Positions 1-64,000 of a stretch of DNA of 64,000 bases are shown one piece after another. The notes under the pieces are model-generated. The model saw only the letters and a program-made list of their open reading frames with translations, did no database searches and was not told the DNA's origin. Both the position numbers and the translations under genes were made by a program. Each line of letters begins with the position of its first letter. Positions within the stretch are counted from its first letter, which is position 1. Source of the stretch: Aliiroseovarius lamellibrachiae (GTDB lineage: Bacteria; Pseudomonadota; Alphaproteobacteria; Rhodobacterales; Rhodobacteraceae); NCBI RefSeq assembly GCF_018599245.1, contig NZ_JAHEVJ010000001.1, positions 558,001-622,000 of the forward strand, given 5' to 3'.

Positions 1-41
1 GCCTCAGCAGATGCTGCGTCAAAAGTCTTGTCCATGGCCAT
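1..41 (-). CDS. valS: Probable valyl-tRNA synthetase, N-terminal fragment (cut by window edge)
   Basis: Thirteen complete codons are visible, starting at an ATG at 41 and reading MAMDKTFDAASAE before the window ends. I recall valyl-tRNA synthetases of Rhodobacteraceae beginning with a very similar MAMEKTF sequence, so the gene running off the left edge is probably valS, which charges tRNA-Val. A purine-rich stretch (GGGACAG) lies just before the ATG. It is on the same strand as pgm, 137 bases downstream of it and behind a terminator-like hairpin, so it probably has its own promoter. So few residues cannot establish the family; this is a recognition from memory. Confidence 0.4.
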   Translation of the reverse strand, partial: MAMDKTFDAASAE

Positions 42-157
42 GGTTCTGTCCCGTCATATCACATGTTCACTGGGGTTTAACCGCATGGAACGCAAAGGGG
101 AAGGGCCACCGCCTGTCTTCGCTTTTCCTCTTTCTGAAAATATCCCCGCCGGAGGCA

Positions 158-177
158 GAAAACTGGGGCTTGCCCCA
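158..177 (-). terminator. Terminator-like hairpin after pgm
   Basis: On the minus strand TGGGGC and GCCCCA form a very tight hairpin directly after the pgm stop codon, followed by GTTTTC. The stem is short and the U-run is only four, so termination may be weak. Confidence 0.4.
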
Positions 178-178
178 C

Positions 179-1819
179 TTAACTGATCACATCGGGGTGG
201 TCGCGCCCTGTGCGCGTGCGAATTCCGGTGATCTCTTCTGTTGCGGCAATCACATCCTTTAGCGCGACTTGGGCGTCCAGCGAATGATCCTCCTCGGGGC
301 CTGCGTAGTTTTCGAGGTAAACGCGAATGGTTGCGCCCTCTGTCCCGGTGCCAGACAGGCGCAGCATGGCGCGCGCGCCGCCCTCAAAACTGATGATCAA
401 GCCCTGGTTTGTGGTGTGGCTGCCATCCACTGGATCGGTATAGGCGAACTCTTCTGCGCTGGTTACCAAGCTTCCGGCGGCGGTTGTGCCGGCAAGTGTG
501 TCGAGGCGTGCGCGTAAATCGGCGACGATCCCCTCGGCCAAGCCGCTGTCCACAGCTTCGTAATCATGGCGCGAGTAATAGTTGCGGCCAAATTCCGCCC
601 AATGTGCGGTTAAGATGTCCGCCACGCTTTCGCGACGTACAGCAAGGATGTTGAGCCACAACAGCACCGCCCAAAGCCCGTCTTTTTCCCGCACATGATT
701 GGAACCGGTCCCCGCACTTTCCTCGCCGCAAAGGGTCGCGCGACCCGCATCCAAAAGCGTGCCGAAATATTTCCATCCAGTTGGGGTTTGAAAAGCTTCG
801 ATGCCCAGCTTTTTGGCCACCCGATCAGAGGCGCCAGAGGTGGGCATGGACCGGGCGATCCCGTTAATCCCACCCGCATATCCCGGCGCAAGATCAGCAT
901 TTGCCGCCAAGACCGCAAGGCTGTCTGACGGGGTGACATAAATGTCGCGCCCCAAGATCATATTGCGATCCCCATCGCCATCAGAGGCGGCGGCAAAATC
1001 AGGGGCGTCCTCGTCCATCATCAGATCATATAGCGGTTTGGCCCAGACGGGGTTCGGGTCTGGGTGGCCCCCCCCGATTTGGGCGCCAAAGTCTTTAAGG
1101 GGCGCGCCGTTCAGCACCGTATTCGGATGGGCGCCCAATCTGTTCACAAGGATTTCTTTTGCATATGGGCCGGTCACCGCGTGCATCGCGTCAAAACGCA
1201 TTCTGAAACCAGAGGCAAATAGGGCCCGAATGGCAGGCATTTCAAAAAGCTCATCCATCAGGACGGCATAGTCTTCGACCGGGTCCACAACCTCAAGGGT
1301 CATGCCGTCCAGGGTCAAGGTTCCCACTTGGCTCAGCGATGGGGCGGCGGTGTCGGTCATATGATATTCGGTGATGGTCGTCGCTTTAGAGACGATTTCA
1401 TCGGTCACGGATTCCGGCGCAGGTCCCCCGTTTGCAATGTTGTATTTCAAGCCGAAATCACCGTCAGGACCACCAGGATTGTGGCTGGCGGACAGAATGA
1501 TCCCTCCATCCGCTTTGCGCAAGCGGATCAAGTGACTGGCGGCTGGGGTTGATAGGATGCCGTTCTGACCGACGATCACTTTGGCCACACCATTGGCCGC
1601 CGCCATACGCAAAATGATCGCACTTGCCGTGTCATTAAAAAACCGCCCATCGCCGCCCAAGACGAGCGTCTTTCCGGGGGCGCCAATGGCATTCAACACC
1701 GCCTGCACATAGGTTTCCAAATAGCCCGGACTGGAAAATACCTGCGTCTTTTTCCGCAAGCCAGATGTCCCCGGAACCTGTCCGTCAATAGGGGCGGTGG
1801 GATAGGTGGTCACGGGCAT
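179..1819 (-). CDS. pgm: Phosphoglucomutase (alpha-D-glucose phosphate-specific)
   Basis: The 546-aa product interconverts glucose 1-phosphate and glucose 6-phosphate in the cytoplasm, linking glycolysis with glycogen and sugar-nucleotide synthesis. All four signature loops of the alpha-phosphohexomutase superfamily are visible: the phosphoserine loop SASHNPGG (Ser near residue 112), the metal loop DGDGDR near residue 280, the sugar-binding loop GEESAG, and the C-terminal phosphate-binding loop LSGTGTEG. Length is normal for the bacterial PgmA type. It lies 47 bases downstream of the Lrp-family gene on the same strand and could be co-transcribed with it. No glycogen genes are visible; they may lie to the left of the window. 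Confidence 0.96.
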   Translation of the reverse strand: MPVTTYPTAPIDGQVPGTSGLRKKTQVFSSPGYLETYVQAVLNAIGAPGKTLVLGGDGRFFNDTASAIILRMAAANGVAKVIVGQNGILSTPAASHLIRLRKADGGIILSASHNPGGPDGDFGLKYNIANGGPAPESVTDEIVSKATTITEYHMTDTAAPSLSQVGTLTLDGMTLEVVDPVEDYAVLMDELFEMPAIRALFASGFRMRFDAMHAVTGPYAKEILVNRLGAHPNTVLNGAPLKDFGAQIGGGHPDPNPVWAKPLYDLMMDEDAPDFAAASDGDGDRNMILGRDIYVTPSDSLAVLAANADLAPGYAGGINGIARSMPTSGASDRVAKKLGIEAFQTPTGWKYFGTLLDAGRATLCGEESAGTGSNHVREKDGLWAVLLWLNILAVRRESVADILTAHWAEFGRNYYSRHDYEAVDSGLAEGIVADLRARLDTLAGTTAAGSLVTSAEEFAYTDPVDGSHTTNQGLIISFEGGARAMLRLSGTGTEGATIRVYLENYAGPEEDHSLDAQVALKDVIAATEEITGIRTRTGRDHPDVIS

Positions 1820-1866
1820 AGAATTCTCAGCATGTTATTGATAAAAATGTCATTCTTGAAAGAATG

Positions 1867-2310
1867 TTACCCCAATCGGTCGATGCGCGTCGAGAGGTGG
1901 ATCAAGCTTTCTGATCCTCGGACCCCATCAATTTCGCCGATAATGTCCAAGGCTTGATCAAGATGCGCGGTGGAGGTGGCGGCCAGACGTAAAATCATGT
2001 CGAACCGGCCAGAGGCCGTGTGTGCGGTTTCCACTTGGGTCAGCGTTTTCAACCGTGACACCACAGCCGGCGCCGAGCGCGGCTCAATCTGAATAAGAAC
2101 GGTGGCGCGGATGACGTCACCGCGTGCCTCATCGCCAAGTTTTAGCGCATAACCCGCAATAATCCCGCGTTCTTCCAGACGCTCAATTCTGGCCTGCACG
2201 GTCGAGCGTGCCAAACCCAATCGCCGGGCCAATGTCGCAACCGGCAATCGGGCATTTTGTTCAAGCTGCGCAATCAGTTCGCGGTCCGTTTCATCCATTG
2301 TTTTTCCCAT
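1867..2310 (-). CDS. Lrp/AsnC-family transcriptional regulator
   Basis: This 147-aa protein has the Lrp architecture: an N-terminal winged helix-turn-helix (about residues 5-65, with LARRLGLARSTVQARIERLEERGII) and a C-terminal RAM ligand-binding domain (about 70-140). Lrp proteins bind DNA as oligomers and respond to amino acids. It is divergent from the ornithine decarboxylase gene at 2438, across about 127 bases, so the simplest inference is that it controls that gene in response to ornithine, lysine or arginine. A second in-frame ATG at 2298 is an alternative start. The ligand cannot be read from sequence. Confidence 0.9.
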   Translation of the reverse strand: MGKTMDETDRELIAQLEQNARLPVATLARRLGLARSTVQARIERLEERGIIAGYALKLGDEARGDVIRATVLIQIEPRSAPAVVSRLKTLTQVETAHTASGRFDMILRLAATSTAHLDQALDIIGEIDGVRGSESLIHLSTRIDRLG

Positions 2311-2437
2311 CGGTCGTCCATTTGTTCGTAAGGCGCGTCATTTAGTCGGTTAATTACATGCATTTTGCCCGAAGTCACACTGGAAATCGACGGTCAAGAT
2401 AAAGAATCTGAAAGAAGAACACGCGAACGAGGATCAA

Positions 2438-3577
2438 ATGAGCAGACAACCTTCTATCTGGACCACCGTGACATCGCATCTAAAGGCCGCCAATCCTACC
2501 GGCCCCGTGATGTATTTTGCGCCCGCTGTGCTTCAGGCAACGGCTCGCCGTTTCATTGACGGGTTTGACGGCTTGGTGACCTATGCGGTCAAGGCCAATG
2601 ACACAAAGGTTGTGTTGGAAAATCTGGTGGCGTCTGGTCTGTCGGCTTTTGATGTGGCCAGCCCCGTGGAAATGCGCGAACTGCGTGCGGTTTCGCCGGA
2701 TGTGGCGCTGCATTACAACAATCCGGTGCGCACACCAGAAGAGATCGCTGTGGCGGTTGAGATGGGCGTGGTGTCGTACTCGATTGATTCTATGCGTGAA
2801 TTTGAAAAATTGCGGGCGCAGGTTCCCACCGATGGGGTGGAGATTTCTGTACGTCTGTGCCTGCCGGTGGAGGGTGCGGCCTATCACTTTGGCGAGAAGT
2901 TCGGGGCGGATCCAGAAGAGGCCGTTGCCCTTTTGAAGGCTGTGAACGCAGCGGGTTACATCACTTCGATGACCTTTCATCCGGGCACCCAATGCGCCGA
3001 CCCCAAGGTGTGGATGCATTACATCGAGGTCTGCGCGGATGTGGCGAAAGCGGCGAATGTGACACTGGCGCGCCTCAACGTGGGCGGAGGGTACGCATCA
3101 AACCGTGGTGTCGCCCCTGATCTTGAGGCGATCTTTGCCGGGATTAAATCGGCAAAACAGGCGTATTTTGGCGATAATGCCCCAACTTTGGTGTGTGAGC
3201 CGGGACGCGCTATGGTGGCAGAAGCCTTTACCCTCGCCACGCGCGTGAAAGCGGTGCGTCAGGATGGCACGGTGTTTCTGAATGATGGGATCTATGGCGG
3301 TTTGGCAGAAGCCCACCAAATTGGCACCGTGGATCGGGTGCGTTGTTTGCAATCTGATGCCTCAGAACTGGCGTGTGACGGGCGTCCGCGTGTGATCTAT
3401 GGCCCAACCTGTGACAGCATTGACCGGCTGCCCGATCCCTTGGCTTTGCCAGAAGGTTTGGATGAGGGGGATTATGTCTTGTTTGACGGCATGGGGGCCT
3501 ATTCCATTGCCATGGGCACGCGATTTAACGGCTATGGCAAAGCAGATTTGGTCACGGTGCAACGGCTGACGGCCTAG
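2438..3577 (+). CDS. Ornithine decarboxylase, PLP fold-type III
   Basis: The 379-aa product belongs to the eukaryotic-type ornithine/diaminopimelate/arginine decarboxylase family with an alanine-racemase-fold barrel. The PLP lysine is Lys52 in YAVKAN; the phosphate-binding glycine loop reads LNVGGGYAS; EPGRAMV and the C-terminal GPTCDSID (cysteine and aspartate of the active site formed at the dimer interface) are all present. The short length and GPTCDS motif favour ornithine decarboxylase (putrescine formation) over diaminopimelate decarboxylase; some members also accept lysine. Start chosen because GAGG lies nine bases upstream. It is divergent from an Lrp-type regulator, probably its controller. 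The ABC importer at 19.6-24.2 kb is of polyamine type, but that is not evidence of a shared pathway. Confidence 0.9.
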   Translation: MSRQPSIWTTVTSHLKAANPTGPVMYFAPAVLQATARRFIDGFDGLVTYAVKANDTKVVLENLVASGLSAFDVASPVEMRELRAVSPDVALHYNNPVRTPEEIAVAVEMGVVSYSIDSMREFEKLRAQVPTDGVEISVRLCLPVEGAAYHFGEKFGADPEEAVALLKAVNAAGYITSMTFHPGTQCADPKVWMHYIEVCADVAKAANVTLARLNVGGGYASNRGVAPDLEAIFAGIKSAKQAYFGDNAPTLVCEPGRAMVAEAFTLATRVKAVRQDGTVFLNDGIYGGLAEAHQIGTVDRVRCLQSDASELACDGRPRVIYGPTCDSIDRLPDPLALPEGLDEGDYVLFDGMGAYSIAMGTRFNGYGKADLVTVQRLTA

Positions 3578-3589
3578 CCCGCCAAGGCC

Positions 3590-4069
3590 CTAGTCAAGCT
3601 TCATGATGATGCAGGTGGTGGACCCGGTGGCGTAAAGCTTCCCGTCTGCCACCCCGCGCAATTCCCCAGAGGCCACCCCTGTTGAACGGCCCGTGTGTTG
3701 CGTGACACCAACCGCCTCAACCTTTGTTCCCGGCGGGATGGAACGGATGATATTTACCTTGAATTCCAAGGTGGTATAGACCGACCCTTTGGGCACTTTG
3801 GTCATGACCGCACAGGCCATGCAACTGTCCAACAGGGTGCCGTACCAGCCCCCGTGGACTGTTCCCATGGGGTTGCAATGCTCAAATTCCGGCGTGCCAC
3901 GAAATGCCACTTTGCCATCTTCAACGGCATACAGCGTGTAATTCAGACCAACCGAAATGGGCGGGCGGGGCAGGGTGCCTGCAAGGGTTTGCTGCATGAA
4001 CTCCAACCCAGAGATTTTTAACAGCTCTTCGCCGGTCAACAGGTCTTGCATTGATGTTGCTGTGGTCAT
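3590..4069 (-). CDS. PaaI-type hotdog thioesterase
   Basis: A 159-aa single hotdog-fold protein of the PaaI/YdiI thioesterase family. HCNPMGTVHGGWYGTLLDS (about residues 75-93) is the family signature, with the HGG turn and the following acidic residue that form the active site. Such enzymes hydrolyse acyl- or aryl-CoA thioesters; the substrate is not predictable. The start at 4069 is preferred over in-frame upstream codons because GGGAGCG sits just before it and the upstream 70 residues have no family similarity. It lies downstream of metF on the same strand with a 158-base gap, and converges with the ornithine decarboxylase gene, 12 bases apart. Confidence 0.85.
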   Translation of the reverse strand: MTTATSMQDLLTGEELLKISGLEFMQQTLAGTLPRPPISVGLNYTLYAVEDGKVAFRGTPEFEHCNPMGTVHGGWYGTLLDSCMACAVMTKVPKGSVYTTLEFKVNIIRSIPPGTKVEAVGVTQHTGRSTGVASGELRGVADGKLYATGSTTCIIMKLD

Positions 4070-4227
4070 GTCGCGCTCCCTTAGATGTGGATACAGTGTG
4101 GGTGCAACGACGGCGCGTCCAGTGTGACGCAGCGGCGTGTTTGGTTCACAAACGCAAAAGACGTGATCCAAGGACCACGCCTTTCGACAGGGAACACCTT
4201 GGAACAAAAGGTGCTTGGTGAACTTGA

Positions 4228-5094
4228 TTAGGCCACGTTCTGCAGCTGTACTTTCGGTGTCACGCCAAGGGCATGACAAATGTCGCGGGTCAGCGCGGGT
4301 TTATTGAGCGTATAGAAGTGTAAATCCTCAACCCCTTCGTCGGTCAGGTCGCTGCACAGCTCGGTACAAAGGGCGGTGGCCAAAAGGTCTTCGCGATCGT
4401 CGCGTTTGGCTTTGTCAAACGCATCGTCCAACCATGCGGGAACGGTGGTGCCGCAGCTGGTGGCGAATTTGCGCACGCCGGACCAATTCTCAATCGGCAG
4501 GACGCCAGGAATAATTGGCACGGTGATCCCCGCAGCAACACAGGCGTCGCGGAACCGCAGAAAGGTGTCAGCCTCAAAGAAAAATTGTGTGATGGCGGAA
4601 TGTGCGCCTGCATCCACTTTGCGCTTCAACCAATCTACACAGGCTTGCATGTCGTCGGCTTCCGGGTGTGGTTCGGGATAGGCGCCAACACGGATGTGAA
4701 AATCCCCGGTGTCAGACAGGGCTTCAATCAACTCCACTGAATTGGAAAACCCGTCTTTGTGGGGGGTGAATGTGTCGGATCCTTTTGGGGCATCGCCACG
4801 CAGGGCAACAATCTCTTTCACGCCAACATCCGCGTAAGACTTTGCAATCGCGAGGGTTTCTTTGCGTGTCGCATCCACACATGTCAAATGCGCCGCCACG
4901 TTCAGCCCGTATTGCTTGTGGATCAGCCCAACCGCATCATGGGTCAGATCGCGTGTCGTGCCGCCCGCACCGTAGGTGACCGACACAAAGCCTGGGTCCA
5001 GCGGGGCCAGATCGCGCACCGTGTCCCACAGGCGCCAGCTTGCTTCGAGCGATTGGGGGGGGAAAAACTCAAATGAGATGTTCGGGGTGGTCAT
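4228..5094 (-). CDS. metF: Methylenetetrahydrofolate reductase
   Basis: The 288-aa TIM-barrel flavoprotein reduces 5,10-methylene-THF to 5-methyl-THF, the methyl donor for methionine synthesis. Family motifs are present: SFEFFPPQ at the N-terminus (catalytic Glu), VTYGAGGTTRD, ALRGDAP, the QFFFEADTF strand and IIPGVLPIEN. Length matches bacterial MetF (about 290-300 aa). It is divergent from a MetR-like LysR regulator across a 105-base spacer containing inverted repeats, the standard metF-metR arrangement, so regulation by that protein with homocysteine as co-effector is likely. Confidence 0.95.
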   Translation of the reverse strand: MTTPNISFEFFPPQSLEASWRLWDTVRDLAPLDPGFVSVTYGAGGTTRDLTHDAVGLIHKQYGLNVAAHLTCVDATRKETLAIAKSYADVGVKEIVALRGDAPKGSDTFTPHKDGFSNSVELIEALSDTGDFHIRVGAYPEPHPEADDMQACVDWLKRKVDAGAHSAITQFFFEADTFLRFRDACVAAGITVPIIPGVLPIENWSGVRKFATSCGTTVPAWLDDAFDKAKRDDREDLLATALCTELCSDLTDEGVEDLHFYTLNKPALTRDICHALGVTPKVQLQNVA

Positions 5095-5161
5095 CGGAAG
5101 CCTCGGCTGTTTTGTCTTTGGGTCGCGTGTGTCGTTGACCTCTTGTGTCTGATTTCGTGAT

Positions 5162-5198
5162 GTGAGACAATTTCATAATTCTCACGAAGAATATGAAA
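5162..5198. promoter_or_regulatory. Candidate MetR operator between metF and metR
   Basis: GTGAGA (5162-5167) and TCTCAC (5180-5185) form a perfect 6-bp inverted repeat with a 12-base spacer, compatible with a LysR-type T-N11-A box. Overlapping it, TTTCAT (5171-5176) and ATGAAA (5193-5198) form a second inverted repeat of the TGAA/TTCA type known for MetR. Both lie in the divergent spacer. Confidence 0.5.
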
Positions 5199-5199
5199 G

Positions 5200-6108
5200 A
5201 TGCACATGTATATTGAGTTTCGCCATCTGCGCACCATCCGCGCCATCCATCAGGCCGGCAATTTGGCGCGTGCTGCGGATATTCTGCACATTACCCAATC
5301 TGCGTTGAGCCACCAAATCAAAGGGTTGGAAGATCAAGTTGGGATGGAGTTGTTTCATCGCCGCACCAAGCCAATGAAACTGTCACCGGCTGGGGTAAAG
5401 CTTTTGCGCCTGGCGGAGCGGGTGTTGCCAGAAATTTCCGCGATCGAGGAGGAGTTTCGCGCGTTGCACGAAGGTCGTTCAGGCCGGTTGCACATCGCCA
5501 TTGAATGCCACGCGTGTTTTGACTGGTTGTTTCCGGTGCTGGACAAATTGCGCCATGCTTGGCCAGAGGTGGATTTGGACATTCGTCAACGCTTGGCTTT
5601 TGATGCGCTTGAGGCGCTGCGCCGCGAGGAAGTTGATTTTGTGATAACTTCGGATCCCGTGGATATGCCCGGTGTCAATTTCACGCCTCTGTTTGACTAT
5701 GAACCACGGTTTGTGGCGGCGGCAAATCATCCCCTTGCGGCAAAAGAATTCATAGACGCTGAAGATTTCGAAGAAGAAATGGTGCTGACCTATCCTGTTG
5801 AACGGTCCAAAATTGATCTTTTCACAGCCCTGCTGACCCCCGAACGGGTGGAACCGCGTGTGGTGCGTCAGGTTGAAATGACCGAGGTGATCCTGATGCT
5901 GGTGGCCGCGGGGCGTGGTGTGTCTGTGATGCCGGATTGGGTGCTAAGATCGGTGAAACACAATCCCGATTATGTGACCAAACGCCTGACAGAAAGCGGC
6001 CTGTCCAAACGGATGTATGCCGCCACCCGCGAAGAGGACACGATGGTGGCGTTTATGGCGCATATGATCCGGCTGTGCCGCTCGGAACCCGTGAAAATGC
6101 AGCGTTAG
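5200..6108 (+). CDS. metR: LysR-family regulator, MetR-like
   Basis: A 302-aa LysR-type regulator: N-terminal helix-turn-helix (about residues 4-62, including ARAADILHITQSALSHQIKGLE) and a C-terminal substrate-binding domain (about 92-295). The sequence after the HTH (FHRRTKPMKLSPAGVKLL) and the effector domain beginning HIAIECHACFDWLFPVL resemble MetR, the homocysteine-responsive activator of methionine genes, and the gene is divergent from metF. Two starts are possible, 5200 (GAAGAA eight bases upstream) and 5206; the family usually begins MYIEFRHL, which would be 5206. Autoregulation through the shared spacer is expected. Confidence 0.88.
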   Translation: MHMYIEFRHLRTIRAIHQAGNLARAADILHITQSALSHQIKGLEDQVGMELFHRRTKPMKLSPAGVKLLRLAERVLPEISAIEEEFRALHEGRSGRLHIAIECHACFDWLFPVLDKLRHAWPEVDLDIRQRLAFDALEALRREEVDFVITSDPVDMPGVNFTPLFDYEPRFVAAANHPLAAKEFIDAEDFEEEMVLTYPVERSKIDLFTALLTPERVEPRVVRQVEMTEVILMLVAAGRGVSVMPDWVLRSVKHNPDYVTKRLTESGLSKRMYAATREEDTMVAFMAHMIRLCRSEPVKMQR

Positions 6109-6229
6109 ACGCGGGGATCGCCAGAAACATAGCGGACATGCGAATTCTTGGGGGCTTTAAGCATAAGAAAACTTGGCAAAGGCTTATATAAGGCTTATAC
6201 GCGCGCTCTGAGACTTTAGGAGCGCCCCC

Positions 6230-7015
6230 ATGCAATTCAGTGCCAACCTCAACGTGATGATCAAAGCCGCGCGTGCCGCAGGCCGCAGCCTTGTGAAAGA
6301 CTTCCGCGAGGTCGAGAACCTTCAGGTGTCGACAAAAGGCGCGGGTGACTTTGTCAGCAAGGCCGATATTGCTGCTGAAGAGATCATCAAAGAAGAGCTG
6401 ATGGAAGCACGCCCCAACTATGGTTGGATCGGCGAAGAGGGGGGCGCCCAAGAGGGCAAAGACCCGACACGTCGTTGGATCGTTGACCCACTGGACGGCA
6501 CCACCAACTATCTGCACGGTCTGCCACATTGGGCAATCTCGATTGCGCTGGAGCATAAAGGCGAAGTGGTGGCTGGGGTCATTTTTGACGCCGCCAAAGA
6601 CGAGATGTTCATCGCCGAAAAAGGCGCGGGCGCTTGGATGAACCAAACCCGTTTGCGTGCCTCGGGCCGTTCGCGCATGATCGAAAGCATTTTTGCAACG
6701 GGTCTGCCCTTTGGGGGCCGTTCCGACCTGCCAGCCACCCTTCAGGATCTGGCGCGCTTGCTGCCGGCAACCGCTGGTGTGCGCCGCTTTGGCTCTGCCG
6801 CGCTTGATTTGGCCTATGTGGCCGCGGGGCGTTACGATGGCTATTGGGAACGCCGCCTGAACTCATGGGATATCGCCGCTGGTTTGGTGATTGCCAAAGA
6901 GGCTGGCGCATTTGTGCAGCCGATCGATCCGGCAGGCAACATTCTGGAAGACGGCGAACTGATCGTGGCCAACGAGCAGATCTTTGAAAAGTTTGCCAAA
7001 GTCATCCGGGACTAA
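6230..7015 (+). CDS. suhB: Inositol-1-monophosphatase family protein (SuhB-type)
   Basis: The 261-aa product is a lithium-sensitive Mg-dependent sugar phosphatase. The metal-binding motifs are intact: GEEGG near residue 68, WIVDPLDGTTNYLHG (about 83-97) and WDIAAGLVIAKEAGA near 210. Substrates in this family include inositol monophosphate; SuhB members also act with ribosome/Nus factors. AGGAGC precedes the ATG by about eight bases. It stands alone between metR and a strong terminator. The exact in vivo substrate is undetermined. Confidence 0.92.
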   Translation: MQFSANLNVMIKAARAAGRSLVKDFREVENLQVSTKGAGDFVSKADIAAEEIIKEELMEARPNYGWIGEEGGAQEGKDPTRRWIVDPLDGTTNYLHGLPHWAISIALEHKGEVVAGVIFDAAKDEMFIAEKGAGAWMNQTRLRASGRSRMIESIFATGLPFGGRSDLPATLQDLARLLPATAGVRRFGSAALDLAYVAAGRYDGYWERRLNSWDIAAGLVIAKEAGAFVQPIDPAGNILEDGELIVANEQIFEKFAKVIRD

Positions 7016-7052
7016 CCCGCCCGACGACCGCTAAGAAATGTTATATTAAAAG

Positions 7053-7078
7053 CGGGCCTTAGCGGGCCCGTTTTTTTT
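7053..7078 (+). terminator. Rho-independent terminator after suhB
   Basis: CGGGCC (7053-7058) and GGCCCG (7065-7070) form a GC-rich stem with a six-base loop followed by eight T residues. It ends the suhB transcript. Confidence 0.9.
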
Positions 7079-7172
7079 CGCATCCCGATTTCCGAGGTCA
7101 GCAAAGGGGCGTTTCGTAAATTTAACCCTAACGCGTCACAGTTTGGCCCCATTTTTCGGCAAAAACAGCTTT

Positions 7173-7373
7173 ATGGAACAGATATTTGTACTCATAGCCC
7201 GATTGCGAGGCCAGATCCGCGACGAAGACGGCGCCGTTACCGTCGACTGGATTGTACTCACCGCCGTGACCGTGATGCTTGGCATGGCCGCCGCATTTAC
7301 GGTTGGGGCCAATATTCCCGGCTTGGCCAATCAGCTCAGCAAAACAGTCGAAAACACTGACATGGACGGCTGA
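7173..7373 (+). CDS. Small pilin-like single-membrane-segment protein
   Basis: A 66-aa protein with a charged N-terminal stretch ending in RDEDGAVTVDW followed by one hydrophobic segment (about residues 23-47) and a short polar tail. Short proteins with this GAVTVDWIVLTA signature are common in Rhodobacteraceae and resemble Flp/Fap type IVb pilin precursors, where the segment after the acidic stretch is the pilin helix. There is no clear prepilin peptidase site and no tad/cpa genes are nearby, so a pilus role is only a guess. The start at 7173 is the only ATG; a TTG at 7143 would extend it by ten residues. Confidence 0.6.
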   Translation: MEQIFVLIARLRGQIRDEDGAVTVDWIVLTAVTVMLGMAAAFTVGANIPGLANQLSKTVENTDMDG

Positions 7374-7390
7374 ACGCCCAGCACAGGGTG

Positions 7391-7763
7391 TCAGCGGTCT
7401 TTGGAATGGTTGCGCCCATCGGTCCAGGCCACCTGGTCTATTTCCCACACCTTTACCCCGTCCAGACAGGCGGCATTCACCCCAAATTCATTCGGGTTCG
7501 AGCGGCGCTGATGATGGGTGGAGATCCCACAGGTTGGACAGAACCAATGTTTTGCGACCTTTGTGTTCCATTGGTACATCACGAATGTGATTGGCCCCTT
7601 TTGTGATCGTCAGATCACCCACTTGGGCGGTGACAGCGATGGTGCCACGGCGCGAACAATAGGAACAATTACAGCGCACTGCACTGGTTAGCCCCGCGGA
7701 CAAAACCACCTCAAACTCCACCGCGCCACAATGGCAGGATCCGTGATGTTGATCTTGTGTCAC
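7391..7763 (-). pseudogene. Gfa/CENP-V-type zinc protein gene, frameshifted
   Basis: Two reading frames together make one Gfa-family protein (glutathione-dependent formaldehyde-activating enzyme-like, zinc-binding). The first half starts with GTG at 7763, overlapping the rhomboid stop codon by four bases, and encodes HGSCHCGAVEFEV and CNCSYCSRRG, continuing to about ITKGANHIR. The second half, in another frame from about 7583, encodes YQWNTKVAKHWFCPTCGI and THHQRRSNPNEFGVN, exactly the expected continuation with the remaining zinc cysteines. The interval is 373 bases, 124 codons plus one, consistent with one extra base near 7583-7588. It is either a recent inactivating indel or a sequencing error; all conserved residues are otherwise intact. 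Confidence 0.8.
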
Positions 7764-8506
7764 TTCTTTCTCCGAACCGCTGGTATGTGGCTTTTCTGAA
7801 ACCGGTAATGCGCCACAGGATGATCCGGATGGCCATCCGTTATCTGCCAATAACGTGTTGCCCCCAGCCGTCGCCAGTATGGAAGCATGGCCAGAAATCC
7901 AACCACAAACCCGCCGATATGGGCCCAATAGGCAACGCCGCCCTGCGCGCCAAAATTGGCAACGCCCCCCCAAAGCTGAAGGGCAAACCAGATCATCAGC
8001 ATGGCCCAGGCGGGAAATGGGATCACTTTGAAAAAGATCACGATAATAAACAATACGTCGACCCGTGCCCGCGGAAAAAGCAGCAAATACCCCCCCATAA
8101 TTCCCGCAATTGCGCCGGATGCACCAACAATTGGCACGGCGCTGCCGGGGTCGGCCAATATCTGTACCACACTCGCCCCGATGCCCGTCGCAAGATAAAA
8201 CAGCGCAAAACGGATATGGCCCAGTAGATCCTCCAGGTTGTCCCCAAAAATCCACAAAAACAACATGTTACCCGCAAAATGCATGAAGCCGCCATGCAGG
8301 AAAATTGACGTGACGAGCGTGTGGATTTCGCCGCCACGCCACACCTCAACGGGCACGGCACCATAGGTGAAATATACCTCGGCCAATGCATGTTCATTGC
8401 CGCGAAGGGGCCACATGGCTAGAAAAACCGCGAGATTGATGCCAATCAGCGCGTAGGTCACATATGGCACCCGCAGCGAAGGGTTATGGTCTCTGATCGG
8501 TATCAT
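7760..8506 (-). CDS. Rhomboid-family intramembrane serine protease
   Basis: A 248-aa polytopic protein with about six transmembrane segments. The catalytic dyad is visible: Ser130 in GASGA and His196 in YWAHIGG. An upstream HGGFMHFAGNMLFLWIFG segment (about 71-88) carries the conserved loop/TM2 histidine and asparagine. Rhomboids cleave membrane proteins within or next to their transmembrane helices. The gene lies downstream of putA on the same strand behind an inverted repeat and overlaps the Gfa gene start by four bases, suggesting translational coupling of those two. Substrates are unknown. Confidence 0.9.
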   Translation of the reverse strand: MIPIRDHNPSLRVPYVTYALIGINLAVFLAMWPLRGNEHALAEVYFTYGAVPVEVWRGGEIHTLVTSIFLHGGFMHFAGNMLFLWIFGDNLEDLLGHIRFALFYLATGIGASVVQILADPGSAVPIVGASGAIAGIMGGYLLLFPRARVDVLFIIVIFFKVIPFPAWAMLMIWFALQLWGGVANFGAQGGVAYWAHIGGFVVGFLAMLPYWRRLGATRYWQITDGHPDHPVAHYRFQKSHIPAVRRKK

Positions 8507-8529
8507 GACCCGACAAAAAGGATTTTTTC

Positions 8530-8571
8530 CCGCCGGGTCAAGCTGTTATCGACTGTGACTTAACCCGGCGG
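8530..8571. repeat. Inverted repeat between putA and rhomboid gene
   Basis: CCGCCGGGT (8530-8538) and ACCCGGCGG (8563-8571) are perfect 9-bp arms separated by 24 bases. On the minus strand the hairpin follows putA immediately and is followed by a purine stretch and then CCTTTTTG, so it may be a terminator, attenuator or RNA-processing hairpin; it is not a textbook terminator. Confidence 0.6.
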
Positions 8572-8577
8572 GGGGGA

Positions 8578-11500
8578 TTAGCTGGCTTGCGCCTGTTTGG
8601 ACGACAATTGCAACAGTTCAGCGTTGCCACCAGAGGCCGTCAAATCCACACAAAGATGACGTTCATGCCAAACGTCATTTAGGGTGAGTGATCCGGTGAT
8701 CAGCGGCACAATTGCCCCGCTGCGCGCGGCCAGTGCTTGCACGAACTTGCGCGCCATCTCCGTCGAGCCTTCCCAAATCACGCCGCCGATGGGGCCATAT
8801 GCCAAAAGGGCATCAGGGCTTAAATCCGCTGCAACAATCGCTTCGCCGCCCAATCCACGCACGATCTTGGCTTGTGCTTCCGCGGTGGCTTTATCTGGTC
8901 CCAGGCACAATAGCGCCGGGCGTAAATGCATTGACAGACGGTTGAGCTCTCCGGTTGGGCCGGGCAGCTGCACGGATAGGTTGGCTGGTGCTGCGCTTGC
9001 CGCGGTTGGCATGCAGAACCGATCGACATACATTGGGCCGCCTGCTTTGGGGCCGGTCCCCGAAAGTCCCTCTCCACCAAAGGGTTGTGACCCGACAACC
9101 GCACCGATCTGGTTACGGTTCACGTAGATATTGCCCGCCGAAATTCGCTCCGCCACATGCTGGACACGCGCGTCGATGCGGGTGTGCAGCCCAAATGTTA
9201 GCCCGTATCCCGTGGCGTTCACGTCATCGATGACCTTATCAAGCTCACCTGCCTTAAAGGTGATCAGATGCAGCACAGGGCCAAAGATCTCCCGCTCGAG
9301 ATCCGTGATCGCGTTGATCTTGATAATTGTCGGAGCCACAAAATGACCCTCTTTGGGCACGCTGCCTTCATAGATCACACGCCCCTCAGAACGGGCGATG
9401 TCAACATGCGCACGGATGCCTGCCATCGCATCGTCATCAATCACCGGGCCTATATCGGTGGACAGATGCCATGGGGTGCCGATCGACATTTCTTTGGTCG
9501 CCCCGATCAGCATCTCAGTGACCGCCTTGGCCACATCCTCTTGCACATAGAGACAACGCAGGGCGGAGCAACGCTGCCCGGCAGATTGAAAGCTGGAGGC
9601 AGTAATGTCGCGTACCGCTTGTTCAGGTAGCGCAGTGCTGTCTACGATCATCGCATTCAGACCACCCGTCTCTGCAATAAACGGTGCGCCGGGGGCAAGA
9701 TGGTCGGCCATAGCCCGGCGAATGATCATTGCGGTGTCGGTGCCGCCGGTAAAGGCCACACCATTGACGCGTGCATCCGATGTAAGCGCCGCCCCGACTG
9801 TCGCACCGTCACCGGGCAAAAGTTGCAAAACCTCAGAAGGCACCCCCGCCTGGTGCAGAAGCTTGACGGCTTCATAAGCGATCAACCCGGTCTGTTCGGC
9901 AGGTTTTGCCAAGACGCCATTGCCCGCCGCCAAAGCCCCGGCAATTTGTCCGGTAAAGATCGCGAGCGGGAAGTTCCAGGGCGAGATACATGTAAAAATC
10001 CCGCGTGCCGGACTGGACAGGGTCGCAATTCGATCTGCATAATACCTTAGAAAATCAATGGCTTCTCGCAGTTCATTCATGGCGTCCATCATGGATTTTC
10101 CAGCTTCGCGCGCAAGCAAAGCATAAAATAGGCCAAAACGGTCCTCGTAAAGGTCAGCGGCTTTGTTCAAGATCTCAGCGCGCGTCTTGCCGTCCGCATC
10201 CCACGGCGTTGCAGCCTCAAGCGCATGCGCGCAATCCGCGTCGCTGGCCCATGTGATTTTGCCAATATCCTCGCCCGTCGCCGGGTTTTTAACGGTGATG
10301 ACATCGCCCCCTTTGGGCGTCTGCGCGGTCAGGGGAAATGCGGTGAACTGAGCGTTTTCATAAGGCGCGCGAGCAGCATCAATCAGGTCCAGATGCGGAG
10401 CATGGGTTAAATCGTAACCCTTGGAATTGACCCGTTTACCGAACAGGTTCGGGCCCGTTGGGATCGCAGGGGCCGGGACGGATAGATGATCAAACGGGCA
10501 GGCCGCGACCACTTCCGGGGGGACGGAATCATCGACAATCTGGTTCACAAACGAAGAGTTCGCGCCGTTTTCAAGCAAGCGGCGTACCAGATAGGCAAGC
10601 AAATCACGGTGTGCGCCCACGGGGGCATAAATCCGGCAATGGGTTTTGTTTTCGGCCATTACAATGGTATGCAATCCCTCGCCCATCCCGTGCAGACGCT
10701 GGAATTCATATTCGCGCGGGGTCGCCCCCATGTCTTGCGCCAAGTGTAATACAGCGGCGGCGGTGTGGGCGTTGTGGGTGGCAAACTGTGGATAGATCCG
10801 ATCGCGCAGGGCAAAGAGTTTGCGCGCATTGGCGATATAACTCACATCGGTGGCCGATTTCGAGGTGAACAGCGGAAAATCTTCGAGCCCCATGACCTGC
10901 GCACGCTTGATTTCTGTGTCCCAATAGGCACCTTTCACCAAGCGCACCATGATTTTTCGGTCATATTTCTCAGCCATGTCATGCAGCGCGTCGAGCGCCT
11001 GTGCTGCGCGCAAACCATAGGCCTGTACAACCACGCCGAAGCCATCCCAACCGGCTAAGGCGTCATCGGCAAGCACCGCTTCGATCACGTCAAACGACAG
11101 CGACAGGCGGTCGGCCTCTTCCGCGTCGATATTGAACCCCATCTGCGCTTCTTTGGCGAGGCGGGCCAGTGTGGTCACACGCGGCACCAATTCGCGCATC
11201 ACCCGATCGCGTTTGGCGACTTCATAACGGGGAAAAAGCGCCGAGAGTTTCACGGAGATACCAGGGTTTTCACGCGTGTCTTGGGATTTACAATTTGCGG
11301 CGATTTCCGAAATTGCATTGGCATATGCCATCTGATAGCGGCGCGCATCACCGTCGGTCAGGGCCGCTTCGCCCAGCATGTCGTAGGAATAGGTAAAGCC
11401 CTTTTCCTCCATCTTGCTCCCACGTTTCATGGCATCTTGGATGTCTTGGCCCAGCACAAACTGGCTGCCCATTTCGCGCATGGCGCGGGCTACGGCGGTT

Positions 11501-11940
11501 CTGATGACCGGTTCGCCCAGCCGTTTCACGGCGCCGCGCAAGGAACCAACCAACCCTTTGTTCTGCTCGTCCAAGACTTTGCCAGTGATCAATAACGCCC
11601 ATGTCGAGGCATTGACCAATGAAGAGGTGGAGCGACCAAGGTGCTTTTCCCAATCCGAGGGTGCAATCTTATCTTCGATCAACGCATCAATGGTGACGGA
11701 ATCCGGCACGCGCAAAAGCGCTTCAGCCAGACACATCAGCGCGATACCTTCATCGGTCGAAAGACCATATTCGGCGAGAAACACCTCCATCAGTCCCGGA
11801 TTGTCCATCGCCCGAATTTGGCGCACGAAATCTGCCCCCTGTGCCGAGACCGCGGCGCGGTCAGCATCCGTCAGGTCAGCCTGTTTGATCAGGCCCGGCA
11901 AAATTGCGGATTGCGGCAGGTAGGTATGTTGGTCGAGCAT
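8578..11940 (-). CDS. putA: Bifunctional proline dehydrogenase / glutamate semialdehyde dehydrogenase
   Basis: The 1120-aa PutA oxidises proline to glutamate in two steps at the membrane surface. An FAD-dependent proline dehydrogenase barrel occupies roughly residues 60-470 (GISVKLSALFPRYE, VRLVKGAYWDTEIK, ATHNAHT). The NAD-dependent aldehyde dehydrogenase occupies roughly 530-1000, with the catalytic glutamate in AETGGLNAMIV and the catalytic cysteine in SAGQRCSALR, and GGEGLSGTGPKAGG near its end. The N-terminal ribbon-helix-helix domain of enterobacterial PutA is absent, so it cannot repress its own gene; the divergent Lrp-type gene at 12067 probably does the regulating. A C-terminal extension of about 120 residues, ALDH-like, follows as in other long PutAs. 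Confidence 0.96.
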   Translation of the reverse strand: MLDQHTYLPQSAILPGLIKQADLTDADRAAVSAQGADFVRQIRAMDNPGLMEVFLAEYGLSTDEGIALMCLAEALLRVPDSVTIDALIEDKIAPSDWEKHLGRSTSSLVNASTWALLITGKVLDEQNKGLVGSLRGAVKRLGEPVIRTAVARAMREMGSQFVLGQDIQDAMKRGSKMEEKGFTYSYDMLGEAALTDGDARRYQMAYANAISEIAANCKSQDTRENPGISVKLSALFPRYEVAKRDRVMRELVPRVTTLARLAKEAQMGFNIDAEEADRLSLSFDVIEAVLADDALAGWDGFGVVVQAYGLRAAQALDALHDMAEKYDRKIMVRLVKGAYWDTEIKRAQVMGLEDFPLFTSKSATDVSYIANARKLFALRDRIYPQFATHNAHTAAAVLHLAQDMGATPREYEFQRLHGMGEGLHTIVMAENKTHCRIYAPVGAHRDLLAYLVRRLLENGANSSFVNQIVDDSVPPEVVAACPFDHLSVPAPAIPTGPNLFGKRVNSKGYDLTHAPHLDLIDAARAPYENAQFTAFPLTAQTPKGGDVITVKNPATGEDIGKITWASDADCAHALEAATPWDADGKTRAEILNKAADLYEDRFGLFYALLAREAGKSMMDAMNELREAIDFLRYYADRIATLSSPARGIFTCISPWNFPLAIFTGQIAGALAAGNGVLAKPAEQTGLIAYEAVKLLHQAGVPSEVLQLLPGDGATVGAALTSDARVNGVAFTGGTDTAMIIRRAMADHLAPGAPFIAETGGLNAMIVDSTALPEQAVRDITASSFQSAGQRCSALRCLYVQEDVAKAVTEMLIGATKEMSIGTPWHLSTDIGPVIDDDAMAGIRAHVDIARSEGRVIYEGSVPKEGHFVAPTIIKINAITDLEREIFGPVLHLITFKAGELDKVIDDVNATGYGLTFGLHTRIDARVQHVAERISAGNIYVNRNQIGAVVGSQPFGGEGLSGTGPKAGGPMYVDRFCMPTAASAAPANLSVQLPGPTGELNRLSMHLRPALLCLGPDKATAEAQAKIVRGLGGEAIVAADLSPDALLAYGPIGGVIWEGSTEMARKFVQALAARSGAIVPLITGSLTLNDVWHERHLCVDLTASGGNAELLQLSSKQAQAS

Positions 11941-12017
11941 GGCAGCCTCTGTATCTGTTGGGGGTGCTAACTTGATTGGTCAGTTGAGATATGGTAGCGA
12001 CATTTTTGCGGGAAATA

Positions 12018-12044
12018 TCACCAATTATTCCCAATATTCGGTGA
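12018..12044. promoter_or_regulatory. Candidate PutR binding site in putA-putR spacer
   Basis: TCACC (12018-12022) and GGTGA (12040-12044) form an inverted repeat around an A/T-rich centre in the 126-base divergent spacer. Lrp-type sites are typically such A/T-rich imperfect palindromes. Assignment rests on position only. Confidence 0.4.
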
Positions 12045-12066
12045 ATTCGACTGAAGAGGGTGTGCT

Positions 12067-12555
12067 ATGCGGGAAAAAAGAGAGGCGGAGTTGGACCGGT
12101 TCGATCGTGCCATCCTGGATGCGCTGGCGTCGGATGGGCGAATTTCAATCACCGATCTGGCGGGGCACATTGGGTTGTCCAAGTCACCTACTCAGGCGCG
12201 GTTAAGGCGATTGGAGGCAGAGGGCGTGATCCTTGGCTATCGTGCGCTTGTGGATCCCCTGCGGCTGGGGCGTGATCACGTTGCGTTTGTTGAAATTAAA
12301 CTGACCGACACGCGCGAAGCGGCGCTGAAGGCATTCAACAAAGCGGCTATCCGCATTCCAGAGGTCGAGGAATGCCATATGCTGGCGGCCCATTTTGATT
12401 ACCTGCTTAAGGTGCGGTGTCGCAATATGCGGGATTTTCGCCGGGTATTGGGCGAGGCGATTTCGACGCTTCCCTATGTGGCGCAATCTTCGACCCATGT
12501 GGCCATGCAAGCGGTGAAGGAAGAGGGGCAGGCGGTGCCTGATGTTGTCGTTTAG
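12067..12555 (+). CDS. putR: Lrp/AsnC-family regulator of proline use
   Basis: A 162-aa Lrp-type protein with an N-terminal HTH (about residues 8-65: DALASDGRISITDLAGHIGLSKSPTQARLRRLEAEGVI) and a RAM domain (about 70-150). It is divergent from putA. In Rhodobacter capsulatus and Agrobacterium an Lrp-like PutR/PutR homologue divergent from putA activates it in the presence of proline; this gene occupies the same position, and the PutA here lacks its own repressor domain. Function is inferred from family and position. Confidence 0.88.
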   Translation: MREKREAELDRFDRAILDALASDGRISITDLAGHIGLSKSPTQARLRRLEAEGVILGYRALVDPLRLGRDHVAFVEIKLTDTREAALKAFNKAAIRIPEVEECHMLAAHFDYLLKVRCRNMRDFRRVLGEAISTLPYVAQSSTHVAMQAVKEEGQAVPDVVV

Positions 12556-12622
12556 CTGGGTCACATGTTTCTGACGGGGCTGTGATTTTGGCCTGTGGGG
12601 AAAGATGTGCTAAGCTGACGCC

Positions 12623-13174
12623 ATGAAACGCTTATTGCTCATACCTTTGATGTTGCTGGCATTGTCTTCGACGGCACAGGCCGATAGCTGCCCGGATCCG
12701 CGTGATATTTCGACCGAAATGGATCTGTTGTTGGGGGCTGTGCAAAAGGCACGCAACGAAGGTGAGGCGCGGGTCTTTGTGAACCAGATGTGGCATTTGT
12801 GGCGGGATGCACCGGATGCCACCGCGCAAGAGTTATTGCAGGACGGGGCCTTACGTATACGCATTTCTGATTACGCAGGGGCCGAAGCTATTCTGAGCCA
12901 CCTGATCGACTATTGCCCCGGTTACGCCGAAGGCTACAATCAACGCGCCTTTGCGTTGTTTCTCGCCGGCGAGTATGAGCGCTCGTTGAGCGATCTGGAT
13001 CAAGCCCTGGCCCTGCGGCCGCGCCATGTGGCCGCGCTTGCTGGTAAGGTTCTGGCTTTGCAGGCGCTAGGTCGAAAGGATGAGGCACAAAAGGTGTTGC
13101 GCGCCGCGCTGGCGCTAAATCCCTGGCTGCCAGAACGCCACATGTTGCTGACCCCGCCCGGGACAGAGTTATAG
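12623..13174 (+). CDS. Exported TPR-repeat protein
   Basis: A 183-aa protein with a signal peptide ([20 protein letters not shown], cleavage likely after residue 20) and two or three tetratricopeptide repeats between about residues 75 and 175 (for example [20 protein letters not shown] and the following helix pair with [10 protein letters not shown]). TPR domains mediate protein-protein contacts, here in the periplasm. It stands alone between putR and tRNA-Leu; nothing indicates its partner. Confidence 0.75.
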
Positions 13175-13261
13175 AAGATATTTTAACGCGATCAGGCTCT
13201 TGCCCCCCGCAATCAAATCGCTATTGTCGCGCCACCTGACCCGTCAGGGTAACTTGTCGGG

Positions 13262-13347
13262 GCCCGCGTGGTGGAATGGTAGACACAAGAGACTTAAAAT
13301 CTCTGGGCCGAGAGGCCGTGCCGGTTCGAGTCCGGCCGCGGGTACCA
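13262..13347 (+). tRNA. tRNA-Leu (anticodon UAA)
   Basis: An 86-base class II tRNA. The acceptor stem pairs GCCCGCG (13262-13268) with CGCGGGT (13337-13343); the anticodon stem AGAGA/TCTCT encloses the loop CTTAAAA, giving anticodon TAA (13295-13297). A long variable arm (GGGCCGAGAGGCC region), the T-loop GGTTCGAGTCC and an encoded CCA end (13345-13347) are present. Confidence 0.95.
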
Positions 13348-13477
13348 GGTAATCCTGACAATTTCACCAGTTTCGAGGCTTTGCTGCCTCGTCGTCACCT
13401 ATGGTGCGACCCTTGAAATGCCCAACAACTTGCGCCACATCATTGTTCTTGGTGCAACAACAGGGTGTGATAGGCGT

Positions 13478-14233
13478 ATGGCGCATGAAATGACCAACAG
13501 CACCCCCTCGGGACTTGTAGAAACACCGCCTGCGCGGGTGTTTCACACTGAGGATATCACCAAGATCTATCGCACCGGTGCGGTGGAGGTACAGGCCTTG
13601 CGCGGGGTGAATGTCGAGTTGATTGCCGGCGAGTTCACCGTTCTTTTGGGAGCGTCTGGATCAGGAAAATCCACACTTTTGAATATTCTGGGTGGACTTG
13701 ATCACGCCAGTGGCGGTCGGGCGTGGTTCCGCGATCAAGAGCTTACTGTGATGTCTGACCGTGGGCTTACACGATATCGTCGCGACCATGTGGGGTTTGT
13801 GTTTCAGTTCTATAACCTCGTCCCGTCCCTGACCGCGCGTGAGAATGTTGCCCTTGTCACCGAAATCGCTTCCGAGCCGATGCCCCCCGAAGAGGCGCTG
13901 GAGCGGGTTGGGCTTGGGCACAGGATGGATCATTTTCCGGCCGAAATGTCAGGTGGTGAACAACAACGCGTTGCCATTGCGCGTGCGATCGCCAAGCGGC
14001 CCGAGGTATTGCTGTGCGATGAACCCACAGGGGCGCTTGACAGTAAAACCGGGGTTCAAGTGCTTGAAGCGCTTGAGAAGATCAATGCTGAACTGGGCAC
14101 CTCCACCATTGTGATCACCCATAATGCGGGCATTCAGGCGATGGCGCACCGCGTCATTCGCTTTGCCGACGGCAACATCGCCGATGTGACGGTGAACGAC
14201 ACGCGCATCGCACCCTCTGAGATTGAGTGGTGA
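13478..14233 (+). CDS. ABC transporter ATPase, MacB/LolD-type
   Basis: The 251-aa ATPase has Walker [10 protein letters not shown]-loop [10 protein letters not shown], signature [13 protein letters not shown] and Walker [13 protein letters not shown], all typical of the MacB/LolD/FtsE group that energises FtsX-type permeases. It is the first gene of a three-gene set with the FtsX permease (one base after its stop) and an HlyD-type adaptor. Start chosen at 13478 with GATAGG upstream; 13490 is possible, and 13418 would add 20 unrelated residues. Substrate unknown. Confidence 0.9.
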
Positions 14234-14234
14234 G

Positions 14235-16595
14235 ATGCAAAGCCTCGACCGCAAACTCCTGCGCGATATGACACGGCTTTGGTCGCAAAGCCTTGCGATC
14301 GCTTTGGTGTTGGCGGTGGGCGTGGCGATCATGGTGATGATGGGCGGCGCAGAACGATCTTTGCGTGAAACCCGCGACACGTTTTATGAACGCAACCGGT
14401 TTGGGGATATCTTTGCCACTGTAACCCGCGCGCCCATGGATGTGCTGGGCCGAGTGGAAGCCATCCCCGGTGTCAGGCTGGCTGAAGCATCGGTGTCAAA
14501 ATACGTGATTTTGGACATCAACGGCATGGCGGCCCCAGCCACGGGACAGCTGATTTCGGTGCCAAGCGCAGGGGTGCCGAAAATGAATGTACCCACATTG
14601 TCTCGTGGGCAATGGCCCGCGTCGGGGCAAACCGGGCAGGTGGTGGTGAATGAGAGTTTTGCGACCGCTCATGGGTTTGGCATTGGCGATCAATTCCACG
14701 GTATCATTAACGGGCAACGACGTGCGCTGACGATTGTTGGTACTGCACTCAGCCCTGAATTCATCTACACCATTGGTCCCGGTTCTATCATGCCTGATGA
14801 TCGCCGATTTGGGGTGATCTGGATGGAGGGCACGGCGCTTTCGGCCGTCTATAACTTAACCGGGGCGTTCAACACTCTGACCGTGGGGCTGGGGCGCGAT
14901 GCAAACCGGGACGAGGTGATCCGTCAGATTGATCTGATCCTTTCGCCCTATGGGGGCACCGGCGCGTATTTTCGTAAAGACCAGATTTCCAACGCGTTTT
15001 TGCAAGGAGAGCTGGATCAGCTGTCGACCATGGTGAAAGTCGTGCCGCCGATCTTTCTGATTATCTCGGCCTTTTTGGTGAATATGGTCCTTGGGCGACT
15101 GATCGCGCTGGAACGCGAACAGATCGGTCTTTTAAAGGCATTGGGGTATTATAAGGGCGAAATTGGCTGGCATTACGTCAAACTCGCCATCGCAATTGGG
15201 GCGCTGGGCGTGGCAATCGGTTGGGGCTTTGGTCTGTGGGGCGGGCGGGGCATGGCTGAACTATACGCGCAGTTCTTCCACTTCCCCTATCTGGTCTACG
15301 TGCCGTACCCATCGGTTTATGCGATCTCAGCACTGGCAGGATTGGCGGCGGCGGCATTGGGGGCGGTGACGGCGGTGCGCAAAGCGGTGGCGCTTTCGCC
15401 CGCTGTGGCCATGGCCCCCCCTGCGCCTGCGCGTTACCAATCAGGGGTGGCGGATCGTATGATCCATTTCATGAAGATGCGGCAGACCTCGGTGATGATC
15501 TGGCGCTCGCTCACGCGCTGGCCCATTCGGGCGGCACTGACGATGTTGGGCATTGCCACATCCGCCGCGGTGATGGTGGCGGCTCTGTTCATGTTTGATG
15601 CTATGGATGAGCTCTTGGACAAGAGCTTTGTGCAACTCAACCGCCAGGACGTTGTGATCAGCTTTGCCGGAGATCGGCCCCGGTCTGTGATCGAGGATGT
15701 CGGCCATTTGCCCGGTGTCATGGTGGCCGAAGGCGTGTGGTCGATGCCTGTGCGCCTGAAACATGGCCAGTTTAGCCGCCGCACCAGTCTTGAGGCGCGC
15801 GATCCCGGATCGGAACTGACTCATCTGCTGACCGAAGAGGGGGATCAGGTCACGCCCGAGGGCGGTATTGTGCTGACACGCCGACTGGCGCGCCAGCTGG
15901 ATCTGGACCTCGGCGAACAGGTGACCGTATTGTTCCCCGCACTTGGTGGGACGTCCGCGCAAGTGCCCGTTGTTGGCTATGCTGCGCAAAGTTTTGGCAT
16001 GGGGGCTTATGTGACCCCAGAGACATTAAGCCAACTTGCCGGGCAAGCCCCGCGCGTGAGCCTAACCAACGCTTCGATTGATCAAGATAAAAGCGAGGCT
16101 TTGTTCGCAGCGGTCAAAGCAACCCCTGCTGTGGCCGGGCTGGTGGAGATGGCGGCAATTCGAAAAAGCTTTAACGACACAATTGCACAGAATGCTGGAA
16201 TGATGACGACCATCAATTCTCTGATGGCGGCGCTGATCGCGATTGGGGTGGTGTACAATGCCGCCCGCATTCAATTGTCAGAGCGCGCGCGCGAGTTGGC
16301 GAGCCTGCGCATCCTGGGGTTCTCGCGCGGCGAGGTCAGTTACATCCTGTTAGGAGAGTTGGCGGTGCTGACCATTGTGGCAATCCCCGTCGGGCTTTTG
16401 ATGGGGCAGGGGCTTGCCGCGGCGATGGTCACCGGCTTTGACAGTGATTTATACGCCATTCCGCTGGCGATTACCCGCGCGACATATGTGCGCGCGGCTT
16501 GGGTCGTGGGCTTGGCTTCGGCGCTGTCTGCGGCGGTGGTGTGGCGGCGCATCGGACAGATGGATCTGGTGGCTGTAATGAAAACGAGGGAATAA
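14235..16595 (+). CDS. FtsX/MacB-type ABC permease (duplicated)
   Basis: A 786-aa inner-membrane protein made of two FtsX-like halves. An N-terminal membrane segment (about residues 10-35, SLAIALVLAVGVAIMVMMGG), a periplasmic domain (about 45-260), a triple-helix FtsX core with the family segment LIALEREQIGLLKALGYYKGEI (about 290-420), then a second copy of the layout (TM near 440, periplasmic domain to about 640, FtsX core with ELASLRILGFSRGEVSYILLGEL to the end). The start at 14235 directly follows the ATPase stop, indicating translational coupling. Together with the adjacent ATPase and HlyD adaptor it resembles MacAB/DevBCA-type exporters; no TolC gene is present in the window. Confidence 0.9.
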   Translation: MQSLDRKLLRDMTRLWSQSLAIALVLAVGVAIMVMMGGAERSLRETRDTFYERNRFGDIFATVTRAPMDVLGRVEAIPGVRLAEASVSKYVILDINGMAAPATGQLISVPSAGVPKMNVPTLSRGQWPASGQTGQVVVNESFATAHGFGIGDQFHGIINGQRRALTIVGTALSPEFIYTIGPGSIMPDDRRFGVIWMEGTALSAVYNLTGAFNTLTVGLGRDANRDEVIRQIDLILSPYGGTGAYFRKDQISNAFLQGELDQLSTMVKVVPPIFLIISAFLVNMVLGRLIALEREQIGLLKALGYYKGEIGWHYVKLAIAIGALGVAIGWGFGLWGGRGMAELYAQFFHFPYLVYVPYPSVYAISALAGLAAAALGAVTAVRKAVALSPAVAMAPPAPARYQSGVADRMIHFMKMRQTSVMIWRSLTRWPIRAALTMLGIATSAAVMVAALFMFDAMDELLDKSFVQLNRQDVVISFAGDRPRSVIEDVGHLPGVMVAEGVWSMPVRLKHGQFSRRTSLEARDPGSELTHLLTEEGDQVTPEGGIVLTRRLARQLDLDLGEQVTVLFPALGGTSAQVPVVGYAAQSFGMGAYVTPETLSQLAGQAPRVSLTNASIDQDKSEALFAAVKATPAVAGLVEMAAIRKSFNDTIAQNAGMMTTINSLMAALIAIGVVYNAARIQLSERARELASLRILGFSRGEVSYILLGELAVLTIVAIPVGLLMGQGLAAAMVTGFDSDLYAIPLAITRATYVRAAWVVGLASALSAAVVWRRIGQMDLVAVMKTRE

Positions 16596-16599
16596 TAAT

Positions 16600-17829
16600 A
16601 TGGCCGAACAGCATAAGGCAGGAATGATGCGCAAAGTGGCGATCGGCGCCGTGGCGCTGGGCGGATTGGCGGCTTTGGTCTTTGTGGCGGGGCGGTCAGA
16701 ACCTGTGCCCGTCGATTTGGCCAGTGTTACCCGTGGCCCGCTTGAGGTCACAATCAACGCCGAGGGGCAGACACGGATCCGCGATGTCTATGATCTTTCT
16801 GCGCCCGTGATGGGGCGGTTGTCACGCTCGCCTGTGACGGTCGGGGATGCGGTGACTGCGGGTGAAACCACCGTGGCGCGGATTGCACCCGGTGCGCCCG
16901 CTTTTCTGGATGACCGGGCCCGTGCGCAGGCTGAAGCCGCAGTTGCGCAGGCGAAAGCTGCGGTGCTCTTGGCCCAGTCCCAGATTGCCATGGCCGAAGC
17001 CGATCTTGGGCATGCACAGGTAAACCTGAGCCGCCTTGTTGACTTGCACGCGCGCGGAACGGCGCCGCAAGCACAACTGGATACAGCTGAGTTGAATGTG
17101 GATCTGGCTGCGGCAAAACTAGACGCCGCCCATGCAACATTGGACATTCGCGATGCCGAATTGGCCGCACAGCGCGCCATGTTGATTGAACCCAATACCG
17201 CAGGTGCAGGGGACAATGCGGCCTGTTGTGTCGAGCTGGTCGCGCCTGTGTCCGGCACGGTGTTAAGCGTCGCCCACGAAAGCGCTGGTATGATACAAGC
17301 CGGCGCACCGATCCTATCAATCGGCGAGACCAAAGATCTTGAGATTGTTGCGGACCTTCTGTCCTCGGATGCGGTGCGTTTGACACCGGGAGCCAAGGCC
17401 TATGTTGAGCGTTGGGGCGGCGCAGGGGTTTTGGATGCGCGCCTGAGCGTGGTGGAACCTGCGGGGTTCACCAAATTGTCGGCACTGGGCATTGAGGAGC
17501 AGCGGGTCAGGGTCTTGCTCGATTTTGACAGCCCGAAAGCGGCCCGCGCCAGCCTTGGCCACGGATTTCGCACCTATCTGCGAATTGTTGAATGGCAGGG
17601 CGATGATGTGCTTCGCGTGCCGGTCTCGGCGTTGTTCCGGCAGGATGGAAAATGGGCGACCTATGTGGTGACAGGTAATGTGGCGGTGCTGACCGAAATC
17701 AAGATTGGCCACCGCAGCGCAGACTATGCCGAAGTTCTCAGCGGACTGACCGGGGGTGAACGGGTCATCACCCACCCTGGCGACCGTGTGGTGAACGGCG
17801 TGCCGATCATCAATCGCGACGATCTGTGA
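16600..17829 (+). CDS. HlyD/RND-type periplasmic adaptor of ABC exporter
   Basis: A 409-aa membrane-fusion protein: an N-terminal anchor (about residues 12-30), a split lipoyl/barrel-sandwich domain (PVMGRLSRSPVTVGDAVTAGE early; VELVAPVSGTVLSVAHESAGMIQAGAPIL later), an alpha-helical hairpin rich in Ala/Gln between (about 105-200), and a beta-barrel C-terminal region ending in GERVITHPGDRVVNG. It starts four bases after the FtsX permease stop and probably links that permease to an outer-membrane channel for efflux. Substrate unknown. Confidence 0.9.
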   Translation: MAEQHKAGMMRKVAIGAVALGGLAALVFVAGRSEPVPVDLASVTRGPLEVTINAEGQTRIRDVYDLSAPVMGRLSRSPVTVGDAVTAGETTVARIAPGAPAFLDDRARAQAEAAVAQAKAAVLLAQSQIAMAEADLGHAQVNLSRLVDLHARGTAPQAQLDTAELNVDLAAAKLDAAHATLDIRDAELAAQRAMLIEPNTAGAGDNAACCVELVAPVSGTVLSVAHESAGMIQAGAPILSIGETKDLEIVADLLSSDAVRLTPGAKAYVERWGGAGVLDARLSVVEPAGFTKLSALGIEEQRVRVLLDFDSPKAARASLGHGFRTYLRIVEWQGDDVLRVPVSALFRQDGKWATYVVTGNVAVLTEIKIGHRSADYAEVLSGLTGGERVITHPGDRVVNGVPIINRDDL

Positions 17830-17855
17830 CGCCAAAGAACGACAAGAAAGCCAAT

Positions 17856-17880
17856 TGACAGATTCGCGTCGAATCTGTCA
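17856..17880. repeat. Perfect 11-bp inverted repeat after the exporter operon
   Basis: TGACAGATTCG (17856-17866) and CGAATCTGTCA (17870-17880) form a hairpin with a three-base loop. There is no proper U-run after it. The half-sequence ATCTGTC recurs as a tandem GATCTGTC GATCTGTC at 17938-17953, about 115 bases ahead of the creatinase gene, so this could be an operator family as well as a hairpin. Confidence 0.7.
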
Positions 17881-18067
17881 GGGTTTGCTTATCCGCAGCG
17901 ATGGCGTCGCTGCACCGGAGGCTGCCGCGCATGTGGGGATCTGTCGATCTGTCATAATGCGCATCCCGCAGCGGGCCGGGCCGGAGATCAACTGCCCTGA
18001 ACGCCGGGGCATTGATTGACCGGGCGCAATATCTTCATTCCCCGGTCACGGATAAGGAAGACAAGAT

Positions 18068-19276
18068 ATGCAACGTCCTCAGTTTTTTGTTTGTGAAAAT
18101 GGTGAAAAAGCCCCATTGCCGTTTTCAAACGCTGAATATGAACGCCGATTGACCCAATTGCGCGCCATTATGGCCGCCAAAGGGTTGGAGGCGTGTTTGT
18201 TCACCTCGATGCACAATATCGCCTATTATTCGGGCTTTTTGTATTGTGCTTTTGGGCGCCCCTATGCCTGTGTTGTGACGGCTGATCGTTGCACCACCAT
18301 CAGCGCCAATATTGACGCGGGTCAGCCATGGCGTCGCAGCTTTGGTGACAATGTGATTTACACTGATTGGGAGCGCAACAACTACTGGCGCGCGGTGAAG
18401 GACGTGGCTGGCGGGGCAACGCGGATGGGAATCGAAGGCGACCACCTGACGCTGGCGCAACGTGCTTTGGCTGGTGAGTTCCTTGCGGGCGCCGAGTTTG
18501 TTGATGTGGCGGGTGACACAATGAACGCTCGGATGATCAAATCTGCTGAAGAAATTGCGTTGATCAAAGAAGGCGCGCGGGTTGCGGATATTGGCGGTGC
18601 CGCGATTCGCGATGCGATTCGCGTTGGCACCCGCGAAATCGACGTGGCGATGGCGGGTCGCGATGCGATGGAAGAGGAAATTGCCCGCGCACATCCTGAT
18701 TCGGAGCTGCGTGACAGCTGGGTCTGGTTCCAATCTGGCATCAACACCGACGGCGCACACAACCCTGTGACGACCCGTAAGCTGGAAGGGGGCGACATTC
18801 TGTCGTTGAATGCGTTTCCAATGATCTCAGGCTATTATACGGCTTTGGAGCGGACGCTGTTTCTTGGGGAGCCGGACAAGGAAAGCCTGCGCATCTGGCA
18901 GGCAAATGTGGATGCGCATGAACTGGGGCTCAGCCTGATCAAACCTGGCGCTACCTGTTCTGGAATCACCGCGGAAATCAACAGGTTCTTCGAATCCGAG
19001 AACCTGCTTCAGTACCGATCCTTCGGCTATGGCCATTCGTTTGGGGTCTTGTCGCACTATTATGGTCGTGAAGCCGGTCTAGAGCTGCGCGAGGACATCG
19101 ATACGGCGCTTGAACCGGGCATGGTTGTTTCCATTGAACCGATGCTGTTCCTGCCAGAAGGTTTGGCCGGGGCGGGCGGATATCGTGAACACGACATTCT
19201 CGTTGTGGGTGAAACAGGCGCCGAGAACATCACTGGTTTTGGGTATGGCCCGAAGCATAACATTGTAGCCGCATAA
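18068..19276 (+). CDS. Creatinase (creatine amidinohydrolase)
   Basis: The 402-aa product is a pita-bread-fold enzyme that hydrolyses creatine to sarcosine and urea without metal. It can be aligned by eye along its full length with Pseudomonas putida creatinase as I remember it (403 aa): SGFLYCAFGRPYA, GQPWRR, WFQSGINTDGAHNPVTTRK, GYYTALERTLFL, YGHSFG, HYYGREAGLELREDID. The catalytic His231 and the guanidino-binding Glu261 and Glu357 sit one residue earlier than His232, Glu262 and Glu358 there. Metal ligands of true M24 peptidases are not conserved in the expected pattern. AAGGAAGA precedes the ATG. Four importer genes follow on the same strand, suggesting a creatine or related guanidino-compound catabolic unit. 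Confidence 0.92.
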   Translation: MQRPQFFVCENGEKAPLPFSNAEYERRLTQLRAIMAAKGLEACLFTSMHNIAYYSGFLYCAFGRPYACVVTADRCTTISANIDAGQPWRRSFGDNVIYTDWERNNYWRAVKDVAGGATRMGIEGDHLTLAQRALAGEFLAGAEFVDVAGDTMNARMIKSAEEIALIKEGARVADIGGAAIRDAIRVGTREIDVAMAGRDAMEEEIARAHPDSELRDSWVWFQSGINTDGAHNPVTTRKLEGGDILSLNAFPMISGYYTALERTLFLGEPDKESLRIWQANVDAHELGLSLIKPGATCSGITAEINRFFESENLLQYRSFGYGHSFGVLSHYYGREAGLELREDIDTALEPGMVVSIEPMLFLPEGLAGAGGYREHDILVVGETGAENITGFGYGPKHNIVAA

Positions 19277-19294
19277 GAAACGGTCGTTTTACAA

Positions 19295-19380
19295 TGTTCT
19301 CACGACATATCGTTTCTCGGCGTTTTGTGATGAAATTCGTCATAATTATCAAAGATTCGATGGGAAATGTCGTGAGAACA
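19295..19380. repeat. 14-bp perfect inverted repeat between creatinase and importer
   Basis: TGTTCTCACGACAT (19295-19308) and ATGTCGTGAGAACA (19367-19380) are exact reverse complements, 58 bases apart. Between them lies an imperfect palindrome TGATGAA-A-TTCGTCA. The layout fits a pair of operator sites for DNA looping, or a long RNA stem. There is no gene in 19277-19640 and nothing else recognisable. Confidence 0.7.
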
Positions 19381-19640
19381 CTCGTAAGATCTTGACGCGA
19401 CAAGGGGTTGCAGCTTTTCCACTTTGGATCCAATTCGCTCCAACGCCTTGTCGCTAATGAACAAAAAATGTCGCTTTCCTGTTGCAATCTGTTCGGTGAT
19501 CGTGTTGGCTTTAGCTTACCTACCGACAAGCAGTCAGGGCAACGTCCCGGAGTGTGAGCCGGAAGCGGATAAATAATGATGCTCACGATGCAAGCGTGGG
19601 CGCTGCAACAGAACGCCCGAAACGGGCACAGGGGGGTCAC

Positions 19641-20741
19641 TTGACCGATACTGCTGCGAACGACGGCTTCGTCGTCTTTGATCGTGTTCAGAAAAGCTAT
19701 GACGGGGAAAATCTGGTTGTAAAAGACCTCAACCTTTCGGTTGCTCGTGGTGAATTTCTGACCATGCTTGGGCCATCGGGCTCTGGCAAAACCACATGCC
19801 TGATGATGCTGGCCGGGTTTGAGACCGCCACACATGGGGACATTCTGTTGGGTGGCAAACCCATCAACAATATTCCACCCCATAAGCGTGGCATTGGCAT
19901 GGTGTTCCAAAACTATGCACTTTTTCCGCATATGACCATTGCAGAAAACCTTTCGTTCCCGTTGGAAGTTCGCAAAATGGGTAAATCCGAGCGTGAAGCG
20001 AAAGTGAAACGTGCGCTGGATATGGTGGAAATGGGGGCCTTCGGTGGTCGTCGCCCTTCGCAGCTTTCCGGTGGTCAGCAACAGCGTGTTGCTTTGGCGC
20101 GTGCGCTGGTGTTTGAACCCGAATTGGTGCTGATGGATGAGCCGCTTGGCGCGCTTGATAAACAGCTGCGGGAAAAAATGCAGTTCGAAATCACCCATCT
20201 TGCGCATTCGCTGGGCATTACCACTGTTTACGTGACCCACGACCAAACCGAGGCGCTGACCATGTCAGACAACGTCGCTGTGTTTGATGATGGCCGCATT
20301 CAACAGCTCGCCCCCCCGGCTGATCTGTATGAAAAGCCGCAAAACAGTTTTGTCGCGCAGTTCATCGGTGAAAATAATACGCTTGAGGGTGTGGTCACGG
20401 AAATCAAGGATGACACCTGTATTGTCCGTCTGGACGGTGGGGAAGTCATTGATGCCACGCCGATCAATGTCTCTAATGTGGGGGATCGCACCAAAGTCTC
20501 GATCCGCCCTGAGCGCGTGGAATACAACAAAGATCGTATTCAAGAAGGGGCCCACACCCTTAAAGCCGAAGTGCTTGAGTTTATCTATATGGGCGACATC
20601 TTCCGCACCCGTTTGCGCGTGGCTGGCAATGATGAATTTGTCATCAAAACCCGCAACGCGCCGGATGTGGATCGTCTGGTGCCGGGACAACAAATCGAAA
20701 TCGGTTGGTTGCCGAGCGATTGTCGCGCGCTTGACGCATAA
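19641..20741 (+). CDS. Polyamine-type ABC importer ATPase (PotA-like)
   Basis: An ATPase of the PotA/FbpC class: Walker A GPSGSGKT, Q-loop FQNYALFPHMT, signature LSGGQQQRVALARAL, Walker B LVLMDEPLGALD, H-loop VTHDQTEAL, and a C-terminal TOBE regulatory domain (from about residue 245). It powers the importer formed with the next three genes. I prefer the TTG start at 19641 (366 aa), which has GGGGGG four bases upstream; a GTG at 19554 would give 395 aa but has a poorly spaced site and adds a charged leader without family similarity. Substrate is probably a cationic or guanidino compound given the creatinase just upstream. Confidence 0.9.
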   Translation: MTDTAANDGFVVFDRVQKSYDGENLVVKDLNLSVARGEFLTMLGPSGSGKTTCLMMLAGFETATHGDILLGGKPINNIPPHKRGIGMVFQNYALFPHMTIAENLSFPLEVRKMGKSEREAKVKRALDMVEMGAFGGRRPSQLSGGQQQRVALARALVFEPELVLMDEPLGALDKQLREKMQFEITHLAHSLGITTVYVTHDQTEALTMSDNVAVFDDGRIQQLAPPADLYEKPQNSFVAQFIGENNTLEGVVTEIKDDTCIVRLDGGEVIDATPINVSNVGDRTKVSIRPERVEYNKDRIQEGAHTLKAEVLEFIYMGDIFRTRLRVAGNDEFVIKTRNAPDVDRLVPGQQIEIGWLPSDCRALDA

Positions 20742-20872
20742 GAATTTGTCTTTGCAGCTTTGGGGCTGACAAGGCCCCAGGAAAGCCGCTTTGGCATAAT
20801 AGTCTGGGGTCACGCATGCCGCCCGTCTGCGGGCCCCACATAAATCTACGGGAATATAACAGGGAGAATAGT

Positions 20873-21979
20873 ATGAAAGTAATGAAAACTCTTGCGGCCA
20901 CCACCGCTTTGACAGTTGCCGCTGGCGCTGTTGCAGCTGAGGACATGGCCAACGAGCTGACGTTGGTATCTTGGGGTGGCGCATATCAGGCCAGCCAAAA
21001 CAAAGCTTATGTTGAGCCCTATTTGGCGATGAACCCCGGTCTGACCGTGATCTGGGACGAAAGTTCAGCAGAAGCTGTGGCCAAACTGCGTGCCATGGAC
21101 GAAGCGAAAAACGTAACTTGGGATCTGGTGGATGCGGTTGCATCTGACTCCATGCGCCTGTGTGACGAAGGTCTTGCGGAAGAGCTGGATCACAACGCTG
21201 TTTTGGCACCGGCGCCTGATGGCACCTCGGCCACTGACGACTTTGGTGATCTGATCGTATCCGATTGCTTTGTACCACAGATCGTTTACTCGACCACATT
21301 CGGTTATCGTACCGACATGGTTGGTGAAGAAGCGCCAACATCTGTTTGTGACATCTTCGACACCACCAAATACCCAGGTAAGCGTTCGCTGCAAAAGCGT
21401 CCAATCGACAACGTTGAATGGGCTCTCTATTGCGATGGCGTTGCCAAAGACGAGATCTATGAAACCCTGGGCACTGACGAAGGTGTAGCACGCGCATTTG
21501 CGAAGCTCGACACCATCAAAGACGATGTTGTTTGGTGGACCGCTGGTGCAGAAACGCCTCAGCTGTTGGCTGATGGCGAAGTTGTCTTCGGCTCGACCTT
21601 CAACGGTCGTCTGTTCTCGGCCATTGCCGAGCAGAACCAGCCGATCGGTATGCTGTGGGACATGCAGTCGTTTGACCTTGATGGTTGGATCATGCCTGCG
21701 AACCTGCCTGCTGACCGCAGAGCGCGCGCGCTGGACTTCTTGAAGTTCGCAACCGACACCCAGCGTCTGGCGGATCAAGCGGCTTACATTTCTTACGGTC
21801 CAGCGCGTGCGTCCTCTGCACCACTGGTTGGTAAGCATGCTGAGCTTGGCATCGACATGGCGCCACATATGCCGACCGACCCCGATAACTCGGGCAACAT
21901 TCACGTCTATGACTACGAATGGTGGGCTGACAACCGTGACGATCTGAACGCAAAGTTCGAAGCATGGTTGGCGAAGTAA
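20873..21979 (+). CDS. Periplasmic solute-binding protein, PotD-like
   Basis: A 368-aa exported binding protein with a signal peptide (about residues 1-21, ending AGAVAA) followed by LTLVSWGGAYQASQNKAYVEPY, the start of the PotD/SBP_bac_8 fold. It would deliver the substrate to the two permeases behind it. AGGGAG precedes the ATG at 20873. The neighbouring creatinase suggests creatine or a related compound; classical spermidine/putrescine binding is the alternative. Codon use is strongly biased to common codons (many GGT, CTG, AAC), suggesting high expression. Confidence 0.92.
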   Translation: MKVMKTLAATTALTVAAGAVAAEDMANELTLVSWGGAYQASQNKAYVEPYLAMNPGLTVIWDESSAEAVAKLRAMDEAKNVTWDLVDAVASDSMRLCDEGLAEELDHNAVLAPAPDGTSATDDFGDLIVSDCFVPQIVYSTTFGYRTDMVGEEAPTSVCDIFDTTKYPGKRSLQKRPIDNVEWALYCDGVAKDEIYETLGTDEGVARAFAKLDTIKDDVVWWTAGAETPQLLADGEVVFGSTFNGRLFSAIAEQNQPIGMLWDMQSFDLDGWIMPANLPADRRARALDFLKFATDTQRLADQAAYISYGPARASSAPLVGKHAELGIDMAPHMPTDPDNSGNIHVYDYEWWADNRDDLNAKFEAWLAK

Positions 21980-21993
21980 TTGCCACATCGGAG

Positions 21994-22010
21994 GGGGCCG
22001 TGCAGGCCCC
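21994..22010 (+). other. Intercistronic hairpin after binding-protein gene
   Basis: GGGGCC and GGCCCC with a five-base loop follow the stop codon but lack an adjacent U-run. Such hairpins commonly stabilise the binding-protein part of importer mRNAs or give partial termination. Confidence 0.6.
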
Positions 22011-22115
22011 TTCCACCCCAGTATTTTTCTACTGATTTTTTGTTATCAACACATTCGTTAGTCACTTTAGACAGCTGCAAACAAAACAAAAAAGGCGAAA
22101 GCCGACAGGGATGAT

Positions 22116-23387
22116 ATGAGCGATATGACGGATACCGGCCCGGTTCTGGCCGCAGATGGGACCCCTCTTAAGCGCAGTTTGGCGCGGGCACTCAGGCGTC
22201 AAAAGTTACGCGCCCTGATGTTGATCGCACCGCTTCTGCTTTTTATTCTGATCAGCTTCATCTTGCCCGTGGGCGATATGCTGTACCGTTCGGTTAAGAA
22301 CGATATTGTGTCGAAAACGCTGCCAAACACGGTTGTGGCGTTGGAAAGCTGGGATGCCAATTCCGGTGACTTGCCGGAAGAAGCGGTCTTTGCTGCGATG
22401 GCGACTGATTTGAAGTCAGCGGCCGCGGCCAAGATCCATACCAAAGTTGGTGGGCGTCTGAACTATGAAAACCCCGGCATCTCGTCGCTGTTTCGTAAAA
22501 CTGGCCGTAAGGCCAAAAAGTTTGATCTTGAGGCTGAAACCGTCTGGAAAGACGAGCTGATTAAGATCAACAAAGGGTGGGGCGACACGGATGTCTGGCG
22601 CACCATTCAGACCTATTCCTCTCCGATCACTGCGGGCTACTTCCTGAACGCCATCGACATGCGGGTTGGCCCGGATGGGCCCGAAGCACGCCCGGAAGAA
22701 GAACAGATCTATATGAAGCTTCTAAAGCGGACGCTTTGGATGTCGATGATGATCACGGTCAGCTGTATCTTGTTGGCCTATCCCGTGGCCTGGATCTTGG
22801 CCAACTTGCCCGCGCGAAAAGCGAACCTTTTGATGATCTTGGTGCTTTTGCCCTTCTGGACTTCGTTGTTGGTGCGGACCTCTGCTTGGAAAATTTTGCT
22901 GCAACAACAGGGCGTTATCAATGACATCCTCGTGTGGCTGCATATTGTTCCAGATGATGCGCGCCTGGTGATTATCAACAACCAGTTCGGGACAATTGTG
23001 GCGATGACCCACATTCTGCTGCCCTTCATGATCTTGCCGATGTATTCGGTGATGCAGACCATTCCCGTCAGCTATCTTCGTGCGGCGAAATCACTGGGAG
23101 CAACCGACTGGACCGCCTTTTGGCGGGTCTATTTCCCACAAACCATTCCGGGCATCGGCGCGGGGTCCATCCTCGTGTTCATTCTGGCGATTGGTTACTA
23201 CATCACACCAGCTTTGGTGGGCGGGACAAAAGGCACGTTCATTTCGAACCAGATTGCCTTCCATATCTCGACCTCACTGAACTGGGGTCTCGCGGCGGCA
23301 CTTGGCGCCATTCTTCTCGCGGTCGTTCTGGTCCTTTACTGGGCTTATGATCGGATCGTGGGCATCGACAACGTGAAGCTGGGATAA
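22116..23387 (+). CDS. ABC importer permease 1, PotB-like with large periplasmic insert
   Basis: A 423-aa inner-membrane permease. The first membrane segment (about residues 35-57) is followed by some 150 hydrophilic residues (about 58-207) before the canonical BPD_transp_1 core with five further segments; the EAA-type coupling helix reads SYLRAAKSLGATDWTAFWRVYFPQ. PotB proteins are usually about 280-300 aa, so the insert is additional. The insert is predicted to face the periplasm and could contact the binding protein or substrate. Second permease follows five bases later. Confidence 0.9.
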   Translation: MSDMTDTGPVLAADGTPLKRSLARALRRQKLRALMLIAPLLLFILISFILPVGDMLYRSVKNDIVSKTLPNTVVALESWDANSGDLPEEAVFAAMATDLKSAAAAKIHTKVGGRLNYENPGISSLFRKTGRKAKKFDLEAETVWKDELIKINKGWGDTDVWRTIQTYSSPITAGYFLNAIDMRVGPDGPEARPEEEQIYMKLLKRTLWMSMMITVSCILLAYPVAWILANLPARKANLLMILVLLPFWTSLLVRTSAWKILLQQQGVINDILVWLHIVPDDARLVIINNQFGTIVAMTHILLPFMILPMYSVMQTIPVSYLRAAKSLGATDWTAFWRVYFPQTIPGIGAGSILVFILAIGYYITPALVGGTKGTFISNQIAFHISTSLNWGLAAALGAILLAVVLVLYWAYDRIVGIDNVKLG

Positions 23388-23392
23388 AGATT

Positions 23393-24247
23393 ATGAGCGG
23401 ACTTCCTCCTTATGCCTCCACCGGTCAACGCACTTGGTACTATACGTTCCGGGTGATCTGCGGCCTGATCTTCTTTTTCCTGATTGCACCGATTGTGGTG
23501 GTGATTCCGCTGAGCTTTAACGCTCAGGATTTCTTCACCTTCACACCGGAAATGCTGCGTCTTGATCCGGAAGGGTATTCGTTAAAGCACTACCGCAACT
23601 TCTTCTCGGATTCGGGTTGGCAGGCTGCGTTGTGGAATTCGGTGCGGATTGCGCCGGTGGCGACAATCTTGTCTGTGTCCTTGGGGACATTGGCGGCGAT
23701 CGGGCTTAGCCAAGACCACGTACCTGCACGACGCGCGATTATGGCGATCCTGATCTCGCCGATGATTGTGCCGCTGATTATTTCCGCGGCGGGCATGTAC
23801 TTCTTCTTCTCGCGTATCGGCCTGCAAGGCAGCTACTGGGGGGTTGTGTTGGCGCATGCGGCACTGGGTATTCCCTTTGTGATCATCACGGTAACCGCAA
23901 CGCTGGTGGGCTTTGATCGCTCGCTGACGCGTGCGGCGGCGAATATGGGCGCAGATCCTGTGACCACCTTTTTCCGCGTGCAAATGCCACTGATCCTGCC
24001 AGGCGTGATTTCGGGTGCTTTATTTGCCTTCATCACATCCTTTGACGAGGTTGTTGTGGTGCTGTTTGTCGGCTCGGCGGGTCAGAAAACCCTGCCATGG
24101 CAGATGTTCCTTGGCTTGCGCGAACAGATCTCGCCCACGATCCTTGCTGTTGCGACGATCTTGGTGGTTGTCTCAATCGCGCTGTTGACGACGGTAGAGC
24201 TTCTGCGTCGCCGGTCAGAACGGTTGCGCGGGATGTCTCCGAGCTGA
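23393..24247 (+). CDS. ABC importer permease 2, PotC-like
   Basis: A 284-aa permease with six predicted membrane segments and the coupling motif LTRAAANMGADPVTTFFRVQMPLI. It pairs with the preceding permease to form the translocation channel. It is the last gene of the importer operon and is followed by a strong terminator. Confidence 0.92.
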   Translation: MSGLPPYASTGQRTWYYTFRVICGLIFFFLIAPIVVVIPLSFNAQDFFTFTPEMLRLDPEGYSLKHYRNFFSDSGWQAALWNSVRIAPVATILSVSLGTLAAIGLSQDHVPARRAIMAILISPMIVPLIISAAGMYFFFSRIGLQGSYWGVVLAHAALGIPFVIITVTATLVGFDRSLTRAAANMGADPVTTFFRVQMPLILPGVISGALFAFITSFDEVVVVLFVGSAGQKTLPWQMFLGLREQISPTILAVATILVVVSIALLTTVELLRRRSERLRGMSPS

Positions 24248-24269
24248 GTTTGCCCACATGTAAACACAA

Positions 24270-24302
24270 GCGGCATCCCTGAATTGGGGTGCCGCTTTTT
24301 TT
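24270..24302 (+). terminator. Rho-independent terminator of the importer operon
   Basis: GCGGCATCCC (24270-24279) and GGGGTGCCGC (24286-24295) form a ten-pair stem (one G-U) with a six-base loop and seven T residues after it. Confidence 0.92.
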
Positions 24303-24494
24303 ATGCATAATTCATCAGGTTTTGCAGTCTGCCTGCGCTTCAGAAGGGAATTGTTAACCCTTTTCCGGCAAGCCTGAGCATATGGCCCGGACCTTACCAA
24401 ACATCCCCCCCTTGCAGCCCCTCGTGAGCGGCACTACTCTCTTGTCAGGTTGGTCCAGAACGGGCCTTCACGCGAGTATATGAAAGCAGGCAGA

Positions 24495-25121
24495 ATGCAC
24501 GACCCTATTGATCAATATAATAATACCCTCGTTCCCATGGTTGTGGAACAAACCTCGCGCGGCGAACGGGCCTATGATATCTTCTCGCGCCTGTTGAAAG
24601 AGCGGATCATCTTTGTAAACGGCCCGATTCATGACGGCATGTCGACCTTGATTGTGGCGCAGCTTTTGCACCTCGAGGCGGAAAACCCGAAAAAAGAAAT
24701 TTCGATGTACATCAACTCGCCCGGTGGCGTGGTGACGTCCGGCCTGTCGATTTATGACACCATGCAGTACATCAAGCCTAAGGTCTCGACCCTGGTGATT
24801 GGTCAGGCCGCATCGATGGGGTCTGTCCTCTCGGTCGCAGGCGAGGCTGGAATGCGCTTTTCACTGCCTCATTCGCGTATCATGGTGCACCAACCCTCTG
24901 GTGGGTTCCAGGGTCAGGCAACCGACATTATGATTCACGCAGCAGAGACCCAGAAGGTCAAAGACACGCTGCACGCGATCTATGTGAAGCACACCGGGAA
25001 CACCTTGAAAGCGGTCGAAAAGGCGCTGGAGCGTGATAATTTCATGTCACCAGAAGAGGCCAAAGATTGGGGGCATATCGATGAAATCGTCGAAAATCGC
25101 CCTAAAACAGACGAAGAATAA
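24495..25121 (+). CDS. clpP: ATP-dependent Clp protease proteolytic subunit
   Basis: A 208-aa serine protease subunit that forms the tetradecameric barrel used by ClpX and ClpA. The catalytic serine is Ser107 in GQAASMGS, the histidine is His132 in MVHQPSGG, and the oxyanion loop INSPGGVV is present. The start at 24495 (MHDPIDQY) matches the usual N-terminus and is preceded by AGGCAG; in-frame starts at 24480 and 24450 are possible. clpX follows after 166 bases. Confidence 0.96.
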
Positions 25122-25287
25122 TGCTTATTCAGGGCTCGGTTTCCGATCCGAGCCCTGACAATACCACAGCCGGGGCGGAAAATCGCATTGTACCCGGCTG
25201 GCCCCTGTCCTAAGCTAACGCAAATGGGCACACTCATGGCCCAATTGGGCATTTCAGGTTTCGGGCTTTGGCCCTAGGGAAGACAAA

Positions 25288-26556
25288 ATGGCGAACAATT
25301 CCTCCGGCGACAGCAAAAACACCCTCTATTGTTCCTTCTGCGGAAAGAGCCAACACGAGGTGCGCAAGCTGATTGCGGGGCCAACCGTGTTTATCTGCGA
25401 CGAATGCGTCGAATTGTGCATGGACATCATCCGCGAAGAAACAAAATCCGCGGGCCTTAAGGCCGCTGATGGCGTGCCAACACCGCAAGAGATTTGTGGT
25501 GTTCTGGATGATTATGTCATTGGTCAGGGCCACGCAAAGCGTGTTCTTTCTGTTGCGGTGCACAACCACTACAAACGGTTGAACCACGCGGCGAAATCTG
25601 GTGATGAGATTGAGTTGGCGAAATCCAACATTATGCTCATCGGCCCAACAGGTTGCGGTAAAACCCTTTTGGCGCAAACCCTTGCGCGGATTTTGGACGT
25701 TCCGTTTACCATGGCGGATGCCACGACTTTGACAGAGGCTGGCTATGTGGGGGAGGATGTAGAAAACATCATTCTCAAGCTTTTGCAGGCGTCCGAGTAC
25801 AATGTTGAACGCGCTCAGCGTGGCATCGTTTACATTGATGAAGTCGACAAGATCACCCGCAAATCGGACAACCCATCGATCACACGCGACGTGTCGGGCG
25901 AGGGGGTTCAACAGGCTTTGCTGAAGATTATGGAGGGCACGGTTGCCTCGGTGCCTCCGCAAGGGGGGCGTAAGCACCCTCAGCAGGAATTCCTGCAGGT
26001 CGACACAACAAATATCCTCTTTATCTGTGGCGGGGCATTTGCTGGGCTTGACCGGATCATTGCGCAGCGTGGCAAAGGGTCAGCGATCGGCTTTGGTGCC
26101 GAGGTTAAAAATGATGACGACCGAGGCGTTGGTGAGATCTTTCAGGAGCTGGAACCAGAAGATTTGTTGAAATTCGGTTTGATTCCCGAGTTTGTTGGCC
26201 GTCTTCCTGTGATCGCGACGCTTGAGGATCTTGATGCGGACGCACTGATCACCATTTTGACCGCGCCGAAAAATGCTTTGGTCAAACAATATCAGCGCCT
26301 GTTTGAAATCGAAGAGGCACAGCTGACATTTACCGATGACGCTTTGGCGGCGATCGCCAAGCGTGCAATTGAACGCAAGACCGGTGCGCGAGGGCTTCGT
26401 TCCATCATGGAAGATATCCTGCTGGACACGATGTTCGATTTGCCAGCGTTGGAGAATGTGGATGAAGTTGTGGTGAACGAAGAGGCTGTGACAGGTGAAA
26501 GCAAGCCTTTGATCATCTATGCGGATCACGAAAAAGAAGGTGCTTCGGCAAGCTAA
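25288..26556 (+). CDS. clpX: ATP-dependent unfoldase ClpX
   Basis: The 422-aa AAA+ unfoldase recognises tagged substrates and feeds them to ClpP. An N-terminal C4 zinc-binding domain (CSFCGKS near residue 14 and CDECVELC near 37), Walker A GPTGCGKT, Walker [10 protein letters not shown], pore loop GYVGEDVE, and sensor region [13 protein letters not shown] are all present. It has its own spacer behind clpP and ends at a strong terminator. In alphaproteobacteria ClpXP drives cell-cycle proteolysis. Confidence 0.97.
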
Positions 26557-26576
26557 GCACCTTGTGAAAGAAATCA

Positions 26577-26607
26577 AAAAGCCACCGCGCTACGGTGGCT
26601 TTTTTTG
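26577..26607 (+). terminator. Rho-independent terminator after clpX
   Basis: AGCCACCG and CGGTGGCT form an eight-pair stem with a five-base loop followed by seven or more T residues. Confidence 0.93.
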
Positions 26608-26742
26608 TTGAAAAGATAGAATTTCCCCCAAAGTCGCCACAGTGGGGGGAATTCGGCGCAATGCACCGCCAATTCAGATGCAAAGCACTGGACCTTAGCG
26701 CGTTGTTGCGCCATATGAAGAACAGACAATGCGGAGATCGAT

Positions 26743-27117
26743 ATGCGGTTTATTCTATCCCTTTTGACCTGGTATCACGGCGAAACCATCGGCACACGAC
26801 TGTTCACATGGCGCAAGGGCGTCAAAGTCGGCGAGGATGCGCAGGGTAACACATTTTACCACAATCGCGATGATAGTCGCCGCTGGGTGATCTTTAAGGG
26901 CGAACCGGAAGCAAGTCGCGTCAGCCCCGAGTGGCATGGTTGGCTGCATCATACGTTTGACAATTGCCCAACCGATGCTCCGCTGACCCATAAAACTTGG
27001 GAAAAGCCACATCAGGATAATATGACCGGCACCGAGATGGCCTATGCTCCGTCGGGATCCTTGCGCAATGCAAAACCAGCTGAGCGACGCGATTACGAAG
27101 CATGGCAGCCTGAATAA
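26743..27117 (+). CDS. NADH dehydrogenase accessory subunit, NDUFA12 family
   Basis: A 124-aa homologue of the 17.2-kDa (NDUFA12/B17.2) complex I subunit. The family core is clear: YHGETIGTRLFTWRKGVKVGED, then YHN near residue 46, RRWVIFKG, PEWHGWLHH and the trailing KPHQDN. Alphaproteobacteria retain this subunit, which binds the peripheral arm of complex I at the membrane interface. In many alphaproteobacteria it lies away from the nuo operon, beside mlaD-like and DUF2155 genes, as here. Confidence 0.93.
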   Translation: MRFILSLLTWYHGETIGTRLFTWRKGVKVGEDAQGNTFYHNRDDSRRWVIFKGEPEASRVSPEWHGWLHHTFDNCPTDAPLTHKTWEKPHQDNMTGTEMAYAPSGSLRNAKPAERRDYEAWQPE

Positions 27118-27151
27118 TCTACGTGTTGCGTAGGCAAGGGACGGGGGCACA

Positions 27152-27607
27152 ATGAGCCAGTCACACACGACCGAGGTAATCACGGGCGGTATTGTTCTTG
27201 CCGCCGCTGCCGGGTTTATGATTTTTGCGAGCCAAATTGTTGGGTTGTCCGGATCGGGCAATCTGAGCAGTTATTCGGCATCCTTTCGTACAGCTGATGG
27301 GATTTCGGTGGGCACTGACGTTCGGCTTGCTGGAGTGAAAGTGGGGCAGGTTTCTGCCATTACTTTAAACCCGGAAAGTTTCCGGGCTGATGCTGCGTTT
27401 TCGGTGCAATCCGATGTTGTTTTGCCGGACGACACCTCTGTTATCATTGCTTCTGAGGGGTTGTTGGGGGGCTCGTATGTTGAGCTGCTGCCTGGTGGTT
27501 CGCCGCTGAACCTTGAGCCTGGCTCTGAGATTGAAGACACGCAGGGGTCAGTTAGTTTGGTACAGCTGTTGATGAAATTCGTGTCGAACGGTGAGGCTCC
27601 GAAGTGA
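27152..27607 (+). CDS. mlaD: MlaD-like MCE-domain lipid-transport protein
   Basis: A 151-aa protein with an N-terminal membrane anchor (about residues 9-31) followed by one MCE domain (about 40-117: YSASFRTADGISVGTDVRLAGVKVG, then SVQSDVVLPDDTSVIIASEGLLGGSYVELLPGG). MlaD hexamers shuttle phospholipids between inner and outer membranes with MlaFEB. Partners are not adjacent. It overlaps the next gene by four bases (GTGA). Confidence 0.92.
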   Translation: MSQSHTTEVITGGIVLAAAAGFMIFASQIVGLSGSGNLSSYSASFRTADGISVGTDVRLAGVKVGQVSAITLNPESFRADAAFSVQSDVVLPDDTSVIIASEGLLGGSYVELLPGGSPLNLEPGSEIEDTQGSVSLVQLLMKFVSNGEAPK

Positions 27608-27963
27608 TCTGGCGCGCTTTGGTTATGTCTGTTGCAGCACTATCGCCAGCGATGTCCTTTGGGCAAACAGCTAAGGCGCCGGGTGCGATGCTGCGCGGAT
27701 TGGACAAAGTGTCTGGCATCCATGAAGATCTGAAATTGCAGGCCGGGGAAACGATTTCTCTGGGAAAGCTACAGATTACATTGGGTGAATGCCGTTATCC
27801 CACCGACAACCCTTCAGGTGATGCTTATGCGTGGATTGTGATCCGTGATGGCAATGACGAACAAACCTCATTTGAGGGGTGGATGGTTGCCTCGTCGCCT
27901 GCGTTGAATGGATTGGACCACCAACGCTATGATGTTTGGGTGTTGCGCTGCATCACGGAATGA
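27604..27963 (+). CDS. DUF2155 exported protein
   Basis: A 119-aa secreted protein with a signal peptide (about residues 1-21) and a DUF2155 domain: KAPGAMLRGLDKVSG, LQITLGECRYPTDNP, and EGWMVASSPALNGLDHQRYDVWVLRC, with two conserved cysteines that could form a disulphide. Function is unknown. The GTG start overlaps the mlaD stop, so the two are probably translated together. Its 3' end overlaps the convergent aat gene by 37 bases. Confidence 0.88.
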   Translation: MIWRALVMSVAALSPAMSFGQTAKAPGAMLRGLDKVSGIHEDLKLQAGETISLGKLQITLGECRYPTDNPSGDAYAWIVIRDGNDEQTSFEGWMVASSPALNGLDHQRYDVWVLRCITE

Positions 27964-28574
27964 ACATTGGGCAGCGGTCTCTCTGAGATATCCGCAGTAT
28001 ATAGCAGCGCGTCTTTCAAGCGATATTGATAGATCGCGCGCGGAATTTCCTCGGCGCCCAAACTGGCCAGATGTTCTGTGATAAATTGCGTATCAAACAG
28101 CGTAAATCCACAGTTTGACAGATGTTTTGTGAGAAAAGCCAAGGCAATTTTCGATGCATTCGGCCGGCGTGAAAACATGCTTTCACCGAAAAATGCCGCG
28201 CCAAGGGCTACGCCATAGACGCCCCCAATGAGGGTGTTTTCGTCCCAAACTTCCAGCGAGTGAGCGTAACCCTTATGGTGTAATTGCGTGTAGAGATCGA
28301 AGATTTCTTCATTAATCCAGGTTTCGTCCCGATCGGCGCAGCCCGCGACAACGCCCACAAAATCACGGTTGAGTGTGATGTGATAGGGCATGTTCCGTAG
28401 GCAACGGGCCAACGAGCGTGAGATGTGAAACGTGTCTAATGGAAGAACGCCGCGGTCTGTTGGATCCACCCAGAAAATCTCGGGGTTATCGCGGCTCTCT
28501 GCCATGGGAAAGACCCCCATAGCGTAGGCGCGCAGCAACAATTCTGCGGTGAGGGGTGGGGGGGGAAGGGCCAA
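27927..28574 (-). CDS. aat: Leucyl/phenylalanyl-tRNA-protein transferase
   Basis: A 215-aa N-end-rule enzyme that adds Leu or Phe to proteins with N-terminal Lys or Arg, marking them for ClpAPS. Recognisable blocks are LLLRAYAMGVFPMAES, FWVDPTDRGVLPLD, ETWINEEIFDLYTQLH, AHSLEVWDENTLIGGVYGVALGAAFFGESMF and LFDTQFITEHLASLGA. It follows accC by five bases on the minus strand and overlaps DUF2155 tail-to-tail. Confidence 0.96.
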   Translation of the reverse strand: MALPPPPLTAELLLRAYAMGVFPMAESRDNPEIFWVDPTDRGVLPLDTFHISRSLARCLRNMPYHITLNRDFVGVVAGCADRDETWINEEIFDLYTQLHHKGYAHSLEVWDENTLIGGVYGVALGAAFFGESMFSRRPNASKIALAFLTKHLSNCGFTLFDTQFITEHLASLGAEEIPRAIYQYRLKDALLYTADISERPLPNVHSVMQRNTQTS

Positions 28575-28579
28575 AGCCC

Positions 28580-29932
28580 TTACCCCATATTTTCATCAAG
28601 CCAGCGTTCCAGCCAGTGGATGTCATAGTTCCCGGACAGCACGTCAGGCTCCGCCAGCAGGGCGTGGAAAAGCGGAACTGTGGTTTCAACACCATCCACG
28701 ATCAACTCACCCAAGGCACGCTGAAGGCGCGACAAGGCCTCTGGACGGTCACGCCCATGCACAATCAGTTTGCCGATCAGGCTGTCGTAATAGGGCGGGA
28801 TGGAATACCCATCATAGAGCGCCGAATCCATGCGCACACCAAGCCCACCGGGCACATGGTATTGTGTGACCTTGCCCGGGCAGGGGGCAAAATTTGGCAG
28901 GCGTTCTGCATTGATCCGAATTTCGATGGCGTGGCCGTTCACTTCCAGATCCTTTTGTCCAAAGGACAGTTTCATGCCCTCTGCCACTCGGATTTGCTCG
29001 CGCACGAGATCGACGCCAAAGATCGCCTCTGTCACGGGGTGTTCGACCTGAAGACGCGTGTTCATTTCGATGAAATAGAACTCGCCATTTTCAAATAGAA
29101 ACTCAATTGTACCTGCACCGCGATAGCCCATTTCGGCGATAGCATTGGCACAGATAGAGCCAATTTTCTCACGCTGTTCTGGGGTGATGCAGGGCCCGGG
29201 GGCTTCTTCGAACACTTTTTGGTGGCGCCGCTGCAGCGAACAATCGCGCTCGGCCAAATGCACACCGCCCCCTTGACCGTCGCCAAACACCTGAACTTCG
29301 ATGTGGCGTGGGGTCTGGAGGTACTTTTCCATATAGACTTCGTCATTGCCAAAGGCACTTTTCGCCTCGGAACGCGCCGTCGAGAACGCCATTTCAATGT
29401 CGGCTTCGGTTTCGGCCACCTTCATTCCGCGACCACCACCACCGGCTGTGGCTTTAATGATCACAGGATAACCCATCTCAGCCGCCGCCTTGCGCGCCGC
29501 TACGATGTCAGGAACGCCACCTTCAGATCCCGGAACAACGGGGATACCCAAGTTGATCGCTGTTTCCTTGGCTGTGATCTTATCGCCCATCATGCGGATA
29601 TGTTCTGCGGATGGGCCAATAAATGTGATTTCGTGATCTTCCAAGATCTGCACGAAATTCGCATTTTCAGACAAGAAGCCGTAACCGGGGTGAACCGCCT
29701 GTGCGCCCGTGATCTCGCATGCGGCGATGATGGCAGGGATCGAAAGATAGCTTTCGGTGCCAGACGGCGGGCCAATACAGACGCTTTCGTCGGCCATACG
29801 TACGTGCATGGCATCAACATCTGCGGTGGAATGCACCGCGACGGTTTTGATGCCCATTTCACGTGCCGCGCGAATGACGCGCAGGGCGATTTCGCCGCGA
29901 TTGGCAATGAGGATTTTATCGAAATGGGCCAT
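28580..29932 (-). CDS. accC: Acetyl-CoA carboxylase, biotin carboxylase subunit
   Basis: The 450-aa ATP-grasp enzyme carboxylates biotin on AccB in the first committed step of fatty-acid synthesis. Motifs: [18 protein letters not shown] at the N-terminus, the glycine-rich ATP loop [12 protein letters not shown] near residue 165, [31 protein letters not shown] with catalytic residues, and the C-terminal domain. It follows accB by ten bases and precedes aat. Confidence 0.97.
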
Positions 29933-29942
29933 GATGTTTGCC

Positions 29943-30437
29943 TTATTCGATGATCATAAGAGGGGCGCCAAACTCAACCGCGGCACCATCTTCGACCAGG
30001 ATCCGTTTGATCTTACCAGCGCGGGGCGCGGGGATCTGGTTCATGGTTTTCATCGCTTCGACGATCAAAAGCGTCTGGCCTTCGGTCACGGTGTCGCCAA
30101 CGCTGACAAACGCGGGGGTGCCCGGTTCGGCTTGCAAATAGGCGGTCCCAACCATGGGTGAGGGGACAGCGCCTGGATCACTTGCCGGATCTTCGTTCAC
30201 AGCAGGTGCCGCAGCAGCCGGTGTCGCGGCGGCAGGTGCAGCAGCAGGAGCGGCCATTGCGGGCGGCGCCATTTGTGTCATCTGCACAACTTCTTTGGCA
30301 CGGCTCACGCGAACATTCAGGCTGTCATTTTCGCCATAGTCACGCATGACTTCCAGTTCTGTCAGGTCGTTTTCCTGCAAGAGCTTGGCCAGAGCCTCAA
30401 TAAAGGCCACATCGGTTTCGTGGTTTTTCTTGGACAT
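29943..30437 (-). CDS. accB: Biotin carboxyl carrier protein of acetyl-CoA carboxylase
   Basis: A 164-aa carrier: N-terminal helical domain (about 1-50), an Ala/Pro-rich linker (about 55-90) and a biotinyl domain (about 88-164) with the biotinylated lysine Lys130 in EAMKTMN. First gene of accB-accC-aat. Confidence 0.96.
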
Positions 30438-30636
30438 GGGTCCTCGCCTTTTTTACGCGCCCGGTCTAACGCCGAGCCATATCTGTTTGGTTACATATAG
30501 AGCGTGACGTAAGGGGAGAAAAGCGCGAACCCCACCAAAAGTGCATTTTGACGAGGTTCTTTACAGTTGTTTGTGGGGATGACGCCGATTGCACCCGTTT
30601 TCCACGATTTCTGGCGGGTCGTTTAGCCTGTTTGAC

Positions 30637-31212
30637 TTAAACCGGGATGACGGCCGGTTTGGCAGCTTCGGATAAAGCGATCTGCGGTGTGTTCGGTTGA
30701 ACTTCTGTTTGTGACGGCGGCAAGGGGTTTGGCGTCGCGGTTAAATTGCCAGCATCCGTGTTAAGTGGCATGCTTGCGGGGTCAGGATCCGCGCGCGAAC
30801 TCTCTGAGCTTTGCACCGCCTCGTTGTTGGAGACATTATTCGCCGCAGGGTCAGTTGGCCGAATTGCATCTGCATTGGTGTCCTTGGCGCGGTTTGCTTC
30901 GATCCGTGCAAGGATGGTTTGCAAGTCTTGCTCCACCTCCAGCAAGGTAATCTGAAAGCTCGGTGTCGGACCCGTTTGGGTATAGGGGTCGATATTTGAC
31001 TGATCGCCAACTGTGTCCGTGTGGGTTTTTAAAATGCGGTAATCAGCAGCGTTATCTGCCGGCCCCTGACCGTTGGCTGTATGTGCATCAGTATGTGCCT
31101 GTTCAGCGCCTGGGCGCGTTTCCACTCGCGTAACGTCCGGCGCACCGGACACCGTGCTGTGTGCCGCGACTGTGGCCACTGCGCTGATCGGCGACGGTGC
31201 CATGATATCCAT
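30637..31212 (-). CDS. Hypothetical low-complexity protein
   Basis: A 191-aa protein rich in Ala, Pro, Thr, Asn and Asp with no signal peptide or membrane segment. Only a central stretch looks ordered, SFQITLLEVEQDLQTILARIEANR (about residues 85-108), a predicted amphipathic helix; the rest is likely disordered. I do not recognise it with certainty. GC content and third-position pattern agree with a real gene, and it is bounded by gaps of about 200 and 155 bases in which I see nothing else. Confidence 0.55.
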   Translation of the reverse strand: MDIMAPSPISAVATVAAHSTVSGAPDVTRVETRPGAEQAHTDAHTANGQGPADNAADYRILKTHTDTVGDQSNIDPYTQTGPTPSFQITLLEVEQDLQTILARIEANRAKDTNADAIRPTDPAANNVSNNEAVQSSESSRADPDPASMPLNTDAGNLTATPNPLPPSQTEVQPNTPQIALSEAAKPAVIPV

Positions 31213-31367
31213 TTTTCTGTTGCTCCGTTTTAGACGAAGCCCCCACCACCGTTCAAATTAAGGGGGGATGGTTTGTGAAGGGTTAATTTATCAAGGAATC
31301 TGTAACGTTGGTTAGCAAACCGTTAATTCGGCTGCGCACACAACAGGTTGCGATCAGTGTATCGTTG

Positions 31368-31985
31368 CTATTTTGGACTTAATGCCGCGCGGTACATTTG
31401 TTCCAAAAACTCTGCCGCTTGTTCAAAATGACTGTCCCCTTCTGGCGACAATATTCCCCGAACCTGCGCGTCAAAATCTGCGTAATGTTGCGTGGTGGCC
31501 CAGATTGAAAAAATCAGATGATGAGGATCAAGTGCTGCAATGCGGCCTTCGCGTGCCCAGCCCGAAATGATGCGTGCTTTTTCATCCACCAAATCACGCA
31601 ACGGGCCCTCGATTTGATCCATAATACGAGGCGCGCCCTGAACAATCTCATTTGCAAAAAGGCGACTTTCCTTGGGCAAAACACGCGCCATTTCCAGTTT
31701 TCTTAGCACATATGCAACAATTTCGCCGATAGGCTCCCCATCAGGCTTTAGCGCTTCAAGGGGTTCCAACCAATTGTCCATCAACGCGGACAAAAGGGCG
31801 CCATGTACCGCGTCTTTTGACGGAAAATAGTAAAGCAAATTGGGTTTCGACAGGCCTGCCGTGTGCGCGATTTGATCCAAAGTCGCACCGCGAAACCCGT
31901 GTAAGGAAAACACCTCAAGTGCGGCTTCCAAAATCGCGGCGCGATTGCGTTTTTGAATTCGGGTTTGGGGACGTGAACTTACCAT
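31368..31985 (-). CDS. TetR-family regulator, RutR-like
   Basis: A 205-aa TetR-type protein. The HTH (about residues 13-60) reads ILEAALEVFSLHGFRGATLDQIAHTAGLSKPNLLYYFPSKDAV, and the ligand domain includes ESRLFANEIVQGAPRIMDQI and IDEKARI/HHLIFSIWATTQHYADFDAQV-like segments that closely resemble E. coli RutR, the uracil-responsive master regulator of pyrimidine degradation. The start at 31985 has AGGAGA six bases upstream; 32018 would add eleven residues. No rut genes are visible, so the regulon must be elsewhere. Confidence 0.85.
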   Translation of the reverse strand: MVSSRPQTRIQKRNRAAILEAALEVFSLHGFRGATLDQIAHTAGLSKPNLLYYFPSKDAVHGALLSALMDNWLEPLEALKPDGEPIGEIVAYVLRKLEMARVLPKESRLFANEIVQGAPRIMDQIEGPLRDLVDEKARIISGWAREGRIAALDPHHLIFSIWATTQHYADFDAQVRGILSPEGDSHFEQAAEFLEQMYRAALSPK

Positions 31986-32042
31986 ATACTTCTCCTGCTC
32001 CCGAGAGATTGCCATCACTTGGCGCTCACATGATTGGGGGTG

Positions 32043-32585
32043 CTACAGCGGCATACCCGCGAATTTTGCAACCAGCTCGGGCAACTTTCTAGCTCCAAAT
32101 TTTTGTAAAAGACGCGCGCGATGTGCTTCTACTGTACGGTACGAAAGGCCAAGGCGCAGGCCTATTTCTTTCGATGTTTCGCCCTGACAAGTCAGGATCG
32201 CCACCTCGCGCTCGCGCATGGTCAATTCCACGACAGGGCGCTCAGCTGACAGATCAACAAAGCTCCATACACCTTGCTTGAACGGGTCCTCGGGCGTCAG
32301 CGAAGTGCCGCGCACCCGGCACCAAAACAAATCACCGTCAAGCCGTCGCATGACACGTTCATCTTCGTAACGCCCTGTTTCTCTTAATATATCCCCGCCA
32401 ACAGTTGCGACTTTTTCGTAATCCTGAAGAGAGGGGTAAAGCCGTTCAAGCGGCATGTCTGAGAATGTGGTAATGTCTTCGCCAAACATCTCGGCAAAGC
32501 GATAGTTGCACTGACGCACGATACGGTTTTCGGTAAGGGCCAGCCCGGTTGGGGCGTGCAGGAAGGCAATGTCCATTTGCGTCAT
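32043..32585 (-). CDS. PAS-domain LuxR-type transcriptional regulator
   Basis: A 180-aa protein with a PAS sensory domain (about residues 1-115; NYRFAEMFGEDITTFSDMPL, LFWCRVRGTSL) and a C-terminal LuxR/GerE helix-turn-helix (about 120-178; LTMREREVAILTCQGETSKEIGLRLGLSYRTVEAHRARLL). It has no receiver domain, so signal input is presumably through the PAS. The start at 32585 has AGGA nine bases upstream. It is divergent from a small ORF and an acyl-CoA ligase at 32680-34331 and is the obvious candidate to regulate them. Confidence 0.8.
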   Translation of the reverse strand: MTQMDIAFLHAPTGLALTENRIVRQCNYRFAEMFGEDITTFSDMPLERLYPSLQDYEKVATVGGDILRETGRYEDERVMRRLDGDLFWCRVRGTSLTPEDPFKQGVWSFVDLSAERPVVELTMREREVAILTCQGETSKEIGLRLGLSYRTVEAHRARLLQKFGARKLPELVAKFAGMPL

Positions 32586-32679
32586 TTCGGTATCCTGCCA
32601 AATCTGGGGGCGTATTTCTACCCGCTTGTGTGCAAGGGGCGCGTGGGTGGATAATTCAACGATCACAAAGGAGAAGGCA

Positions 32680-32820
32680 ATGGTGCAAATCGTCGGATGG
32701 AGCGCTTCGCGTGAACCTGTCGTCTGGGGAAAAGCCCAAAGGGCATCCCGTGGATTGTTCATTCCCATGGGCGGCTCTGATGCTGCATCTTACGCATCAC
32801 TATTGGAGGCTGTGAAATGA
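32680..32820 (+). CDS. Small ORF translationally coupled to acyl-CoA ligase
   Basis: A 46-aa reading frame with a good ribosome site (AAAGGAGAAGG, six bases before the ATG) that ends in ATGA, overlapping the ligase start. The product (MVQIVGWSASREPVVWGKAQ... ending YASLLEAVK) has no membrane segment and I do not recognise it. It may be a real small protein, a leader peptide coupling translation to the ligase, or the remnant of a larger gene. Confidence 0.5.
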   Translation: MVQIVGWSASREPVVWGKAQRASRGLFIPMGGSDAASYASLLEAVK

Positions 32821-34331
32821 ATTTGGCACTTTGGTTAGAACGCACCGCGAAAGTACATGGCACGCGACCTGCGATTTTCAGCGGCGACGTTCAAGTGCAT
32901 GATTACACGTCTTTTTTTCGCGCATCGTTGGGCCTTTCAGCTGCTTTGGGCGCGCGCGGCATTGCGCCGGGCGACCGCGTGGCTTTGTTTATGCGCAACT
33001 GTCCAGAATATCTGCTGGGTTTCTACGGTGCTTGGGCCGCTGGTGCAGGTGTTGTGCCGATCAATGCCAAGCTTCACGCCAAGGAGGCAGCTTACATATT
33101 GGAAAACTCGGGCGCCAAACTGGCCTTGGTCACACCAGAGCTTGGGGCGGAACTGGCAAAGGTAAGTGATCTGCCGATGGTGGATGTGACATCAGATGAC
33201 TTTACGGCGATGTGCGCCCATGCCCCGCGAGATATCATTCCCCGTACTGACGGGGATCTTGCGTGGCTGTTTTATACCTCTGGCACCACTGGCCGCCCCA
33301 AAGGGGTGTTCATCAGCCACGGCATGATCCGAGCCACCTCATTGTCCTTTCTTTTGGATTGTGACCAGGTTCAGCCCGAAGATGCGGCTTTCTATATGGC
33401 ACCAATGAGCCACGGCGCCGGGATTTATGCACCGATACATGTGGCAAAAGCCGCGCGGCACATCACCCCGGCCTCGGGCGGTTTTGATGAGATGGAGCTG
33501 TTACAGGCCGCCGAAACGCAGGGGCCGCTGTCGATGTTCATGGCCCCGACCATGGTGCGCCGCCTGACCGATGTGGCCAAAGCAGCGGGCAAACGGGGGG
33601 AGGGGATCAAAACCATCATTTATGGTGGCGGTCCGATGTATCTGGCCGATATCACCGATGCGGTTGATTGGTTCGGCCCGCGATTTGCTCAGATTTATGG
33701 TCAGGGGGAATGTCCGATGGCGATCACAGCACTTTCACGAGAAGAGGTTGCCGATCGCAGTCATCCCCGGTGGCGAGAACGGCTCGCTTCGGTCGGACGT
33801 GCGCAATCTGTGGTCGAGGTGATGATCGGTGATGAGGATGGGCAACCGCTCCCGATCGGTGACGTCGGCGAGATTATGGTGCGGGGCACCCCCGTTATGC
33901 CCGGCTATTGGCAGAACCCTAAGGCCACGGAAAAGACACTTGTGGGGGGATGGTTGATGACCGGTGACATGGGGTATCTCGACGAAGATGGGTATCTGAC
34001 AATGCGAGATCGCTCAAAAGATGTGATCATCTCTGGGGGGACGAATATTTACCCGCGCGAGGTGGAAGAGGCATTGCTGACCCATCCGATGGTACACGAG
34101 GTATCGGTGGTCGGTCGCCCCAATGATGAATGGGGCGAAGACGTTGTTGCCTATGTGGTTCCCGCGTCGGGATCATCCCCCGATGCTGCAGAATTGGATG
34201 CGCATTGCCTTGCACAAATCGCACGTTTTAAACGCCCGAAAACCTATTTTTGGCTCTCTGAATTGCCGAAAAACAACTATGGCAAGGTTTTGAAAACCGA
34301 GTTGCGCCGCAAATTGCAGGGCTCAGATTGA
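32817..34331 (+). CDS. AMP-forming acyl-CoA synthetase/ligase
   Basis: A 504-aa member of the ANL superfamily that activates a carboxylic acid via an acyl-adenylate. Motifs: LFYTSGTTGRPKG (P-loop A3), GQGECPM (A5), MTGDMGYLDEDGYLTMRDRSKDVIISGG (A7-A8) and the C-terminal catalytic lysine in NNYGKVLK. Length suits medium-chain, aryl or cyclic acid ligases; substrate cannot be read. It follows the small ORF with a four-base overlap and is divergent from the PAS-LuxR regulator. Confidence 0.9.
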   Translation: MNLALWLERTAKVHGTRPAIFSGDVQVHDYTSFFRASLGLSAALGARGIAPGDRVALFMRNCPEYLLGFYGAWAAGAGVVPINAKLHAKEAAYILENSGAKLALVTPELGAELAKVSDLPMVDVTSDDFTAMCAHAPRDIIPRTDGDLAWLFYTSGTTGRPKGVFISHGMIRATSLSFLLDCDQVQPEDAAFYMAPMSHGAGIYAPIHVAKAARHITPASGGFDEMELLQAAETQGPLSMFMAPTMVRRLTDVAKAAGKRGEGIKTIIYGGGPMYLADITDAVDWFGPRFAQIYGQGECPMAITALSREEVADRSHPRWRERLASVGRAQSVVEVMIGDEDGQPLPIGDVGEIMVRGTPVMPGYWQNPKATEKTLVGGWLMTGDMGYLDEDGYLTMRDRSKDVIISGGTNIYPREVEEALLTHPMVHEVSVVGRPNDEWGEDVVAYVVPASGSSPDAAELDAHCLAQIARFKRPKTYFWLSELPKNNYGKVLKTELRRKLQGSD

Positions 34332-34373
34332 CATATTTTTATCTGTGACTGACCCAATGCTTTGCGTGTTGCA

Positions 34374-34646
34374 TTAACAAGGCGCGGTGTAATATCCGCC
34401 ATTGCCGTTTGCATAGGCGCATTCCTGCGTCTCATTGTTTTTCGCGATCAGATTGCCCGCTGCGGCACCGGCCAAGGTCGCGACAATCTTCCAATTTGTG
34501 TTGGCACCCAGCAAATCAGCGAGGGCTAACCCTGTGACGGCACCTGCGCCTGTGCTGATGGCTCTTTGCTGATCTGCAGGAAGTTGCTGACAACCGACCA
34601 GGCCAAGGCTGGTGGCAAATGACAAGGTGATGAGGTGTTTATACAT
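34374..34646 (-). CDS. Small outer-membrane lipoprotein with glycine-rich segment
   Basis: A 90-aa lipoprotein: signal peptide with lipobox LVGC (cysteine at residue 19), then a Gly/Ala-rich stretch (about 32-68: GAGAVTGLALADLLGANTNWKIVATLAGAAAGNLIA) resembling the glycine-zipper 2TM domain of SlyB-type proteins, and a C-terminal tail with two cysteines. Probably an envelope-stability lipoprotein. AAGGAT precedes the start. It converges with the ligase gene. Confidence 0.7.
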   Translation of the reverse strand: MYKHLITLSFATSLGLVGCQQLPADQQRAISTGAGAVTGLALADLLGANTNWKIVATLAGAAAGNLIAKNNETQECAYANGNGGYYTAPC

Positions 34647-34749
34647 GATCTATCCTTATAATTTTGCTTGCCGCTTTAGCTTTTACCGTTCGCGGCAAAC
34701 AGGCAAACCTTCAATTTGGGGCCTATAAAACCGGCGACAACCAGCGCAC

Positions 34750-34780
34750 AAAAAAACGCCGATGCAAAAGCACCGGCGCT
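34750..34780 (-). terminator. Rho-independent terminator after acs
   Basis: On the minus strand GCGCCGGTGC and GCATCGGCGT pair around TTTT, followed by a run of T residues. It lies just beyond the acs stop codon. Confidence 0.8.
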
Positions 34781-34824
34781 GAAAGGTGAGGACCCCGACC
34801 CTGGGGCCCTCTCGGGGAGGTGGG

Positions 34825-36771
34825 TTAGCGTTTCAGGCGGTTTTCGATCAGGTCATCAACCACGGAAGGATCCGCCAAAGTGGACGTATCGCCAAGCGCG
34901 CCGAAATCATCCTCGGCAATTTTGCGCAAGATACGGCGCATAATCTTGCCCGAACGGGTTTTCGGCAGGCCGGGGGACCATTGGATGTGATCGGGGCTGG
35001 CAATGGGGCCAATTTCGGTGCGGACCCAGTTGCGCAGTTCCGTTTTCAGATCGTCTGTGTATTCTTCCCCATCCATCAAAGTGACATAGCAATAGATGCC
35101 TTGCCCTTTGATATCATGTGGGAAACCAACAACGGCAGCCTCGGAGACTTTGGGGTGTGCAACCAGCGCGCTTTCCACTTCTGCGGTGCCCATACGGTGC
35201 CCAGAGACATTGATCACATCATCCACACGGCCGGTGATCCAGTAATACCCATCAGCGTCGCGACGGCAGCCATCACCGGTAAAATAATATCCTTTGTAGT
35301 CGGCGAAATAGGTCGCCACAAAGCGATCATGATCACCGTAGACCGAGCGCATCTGACCCGGCCAGCTGTCTTTCATGCACAATACGCCTTCGGCTTCGGT
35401 GGTGGTGATTTCTTCGCCAGAGGTTGGCTCGAGGATGACCGGTTGAACCCCGAAAAACGGCGTTGTGGCCGACCCTGGTTTGGTTGCGGTCGCACCGGGC
35501 AGGGGGGTCAGAAGATGCCCGCCGGTTTCGGTTTGCCACCAAGTATCAACGATGGGGCAGGTGCCTTTGCCGACAACGTCATTGTACCAATTCCAGGCCT
35601 CGGGGTTGATCGGTTCGCCCACGGTGCCCAGCACCTTAAGCGATGAGAGGTCACATTTGGTCACAAACTCTTCGCCACGCGCCATCAGGGCACGGATTGC
35701 GGTCGGGGCTGTGTAAAATTGGTTGACCTTGTGTTTTTCACAAACCTGCCAAAAGCGTGACGCATCCGGGTAAGTGGGCACGCCTTCAAACATCACGGTT
35801 GTCGCGCCATTGGCCAGCGGACCATAGACGATATAGCTGTGGCCGGTGACCCATCCCACGTCTGCGGTACACCAATAAACGTCACCTTCGTGGTAGTCGA
35901 ACACGTATTCATGGGTCATTGAGGCCCAAAGAAGATAGCCGCCAGAAGTGTGTACAACGCCTTTTGGTTGGCCTGTTGAGCCTGAGGTGTAGAGGATAAA
36001 CAGCGGATCCTCTGCGTTCATGGGAGCAGCGGGGCAATCGGCCGAAGCATTTGCCATCATCGCAGAATAGCTGTGGTCGCGCCCTTCTACCATGGCAACG
36101 TCGCCGCCGGTGCGTTCCACCACCAGAACGGGTGTCTTGCCCAAATCGCCATGCTCAAGGGCGGCATCCACGTTGGATTTCAGCGGCGTATTGCGCCCGC
36201 CGCGTGGTGCTTCATCTGCGGTGACCACAAGGGCAGCGCCACAACCTTCGACGCGTGCCGCAAGGGCTTCTGGTGAAAAGCCAGCAAAGACGATCGAATG
36301 GATGGCCCCAAGACGGGCACAGGCCAGCATCGCATAAGCGGCTTCGGGGATCATCGGAAGATAAAGAACAACCCGGTCGCCTTTGCCAACACCCATCTCT
36401 TTGTAAACATTTGCAAGTTTGCAAACATTCTCATGCAATTCGCGATAGGTGATGTGCTTGGAAACATTTGGATCATCGGCTTCCCAGATGATCGCGGTCT
36501 GATCTGCGCGGGTCGCCAAATGGCGGTCAATACAGTTGGCGGCGATGTTCAACTCGCCATCTTCAAACCATTTGATTGAGACGTCAGGGTACGCAAAGCT
36601 CACGTTTTTCATGACGGTCGGCGCCTTGGTCCAATCAAGACGGGCCGAGTGTTCGCGCCAGAAATTGTCGGCGTCATTCACACTGGCATCATACATTGCG
36701 GCGTATTTGGCCGCATCAATATGGGCATTTGCAATAAATTCGGCTGAGGGCGGGTAGGTTTTGTCACTCAT
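34825..36771 (-). CDS. acs: Acetyl-CoA synthetase
   Basis: The 648-aa AMP-forming enzyme activates acetate (and slowly propionate) to acyl-CoA. Signatures: [38 protein letters not shown], the [10 protein letters not shown] motif whose Trp restricts the pocket to short acids, [30 protein letters not shown], and the acetylatable lysine in [10 protein letters not shown] near the C-terminus. AGGAAGAGG precedes the start at 36771. It lies 89 bases downstream of livF behind a hairpin, apparently part of the same leftward transcript as the liv-type importer. Confidence 0.97.
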
Positions 36772-36809
36772 TGGTGAGCCTCTTCCTGTCGTCATGTTCT
36801 GGTTCAGAG

Positions 36810-36835
36810 CAGGGGAGCACCTGTTGGCTCCCCTG
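36810..36835 (-). other. Intercistronic hairpin between livF and acs
   Basis: CAGGGGAGC (36810-36818) and GCTCCCCTG (36827-36835) form a perfect nine-pair stem with an eight-base loop and no U-run. Likely an mRNA processing or stability element separating importer and acs expression. Confidence 0.6.
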
Positions 36836-36860
36836 TCCAGAGGGAATGTTTGCGCGGCCG

Positions 36861-37661
36861 TTAGATCGCGAGGTATTCGTTACGAAGCGCTTCGTTTTCA
36901 AGCACTTCGCTCGCGGACCCATCATAGACCACACTGCCGGTATCAAGGATCACAGCGCGATCGGCGAGCTGAAGTGCGCGCACGGCGTTTTGTTCCACGA
37001 TCACTGTGGTAATGCCCTGTTCTTTGATGATGTTGAGCGTCTTTTCGATCTCATCAACAATCACCGGTGCAAGGCCCTCGTATGGCTCATCCAAAAGCAG
37101 CACTTTGATGTCACGCACCAAGGCGCGGGCGATGGCAAGCATCTGTTGTTCCCCACCCGAAAGCGTTGTGCCTTCCTGCTTGCGGCGCTCTTTCAAACGG
37201 GGAAAGAGTTCATAGACGCGCTCCAATGACCAACCAACCGGTTCCACAATTTGCGCCAGTTGCAGGTTTTCTTCGACGGTCAGACCCTGAATGATGCAGC
37301 GATCTTCTGGCACCAAAGCCATGCCCAACTGGGCAGCCTCATAGCTTTTGCGATCGTGCAAATGCGCATGGTCCAGCCAAATCTCGCCGTGGGTGACCAT
37401 CGGTTCATCCATCCGCGCGATGGCGCGCAAGGTTGACGTTTTCCCCGCACCGTTACGGCCCAAGAGGGCAAGGATTTCACCCTCATGCACATTAAAGCTG
37501 ACACCCTGCACAATATAGCTTTCGCCATAATACGCATGCAGGTCCCAGACCGAGAAATAAGCGGGTGCCGTGGCGGCGTGGTTGCGGTTCTTTGAGAAAT
37601 CCTTGCCGTTGGGCGTGGGTTGATCTTTGAGCAATGTCTCTGTCATTGATGAATCTGCCAT
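36861..37661 (-). CDS. livF: Branched-chain-type ABC importer ATPase LivF
   Basis: A 266-aa ATPase: Walker [11 protein letters not shown], signature [15 protein letters not shown], Walker [15 protein letters not shown], typical of LivF. An N-terminal extension of about 30 residues precedes the ABC domain (starting near [19 protein letters not shown]). The start at 37661 follows the livG stop by ten bases with AAGGAG between. Works with LivG, LivM, LivH and the binding protein upstream; next to acs, so the cargo may be a carboxylate precursor or amide and not an amino acid. Confidence 0.92.
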
Positions 37662-37671
37662 GTCATGCTCC

Positions 37672-38430
37672 TTATTGCTGTGTCTCACCCAGATACGCTT
37701 CGCGTACCTTAGGGTGGTCTTTGATTTTGTCAGGACTGTCTTCGACAAGGGGGGTGCCCTGTGCCAAAACAGTGATCCGGTCGGCCAACGAGAACACAAC
37801 ATGCATATCATGTTCAATAATGGCCATGGTGATGTCGCGCTTTTCTTTGATCTCTTTTAACAAGTCGATCGTGTTGTTGGTGTCAGCGCGTGCCATGCCC
37901 GCGGTGGGCTCGTCCAGCAGCAGGAGTTTCGGATCCTGCACCAGGCACATGGCCATTTCTAACCGGCGCTTGTCACCGCGTGACATCGAAGACGCATGCA
38001 TATGCCGCTTGTCGATCATATTCACGTCAATCAGCATTTGCTCGGCTTTTTCAACCAGATCCGTTTCTTCCGCGACGCTTTCAAAAGCATGCATTCGAAA
38101 GCTGCCGTCGCGTTTGGCAAAGCAAGGGATCATCATGTTTTCCATCACATTGAGATCTCCAAAGATCTCAGGTGTTTGGAACACACGGCTTACCCCCATT
38201 TGGGTGATTTCATACGGCGTACGACCCAACAAAGACTGGCCGTCAAACATTACCGAACCAGTGTCGGGGATCAGCTTGCCCACAAAGCAGTTCAGCAATG
38301 TGGATTTTCCCGCCCCATTGGGGCCGATGATGGCATGCACGGTATTTTCCTGCACGCTTAGGTTCACATCCCCAAGGGCTTGCAGACCACCGAAACGTTT
38401 GCCAACGCCTTTGACTTCAAGAATTCCCAT
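37672..38430 (-). CDS. livG: Branched-chain-type ABC importer ATPase LivG
   Basis: A 252-aa ATPase: Walker A GPNGAGKST, signature MSRGDKRRLEMAMCL (a variant of LSGG) and Walker B LLLLDEPTAGMARADT. The signature MSRGDKR is unusual; the canonical serine of the C-loop is displaced, as seen in LivG/UrtD relatives. Gene order livM-livG-livF is as usual. Confidence 0.92.
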   Translation of the reverse strand: MGILEVKGVGKRFGGLQALGDVNLSVQENTVHAIIGPNGAGKSTLLNCFVGKLIPDTGSVMFDGQSLLGRTPYEITQMGVSRVFQTPEIFGDLNVMENMMIPCFAKRDGSFRMHAFESVAEETDLVEKAEQMLIDVNMIDKRHMHASSMSRGDKRRLEMAMCLVQDPKLLLLDEPTAGMARADTNNTIDLLKEIKEKRDITMAIIEHDMHVVFSLADRITVLAQGTPLVEDSPDKIKDHPKVREAYLGETQQ

Positions 38431-38444
38431 CTTTCCGTCTCCTT

Positions 38445-39662
38445 TTACTCAGCCACATGGGGCGCTTGTTTCGGGTGATGCTCGGGGTCGTCACTGTCGC
38501 CCCCACGGCGGTTCTTGAAATAGCTCTTGATACGCTGGCCGCCCTCAACAAGACCGCCTGGCAAAAAGATCACCACGATCATAAAGAGCACGCCGGATGT
38601 CATGTGCCAGCCTGAGCCCACGAAATGTTCGGCCGCCCAGATGACAATGCTTTCCAAACTATCAGGCAACCAGCCAAACCATTGGTGCAACACTTGGTCG
38701 TTGATCTTGGAAAAGATGTTTTCCATGTATTTGATCACGCCTGCACCCAGAACCGGGCCCATCATGGTGCCGACGCCGCCAAGAATGGTCATCAGAACAA
38801 CTTCGCCAGAGGCGGTCCACTGCATGCGCTCTGCACCTGCAAGGGGATCCATTGAGGCGAGAAGCCCACCCGCAAGACCCGCATACATGCCGGAGATCAC
38901 GAACGCCGCAAGCGTATAAGGCCGTGCGTTCAACCCGGTATAGTTCAGGCGTTGCTGGTTCGATTTAATCGCACGCAACATCAGACCAAACGGCGAACGG
39001 AAGATGCGCAGGCTAAGGTAAAAGGCGATGATCGCGATGATGGCACAGAAATAGTAACCAGCAGAGAAGGTGAACTCCCATGAGCCGATTGCGATTTTCT
39101 GCGCAGCGCCCATTTCAATTCCAAAGAAATGCGTGCCGGGCACGTTGCCGCTTGCAGAAACCTGTTGGCCCAAGATACGTGGGTCATTCAAGGTCACTTG
39201 CAGACCGGTTTCACCATTGGTGATCGGGGTCAGCACCGAATACGCGAGGTTATAGCTCATCTGTGCAAAGGCCAGCGTCAGGATCGAAAAGTAGATCCCG
39301 GAGCGGCGCAAACTGACATAGCCGATGACCAAAGCAAACAGGCCCGACATGATCACCGCAAGGACCAACCCCGGCAGGACGTTCATCGACAGCAGCTTGA
39401 ACATCCAAACCGCCGAATAAGATCCCACACCCAGAAAGGCCGCGTGACCAAACGAGAGATAGCCGGTAAGGCCAAACAGGATGTTAAAGCCGATCGCAAA
39501 GATGCCGAAGATGGCAAAGCGTTGCATCAGATCAGGATAGCCTGCGTTAAACTGGGCCAAGCCAGACCCTTCGGGGAAGGGTTGCAGAAGGATCGGGGTT
39601 GCCAATGTCAGGAAGGTGACAATCAGCAGGAATTTCATATCTTTTTTATCAAGTCCAAGCAT
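38445..39662 (-). CDS. livM: Branched-chain-type ABC importer permease LivM
   Basis: A 405-aa inner-membrane permease with about ten hydrophobic segments and the LivM signatures [22 protein letters not shown] and [13 protein letters not shown]. The C-terminus carries an acidic/histidine-rich hydrophilic tail (about residues 380-405). It starts three bases after livH. Confidence 0.92.
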
Positions 39663-39665
39663 TGA

Positions 39666-40697
39666 TCAGTCCTCCATCACGCCTTTGCGACCCATCAGGC
39701 CACGAGGGCGGGTGAGTAGAATGAGAATGGCCACCAGGTAGATGATGATTTGGTCGATGCCGGGGATGATATCCTTGATCCAGTTCATCGACGCAAAGCT
39801 TTCCAAAATACCCAGCATAAAGCCCGCGAGCACCGCACCGGGCAAGCTGCCCATGCCGCCGACAACAACCACAACAAAGCTCAGCACCAAGAAGTCCATG
39901 CCCATGTGATAATTTGGTGAGTTGATCGGCGCATACATCACCCCGGCAAGCCCGGCCACTGCGGCAGCGATGCCAAACATGATGGTGAAACGCTTGTCGA
40001 TGTTGATGCCCAAAAGCCCGACCGTTTCGCGATCCGCCATGCCCGCGCGCACAACCATCCCGAAGGTGGTAAAACGAAGGAAGGCAAAAACCGCGCCAAT
40101 CACGATGGCAGAGAAGGCAAAATAGACGAGGCGCCAGTAAGGATAGATGATGACGTTGGGGTCAAACCCAAGCATCGTCCCGAAGTCAAAGCTGCCTTTG
40201 AACGCATCCGGTGCCGAGGTGGGGATCGGGTTGGCGCCGTAATAATGCTTGATCAGCTCTTGCATCACAATTGCCAGACCAAAGGTCACTAGGATCTGGT
40301 CAGCGTGGGGACGTTTGTAGAAATGTTTGATCAACCCGCGTTCCATCGCATAACCGACAAACAGCATAATTGGGATTGAAAAGACAATGGCCAATGGAAC
40401 CGACCAATCAATGATTGATGCCCCCATCTCTGGTCCAAACCAGCTTTCCACATAAGGCGTCTTGACCTTAAGCGGGTTGCCAAGAAAATCGGTCTGCGTC
40501 GGATCAAGCGTCTCGAAGCTGATGCTAAACAGGCGTTGCATTGTAACCGCGCAGAAGGCGCCGATCATGAACAAAGCCCCGTGGGCAAAGTTCACAACAC
40601 CCAATGTGCCGAAGATGAGTGTAAGCCCGAGCGCGATCATCGCGTAGGCAGAGCCCTTGTCGAGCCCGTTCAGGGTCTGAAGAAGAATGGCGTCCAT
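39666..40697 (-). CDS. livH: Branched-chain-type ABC importer permease LivH
   Basis: A 343-aa permease with about eight membrane segments: GLDKGSAYAMIALGLTLIFGTLGVVNFAHGALFMIGAF at the N-terminus and VVGGMGSLPGAVLAGFMLG near the C-terminus are family signatures. GGTGGGG precedes the start at 40697; 40709 is an in-frame alternative. It is slightly longer than E. coli LivH because of an insertion after the second segment (about residues 45-75). Confidence 0.92.
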   Translation of the reverse strand: MDAILLQTLNGLDKGSAYAMIALGLTLIFGTLGVVNFAHGALFMIGAFCAVTMQRLFSISFETLDPTQTDFLGNPLKVKTPYVESWFGPEMGASIIDWSVPLAIVFSIPIMLFVGYAMERGLIKHFYKRPHADQILVTFGLAIVMQELIKHYYGANPIPTSAPDAFKGSFDFGTMLGFDPNVIIYPYWRLVYFAFSAIVIGAVFAFLRFTTFGMVVRAGMADRETVGLLGINIDKRFTIMFGIAAAVAGLAGVMYAPINSPNYHMGMDFLVLSFVVVVVGGMGSLPGAVLAGFMLGILESFASMNWIKDIIPGIDQIIIYLVAILILLTRPRGLMGRKGVMED

Positions 40698-40759
40698 AGT
40701 CCCCACCATTAAGTATAGTTTAAGAACCCGATCCCCTTGATTGGGGCCGGTTCAGGTGT

Positions 40760-40781
40760 CCCGCGCACCAAGATGCGCGGG
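40760..40781 (-). other. Intercistronic hairpin between binding protein and livH
   Basis: CCCGCGCA and TGCGCGGG form a perfect eight-pair stem with a six-base loop, without a U-run. Such elements usually raise the level of the binding-protein mRNA relative to the permease part. Confidence 0.6.
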
Positions 40782-40804
40782 TCGATTTTGTTGAAAGCTA
40801 ACGC

Positions 40805-42148
40805 TTAGCCAGCGTTACACTGACCCAGGTTCCCGCCCGCAAACATTGGGTGGTTTGGATCATAAGTCACTTGCTCTGCCGGGGTGATTTCCACCACTTC
40901 CAGAAGGTCAAACTCTGATGTTGGGTTGTCTTTACCCTTCACAACCAGCACGTCTTTAAAGCACTGGTGGTCGTCGGCGCGGTAAATTGTCTTACCATTG
41001 CCCAGACCGTCAAACTCAAAGCCTTCCAGCGCTTCACCAACACCACAAGGATTGTGGGTGCCAGCACGCTCACATGCATCAGCATAAAGCAGGGTCTGAC
41101 AGTACACAGTATGGGCCGCCTGCGACGGTGGGAAGCCGTATTTGGTGCCGAAGGATTTCACGAAGGCAGCCGAACCAGCGTCGGTCAGCGACCAATGCCA
41201 GTTGGTTGAACCCAGAATGCCTTTGATGTTTTCACCAGCACCACGCGCCATCAGGCGCGAGAACAATGGAACAACGATTTCAAAGTTACGGCCATTGACC
41301 TGCTTTTCACGCAGCCCAAACTGAACCGCGTTGGTCAGCGAGTTCACCATGTTGCCGCCGTAGTGGTTCAGAACCAGAACGTCTGCGTCTGTTTGCAGAA
41401 CGGGCGTGATGTAGGATGAGAAGTCGGTGGCTGACAGAGGTGTCTTCACCGCGTTCACAGTTTCCCAACCCAAAGCTTCGGTCGCCGCCTTGATTGACGC
41501 TTCCTGCGTCCAACCCCAAGTGTAGTCAGCGGTCAGGTGATAGGCTTTACGGTCGCTACCGTAACGCGCCGCAAGCACAGGTGCCAAAGCAGCGCCTGAC
41601 ATATATGCGTTAAAGAAGTGACGGAAGCCGTTGGCTTTCTTATCTTTACCGGTGGTGTCGTTTGAGTGGGTCAGACCCGCCATGAAGATCACGCCAGCTT
41701 CTTGGCACAGACCTTGAACAGCGATCGCAACACCCGAAGAAGAGCCGCCAGTGATCATCACTGCGCCGTCTTTTTCGATCATCGACTTGGCTGACGCGCG
41801 CGCCGCGTCTGATTTGGTTTGGGTGTCGCCGGTCACATATTCGACCTTCTTACCCAAGATACCGTTCCCCTGAAGCGCCTTAGAGCTAAAGGTGTTCAGC
41901 ATGCCGCCGTCGCCTTCGCCGTTCAGGTGCTCAACAGCCAGCTGATAGGCGCGCAGCTCATCTGCACCCTCATCCGCATAAGGGCCGGTTTGTGGCACGT
42001 TAAAGCCAAGGGTGACGGTGCCACCGGTGGGTTCGTTTGTGTAAGCAGCAGCTGACGAAGCTGTAAAAATCGTCGGCAGCGCAACGCCTGCACCAGCAAC
42101 AGCGCTGGTTTTGAGCAAGCCGCGACGCGTGAAATTCGAATTGGACAT
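40805..42148 (-). CDS. Tat-exported substrate-binding protein, LivJ/amide-binding type
   Basis: A 447-aa periplasmic binding protein of the Peripla_BP_6 family. A twin-arginine signal (NFTRRGLLKTSAVAGAGVALP) precedes the mature protein starting near TGGTVTLGFNVPQTGPYADEG. ITGGSSSGVAIAVQGLCQEAGV and the Trp-rich ligand region (YTWGWTQEA) are visible. The start at 42148 has GGGAGG upstream. It heads the liv-acs operon. Tat export implies folding before export or a cofactor/ligand acquired inside. Ligand unknown; the acs and ScfR neighbours suggest a short-chain carboxylate or its amide. Confidence 0.9.
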   Translation of the reverse strand: MSNSNFTRRGLLKTSAVAGAGVALPTIFTASSAAAYTNEPTGGTVTLGFNVPQTGPYADEGADELRAYQLAVEHLNGEGDGGMLNTFSSKALQGNGILGKKVEYVTGDTQTKSDAARASAKSMIEKDGAVMITGGSSSGVAIAVQGLCQEAGVIFMAGLTHSNDTTGKDKKANGFRHFFNAYMSGAALAPVLAARYGSDRKAYHLTADYTWGWTQEASIKAATEALGWETVNAVKTPLSATDFSSYITPVLQTDADVLVLNHYGGNMVNSLTNAVQFGLREKQVNGRNFEIVVPLFSRLMARGAGENIKGILGSTNWHWSLTDAGSAAFVKSFGTKYGFPPSQAAHTVYCQTLLYADACERAGTHNPCGVGEALEGFEFDGLGNGKTIYRADDHQCFKDVLVVKGKDNPTSEFDLLEVVEITPAEQVTYDPNHPMFAGGNLGQCNAG

Positions 42149-42366
42149 GTAATCCTCCCGTTTGGTCATTTTGGGTCCGCACCTCCTCCGCGCGCACCCA
42201 TGTCCTTTTACAGAACACATTCATCTTACGTTGGGGAATGAAAATTTCGCAACAAGGGCTTTTAAAATAACGATAATTTTGTTAATGAATGAACAGGCGG
42301 ATTAACTATTTTGTAAAGTTTTTTTCTCGCACCTGCAGAAAGTCCCTCAAATAACAAGGAAAACTC
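42149..42366. promoter_or_regulatory. Divergent promoter region, liv-acs operon / scfR
   Basis: A 218-base A/T-rich spacer separates the binding-protein gene and the ScfR-type regulator. It contains TTTCGCAAC near 42245 and TTTTGTAAAG near 42309, which resemble the TTTGCAAA-type sites reported for ScfR regulators such as PccR and RamB. The sites are approximate, so this is a suggestion. Confidence 0.4.
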
Positions 42367-43701
42367 ATGCCACAGTCGCGCCTGACCGGAAGCCGAATTC
42401 GCGAAAGACGCCTGTATTTAGGCGTGAAGCAGGCTGCCCTTGCGCGTGGGGTTGGAATATCGGCCGCATACCTGAATTTGATTGAACACAACCGCCGCAG
42501 AATCGGCGGCAAGCTGTTAAATGATTTGGCCAAGGCCTTGGCCGTCGATCCTGTACAGCTGACCGAAGGGGCAGAGGACGCGCTGGTCGGCACATTGCGC
42601 AACGCTGCGGTTCGCGTGCCACAGGCCGGGGCCGAGACTGAAAAGGTAGAGGATTTGGCTGGCCGTTTTCCCGGATGGACAAGTTTGATCGCAGCTCAGC
42701 ACAGGCGGATAGAGGAACTGGAGTTAACGGTTGAAACCCTGACAGACCGGTTCACCCATGACCCGCAGCTCGCCGCGAGCCTACATGAGGTGATTTCCAC
42801 CGTGACCGCCATTCGGTCCACCGCCTCTATTCTTTCAGAAGGGCAGGACATCGACCCCGAGTGGCAGGTACGCTTTTTGCGAAATATGCGCGAAGAAAGC
42901 CGCCGATTGTCAGATTCCGCACAAGGGTTGGTGGATTATCTCGATACAGGCACCGATCTGGAAACCACCCCCTTGGTGCCGCAAGAAGAGCTGGCGGGGT
43001 TTTTGTCAGATCACAACCACCATTTCCCTGCGCTTGAGGATGGGTTTCTCGAATTGGGGGCGCAGATCGCACAATTGGTTTCCGGATCAGAGCGTTTGAA
43101 AACGGGTGAGGCGCGGACCCTCGCGGAAGCTTGGTTGGAGCGGTATGTTGAAGATGCGCTGGCCCTGCCGCTGGATCGGTTCCTGCAGGAATGGCGTCGC
43201 GTTCCGGGCGATGCCGCGGCCCTTGCCGAAATGTTTGGCCAACCGCTTGATCGGGTGTTGCGCCGCGCAGCCTGTTTGCCTGGCGAAAAAGGCGCGGACG
43301 GGAACGGTTCGCGTGGGCCCGGGTTGCTCATTTGCGATGGGGCAGGCGCGATCACCTATCGGCGGCCGGTTTCTGGGTTTGCATTGCCGCGGTTTGGGGC
43401 GGGTTGCCCGCATTGGCCGATGTATCACGCATTGGCACGCCCCGGATCGCCGGTTTCGGGTTTGGTGGAGATGGGCGGGCGTACACCAAAACGGTTTTTA
43501 TGTCTTGCCATCGCCAACACCTTTGGGTCTCCACGCTTTGATGTCCCGCCCTTGATCGAAGTCACCATGCTGATCCTTCCGGAAGATGAAGCCGCACCCT
43601 TCGGGGGGCGCGCCGCCAAGGTGGGATCGTCTTGTCGGGTGTGCGCGCTTGCGGATTGCGCGGCGCGGCGTGAACCGTCGATCCTGAGCGATGCGCAATG
43701 A
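42367..43701 (+). CDS. ScfR-family XRE regulator (short-chain fatty acyl-CoA responsive)
   Basis: A 444-aa regulator with an N-terminal XRE HTH (about residues 7-65: RIRERRLYLGVKQAALARGVGISAAYLNLIEHNRRRI), a central region and a C-terminal domain ending in CRVCALADCAARREPSIL, the cysteine-containing end typical of the DUF2083/ScfR group. Members RamB and PccR control acetate or propionate assimilation and bind acyl-CoA. It is divergent from the liv-acs operon and probably controls it. The two-component genes follow 115 bases downstream on the same strand. Confidence 0.88.
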   Translation: MPQSRLTGSRIRERRLYLGVKQAALARGVGISAAYLNLIEHNRRRIGGKLLNDLAKALAVDPVQLTEGAEDALVGTLRNAAVRVPQAGAETEKVEDLAGRFPGWTSLIAAQHRRIEELELTVETLTDRFTHDPQLAASLHEVISTVTAIRSTASILSEGQDIDPEWQVRFLRNMREESRRLSDSAQGLVDYLDTGTDLETTPLVPQEELAGFLSDHNHHFPALEDGFLELGAQIAQLVSGSERLKTGEARTLAEAWLERYVEDALALPLDRFLQEWRRVPGDAAALAEMFGQPLDRVLRRAACLPGEKGADGNGSRGPGLLICDGAGAITYRRPVSGFALPRFGAGCPHWPMYHALARPGSPVSGLVEMGGRTPKRFLCLAIANTFGSPRFDVPPLIEVTMLILPEDEAAPFGGRAAKVGSSCRVCALADCAARREPSILSDAQ

Positions 43702-43816
43702 TGCAGGGAGGCGGATCATAAATGATCAAGTCTTTTGACATGCGGCGCGGATTTTCTCATAGTTGCACGGGGACAGGCGGCGCAGATCGCCTTCTGGGGT
43801 AGATCTGGGGAGGAAA

Positions 43817-44257
43817 ATGGACCAAATGAGCGATCAGACGCCTGATCTAAAGACGGGGGGCGATCCCGAACCATCAGCGGCGGTAACGTTGCCGCGGAAT
43901 GTTTTGGTGATCGAAGATGAACCCAACATTATCGAAGCAATCAGCTTTATCCTCAGCCGCGATGGTTGGGTGGTGGCCACGCATTCGAATGGCGAAACGG
44001 CGGTGGAGGCTGTGCTGAAGCTGGGGCCGGATGCCCTGATCCTTGACGTGATGCTGCCGGGGCGGTCGGGATATGATATCTTGCAAGATTTACGTGCGAA
44101 TGAGACGACGAAGGACCTGCCGGTTCTAATGCTGACCGCGCGTGGTCAGAAAAATGACCGCGAATTGGCCGAGCGCCTTGGGGTGAATAAATTCATGACC
44201 AAGCCGTTTTCCAATGCAGAAGTTCTCGAAACTATGCGTGCGCTTGTAGAGGCGTAG
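43817..44257 (+). CDS. Single-domain response regulator
   Basis: A 146-aa protein with one CheY-like receiver (about residues 28-145): acidic pair VIEDEPNI, phosphoacceptor Asp77 in LILDVMLPG, LTARGQKNDRE, and the conserved lysine in FMTKPFSNAE. It has no output domain, so it acts as a phosphate shuttle or by protein contact. The ATG at 43817 follows GGGGAGG closely; 43826 is an alternative. It is the natural partner of the symporter-kinase 286 bases downstream. Confidence 0.9.
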   Translation: MDQMSDQTPDLKTGGDPEPSAAVTLPRNVLVIEDEPNIIEAISFILSRDGWVVATHSNGETAVEAVLKLGPDALILDVMLPGRSGYDILQDLRANETTKDLPVLMLTARGQKNDRELAERLGVNKFMTKPFSNAEVLETMRALVEA

Positions 44258-44264
44258 GGTCGAC

Positions 44265-44546
44265 ATGAATCCCTCTCGTGAACCTTTGTTTCTGGCGCGA
44301 CAGAATTACCGGCGTCGGCGGATTTCAGATGCCGCACGGTTGCTGCCGTTTCTGGGCGTGATCTTGTTCATGCAACCCCTGTTGGCTGCGGGGCAAGGGG
44401 GCAATGGTACGGCTGGCTGGCTGGTCTATGTCTTTGTGGTCTGGGTTGTGTTGATTGTGGTGGCCGCGACTTTGTCGCGACGGCTGGCAAAAACAGGATC
44501 AGATGAAGCATCGCCACCGGGGCATGGAGTGGAGGACACGCGTTGA
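44265..44546 (+). CDS. Small two-segment membrane protein
   Basis: A 93-aa protein with two hydrophobic segments (about residues 25-42 and 49-69), a basic N-terminus (RQNYRRRRIS) and a hydrophilic acidic C-terminus. It overlaps the symporter-kinase start by four bases (ATGG/TTGATGG junction), so they are probably coupled. Small membrane partners commonly precede SSS-family transporters, and it may be a subunit of the sensor. I do not recognise a named family. Confidence 0.75.
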   Translation: MNPSREPLFLARQNYRRRRISDAARLLPFLGVILFMQPLLAAGQGGNGTAGWLVYVFVVWVVLIVVAATLSRRLAKTGSDEASPPGHGVEDTR

Positions 44547-47224
44547 TGGCGCTGCCGTTCAACATTCTTGTCCTGGTCTGCCTTGCGTATGTGGTGTTCC
44601 TGTTTTTGGTGGCGTTTGGCGCGGACAAACGGGCCAGCCAAGGGGGATCCAACTGGTTGGGTCTGCCGCTGATTTATACCCTGTCGCTGTCTGTTTACTG
44701 TACCGCTTGGACCTTCTACGGAGCGGTAGGATATGCCGCGCGTTCGGGGTTGGAATATGTGACAATCTATCTGGGGCCGACATTGGTGATGATTGGCTGG
44801 TGGTGGATTTTACGTAAGCTGGTGCGGATTGGCCGCGCGCAGCGGGTGACATCCATCGCGGATCTGATTTCCTCGCGCTATGGAAAGTCAAACGGGCTTG
44901 GCGTGCTTGTGACATTGCTCGCTGTCGTTGGGACGACACCTTACATTGCCCTTCAACTTCAATCTGTTACGCTATCTTTTTCTGTTTTTGCGGCGGCCGC
45001 CCCCGGTGGGTTCGACGGGGTTGACCTGTCTGCAACCGCCCTTTGGGTGGCGGTTGGGCTTGCGCTTTTCACGATCCTTTTTGGCACTCGAAATCTAGAC
45101 GCCAATGAACGCCATCACGGTGTTGTCACCGCGATTGCAGTTGAGGCCGTGGTTAAACTGATTGCTCTGATGGCGGTTGGGATCTTTGTGGTGTGGGGCG
45201 TGGCTGGCGGCACCACCGAAATTGCCGAGATGATAACAGAAAGCCCTATTTCTAATTGGAATATCAACCCCGGTCGTTGGGCGGGGTTGACCTTTTTGTC
45301 GGCTGCCGCATTTCTGACCTTGCCACGGATGTTTCAGGTGCTGGTTGTCGAGAATGTCGATGAGCGCCAATTGGCCACGGCATCTTGGGCTTTCCCAACG
45401 TATCTCATGTTGATGAGCCTCTTTGTTGTTCCTATTGCGGTTGCAGGTCTCAATGTTTTGCCGCCAGACGCCAATCCTGATCTTTTCGTGCTGACCTTGC
45501 CGCTGCACTACAACCAACAAGGTCTGGCGATGCTGTCGTTCCTGGGGGGCTTCAGTTCCGCGACCTCCATGGTCATCGTGGCGTCGATTGCTTTATCCAC
45601 GATGGTCTCAAACCACATTGTCATGCCGATTTGGCTGTCGGCCCGCAGGGATGAGGGCGCCACGGTTTCAGGCGATGTGCGCCATCTTGTGTTAACCTCG
45701 CGCCGATTGTCGATTGGGGCCGTGTTGTTGCTTGGCTATCTCTACTACTATTTTTCGGGAGGCGGGGCAGAGCTTGCGGCAATTGGCTTGATCTCATTTG
45801 CAGGTGTGGCGCAAGTTTTGCCCGCATTGCTGGGGGGGATTGTCTGGCGTGGGGCTGCGCGAAATGGCGCGGCAGTTGGCTTGATCGCGGGGTTTGCGGT
45901 CTGGGCCTATACATTGTTTTTGCCCAGCTTTGGCGAGGCTGGGATTATGAGCGCGCAGATGTTGACCAATGGCCCGTGGGGGTTGGAATGGCTGCGGCCT
46001 CGTGCGCTCTTTGGTCTGGCGGGGCTTGATCCCGTGGTCCATGCGCTGTTTTGGTCGATGCTGATCAATACTGGGGCATTTATCGTGGTCTCCCTGGTTT
46101 CTTTCCCGTCGCCTCTGGAACGCCTGCAGGGGGCGCAATTCGTCAATGTATTTGAACATTCCGCCAGCACCAAAGGCTGGGCACACGCGGGGGCCGAAGC
46201 AGAGGACCTATTGATCATGGCGCAACGGATCATGGGGGCAGACGAGGCGCAAACCCTGTTTCAGGCGCAAGCTTCTGATCAGGGGAAAGGTGGGTATCTA
46301 CCTGATACAACACCAGATTTCATTGCTCGATTAGAGCGTGAACTGGCTGGGTCTGTTGGCGCGGCGACCGCCCATGCAATGGTTGGACAAATAGTCGGTG
46401 GGGCGTCTGTTTCGGTTGAGGATTTGATGGCGGTGGCCGATGAAACCCAACAAATGCTAGAGCATTCTTCGCAGCTCGAGGCGCAGCAAAAAGAGCTCAC
46501 CACCACCGCGCGGCGCTTGTCAGAAGTAAATGAAAAACTGACCCAGCTTTCGATCCAAAAGGATGCGTTTCTTAGCCAGATCAGCCATGAACTCCGGACG
46601 CCAATGACCTCGATCCGCGCATTTTCTGAAATCCTGCGCGAAAGCGATCTGGATCATGCGGCACAAGAGAAATATGCCATGATCATTCACGGAGAAGCCG
46701 TTCGGTTGACCCGTTTGTTGGATGATCTGCTGGACCTCAGCGTGTTGGAAAACGGACAGGTGCAACTCTATCCACAGCACGAACCATTGTCGTTTGTTTT
46801 GGATCGCGCGGTGGCGGCGACCAGTTCGCTGTCTGCCGGGGGTATTGCCATTCGGCGCACCCCCGAGACCGAGGCAATTGGGCTTTATACCGATACAGAT
46901 CGCCTGGCGCAGGTGTTTATCAATCTTATTGCAAATGCCGCAAAATACTGCGAGGCGCCGGCCCCCTGCCTTGAGATTAACGTCAGCCAGAAGCTCGGTG
47001 AATTGCGCATTGATTTTGTCGATAATGGGGGGGGAATTCCGCCCGAAAGCCAAACGGTGATCTTTGAGAAATTCTCGCGCCTGTCAGACCAGGCCGCGGC
47101 TGGTGGTGCGGGCTTGGGGCTGGCGATTTGTCGTGAAATTATGGACAAACTTGGCGGCACGGTGACATACCTGCCTGGGCAAAACGGCGCCGCGTTTCGG
47201 GTGACCTTGCCTGTCGCAATGTGA
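44543..47224 (+). CDS. Sodium/solute symporter-histidine kinase sensor (CbrA/CrbS type)
   Basis: An 893-aa hybrid. About thirteen membrane segments of the SSS (SLC5) family fill roughly residues 1-545 (SVYCTAWTFYGAVGYAARSGL, GTRNLDANERHHG, GGFSSATSMVIVASIALSTMVSNH). A linker with a coiled coil (about 620-675) leads to HisKA with the phosphorylated His682 in SQISHELRTPMTSIRAF, then HATPase_c: N box NLIANAAKYCE, G1 DNGGGIP, G2 GGAGLGLAIC. CbrA and CrbS have this design; CrbS activates acs in Vibrio and related bacteria. Position 8 kb from acs and next to ScfR supports acetate or short-chain acid sensing. No PAS domain is obvious. Confidence 0.93.
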   Translation: MMALPFNILVLVCLAYVVFLFLVAFGADKRASQGGSNWLGLPLIYTLSLSVYCTAWTFYGAVGYAARSGLEYVTIYLGPTLVMIGWWWILRKLVRIGRAQRVTSIADLISSRYGKSNGLGVLVTLLAVVGTTPYIALQLQSVTLSFSVFAAAAPGGFDGVDLSATALWVAVGLALFTILFGTRNLDANERHHGVVTAIAVEAVVKLIALMAVGIFVVWGVAGGTTEIAEMITESPISNWNINPGRWAGLTFLSAAAFLTLPRMFQVLVVENVDERQLATASWAFPTYLMLMSLFVVPIAVAGLNVLPPDANPDLFVLTLPLHYNQQGLAMLSFLGGFSSATSMVIVASIALSTMVSNHIVMPIWLSARRDEGATVSGDVRHLVLTSRRLSIGAVLLLGYLYYYFSGGGAELAAIGLISFAGVAQVLPALLGGIVWRGAARNGAAVGLIAGFAVWAYTLFLPSFGEAGIMSAQMLTNGPWGLEWLRPRALFGLAGLDPVVHALFWSMLINTGAFIVVSLVSFPSPLERLQGAQFVNVFEHSASTKGWAHAGAEAEDLLIMAQRIMGADEAQTLFQAQASDQGKGGYLPDTTPDFIARLERELAGSVGAATAHAMVGQIVGGASVSVEDLMAVADETQQMLEHSSQLEAQQKELTTTARRLSEVNEKLTQLSIQKDAFLSQISHELRTPMTSIRAFSEILRESDLDHAAQEKYAMIIHGEAVRLTRLLDDLLDLSVLENGQVQLYPQHEPLSFVLDRAVAATSSLSAGGIAIRRTPETEAIGLYTDTDRLAQVFINLIANAAKYCEAPAPCLEINVSQKLGELRIDFVDNGGGIPPESQTVIFEKFSRLSDQAAAGGAGLGLAICREIMDKLGGTVTYLPGQNGAAFRVTLPVAM

Positions 47225-47327
47225 TTTTCTATAGCAAATGCAATGAAATCACCGGATATTTTCTTAAAATCAACGATTTGTAAACCTTGTCTGGGCAACT
47301 TTCAGATCAAGAGTTTCAGGCAGAAAA

Positions 47328-48509
47328 ATGAGCGAACCAAACCGATCAAATGTCAAACGTCGCCTCGCGGGCGAAGGTCGGCCACCCCCCGAAATCGGGC
47401 GGGTGACGCCGGAGCTTGCATTGCGTTTGGCGGTGGCGCGCGCTGGTGATGATTGCATGGAAATGGAGGTAATCGCCACTTCTGTCGAAATGTCGCGTTC
47501 CGTTTTAACCCCTTTGGTCGAGGGCATCGAGGAACATTCGTTGCTGGCCTTGCTGCAAGGCGAGTGTGGCCGGTTGGGGCTTGCACTTTTCAACCCGCAA
47601 CTGATGGCCGCATTGATTGAAAAGCAGACAACCGGCCGTGTGGTTCCCAGTCCTGCCGCCCCCCGAGCGCCAACGCGCACTGACGCCATCATGTGCGTTG
47701 ATTTCTGCAATGCGATTTTGGATCGGTTTCATGCCGAGACATTAGAAGCGAGCTTGCCTGTGGCACCTGCCCTGGCGGGGTTTCAATACGCGATGGCTCT
47801 TGAGGATCCGCGGGCGATTCAGATGGCGCTGGAGGATATCCCTTATCGGGTTTTCAATGTCACGATTGACCTGGAGAGAAAATCTAAAGAAGGTCAGATG
47901 ACACTGGTCATGCCCTACGATTTGCCACGGGCAAAGCCCGCAACCGGCGCATGTGACGCAGGTGATCAAGAGGGGGTAATGGCCGAAATTGCAATGGATA
48001 CGCAAACCGACATGAACGCCGTGCTTCACCGGGTAGAGATGACATTGGCGGATGTTACGGCCTTGACGGTTGGGGCGCAGATATCCGTGCCGCGTGATGC
48101 GGTTGTCCGGGTCATGCTTGAAGACATTTTTGGCGAAAAAATCAGCCTTGGTCGCCTCGGCGCAACGGCTGGACATCGCGCTGTTTGTGTGAATTTGACT
48201 GCGGATCCCAATGCCGAAACCGACTTTGCAGGCAGTGGGGCTGCAATGATGGAGCCTATGACAGCAAGCGCTGCCGTTGCGATGCCAGAAACCTCAAATA
48301 TGATGGCCAATGCCACCGATCTAGGTGGTGGCGAACTGGCAGCTGCCCCCTTATCGGCAGCGCCAGAAATGATGGACCTACCCGATCTAGCGGAGCTTCC
48401 TGATTTGCCGCCGATGGGCGGTGTGGATGCGCCTGACCTGCCGCCGCTCGAAGGACTGGGGGATCTTTCCAATTTACCGGACCTTTCGGATCTAAGCCTG
48501 ACGGATTGA
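47328..48509 (+). CDS. FliM/FliN-like SPOA-domain protein
   Basis: A 393-aa protein. The segment from about residue 220 to 300 (RVEMTLADVTALTVGAQISVPRDA, DIFGEKISLGRLGATAGHRAVCV) matches the SPOA fold of the FliM/FliN C-terminus, the C-ring part of the flagellar switch. The N-terminal 200 residues resemble FliM's middle domain only weakly. The last 75 residues are Asp/Leu/Pro repeats (DLPDLAELPDLPPM and similar), probably disordered. No flagellar genes are nearby. Orphan SPOA proteins of this kind are seen in Rhodobacterales, where they may belong to the CtrA-controlled motility set; function here is unproven. Confidence 0.75.
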   Translation: MSEPNRSNVKRRLAGEGRPPPEIGRVTPELALRLAVARAGDDCMEMEVIATSVEMSRSVLTPLVEGIEEHSLLALLQGECGRLGLALFNPQLMAALIEKQTTGRVVPSPAAPRAPTRTDAIMCVDFCNAILDRFHAETLEASLPVAPALAGFQYAMALEDPRAIQMALEDIPYRVFNVTIDLERKSKEGQMTLVMPYDLPRAKPATGACDAGDQEGVMAEIAMDTQTDMNAVLHRVEMTLADVTALTVGAQISVPRDAVVRVMLEDIFGEKISLGRLGATAGHRAVCVNLTADPNAETDFAGSGAAMMEPMTASAAVAMPETSNMMANATDLGGGELAAAPLSAAPEMMDLPDLAELPDLPPMGGVDAPDLPPLEGLGDLSNLPDLSDLSLTD

Positions 48510-48650
48510 GAAGAATAACGCAAAGGCAGTTGGTGATGGGTACAAAGCCGCGGGCGTGATCCAGTCGGCGAATACATCGCTATATCCTTGACCTGTATCA
48601 ATGCCCCTAATCCATCGGGGTGTCAGCATCGATTTGAAAGGAGATCTGCG

Positions 48651-48965
48651 ATGATCAATACGGAGAAATTTCGCAAGACCTTGCAAAAAAGGCTGCAGGA
48701 ACTTGATGTACGCCTTCACGGCATTGAAGATGAATTAGACAGCCATCAGTCAAAAGATTGGGAAGAACTGGCCGTTGAACGGGAAGAGGAAGAGGTCCTC
48801 GAAGGGTTGGGGACGTCCGGGCAAGACGAAATTGTTAAAATCCGCGCAGCACTTCGCAGGATCGACGAGGGCGAGTTCGGGATTTGTGTCAAATGTTGTG
48901 ACGAGATTTCGGAGGAACGATTGGCTGTGGTTCCCCATACGCCGTATTGTCAGAAGTGTGCATAG
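48651..48965 (+). CDS. DksA/TraR-family zinc-finger protein
   Basis: A 104-aa protein with an N-terminal coiled-coil (about residues 5-60, rich in Glu/Arg/Leu) and a C-terminal zinc finger of the dksA/traR type: GICVKCCDEISEERLAVVPHTPYCQKCA (first pair near 79-82, second pair near 100-103). DksA proteins bind the RNA polymerase secondary channel with ppGpp. At 104 aa it is shorter than DksA (about 150) and may be a short paralogue. AAGGAG precedes the start; the upstream codons to 48588 are not used. Confidence 0.88.
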   Translation: MINTEKFRKTLQKRLQELDVRLHGIEDELDSHQSKDWEELAVEREEEEVLEGLGTSGQDEIVKIRAALRRIDEGEFGICVKCCDEISEERLAVVPHTPYCQKCA

Positions 48966-49108
48966 TCTGCGCCACCTCATAATGCTTTCTGTGTGACACA
49001 TCTGCTGCATTATCGACCGGTTGGTCGGTAAAGTTGCGGGGCACGCGCACCGTGCATTGACTTTTGCAAAGAAAATCCCCCCTTTTGGGAACAAATAAGG
49101 AGAGGATG

Positions 49109-51202
49109 ATGAGCGAAGCTGTCACTTGTGAAGTCCTAGATGGGGTGGCCATTCTGACTATGGACAATCCACCCGTAAACGCGCTTGGCCATGCGGTGCG
49201 CGAAGGGTTGTGGACCCATCTTGGGGCAATTGCACAAGATGACACTGTGCGCGCAGTGATCCTTCGTGCCGAGGGGCGGACCTTTCCGGCGGGCGCGGAT
49301 GTGCGTGAGTTTGGCTCTCCACGGGCTGCACCGATCCTTTCTCAGGTCTGTGATCGGTTGGAAGCTTGCTCCAAGCCTGTGATCGCTGAAATCCATGGCA
49401 CGGCCCTCGGCGGAGGATTAGAGTTGGCTTTGGCCTGCCATTTTCGCCTTGCAGACAAGTCCGCCAAAATGGGCCTTCCCGAAGTGAATTTGGGCGTGTT
49501 GCCGGGCGGTGGAGGTACGCAGCGCTTGCCGCGTCTGGTCGGCGCAGAGGTGGCATTGGACATGATGCTTTCGGGCAAACCCGTTCATGCGCAGCAGGCC
49601 GAAGCAACGGGGTTGATCGACAAAGCCGTAAACAAGAACCTGCGCCAAGCCACGATGGCAACCGCGCGTAATTTGATCGCGCATAATGCGGGGCCACGCC
49701 CGACGCGCGCGCAAACAGTGGGGCTTGGGGATCCTGCGGGTTTTGCCACAGCTGTCGCCGCTGCGCGCACCCGGCATGCAACCACGCAACGCGTTAACAT
49801 TGCGCGTATCATCAACTGTGTAGAAGCGGCAAGTTTGCTGCCGTTTGAGGTCGGACTAGCGATGGAGCGCCAGGCCTTTGATGAGCTTGAAACTGGCCCC
49901 CAAGCTGTGGCTCTGCGCCACGCATTTTTTGCTGAGCGCCGTGCCGCAAAAATTCCCGAGCGAGAAGGGGCGACGCTGCGTGAGGTGAAAACAATAGGAG
50001 TTGTTGGGGCAGGGACCATGGGGTCCGGCATCGCGATATCCTGCCTCGACGCGGGCTTTCCTGTCACCCTCCTTGAACGCAATTCCGAAGGCCTAGAGGC
50101 GGGGCTTGCCAAGATCCGCACCAATTATGAAAACTCCGTGGCGAAGGGGCGCATCGATGCGCAAACTCAGTCAGATCGGATGGCGCGGCTGACCGGCAGT
50201 ACAGACATGCAAGACCTGGGTGCTGTGGATCTGGTCATTGAGGCCGTGTTTGAGGATGAGACAGTGAAGCGTGATGTCTTCGCGCAATTGGATCAGGTCA
50301 TGCGCTCTGGCGCGATCTTGGCGACCAACACCTCATATTTGGATATTGATGCGCTGGCAGCGACGATTTCCCGCCCAGAAGATGTGGTTGGATATCACTT
50401 TTTCTCGCCCGCCCACATCATGAAATTGCTTGAGGTGGTGGTAGGGTCCAAGACTGATCCTAATGTCGTGGCCACGGGGTTTGCCTTGGCTAAAAAACTA
50501 CGAAAGGTCCCAGTGCGAGCCGGAGTGGCTGATGGGTTTATTGGCAATCGTATTTTGGCGGCTTATCGATTGGCAGCGGATTTTATGGTCGAAGATGGCG
50601 CAACCCCTGCGCAAATTGATCACGCAATGCGAGTTTATGGATTTCCGCTGGGCCCATATCAGGTGCTGGATATGGCTGGGTTGGATATTTCCTGGGCGCG
50701 GCGCAAACGCCTTGCGGCGGTGCGGAACCCGAAAGATCGGTATGTCGCTATCGGTGATAAGATTTGTGAAAAGGGCTGGTTCGGCCAGAAAACCGGCCGA
50801 GGATATTACGTTTACGGCGGCGAAAATGGCCCAATCGAAAACCCTGATGTTTTGGCGATTATTGATGCCGAGCGACTGGAAAAAGGGATTGCCCCTCGCA
50901 GCTTTTCTGACGATGAAATCCAAATGCGCTGTGTTGCGGCGATGGCCAATGAAGGCGCGCGACTTTTGGATGAAGCTGTGGCCTTGCGCCCGTCGGATAT
51001 CGATGTGGTTGAGCTTTATGGCTATGGGTACCCGCGACATCGCGGAGGTCCGATGATGGCGGCGGATCAGCTGGGGCTGCTGACTGTAGAAAATGCGCTA
51101 AAATCTTATCAGCCCGAAGAACGCCAATTTTGGTCTCCGAGCCCTCTTTTTGCGGAGTTGATCAAAAATGGTCGGCATTTTTCTGATTTGAATGAGCAAT
51201 AG
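49109..51202 (+). CDS. Bifunctional enoyl-CoA hydratase / 3-hydroxyacyl-CoA dehydrogenase (FadJ/FadB type)
   Basis: A 697-aa beta-oxidation enzyme. The crotonase domain covers about residues 1-190 (AGADVREFG oxyanion region; GTALGGGLELALACHFR; GLPEVNLGVLPGGGGTQRLPRLVG). The NAD-binding and C-terminal dehydrogenase domain covers about 290-680 (GVVGAGTMGSGIAISC; FFSPAHIMKLLEVV; GFIGNRILAAYR). It is shorter than E. coli FadB (729 aa) and stands alone, without the thiolase gene adjacent, as in alphaproteobacteria. Start at 49109 chosen for AAGGAG spacing; 49106 is also an ATG. Confidence 0.94.
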   Translation: MSEAVTCEVLDGVAILTMDNPPVNALGHAVREGLWTHLGAIAQDDTVRAVILRAEGRTFPAGADVREFGSPRAAPILSQVCDRLEACSKPVIAEIHGTALGGGLELALACHFRLADKSAKMGLPEVNLGVLPGGGGTQRLPRLVGAEVALDMMLSGKPVHAQQAEATGLIDKAVNKNLRQATMATARNLIAHNAGPRPTRAQTVGLGDPAGFATAVAAARTRHATTQRVNIARIINCVEAASLLPFEVGLAMERQAFDELETGPQAVALRHAFFAERRAAKIPEREGATLREVKTIGVVGAGTMGSGIAISCLDAGFPVTLLERNSEGLEAGLAKIRTNYENSVAKGRIDAQTQSDRMARLTGSTDMQDLGAVDLVIEAVFEDETVKRDVFAQLDQVMRSGAILATNTSYLDIDALAATISRPEDVVGYHFFSPAHIMKLLEVVVGSKTDPNVVATGFALAKKLRKVPVRAGVADGFIGNRILAAYRLAADFMVEDGATPAQIDHAMRVYGFPLGPYQVLDMAGLDISWARRKRLAAVRNPKDRYVAIGDKICEKGWFGQKTGRGYYVYGGENGPIENPDVLAIIDAERLEKGIAPRSFSDDEIQMRCVAAMANEGARLLDEAVALRPSDIDVVELYGYGYPRHRGGPMMAADQLGLLTVENALKSYQPEERQFWSPSPLFAELIKNGRHFSDLNEQ

Positions 51203-51233
51203 CGCCGAGAAACGCTCTCTGTCAGCGGGGGGG

Positions 51234-51455
51234 TCAGGACAGTGTGACCCCGAGGATCACACACATCAGGCCCAGCACCGACAGGGCCATGGCCCCCATA
51301 TTCAGCACCATCGCTTTTTGAATGCGCGCCCGCAAAGCCGCATCCTCTAGGCCGGCGCGTTTGGCTTTCATCACCTTCACGGCGCTGAGAACCAATCCGA
51401 CCAGCCCAATAAAAGACACAACTGCGCCAACAATGATCAGCCATTCCATAGACAC
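51234..51455 (-). CDS. Small two-segment membrane protein, hypothetical
   Basis: A 73-aa protein with two hydrophobic helices (about residues 4-24 and 50-70) joined by a basic loop (KVMKAKRAGLEDAALRARIQKAM). No family recognised. It converges with the FadJ-type gene 31 bases away. The 168-base stretch on its other side shows nothing else. Confidence 0.65.
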   Translation of the reverse strand: MSMEWLIIVGAVVSFIGLVGLVLSAVKVMKAKRAGLEDAALRARIQKAMVLNMGAMALSVLGLMCVILGVTLS

Positions 51456-51623
51456 ACCTCATCTCTTTGACAGGTTTCGTGCGACCCAGAGTGGCGGTGT
51501 CATACGAAACAATTTGGTGAGAATGCGCCTAACCTGCAAGTGTCGCGTGCGCAACCCCTTGAAGGGCGGCAAGGTTCTGGTTAGTCATGGTCCGCAACGC
51601 CAATAGACGCCCGAGAGGATAAT

Positions 51624-51881
51624 ATGGACGATCAAAATTCTGACATGAGTTACCGAGTGACTGCCGACGAACTTCGCCAGTTTATCGAGCGTTTTGAACG
51701 GCTTGAAATGGAAAAGAAAGACATTGCTGAACAGCAAAAAGAGGTCATGGCCGAAGCCAAGGGGCGTGGCTATGACACAAAGGTTATGCGTAAAGTGATT
51801 GCACTGCGTAAGCGCGACAAAGATGATATTGCCGAAGAAGAAGCGGTACTTGAAATGTATAAAGAAGCGCTTGGTATGTAA
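51624..51881 (+). CDS. gapR: GapR-like DNA-binding protein (DUF2312)
   Basis: An 85-aa protein of the DUF2312/UPF0335 family: VTADELRQFIERFERLEMEKKDIAEQQKEVMAEAKGRGYDTKVMRKVIALRKRDKDDIAEEEAVLEMYKEALG. It matches the complete family core. The Caulobacter member, GapR, encircles overtwisted DNA ahead of replication and transcription and is needed for chromosome segregation. GAGAGGATA precedes the ATG; a second in-frame ATG is at 51645. A terminator follows. Confidence 0.92.
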   Translation: MDDQNSDMSYRVTADELRQFIERFERLEMEKKDIAEQQKEVMAEAKGRGYDTKVMRKVIALRKRDKDDIAEEEAVLEMYKEALGM

Positions 51882-51907
51882 AATGCTCCGCCTTTTGTGC
51901 TATGAAC

Positions 51908-51929
51908 AGCCCGCTTTTTGCGGGCTTTT
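51908..51929 (+). terminator. Rho-independent terminator after gapR
   Basis: AGCCCGC and GCGGGCT form a seven-pair stem with loop TTTTT, followed by TTT. Convenient bidirectional position between gapR and the convergent minus-strand gene. Confidence 0.8.
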
Positions 51930-51938
51930 CTATGCGCC

Positions 51939-52814
51939 CTATACGCTGATCAAACTCACGCCAGAGATGGATTTGATCTCGCGCATATCCTCATCATAGG
52001 TTTGCGAGAGTTCTTCCATCAGATCTTCTGTCCAGCCCGGCAGCGTAATTTCCTCGTTGACTTCGTCATCAAGCGCAAACTTATCCAAAAAGGCCGCCAA
52101 CACCCGCCGACGTTGGATTTCGTTGTGGATTGGGTGCGTGTCGAGATACGCCTTAAGGCGCTGCATGCCCTCTTTGGCCATGATTTGATGCAAGACATCC
52201 AGGCCGCCCTGCAACCGGACATGAGGGTCAAGGCCGGTCACCTCGTGTAAGATTTCCGGCCAGACCAACGGCGTATCCTCGTTGCACCAGACCGTGATTG
52301 GGCAGTCTGGCGTGGCCTCGCGCATCGCATGAAGCGTGTCTGACCAATAAAGTTGGCGTGGATCCACGCCATTTAAAAGCTGTGCCAAGCGGTCTTCGGG
52401 GACTTTTGCCGCAAGGGCAGGGATCAAGGTGGCGATATCGCGCATCCCCATGAAAAACTCCACCTGATGCATCGGGAACAGGTTGCGCAGCCGCATTGTA
52501 TTTCGTTCTGCGAGCGGGTAGAGCATCCCGCCCTCAAGCGCCCGGAAGGGCGCGCCGAGAAAGTTCTCATGGCCAAAGATGATCCTATCGGCGTTTTCCA
52601 AGTCAACAAAATGCTCTATTAGCATTTCTTGGGTATCTAAGTCGGCCTTTTCACCGTTCAACTTATTTAGAGCATCCGCAAGAATGCCCCGATAACGACT
52701 GGGACCGGGCACGCACACACCTTCTTCTGCCAAGAGGCCTGCGTTTTTCAGCAGCGATCGCAGCAATTGCTCGTCATCCGTGCAATGTGCGCCGATGTGA
52801 AAAGAGAACTTCAT
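51939..52814 (-). CDS. Hypothetical protein, sulfotransferase-like (tentative)
   Basis: A 291-aa cytoplasmic protein. The N-terminus KFSFHIGAHCTDDEQLLRSLLKNA recalls the PAPS-binding loop start of bacterial sulfotransferase-like proteins (FHIGMHKTGT...), but the P-loop serine/threonine pattern is not there. FGHENFLGAP, FFMGMRDIATLIPALAAKVP and ITVWCNEDTPLVWPEILHEVTGL are further features. No signal peptide or membrane segment. I do not assign a function. It is divergent from the iron permease gene. Confidence 0.6.
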   Translation of the reverse strand: MKFSFHIGAHCTDDEQLLRSLLKNAGLLAEEGVCVPGPSRYRGILADALNKLNGEKADLDTQEMLIEHFVDLENADRIIFGHENFLGAPFRALEGGMLYPLAERNTMRLRNLFPMHQVEFFMGMRDIATLIPALAAKVPEDRLAQLLNGVDPRQLYWSDTLHAMREATPDCPITVWCNEDTPLVWPEILHEVTGLDPHVRLQGGLDVLHQIMAKEGMQRLKAYLDTHPIHNEIQRRRVLAAFLDKFALDDEVNEEITLPGWTEDLMEELSQTYDEDMREIKSISGVSLISV

Positions 52815-52898
52815 CTTGGTCTGTGTCCTGTTGGTTTCTTATCCAAACATATGGGGCTTTTCTGGACAGATAAACCACAATTGGGTTATGGGCAGGGG

Positions 52899-54569
52899 AT
52901 GACCAAGCAAAAGACTCGAGTTAACGCGCAGCCAGCGCCAAAAATGGGCGCCAGCTGGTGGCCTAATTCGTGGTCCGTTGGCGCAGGTGCGATTGTGGTG
53001 TTGGTCTTAATGCCTATCCTGTCAATCCTGTGGATGGCTCTGACGCCTGTTGAAAACGCATGGCCACATCTGATGGCGACCACATTGCCGCGCTATGCGG
53101 TCAACACCTTGGTGATGTGTCTTTCGGTGGGTGGATTGTCTGCGGCGATCGGCATGGGATCGGCCTGGATGCTGACAATGTATCGGTTTTGGGGCTCGCG
53201 GTGGTTGCAGTGGTTGTTGCTCACCCCGCTGGCCATCCCTGCCTATGTGGGGGCCTATGCGTTGGTGGATTTTCTGGAATATGCGGGCCCCGTTCAATCT
53301 GCGTTGCGTGAGGTTTTTGGCTGGCAATCCTCGCGAGAGTATTGGTTCCCGGAAATCCGCTCGCGTTGGGCGGCCATTGTGGTCCTCACGGCGGCCCTCA
53401 ATCCATATGTGTTCTTGCTGGCGCGAACCGCGTTGAGGGAACAGTCAGGGGATGCATACGAGGTGGCGCGTGCGCTCGGCGCAGGGCCGTTTGCTCGATT
53501 TTGGCGGGTGGGCCTGCCGCTGGCGCGCCCTGCCTGCGCCGCGGGTGTTGCGATTGTGATGATGGAAACTGTATCCGATTTTGGTGTGGTGGATTTCTTT
53601 GCGGTGCAAACCTTGACCACCGGAATCTTTTCGATCTGGCTTGAAAGCCATAATGCTGGCGGTGCCGCGCAGATTGCTCTGGTAATTTTGGGGTTTGTGT
53701 TTTTGCTCGCCGCCTTGGAAAAAGTCAGCCGTTCGCGCAGCCGTTTTTATCGGATGTCACGCCAAAGCAGGCCGGTCACGGCGCGCCGACTTGCGGGCCC
53801 CTACGCCGCTATTGCTCTGTTTTTCTGCGCCGTCCCTTTTGTGGTCGGTTTTGTGTTACCCGTAGGCGTTTTGCTCTTCCATGCAATTAACAAGCCGGAA
53901 TACTGGTTCTCAAACGGGTTGCTGTCGGCATTGTGGCACACGCTTGCCGTAGGGGGGGCTGCGGCTGTTATCACCGTCTTGGGCGCGCTGTTCTTGGTCT
54001 ATGGCGTCAGAATGTCTGGCCGCATGTTGCCGCGCAAACTGATGCCACTGACCACGATTGGATATGCGGCACCTGGGGCAGTTTTGGGGGTGGGTATCTT
54101 GATCCCCATGGCTGCCGCTGACAACACGCTGGCCGATGGGGTTTTGGCGCTGACGGGATGGGACCCGGGTCTTCTGATGACAGGAACCGCATTTGCCGTG
54201 GTCTATGCCTACTGCGTGCGATTCTTCGCAATAGCACAAGGTGCGACGGATGCAGCGTTTGAACGAATTTCGCCAAGCCTTCCAATGGCGGCTCGCTCGC
54301 TTGGGCGCAGCGCAAAAGGGGCTTTGTTAGAAGTTTATATCCCGCTGATCCGGGGATCCGTGGGGACCGCACTGTTGTTGGTTTTCGTCGATAGCGTGAA
54401 AGAACTGCCCGCCACATTGCTGCTGAGACCCTTTAATTACGGGACCTTGGCGACGCGTGTGTACGAGCAAGCATCGCTGGAGCAACTCGAACAAGCGGCC
54501 CCCCCCGCGATCATGGTGATCGCCGTCGGCCTCGCTGCTGTCGCTTTTATGGCCAAGGCGGGAAAATAG
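52899..54569 (+). CDS. Iron(III) ABC importer permease, FbpB/SfuB type (fused)
   Basis: A permease of about 556 aa with two BPD_transp_1 halves and about twelve membrane segments; both coupling loops are visible, EVARALGAGPFARFWRVGLPLARP and PMAARSLGRSAKGALLEVYIPLI, as in FbpB-type iron importers. No binding-protein or ATPase gene adjoins it: upstream is a divergent unrelated gene and downstream is tRNA-Thr and the mobile element. The start is uncertain. 52899 has GGCAGGGG adjoining it too closely; 52851 gives 16 more residues. Confidence 0.85.
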   Translation: MTKQKTRVNAQPAPKMGASWWPNSWSVGAGAIVVLVLMPILSILWMALTPVENAWPHLMATTLPRYAVNTLVMCLSVGGLSAAIGMGSAWMLTMYRFWGSRWLQWLLLTPLAIPAYVGAYALVDFLEYAGPVQSALREVFGWQSSREYWFPEIRSRWAAIVVLTAALNPYVFLLARTALREQSGDAYEVARALGAGPFARFWRVGLPLARPACAAGVAIVMMETVSDFGVVDFFAVQTLTTGIFSIWLESHNAGGAAQIALVILGFVFLLAALEKVSRSRSRFYRMSRQSRPVTARRLAGPYAAIALFFCAVPFVVGFVLPVGVLLFHAINKPEYWFSNGLLSALWHTLAVGGAAAVITVLGALFLVYGVRMSGRMLPRKLMPLTTIGYAAPGAVLGVGILIPMAAADNTLADGVLALTGWDPGLLMTGTAFAVVYAYCVRFFAIAQGATDAAFERISPSLPMAARSLGRSAKGALLEVYIPLIRGSVGTALLLVFVDSVKELPATLLLRPFNYGTLATRVYEQASLEQLEQAAPPAIMVIAVGLAAVAFMAKAGK

Positions 54570-54609
54570 ACTTGAACCCCGGCGCAGAGTTTCGTAAACG
54601 ACCCAAAGT

Positions 54610-54685
54610 GCCCCTATAGCTCAGCTGGTAGAGCAACTGATTTGTAATCAGTAGGTCCGCGGTTCGAGTCCGTGTGGGGGCACCA
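54610..54685 (+). tRNA. tRNA-Thr (anticodon UGU)
   Basis: A 76-base tRNA. GCCCCTA (54610-54616) pairs with TGGGGGC (54675-54681); the anticodon stem CTGAT/ATCAG encloses TTTGTAA, giving anticodon TGT; T-arm GGTTCGAGTCC and encoded CCA are present. It is the likely attachment site of the element that starts immediately behind it. Confidence 0.95.
54640..54685 (+). other. Candidate attL within tRNA-Thr 3' half
   Basis: The integrase gene ends 75 bases after the tRNA and points towards it, the usual layout for elements that integrate in a tRNA 3' end and regenerate it. The direct repeat that would mark the other end is not in the window, so the core length is not known. Confidence 0.55.
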
Positions 54686-54759
54686 TTCAATCCTTAAGTA
54701 TCTGAAATTAATGGGATATTTTGAATTGTGGACCGCGTTGGGCTGGTCTGTGGTCCACA

Positions 54760-55851
54760 TTACCAACCGAATCCTGAAATCGACTTCATAGCTTCAGCTG
54801 CCATTGCGCGACGCTCTGCCCCTTTTGTGTAAATTGCTGACGTGCTTGGTTGGGTGTGAGAAAGAACCGCCATAATCTGGTGTTCACTGCATCCCTCTTC
54901 TGCCAGTAGTTCAGCAAGCGCCTTTCTCACCCCATGTGATGACCGCCCTTTCAGCCCCGCTTCGTCACAGCGTTTGCGAAGCCAATTTCTATAGCTGTCT
55001 GCGTTCTTAAATGGCTTCCCGTGTTCACTGAGGATGTAAGCATCCCCAATGCGGGCCACGGCAGTTATGGCATCACGTAACGGTTTTGCCATTGGGATTT
55101 CGACATATGCAGCGCCGCGCTTTTTGGGTTGCCACCCTAGCCAACGCACCTCGTGACTGCTGAACTCTTGCCCGCGACCAAGCCAAATAGCATCATTTGA
55201 CCTTGCAGCGGTAAACATGTGCAGAGTTAGAGCTAGGTGGGCCATAGTGCCTTGTGGGTGGCGCTCTTTGAAATTCCTTAAATCCTCCGCTGTCCAAGGG
55301 GTTGCGCCGCCTTGGCTACGGTGGATCTTCTTAATTCCAACAAGGGGGTTTACCTCTGCGTGGCCGGAATCGCATGCCCAATGATACATCGACCTGGCCG
55401 CTTTGATCATGTTGTCAGCTTCAGCTGGAGTAGCAGCTCTTGCGTCTCGGACTTTAACGAAAGCGGCAGTAGGGGCGTTCAGGCTCATTTCGCCATAGAG
55501 ATCGTCGCTGTCTGTCTTGTGTTGGCATAGTCGAGTTAACAAGCTTTTGCGTTGGCGCAAAGTGGCAGGAGAGGCTTGTTTTGCTGCAACCATTTTCTCT
55601 AGGTGCAGTAGGTACTTGTCGGTTAGCCATTTGATAGATTGGCGAACCGCCAGTGAAGCAGGTTCATATTCCAGTTCGATACCGGCGCGTGCGCTCCAGT
55701 AGTGTTCAGAGAATTTTGGGTGGTCGAGATCCACGTTGATGCGTATTTTTCGGTTTGGAAAGCCTTCAACGCGCACCCTAAGGCGCTGCTTTCCTGATTT
55801 CAAAGTTTCCACTGTCAATCCGGGAAAGTTCTTGCGCATGTTATCTACCAT
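54760..55851 (-). CDS. Tyrosine recombinase (phage integrase)
   Basis: A 363-aa integrase. Core-binding SAM-like region about residues 70-160; catalytic domain about 180-360 with Arg217 (TAARSNDAIWL), His306 and Arg309 (SSHGVRKALAELL), His332 (LSHTQPSTSAIY) and nucleophile Tyr341. It integrates and excises the element, most likely at the tRNA-Thr 3' end. It overlaps the stop codon of the preceding 57-aa gene by seven bases and is the last gene of the leftward polycistron. Confidence 0.95.
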   Translation of the reverse strand: MVDNMRKNFPGLTVETLKSGKQRLRVRVEGFPNRKIRINVDLDHPKFSEHYWSARAGIELEYEPASLAVRQSIKWLTDKYLLHLEKMVAAKQASPATLRQRKSLLTRLCQHKTDSDDLYGEMSLNAPTAAFVKVRDARAATPAEADNMIKAARSMYHWACDSGHAEVNPLVGIKKIHRSQGGATPWTAEDLRNFKERHPQGTMAHLALTLHMFTAARSNDAIWLGRGQEFSSHEVRWLGWQPKKRGAAYVEIPMAKPLRDAITAVARIGDAYILSEHGKPFKNADSYRNWLRKRCDEAGLKGRSSHGVRKALAELLAEEGCSEHQIMAVLSHTQPSTSAIYTKGAERRAMAAEAMKSISGFGW

Positions 55852-56018
55852 TGCTTCGGTCCCTGATCTTTACGCTTTTTGGGGGCTTCGTCTACAGGGC
55901 AGCAAATCTTAATGGTGCCGTCCGGGCCAATTTCAACTGCGGATATCGCTAAATCACACGCCTTAGCAGCTTCAACTGCGCGTGTGATTTCCGCTTTTGT
56001 GAACCGTGTTGCTGCCAT
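55845..56018 (-). CDS. Small integrase-leader protein
   Basis: A 57-aa basic protein, MAATRFTKAEITRAVEAAKA followed by CDLAISAVEIGPDGTIKICC and a lysine-rich tail. Small proteins with this TKAEI-R-A-V / IGPDGTI pattern sit directly upstream of integrases in many alphaproteobacterial prophages. It overlaps the integrase start and is plausibly an excisionase or directionality factor, though the fold (helix plus beta strand) does not look like a winged helix. Its stop and the integrase start share seven bases. Confidence 0.7.
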   Translation of the reverse strand: MAATRFTKAEITRAVEAAKACDLAISAVEIGPDGTIKICCPVDEAPKKRKDQGPKQW

Positions 56019-56041
56019 GTTTTTTCTCTCTCGGAACGAAA

Positions 56042-56398
56042 CTAGGTCAAGACATCGTCGATGTTGGCCAGGTGCGGGGTATTGGCCAATTCAAGCAGCG
56101 CGTCTGCATGACATGGCTGATCCAGCGGGCACCAGCACACCAAGTCTTTGCCCCGCAGTTCTTCAAGGTGATCCAAATGCGTCTGGACTACTGGAAGACC
56201 GCGCTGCATAGCATTGGTGAAAAAGCTCACACACAGGGAACGCATCTTTTCGTCGGTGCCGATGTGTCCTGAAGTGCGCGTTCCCTCTATCGTCCAAGGG
56301 TTCCCAAACTTGCTGGTGCGATCCACAATCACCGCGTCCTCGGGTTTGCGCCATCCCTTAGTGCGTTTGCGCTGGATGCGTTTTGGGTGGTCGGTCAT
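56042..56398 (-). CDS. DUF4326-domain protein
   Basis: A 118-aa protein with the DUF4326 signature: VIVDRTSKFGNPWTI near residue 25 and HLEELRGKDLVCWCPLDQPCHADALLEL near 77-104, with two cysteines in CWCPLDQPCHAD. The family occurs in phages and bacteria; its function is unknown. It overlaps the methyltransferase-like gene by four bases. Confidence 0.88.
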   Translation of the reverse strand: MTDHPKRIQRKRTKGWRKPEDAVIVDRTSKFGNPWTIEGTRTSGHIGTDEKMRSLCVSFFTNAMQRGLPVVQTHLDHLEELRGKDLVCWCPLDQPCHADALLELANTPHLANIDDVLT

Positions 56399-57105
56399 GC
56401 TGCTTTCCTTTGCTCAATGTCTTGAAGTACGTGATTGGTCCATTGCGCGGCGGCGGCGGTCATCATCTCGACCGAGCTACGGCTGCGTTGTTTTGCGCGA
56501 TTTGGACCGGGGGGCATGCGATGGATGCGGTTCCACCTTTTCCATTCGTCGCTGTCGCGCTCAGGCTCGATCAGGCGATCGGTTTCTTGAAGTTCGGGCA
56601 GGTCGCGCAAGTACCAGCCTGTTTGCTTGTAGGTCGGGTCGCCAAACCAAAATGGCTGCGTCATGTGTGGTGCCGGTAGGTCGTGTGGCATGCGTTCCTT
56701 GGCGAGGTCGTTCATCACCGGGTTCTCGATGGCCACATGCGCGATGGGCGCGGTCCAGCATGCGGTGAACACATCAACGCCAAGCTCGAATTCGTCCCGC
56801 ATGGATTGCAGGGTGCGCCCTTTGGGGAGCAGCTTGGGCTGGGTCCACTTTCCTGGACCTGACATCCAGCGGCGACCGGACCGACACAGGCGGGTGCAGG
56901 GTGGATGCATGACCACCAACAGGTCCCAACCTTCATTCAGGATGCCGTCGCGCACGTCACAAACGATATGGCGGTTTGAGCGGTCTTCTGCGGGCAGCAA
57001 GTCACAGGACCAAACGTCAATGTCAGCGCCGATGCGCGCCGCGTGTGCCTCAAGGGCGCGGCGGGCGATGCCGCTTTCTTCGCATGCGACTAGAGCTTTA
57101 AGCAT
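56395..57105 (-). CDS. Phage C5-cytosine methyltransferase-like protein
   Basis: A 236-aa protein that looks like a DNA cytosine methyltransferase reduced to its catalytic half: ALVACEESGIARRAL (SAM-loop-like start), DLLPAEDRSNRHIVCDVRD, VVMHPPCTRLC with the Pro-Cys catalytic motif, and AIENPVMNDLAKERM (ENP motif). The usual target-recognition domain is missing. Phage members of this group are common and may modify pyrimidines or nucleotides. It overlaps the SNF2 gene by eight bases. Confidence 0.75.
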   Translation of the reverse strand: MLKALVACEESGIARRALEAHAARIGADIDVWSCDLLPAEDRSNRHIVCDVRDGILNEGWDLLVVMHPPCTRLCRSGRRWMSGPGKWTQPKLLPKGRTLQSMRDEFELGVDVFTACWTAPIAHVAIENPVMNDLAKERMPHDLPAPHMTQPFWFGDPTYKQTGWYLRDLPELQETDRLIEPERDSDEWKRWNRIHRMPPGPNRAKQRSRSSVEMMTAAAAQWTNHVLQDIEQRKAA

Positions 57106-58789
57106 TGCAGCCCCCTGTGATTTGTGAGGAGGTTTGGTCGTCGGTTTTTCCTAAGACTTCCAACGCCAGCTTGCGCATCCGGCTGTCGTCTTTCTGGCGT
57201 GCTTCCATGCCAAGTGTCGGGTCGGTGATTCCGCGACTTTGGTCAGATTTGATGCCAAGAATGTCCATAATGATGGGGTCACTACCGCCGTTTGTATGCA
57301 GGTAGTGGGCTGTGACCTGTTTGGTTTGACCGGGGCGGCGCAATCTGCCAACCACTTGTTTGTGCACCTGTGGTGACCAGTCCAGTTCCCCAAACACTAC
57401 GTCGCTGCAGTATTCCTGAAGCCCATCAAGGCCCGCGCCTGAACGTAAAGAGATCATCATCACGCGGCTGTCGCCGTTGATGAACGCCTCAACATTGCGG
57501 CGCTTCTTGGCGGGGCTTTCTGTGCCTGTGTAAAGGACGGGTGTGTGATGTTTCAGATGGGCCTGCCAAACGTCATAAACATCACGATGCCACCCGGCCA
57601 AAAGCACGCGTGGGGCGTCCTGAAGGAGAAGATCCACGTATCCCGCAACTGCACTGGCTTTTGCCATGCCGGTCTTCATTCGCATCATCATGTCAAGTTC
57701 ACGGGCGGCTTGGCCGCGTTCAACAAAGCGACCTTCCAAAACTTTCTGCGCCAGCGTGCGCGCCAGTTCGTCAACAGCAACGGCGGCGTCTTCGTTCCAA
57801 TCCACTTCCCAATCAACTGTGTTTAGTGGTGGGATTTGTGCTTTGACTGTTTCGTCATGTTCGGTCCGGCGCAAAAAGAAGCCTTTGTCGCGCATATAGG
57901 TGCCAAGCGCAGAAGGGTCTTTGACCAGTTTTCCTGAACACCATTCACGCGAAAATTCAGTTCGGTCGCCAAGTAAGTCTGGCGCAATGAACTGCATGAT
58001 TTCAAAGATTTCATCGCCGTAGTTGTAGATTGGCGTGGCGGTCAGGCCCTGCACTACGTTTGCGCATGCGCTTAGAACTGCGGCGGCATGACCTTTCATG
58101 GTCTCGGTGCCTTTGCGCAGTTCCTGCACCTCGTCATAAAACACTGACTTGAATAGCGCGGTGTTGATGACATCGATCCACCCGGCAATGCGCGAATAGG
58201 TGAAGATATAGACATCGGCTATCGGCAGGTCATAAGGCTTAGTGCCTTTGATGATGTGTGTGGTCAGGTGGGTGAATTCTTCGATGCGGTCTGCCCATTG
58301 CTGCGCCAAGTGAGTTTGCACAACAACAGCAGCAGGCAACGGTGCGCCGGTTGTCATCGTGGCGCATGCAGAAATGGTTTTACCCAATCCAAGATCATCC
58401 CCCAAAAGCAGGTTGGGGTTTTGAAGGGTCAGGGCCGCTGCCTGCAGCTGATACCCATATGGGGATTTGTTGTCGCGAAACCCTGTGTTCGTCGGCGGGG
58501 TCCAATTGGGCAGCAGAATGCGTTCCCGATCAGCTGCGCGTTGGGTGAGGCGTTGCTGGCCCTCATGCAGCCGGACAGCGTCTTGTTGGCTGTGCTGCAG
58601 TGGATAGCGTTGCATGAACCAAGACAGGTCGGCGCGATTTTCGTCTGTGTCTGCCAGAACTGGTTCGGTCGCGCCTTTAAAGACCTTTGGAAAGACACGC
58701 TTCAGTGCAATTGCTACGTGGGGTTGCAGCCCAAGCATGCGCCAAGCGCTGTGTGTGTCGTCAAATTCCAGATTGCCGTAGTGCATCAC
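57098..58789 (-). CDS. SNF2-family DNA helicase/translocase
   Basis: A 563-aa SF2 protein. Motif I is LLLGDDLGLGKTISACATM, motif Ia VVQTHLAQQW, motif II YDEVQEL (the DEAH-equivalent reads DEVQ, unusual), motif III GLTATP, and in the second lobe LLAGWHRDV, MISLRSGAGLDGLQ (motif V) and QVVGRLRRPGQTKQV (motif VI). Length is typical of phage SNF2 helicases. It is coupled to a PD-(D/E)XK nuclease (four-base overlap), a pairing known from phages. Confidence 0.9.
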   Translation of the reverse strand: MMHYGNLEFDDTHSAWRMLGLQPHVAIALKRVFPKVFKGATEPVLADTDENRADLSWFMQRYPLQHSQQDAVRLHEGQQRLTQRAADRERILLPNWTPPTNTGFRDNKSPYGYQLQAAALTLQNPNLLLGDDLGLGKTISACATMTTGAPLPAAVVVQTHLAQQWADRIEEFTHLTTHIIKGTKPYDLPIADVYIFTYSRIAGWIDVINTALFKSVFYDEVQELRKGTETMKGHAAAVLSACANVVQGLTATPIYNYGDEIFEIMQFIAPDLLGDRTEFSREWCSGKLVKDPSALGTYMRDKGFFLRRTEHDETVKAQIPPLNTVDWEVDWNEDAAVAVDELARTLAQKVLEGRFVERGQAARELDMMMRMKTGMAKASAVAGYVDLLLQDAPRVLLAGWHRDVYDVWQAHLKHHTPVLYTGTESPAKKRRNVEAFINGDSRVMMISLRSGAGLDGLQEYCSDVVFGELDWSPQVHKQVVGRLRRPGQTKQVTAHYLHTNGGSDPIIMDILGIKSDQSRGITDPTLGMEARQKDDSRMRKLALEVLGKTDDQTSSQITGGCNA

Positions 58790-59151
58790 AACGAAGCCCT
58801 CCCGCTGGATACGAGAAAAAGCGGCTTGCCATTTAAGGTTACTGGAAGCCCGGTGAATGTGCCGGTCACCAAAATCAATGCATTTACATCAGGGTGGTCG
58901 GCGTATCTGGCCAACTGTCGATGGATTTGGCGGCGGGCGCAGCGGGTTTTTACCTCGATCCCAATGCCTCCTTGCACCATGAAATCAATCCGGTTGCTGC
59001 TGCCCATACGGAGTTCGCGTTCAAAGGGGAATGCGTGATCCGTCAGTGCTTGTTCTACGGCATCCTGCATTGCTGCTTCTGTGGATACGGGTAATGGGAT
59101 GCCACGTAGCACGCGAGTAACGAGCTCTGGTGTGGGAAATGCGTCAGGCAT
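58786..59151 (-). CDS. PD-(D/E)XK nuclease, VRR-NUC-like
   Basis: A 121-aa nuclease domain. The catalytic pattern is visible as AMQDAVEQALTDHAFPFERELRMGSSNRIDFMVQGGIGIEVKTR: Glu near the first helix, Asp of RIDF and Glu-X-Lys of EVKT. It starts at 59151, overlapping the previous gene by eight bases; longer frame codons up to 59418 overlap the neighbouring genes and are not used. It likely works with the helicase. Confidence 0.8.
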   Translation of the reverse strand: MPDAFPTPELVTRVLRGIPLPVSTEAAMQDAVEQALTDHAFPFERELRMGSSNRIDFMVQGGIGIEVKTRCARRQIHRQLARYADHPDVNALILVTGTFTGLPVTLNGKPLFLVSSGRASL

Positions 59152-59362
59152 AGGTCTTGTTGCTCCAGTAGTATTTACGGGCGTCTGCAAGCTGCAGGGC
59201 GTAGACTTCGTGTTCTGTGAAGGCGATGCGCCCGGTACCGTTGCAGTGGTTGCAGGGTGGTGCTTCCTTTGATCCCAATGCGCGCCGCTGGCGGTCAGCT
59301 TCGCGGCGCAATTCACATGCGGGGCAGGTCTTGCCGTTGCCGTGAAGTGTTGGGTCTGGCAT
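59144..59362 (-). CDS. Small zinc-ribbon protein
   Basis: A 72-aa protein with two CXXC pairs, CPAC near residue 13 and CNHCNGTG near residue 37, the latter like a DnaJ/zinc-ribbon repeat. Probably a zinc-stabilised nucleic-acid or protein binding module; no named family. Overlaps the nuclease start by eight bases. Confidence 0.65.
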   Translation of the reverse strand: MPDPTLHGNGKTCPACELRREADRQRRALGSKEAPPCNHCNGTGRIAFTEHEVYALQLADARKYYWSNKTYA

Positions 59363-59378
59363 TGGTCAATTTCCATTT

Positions 59379-59642
59379 TCAGTTCTTGCCGTCTTGGCGA
59401 CGCATGCGCCGGATGCATCGGTTCATTATCAATTGACGCTCGCTGACTATCTCGGCGCGACGTGCCTCAAGGCGGTTGATCCGTGCTTGCAGTTTTGCGA
59501 GGCGGCGCAATTCAATGGCTTTGGTGAAGTGAAGCCATGGGGTGCGAAGTCCAAAGGGTTCAGTGGGTTGCGCGCTATTGTGGCCAATTTTTGGTGTTTC
59601 TTGTGTATCGGTATCAGCTACACAAGAAACGTTTGCATTCAT
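59379..59642 (-). CDS. Small phage protein with coiled-coil
   Basis: An 87-aa protein with PKIGHNSAQP near residue 17, a motif common in alphaproteobacterial phage proteins, and a basic helix (LRRLAKLQARINRLEARRAEIVSERQL) that may be a coiled coil. Overlaps the NYN gene stop by four bases (ATGA). Function unknown. Confidence 0.6.
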   Translation of the reverse strand: MNANVSCVADTDTQETPKIGHNSAQPTEPFGLRTPWLHFTKAIELRRLAKLQARINRLEARRAEIVSERQLIMNRCIRRMRRQDGKN

Positions 59643-60184
59643 GCTGCTACTGCAGGGCGAGGAGGGCGGCTAACAGCGTCGCGCAACCCATCCAATTCGA
59701 TGAACGTGTCTGCCTGACGGCGCAGTTCATCAGCGATGAAATGTGGGGAGGTTTTGATGCTGGACACCACACTGACGCGTTTGCCTTGTGCTTGAAGGTG
59801 TTGGGTCAGGGCGCAAAAATCACGGTCGCCGCTGAATAGGATGATGTGGTCGATGTGTGGGGCCAGTTTTATGGCCTCCACGGTCAATTCGACGCTCATG
59901 TTGCCTTTTACTTTGCGCTGGCCGTACTCGCCCGTGTATTCGCGCGCGGGCTTAGACACGATGTTCCAGCCGTTGTATTGCATGAAATCAACCAGTGGCC
60001 GCAGGGGCTGGAATTCTTCGGTTTCACAAATGGCGGTGAAATAGCTGGCGCGTACCAATCGGCCTGCCGTTTCAAAATGGGTCAACAGACGCTTATAATC
60101 CACGTCCATTTCCAGCTTTTTTGCGGTGGCGTAAAGGTTGGGGCCGTCGACAAAAAGGGCAATACGTTCGTCATTGTAAATCAT
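59639..60184 (-). CDS. NYN-domain (LabA/DUF88-like) putative RNase
   Basis: A 181-aa PIN-like protein. Acidic active-site residues are visible in IALFVDGPNLYATAKK, VKGNMSVELTVEAIKL (with the Asp replaced by Glu in the second site), and ILFSGDRDFCALTQHLQAQGKRVSVV. NYN proteins are metal-dependent RNases. The start at 60184 is chosen because the 18 residues upstream are not family-like. The acidic positions VD-G-N, V-L, S-GD-DF match the family. Role in the element unknown. Confidence 0.85.
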   Translation of the reverse strand: MIYNDERIALFVDGPNLYATAKKLEMDVDYKRLLTHFETAGRLVRASYFTAICETEEFQPLRPLVDFMQYNGWNIVSKPAREYTGEYGQRKVKGNMSVELTVEAIKLAPHIDHIILFSGDRDFCALTQHLQAQGKRVSVVSSIKTSPHFIADELRRQADTFIELDGLRDAVSRPPRPAVAA

Positions 60185-60203
60185 GGTTTTGGCTTTCGGT
60201 TGG

Positions 60204-60353
60204 TTACAGGGTTCTAAGCAGGAATGTTGTTGTGGCACCGATCAGCACGCCAAGGGTGGTTCCGCTGACAAGGCCTGAGAGGAAAGCCCTCAGATCGCGG
60301 CGTCGGCGTACTTGGTTGCTGAATTTTAGTGCTTGATGGGATAGGTGTTGCAT
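60204..60353 (-). CDS. Small single-segment membrane protein
   Basis: A 49-aa protein with basic N-terminus (QALKFSNQVRRRRDLRAF) and one hydrophobic segment (LSGLVSGTTLGVLIGATTTFLL). GAGG precedes the ATG at 60353, and the gene follows the 91-aa gene by four bases. Small membrane proteins of this kind occur in phage early regions. Confidence 0.5.
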   Translation of the reverse strand: MQHLSHQALKFSNQVRRRRDLRAFLSGLVSGTTLGVLIGATTTFLLRTL

Positions 60354-60357
60354 CGGG

Positions 60358-60633
60358 TTACCTCGGTGTTGGGATGCGCCCAGTCCATGCGTCGAATTCA
60401 GTGCGCAGGGTCTGGAAGTTTGACAGGGCGGCTTGGTTGTTTTCCAAGTCGCGGCGGGATCTGATTTGGCAGCAGCTGCGCAGGTATTCAGCAGTTGCTG
60501 TGCTGCAAAACTGTTGATCGGGCAGGCCGCAACGGGTGGCTGCGAATTTCTGAAACTGTGGATCATTGCAAAGAATGCCCGCTTGTTGCGCGGGTGAAAG
60601 GTTTGCAAATGGGGTGCGATGAACGCGGTCCAT
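60358..60633 (-). CDS. Hypothetical phage protein (91 aa)
   Basis: A 91-aa soluble protein: FANLSPAQQAGILCNDPQFQKFAATRCGL, EYLRSCCQIRSRRDLENNQAALSNFQTLRTEFDAWTGRI. The pattern is that of alphaproteobacterial phage proteins of unknown function. It shares one base with the preceding gene (TAATG). Confidence 0.65.
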   Translation of the reverse strand: MDRVHRTPFANLSPAQQAGILCNDPQFQKFAATRCGLPDQQFCSTATAEYLRSCCQIRSRRDLENNQAALSNFQTLRTEFDAWTGRIPTPR

Positions 60634-60944
60634 TATGCTGCCCCTAATTGATCTGGGGCGGGATGGACGGTGATGAAGCCATCATCTTCGATGTCTTCGA
60701 TCTGGCAGAGTTTGCCCGCGAGACGTTTCCAGTTTGCGATTGCCTCTTCTTCTGTTGCACCGTCAGCGGTGATTGCGTGAAGGTCCAGTTCCCAGCGGTG
60801 TGATCGGTCGCCAGATGGCGGATCAAAGCGGCCAAATGTTTCCTGCACCTCATTTACAAAGGCGTCGTGCTGTTCGCTGGTGTCGCGACACTCAAGATTG
60901 TGCAGGAATGCGGGAAGGCGGTTGTGAAGCGTGTTTAGCATCAC
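60633..60944 (-). CDS. Hypothetical phage protein (103 aa)
   Basis: A 103-aa acidic soluble protein with an Ala/Glu-rich helix (TADGATEEEAIANWKRLAGKL). No family recognised. Starts four bases inside the preceding gene (ATGA overlap). Confidence 0.65.
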   Translation of the reverse strand: MMLNTLHNRLPAFLHNLECRDTSEQHDAFVNEVQETFGRFDPPSGDRSHRWELDLHAITADGATEEEAIANWKRLAGKLCQIEDIEDDGFITVHPAPDQLGAA

Positions 60945-61315
60945 GCGGCCCTCGTGATTTGGGCCAACACATCAGTGGCGGCGTTCCGTTCTGTTGCGTC
61001 TTGTGAGTGTTCTAGGATGGTGTTGCAGGCGGTGAAGATCGCGAAGTTTGATTTCCCGTCACCCAAGAGAGTTGCGCGCGCTTTGCGCAGCTGGTCGTTC
61101 GCCTGATTGCGGAAGCTTTGTTCCAAGGCATGATCTTGCGCTTGGCGATGGGCCAGCAACTCACGGCACATTTCTGGAAGGGCTGTGGCCAGCAGGGCGC
61201 GTGTCTCGGTGTTAAATTCACCGCGTGTCGCGTCATAGTTTGGGTTTGCCAGTTCTGTCAGCAGGTCGTTGCTGATCAACGGCTTTGGTTCGATTGCGCT
61301 CATGTCTGCCTCCAT
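60941..61315 (-). CDS. Hypothetical phage protein (124 aa), first gene of leftward operon
   Basis: A 124-aa mostly helical protein (LISNDLLTELANPNYDATRGEF..., RAQARKARATLLGD-type helices). First gene after the operator-bearing promoter. No family recognised. GGAGG precedes the in-frame ATG at 61303, so this inner start (MSAIEPK, 120 aa) is a fair alternative to 61315. Confidence 0.65.
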   Translation of the reverse strand: MEADMSAIEPKPLISNDLLTELANPNYDATRGEFNTETRALLATALPEMCRELLAHRQAQDHALEQSFRNQANDQLRKARATLLGDGKSNFAIFTACNTILEHSQDATERNAATDVLAQITRAA

Positions 61316-61426
61316 CGGTTTGATGAAGGCACATTATCCAAAAAAAATGGACTTGCAAGAAATAAATCCAAAAAATATGGATTACTGGTGGTTGCTCTTA
61401 AATGCGACCCCTTTGTTTTTAGTGTG
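61316..61426 (-). promoter_or_regulatory. Leftward early promoter with two repressor-type operators
   Basis: Two copies of the palindrome TCCA-N7-TGGA lie at 61337-61351 and 61367-61381, centres 30 bp apart (about three helical turns). A possible -10 element, GATAAT on the minus strand, overlaps the first copy (61333-61338). This is where the promoter of the thirteen-gene leftward operon must be. Confidence 0.75.
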
Positions 61427-61714
61427 TCACATCAGCAGAAGTGGGGTGAGTTGACCAATGATGCATCCGAGTAGGGCGTTGCCCGATTGCTTTGGTGGAA
61501 TTTTCATGGCGCCGGCAAGGACAGCAATGGCGACTGCCCCAGCTATGATCGCAAGCAGTAAGTTTTGCGCTACGGCGCTTGCACCGATGCTGGCGAAAAT
61601 GAAGGCCACCGCTAAAACGGCTCCTTTCCAAGGCTCTCCGCCTGCAATGCGAATGCCAATTGCAGCCAAAATGATTGTGCTCAACATGGCCGTTATTATC
61701 AGACTTCCTGTCAT
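61427..61714 (-). CDS. Small polytopic membrane protein
   Basis: A 95-aa protein with three hydrophobic segments (about residues 2-22, 30-48, 50-70) and a hydrophobic C-terminus. AGGAGAG precedes the ATG at 61714. Located upstream of the operator-bearing promoter, so probably transcribed separately. May be a superinfection or envelope protein; nothing indicates its role. Confidence 0.6.
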   Translation of the reverse strand: MTGSLIITAMLSTIILAAIGIRIAGGEPWKGAVLAVAFIFASIGASAVAQNLLLAIIAGAVAIAVLAGAMKIPPKQSGNALLGCIIGQLTPLLLM

Positions 61715-61973
61715 TGTCGCTCTCCTGGGGGCTACCGTTCGCGCGATCATAGGTAGGTGTCAAATGCTTGGGTATCTATTTTTGGTTGTGTCAAGAGTGA
61801 TGTGGTTCATGATTGACGCAAAAGTTGCGCTTTTCAGGGGCATTGGTCGAAGTGCTTGGGGGTATTTATATTTTTACCACCTGCGCACTCCATTATTTTT
61901 ACCTACGGAGGGCAAATGCGAATGCCGTTAATCTACCGATTGGCTCGAGTTGCTAAATTACTGGGAATGGATC

Positions 61974-62309
61974 TTAATCTTGTGTTTGATCCCATTCACT
62001 ATTTGCGCGGTCTAGTGCTTCGAAGAGGCTCTGCTGAACGTCAGCAGGGAGCTGAGAGAAATCCCCGTTAATTACAAAATTAAAGTCAATTCTGTGCGCG
62101 CGGTACAGATATTTCATAACGTCTCTATTTGGAAACTGAAGTCCCTTTTCGATGTTATTGTAAGAGGTTTTTGATATTCCGCAGGCGCGTGCGAAATCTT
62201 GCTGCTTTTCAAAGCCGCTCGTGTACCGTGCCGCCTTTACTCGAATGGCGCTTGCTTTCACGCCCATGTCGCCACGGTGTGCGAGGCTTTCTTTTTGCTC
62301 AATATCCAT
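61974..62309 (-). CDS. XRE-family repressor (CI/C2-like)
   Basis: A 111-aa protein with a helix-turn-helix (about residues 22-75: RYTSGFEKQQDFARACGISKTSYNNIEKGLQFPNRDVMKYLYRAHRI) followed by a short C-terminal region without the LexA-type cleavage domain. It is divergent from the Cro-like gene at 62398 and is probably the immunity repressor acting at the TCCA-N7-TGGA palindromes. Small single-domain repressors are found in many prophages; induction would need a separate antirepressor. Confidence 0.85.
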   Translation of the reverse strand: MDIEQKESLAHRGDMGVKASAIRVKAARYTSGFEKQQDFARACGISKTSYNNIEKGLQFPNRDVMKYLYRAHRIDFNFVINGDFSQLPADVQQSLFEALDRANSEWDQTQD

Positions 62310-62397
62310 GGCTTATTTTTACGCCTTGTCCAAAAAAAATGAACTGATCTTGAGATGGATATGGACAGTCCACAAATTATGGATTAATGCGTTATGC
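62310..62397. promoter_or_regulatory. Repressor/Cro divergent control region with two operators
   Basis: TCCA-N7-TGAA (62329-62343, one mismatch) and TCCA-N7-TGGA (62369-62383) lie 40 bp apart, centre to centre. A further half-site pair TGGA-CAG-TCCA is at 62362-62372. These match the palindromes ahead of the leftward operon. Confidence 0.7.
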
Positions 62398-62634
62398 ATG
62401 ACAAATGCATCCGAAATCTGTGACAGACTTGGCCGAAAGATCATGGCGGACAGCCTTGGCGTTGGAGTGACAACTATTAGCAATGCTGCTGTATCGGGTG
62501 TTTTCCCATCTAAGTGGTACGTTGTTGTGAAGGGGTTGTGTCGTGAACAAGGTGTCGACTGCCCTGATGGCCTTTTTAACTTCATTAAGCAATCTGCGAA
62601 CGTGGATGGGCCTTTGCAGGAGGGTGTTCGATGA
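62398..62634 (+). CDS. Cro-like regulator
   Basis: A 78-aa protein with a predicted HTH (about residues 4-50: EICDRLGRKIMADSLGVGVTTISNAAVSGVFPSKWYVVV) of the Cro/YdaS type. It is divergent from the XRE repressor and transcribed rightwards, the usual cro position. No clear ribosome site; start assigned by position. Confidence 0.7.
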   Translation: MTNASEICDRLGRKIMADSLGVGVTTISNAAVSGVFPSKWYVVVKGLCREQGVDCPDGLFNFIKQSANVDGPLQEGVR

Positions 62635-62712
62635 TGGGCTGCTTGATGCTGTTTTTTTCATACTCCCAATCTGCACTTCAACTACACGCGTGCACAGGAA
62701 ACGAGGTTTCCC

Positions 62713-63195
62713 ATGCCTGATTTTCGCAAGATTGTTCGCGCCAATATGAAATCGCTGGTCGATTGGTTTGGTTGCTATGACGCGGTGGCGGAAACATTCA
62801 ACGCCCGATGGGGTGGGGGGGCCAGCAAGGGCACGGTCAGCAAGAAGGTCACGGGAAATCTGGACTGGACGGTTGCTGATGTGATTGCCCTTGAGGATGC
62901 ATCTGGTCGTTATCCTGTGACACGTATGCTGGCGCGTCGGCTGGAAAGCCGCCCTGCGCAGGTTGGTGGTAGTTTGCTGCAAGATGGGTCCAACATCGCC
63001 CGCGAAAGTGGCGAGGCGATTTCAGCCATTTTGGCGGCAGAGCAATCCAGCTGCGCAGATGAAAAAGCGCAAGCTATCAAAGAAATTGATGAGGCTATGT
63101 ATGCCATGCGCCAAGCGCGGGCGCGGCTTGAGGGTTCTTCTTGTCTAAAACATGCGGTGCCTGTTGAACCGGTCGAACGAGGGAGTGCGGAATGA
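62713..63195 (+). CDS. Phage regulatory protein, CII/GcrA-like (tentative)
   Basis: A 160-aa protein with a KIVRANMKSLVDWFGCYDAVAETFNARWGGG N-terminus resembling HTH-containing phage regulatory proteins, VSKKVTGNLDWTVADVIALEDASGRYPVTRML in the middle and a helical C-terminus. In Rhodobacteraceae prophages such proteins follow cro. Annotated as regulatory by position and predicted HTH only. AACGAGG lies upstream. Confidence 0.55.
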   Translation: MPDFRKIVRANMKSLVDWFGCYDAVAETFNARWGGGASKGTVSKKVTGNLDWTVADVIALEDASGRYPVTRMLARRLESRPAQVGGSLLQDGSNIARESGEAISAILAAEQSSCADEKAQAIKEIDEAMYAMRQARARLEGSSCLKHAVPVEPVERGSAE

Positions 63196-63401
63196 GTTTG
63201 CGTTTCTTTTGTAAGTTTTCGATTATGCAGCGTTGCTTGCAGCAAAATTCCAAACACGCGAACGGGGCCAAAAGTGAGCCTCAGAGCCATACCGTAAGGG
63301 GCGTGGTCGTTCGCATTGTGTGCCCCTTTACCTCCCTGTTGGGGGCGGGGCGTGGGTCTCATGGATCTGCGCCCCGTCTTTTGATTGGGGGTGTCGCATG
63401 A
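63192..63401 (+). CDS. Possible small phage ORF (69 aa)
   Basis: A 69-aa frame overlapping its neighbours by four bases at both ends (ATGA), which supports translation, but composition and lack of any recognisable feature keep confidence low. A shorter GTG start exists near 63273. Confidence 0.3.
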   Translation: MSLRFFCKFSIMQRCLQQNSKHANGAKSEPQSHTVRGVVVRIVCPFTSLLGAGRGSHGSAPRLLIGGVA

Positions 63402-63625
63402 CTGATAGCATTACGGCGTCAGCCCAACGCGGACTTTGTGCGTGGCAAGGGACATTCACCGAAGCCAAGCGCCAAGATTATATCGATGCTCTCAAAGCGG
63501 TGCGTGCTGGTTTATCTTCGGTGGTTTCATGCCCGGTGGTGTGTGCGTTTTTGCAGGACGTTTTGCATGCCGAGTTGCAAGGCGCGCCGCATATCATCGT
63601 TTTTGATGTGGGGGGCAAGTCGTGA
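63398..63625 (+). CDS. Small phage protein (75 aa)
   Basis: A 75-aa protein, MTDSITASAQRGLCAWQGTF and onward, with no recognised family. It overlaps the preceding frame and the GTG of the next gene by four bases (GTGA), so it is probably real and part of the rightward operon. Confidence 0.5.
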   Translation: MTDSITASAQRGLCAWQGTFTEAKRQDYIDALKAVRAGLSSVVSCPVVCAFLQDVLHAELQGAPHIIVFDVGGKS

Positions 63626-64000
63626 CTTCTGTCTCTCAAATGGGTTTAGATGGTCTTGATGATCGGCTGTTTGCCTTGTGGGCAACCGGCTTTACGCGTC
63701 GCTGGCATATGAACCCTGCCATGTCCTGTTTTGATGATTATGTGTGCAGCCATCAGGGGCGCTGTGCGCAGCTGGTGATTTCGCTTTTTCCTGACCACTC
63801 AATTGAGTTGTTGCGTGCTGCGATCACCCATGATGCTGGTGAAAGCCGTGTTGGTGATTTGGCGCGCCCGTTCAAAGAATGCGGCGGTGATCTTGTGGTG
63901 CTTCATGCCGCGTTGGAGGCGAAAGTTCTACGCGCCATGGGCTTTGCTGAAGGCCTCTCACCCCAAGACGCGCATCGCTTGCATCTGGTTGATTGTTTGG
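63622..64000 (+). CDS. HD-domain hydrolase, N-terminal part (cut by window edge)
   Basis: 126 codons of an HD-domain protein resembling YfbR/YGK1-type 5'-nucleotidases. Metal ligands visible: His of TRRWHMNP, His of SHQGRCAQLV, and the HD pair in AITHDAGESRVGDL. Phage HD hydrolases of this kind act on deoxynucleotides. It starts with GTG overlapping the previous stop and continues beyond the window. Confidence 0.75.
   Translation, partial: MTSVSQMGLDGLDDRLFALWATGFTRRWHMNPAMSCFDDYVCSHQGRCAQLVISLFPDHSIELLRAAITHDAGESRVGDLARPFKECGGDLVVLHAALEAKVLRAMGFAEGLSPQDAHRLHLVDCL

Follow-up and report, generated by a model that had tools for sequence, protein, structure and literature searches.

The window, that is, the whole 64-kb stretch of DNA that was analysed, contains a short putative helix-turn-helix (HTH) repressor gene and, divergent from it, a gene for a Cro-like protein, both set among phage genes. 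The genes needed for what follows are these.

54610-54685, tRNA-Thr gene
54760-55851, minus strand, integrase gene, next after the tRNA-Thr gene
59639-60238, minus strand, gene of the leftward operon with a NYN domain (E 1e-32)
60941-61315, minus strand, first gene of the leftward operon after the promoter PL, with no assigned function and with GGAGG ahead of its ATG
61974-62309, minus strand, XRE-type repressor of 111 aa, predicted recognition helix at residues 47-54
62398-62634, plus strand, Cro-like protein of 78 aa, predicted recognition helix at residues 24-33
62713-63195, plus strand, CII-like (CP76) regulator downstream of cro (PF06892 at E 3e-5, below its cut-off; phrog_101 at E 5e-6)

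Beyond the integrase, the leftward genes encode a methyltransferase, a SNF2-type helicase and the NYN-domain protein, a gene resembling the last being seen by eye in the related locus L021. To the right of the switch lie the CII-like gene, an HD-type nucleotidase-like gene, a replication-like gene, an antiterminator, the terminase subunits and the portal, followed further right by a head protease, a major head protein, baseplate, sheath, tape measure and endolysin. From this gene content the element reads as a contractile-tailed prophage, whose left end is probably marked by the tRNA-Thr gene beside the integrase (54610-55851). No right end or attachment site was found before the end of the contig, and a 220-bp query with the end of the tRNA-Thr gene gave a match of only 13 bases in L018/L019. 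Between the repressor and the leftward operators, where lambda has rex, lies a 107-aa open reading frame (61427-61750, minus strand), hydrophobic by eye and without a family match, which could be a superinfection-exclusion or lysogenic gene; a similar frame is seen by eye in L022 (at about 1702-1989), with none obvious in L020 or L021.

What can be said of the two regulators themselves? The original prediction held that the repressor lacks an autocleavage (S24) domain, and its predicted model agrees, being that of a helical HTH protein in which a single C-terminal helix comes last; matches to PF00717 occur at two places in the genome, both on a contig other than the repressor's. Its domain scores (HTH_19 at E 3e-5, HTH_3 at E 1.5e-4) fall under the Pfam cut-offs, and among the PHROGs it matches phrog_2328, 'transcriptional repressor', at E 2e-6. 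Foldseek comparison of the model gave probabilities up to 1.00 (SinR, P22 c2), with no match at E 0.001. The RstR family NF041951 of NCBIfam, like the repressor here a family of short HTH phage repressors, scores E 1e-4 and 22.5 bits against a cut-off of 80, which places the protein outside that family. For the Cro-like protein the start is best placed at 62398. Profile searches of Pfam, PHROGs and NCBIfam gave no match to any sequence family; the best Foldseek match of its model, weak at E 0.21 (probability 0.98, 28% identity), is to the Cro family of Xfaso 1 and Pfl 6 (PDB 3bd1, 5w8y). An antirepressor, which induction had been expected to need, was not seen among the early proteins scanned with PHROGs, a scan that covered part of the small open reading frames.

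Four palindromes and a conserved layout

Around these genes we place four putative operators and a half-site.

61337-61351, minus strand, OL2, operator of the leftward promoter, filling its -35/-10 spacer (exact motif; register conserved in relatives)
61367-61381, minus strand, OL1, second operator, 30 bp upstream of OL2 (exact motif)
62329-62343, minus strand, OR3, hybrid operator with one half in its own alphabet and a TTCA half overlapping the probable -35 of the repressor promoter
62355-62359, minus strand, central half-site TCCAT between OR1 and OR3 (own-alphabet half-site, moderate support)
62369-62383, plus strand, OR1, strong operator in the spacer of the Cro promoter PR (exact motif; stacked view; promoter profile)

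As originally described, the motif TCCA-N7-TGGA is exact at OL1, OL2 and OR1, the copy at OR3 (TCCAAAAAAAATGAA) has one mismatch, and the pairs are spaced 30 and 40 bp. The three exact copies are the only ones in the window, all at the immunity region; since 17 of 100 shuffled windows reach three as well (mean 1.25), the bare count is not significant. One-mismatch matches number 18 in the window where 27.7 are expected, and the whole genome (3,343,139 bases) holds 37 exact sites, the reversed control 47. The bare motif is thus not enriched in window or genome. All four sites, in addition, have an A/T core, and the pattern that includes it, TCCAMAAWWWATGRA, finds 4 perfect matches in the 3.34-Mb genome, none of them outside the immunity locus, and just 2 further sites at one mismatch; being composed from the four copies themselves, it was bound to match them. 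Frequent occurrence elsewhere had been named as the observation that would speak against operators: it holds for the bare motif, with 34 of its 37 exact genome sites elsewhere, but not for the A/T-core form, which has four of four perfect matches at the immunity locus.

Among 61 related genomes a search with the repressor returned the genome itself and one weak match (E 6e-4), and no record of the phage collection matched the window repressor. Sampling of 393 other genomes of the family Rhodobacteraceae gave strong relatives in 10, and a 15-row alignment gave 43 viral-contig loci, two already known ones included; a class-level sample of 385 genomes added no further strong member, its best new match (E 6e-16) being without the layout. 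When five family repressors were compared with phages, four found nothing and that of L073 found 9 weak partial matches, none in Paracoccus; against plasmids, the L073 repressor had one match, at 40% identity, in Sulfitobacter. The nearest relatives, at 77-91% repressor identity, belong to Tateyamaria, Pseudooceanicola and one viral contig. In all, 55 loci were compared, or 48 after removal of 7 with identical repressors, and 47 after removal of L028, in which both the sites and Cro are missing; the promoter profile, the OR3 design and the leader analysis used 32 representatives below 80% identity. Not counted as extra rows were L107 and the repeats of contigs already included, L023, L035, L036, L065 and L066. 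Repressor length across the family is 100-127 aa, and a Cro-like reading frame is present in 47 of the 48 non-redundant loci. In L093 the matched start lacks an ATG.

In the nearest relatives all four sites recur in the same two places with at most one mismatch each, spaced 40 bp at OR and 30 bp at OL (49 bp in L022). TCCA sites are still found at 48-58% repressor identity, and relatives down to 40% mostly keep the layout; those that lack TCCA-N7-TGGA mostly carry another 4-N7-4 palindrome at the same places, namely TACA-N7-TGTA, CTCA-N7-TGAG, TCCG-N7-CGGA or TCTG-N7-CAGA. With the upstream regions of the 55 loci stacked, the distal site lies at about -75 and the proximal one at about -34 in most, the exceptions being the CTCA group (about -95 and -56), L021 (-105 and -65) and L028 (none). 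When the second OR site was sought with unconstrained spacing, the best candidate lay at a distance of 39-41 bp in 45 of 47 loci and of 31 bp in the other two (L033 and L099). OL pairs, for which an automatic rule allowed 25-55 bp, were found in 38 of 48 loci and are spaced 30-31 bp in 37 of these; the remaining pair (L097, 25 bp) is doubtful, and 10 loci gave none. Between OR1 and OR3, an exact half-site in the locus's own alphabet occurs at offset 24 in 10 and at offset 25 in 3 of the 32 representatives, compared with 0 or 1 at each of 16 other offsets, and this central half-operator is possibly a third weak contact; scoring covered the half-site alone, and by eye no full palindrome was seen there.

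Two controls support a 4-N7-4 build. An exact OR palindrome together with an OL pair is found at gap 7 in 25 of 47 loci, the other 22 failing this strict rule, and at gaps 0-4, 6, 8, 10 and 12-14 in 0 or 1; gaps 5, 9 and 11 give 8, 12 and 3, possibly the same palindrome shifted one or two bases in or out. In 20 shuffles of the 47 loci the combination appeared in none. A scan of 3-kb loci for the complete layout in any letters recovered it in 8 of the 10 strong relatives from family genomes, L030 and L033 failing, and in 0 of 12 other chromosomal loci. An impression that the family has a sharp edge, gained by eye from 10 loci of weaker HTH relatives without the layout (the start of L064 being unresolved), was overturned by L050, the one among 20 weak HTH relatives in which the scan found the layout, with TCGA half-sites spaced 41 and 31 bp. 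This match is easier to obtain because TCGA is its own complement. L050, whose repressor matches at E 1e-9, with sites at 1418/1459 and 1936/1967 and GGAGG ahead of the start, is perhaps a distant family member with another alphabet. A separate observation concerns L029 and L034, two switches with the same TCCA alphabet in one genome; the Cro frame of L029 diverges from that of L034 after residue 42, as if frameshifted.

Promoter register and the imperfect site

The following promoter elements were placed on the window from the relatives' profile and from the sequence itself.

61331-61336, minus strand, probable -10 of PL, TAATGT (16-bp spacer by our reading of the sequence)
61353-61358, minus strand, -35 of PL, TTGCAA (from the relatives' profile)
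62316-62321, minus strand, probable -10 of the repressor promoter PRM, TAAAAA, 6 nt ahead of the ATG
62362-62367, plus strand, -35 of PR, TGGACA in the window and TTGACA in several relatives
62385-62390, plus strand, probable -10 of PR, TAATGC (17-bp spacer)

The strong operators appear to overlap the early promoters. When the 32 representatives are aligned on OR1, the -35 of PR shows T in 31, T in 25 and G in 27, and a single base separates the hexamer from the operator; on the far side the -10 begins two bases past OR1 with T (in 27) and A (in 28), its remaining bases being poorly conserved. An operator with one base on either side thus equals the 17-bp spacer of a TTG-type promoter. The same profile emerges for PL on OL2 in 26 representatives (five without a pair and L093 left out), with T 26, T 22 and G 19 at the -35 and T 19 and A 24 at the -10; the consensus sets the 'TA' one base further on than the TAATGT of the window. 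A strict sigma-70 consensus scan of the window region recovered neither PR nor PL. With 1.7 hits expected it returned one, at 62404-62376 on the minus strand; this would be an alternative promoter for the repressor that reads into OR1, and by eye it is not kept in L021 and L073.

Why is one of the four copies imperfect? The family comparison suggests an answer. The TTCA half of OR3 is present in 24 of 32 representatives, across alphabets; exact agreement with the own alphabet is seen for the other half in 24 of 32 and for the TTCA half in 5, counts for which the register was picked to favour a match and the scored half is itself among the up to seven that define the alphabet. With the bases that follow, TTCA often reads TTCACA and resembles TTGACA, and we consider that this half probably belongs to the repressor's own promoter. 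The corresponding -10-like hexamer peaks 6 nt ahead of the ATG, with a mean of 2.97 of 6 matches and at least 4 in 15 of 32 representatives; within 5-7 nt of the ATG, at least 4 of 6 are matched in 20 of 32, whereas five control placements gave 1-6 of 32. Words resembling a Shine-Dalgarno sequence stand ahead of the repressor in 2 of 32 and ahead of cro in 0 of 32, compared with 8% of random windows. The repressor message would accordingly appear to be leaderless, with the weak operator lying over its promoter. As the hexamer at leaderless distance from cro does no better than controls (7 of 32 against 0-11), a leaderless cro message is only possible.

Operator letters and recognition helices

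At least five clearly different alphabets, TCCA, TACA, TCCG, CTCA and TCTG, are used for the half-sites of the family. In the covariation table, which uses manually assigned OR1 registers for L022, L068, L070 and L103 and manually assigned OL sites for L022 and L097, the letters go with residues of both proteins. Where base 4 is A (34 loci), residue 52 of the repressor is N in 32 and residue 29 of Cro is N in 31, L029 and L034 being exceptions with neither; where it is G, S or A occupies repressor residue 52 and S or T Cro residue 29, in 13 of 13 loci each. With C at base 2 (28 loci), T is found at repressor residue 48 in 23 and at Cro residue 25 in 25; with A, in 0 of 11 for either protein; with T (8 loci), in 7 and 4, respectively. 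Since the predicted models place the recognition helices at residues 47-54 of the repressor (pLDDT 95.7) and 24-33 of Cro (pLDDT 83.8), these residues correspond to helix positions 2 and 6 in both. By eye, some helices are alike in the two proteins, with SKAAISNA in both proteins of L092 and KT-Y-H beside KT-M-H in L033.

The half-site letters thus seem to go with helix positions 2 and 6 in repressor and Cro alike, through few independent changes. The loci are related by descent: on a tree built without the helix, bases 2 and 4 change about three times each, and well-supported branches carry 1 or 2 independent change pairs, too few for significance; with 85 columns and many weak forks, the tree cannot provide it. 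In the best tree TACA falls into separate groups, one with A48 and the other (L076, L077, L079) with N48 and Cro Q25. In a ranking of columns by z-scores that ignore ancestry, several non-helix columns score as high as helix columns, among them A40 and V17 of the repressor and M16, C8 and C48 of Cro.

These associations can be read as a recognition code shared by two proteins, a proposal we regard as plausible, at somewhat below even chances. Repressor and Cro, two different HTH proteins, would read the same operator, each using position 2 of its helix for base 2 and position 6 for base 4; joint change of proteins and operators would have re-lettered the region. The fit of each 15-bp operator into a 17-bp promoter spacer would hold geometry and promoters constant. 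On this view the message of the repressor, and perhaps that of cro, would be leaderless.

The proposed switch and its relation to known systems

What is the most likely role of the palindromes? Very probably they are the immunity-region operators of a contractile-tailed temperate phage integrated beside tRNA-Thr and governed by a lambda-like switch. The original proposal put operators at the two positions of the lambda design, one between the repressor and Cro genes and the other preceding the leftward operon. It is supported by the relatives, in which position, spacing and promoter overlap are conserved, and by operator letters that go with the recognition helices of both proteins.

It is improbable that the sites serve mainly the Cro-like protein or another regulator, with the 111-aa XRE protein not acting as maintenance repressor. 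The operator letters are tracked by Cro residues to much the same degree as by those of the repressor, so that sequence alone cannot assign a protein to a site; however, helix positions 2 and 6 of the repressor are associated with the letters just as those of Cro are, and it was by tracing the repressor across relatives that the layout was discovered. Still less probable are operators of an autoregulated XRE regulator of toxin-antitoxin or restriction-controller type. Structures similar to the repressor model include SinR, HipB and C-proteins alongside P22 c2 and 434, and the protein has a weak match to a HipB-type model, but the divergent Cro-like gene is followed by the CII-like gene, an antiterminator and phage structural genes, and a second operator pair precedes leftward genes that include the integrase. 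Finally, a chance A/T-rich cluster conserved merely by recent common descent, as the chance-level counts of the bare motif and the 77-91% identity of the nearest relatives might suggest, is hardly credible when position and spacing are kept and letters differ at 40-58% repressor identity, and when no shuffle reproduces the layout.

From the observed sites, geometry, promoter register and letter-residue association, the lambda-like switch may be pictured as follows. A dimer of the 111-aa repressor would bind each 15-bp site, which consists of 4-bp half-sites and a 7-bp A/T spacer. At OR1 and OL2 it would sit between the -35 and -10 of PR, the promoter of cro, and of PL, the leftward early promoter; since these operators occupy the promoter spacers, we propose that a bound dimer shuts out RNA polymerase and so silences the lytic genes. 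OR3, with a TTCA half that also serves within the -35 of PRM, would be a weak site, filled only at high repressor levels, in negative autoregulation, or by Cro, which would thereby shut off the repressor and commit the phage to lysis. Cooperative binding may occur within the pairs, whose spacings come near to whole numbers of helical turns (about 3 and 4), and a loop may join OL to OR across the roughly 1 kb between them. Because relatives have the same layout with other half-site letters, the prophage would represent one heteroimmunity group of a family across which repressor, Cro and operators changed specificity together. No link to SOS control is claimed, as none of the boxes of the alphaproteobacterial form GTTC-N7-GTTC lies near the switch: two are found in L018 (0.66 expected; 28 of 200 shuffles reach two), one in L019 (0.40 expected) and one in the window at 6848, outside the prophage.

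In the immunity region of lambda, CI and Cro act at OR and OL, each a set of three operators, and the repressor message starts leaderless from PRM. The switch described here resembles it in its divergent repressor and Cro genes, in promoter-overlapping operators, some between these two genes and others preceding the leftward operon, in a second operator set of the same specificity at the leftward early promoter, in the CII-like gene and antiterminator downstream of cro, and in a repressor message that is probably leaderless. It differs in having two full sites in each of OR and OL where lambda has three, with a half-site added at OR in 13 of 32 representatives, in its 15-bp 4-N7-4 sites, and in a repressor of 100-127 aa without an autocleavage domain. 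A correlation of Cro recognition helices with operator half-sites has reportedly been published for lambdoid phages; in the family described here the association appears in repressor and Cro together.

In the literature searched (titles, abstracts and passages), we found no mapped operators of Rhodobacteraceae temperate phages; CI/Cro-like or repressor genes are mentioned, with no operators mapped in the passages concerned (PMC8224337, PMC9044938, PMC6536676, PMC5488378). Passages on temperate phages of Paracoccus, likewise Alphaproteobacteria, describe induction by mitomycin C and CI/Cro-like regulators, with an S24 domain in only one of the CI proteins, and map no operators (PMC6536676). For Cluster A mycobacteriophages, passages report homologous repressors with diverged cognate sites that yield different immunity specificities, name lambda versus 434 as a heteroimmune example, and place most sites outside promoters as one-way 'stoperators' (PMC6550527); in contrast, the layout here is a fixed one of four palindromic sites, and Cro changes too. 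Heteroimmune series of repressors and sites are established in other phages, and to these the present loci add a family with nearly fixed geometry and changing letters. Since it comprises 47 matched sets of repressor, Cro and operators in at least five alphabets, it may allow prediction from sequence of which prophages share immunity, and it supplies a protein-DNA code, open to testing, that requires two proteins to change in concert.
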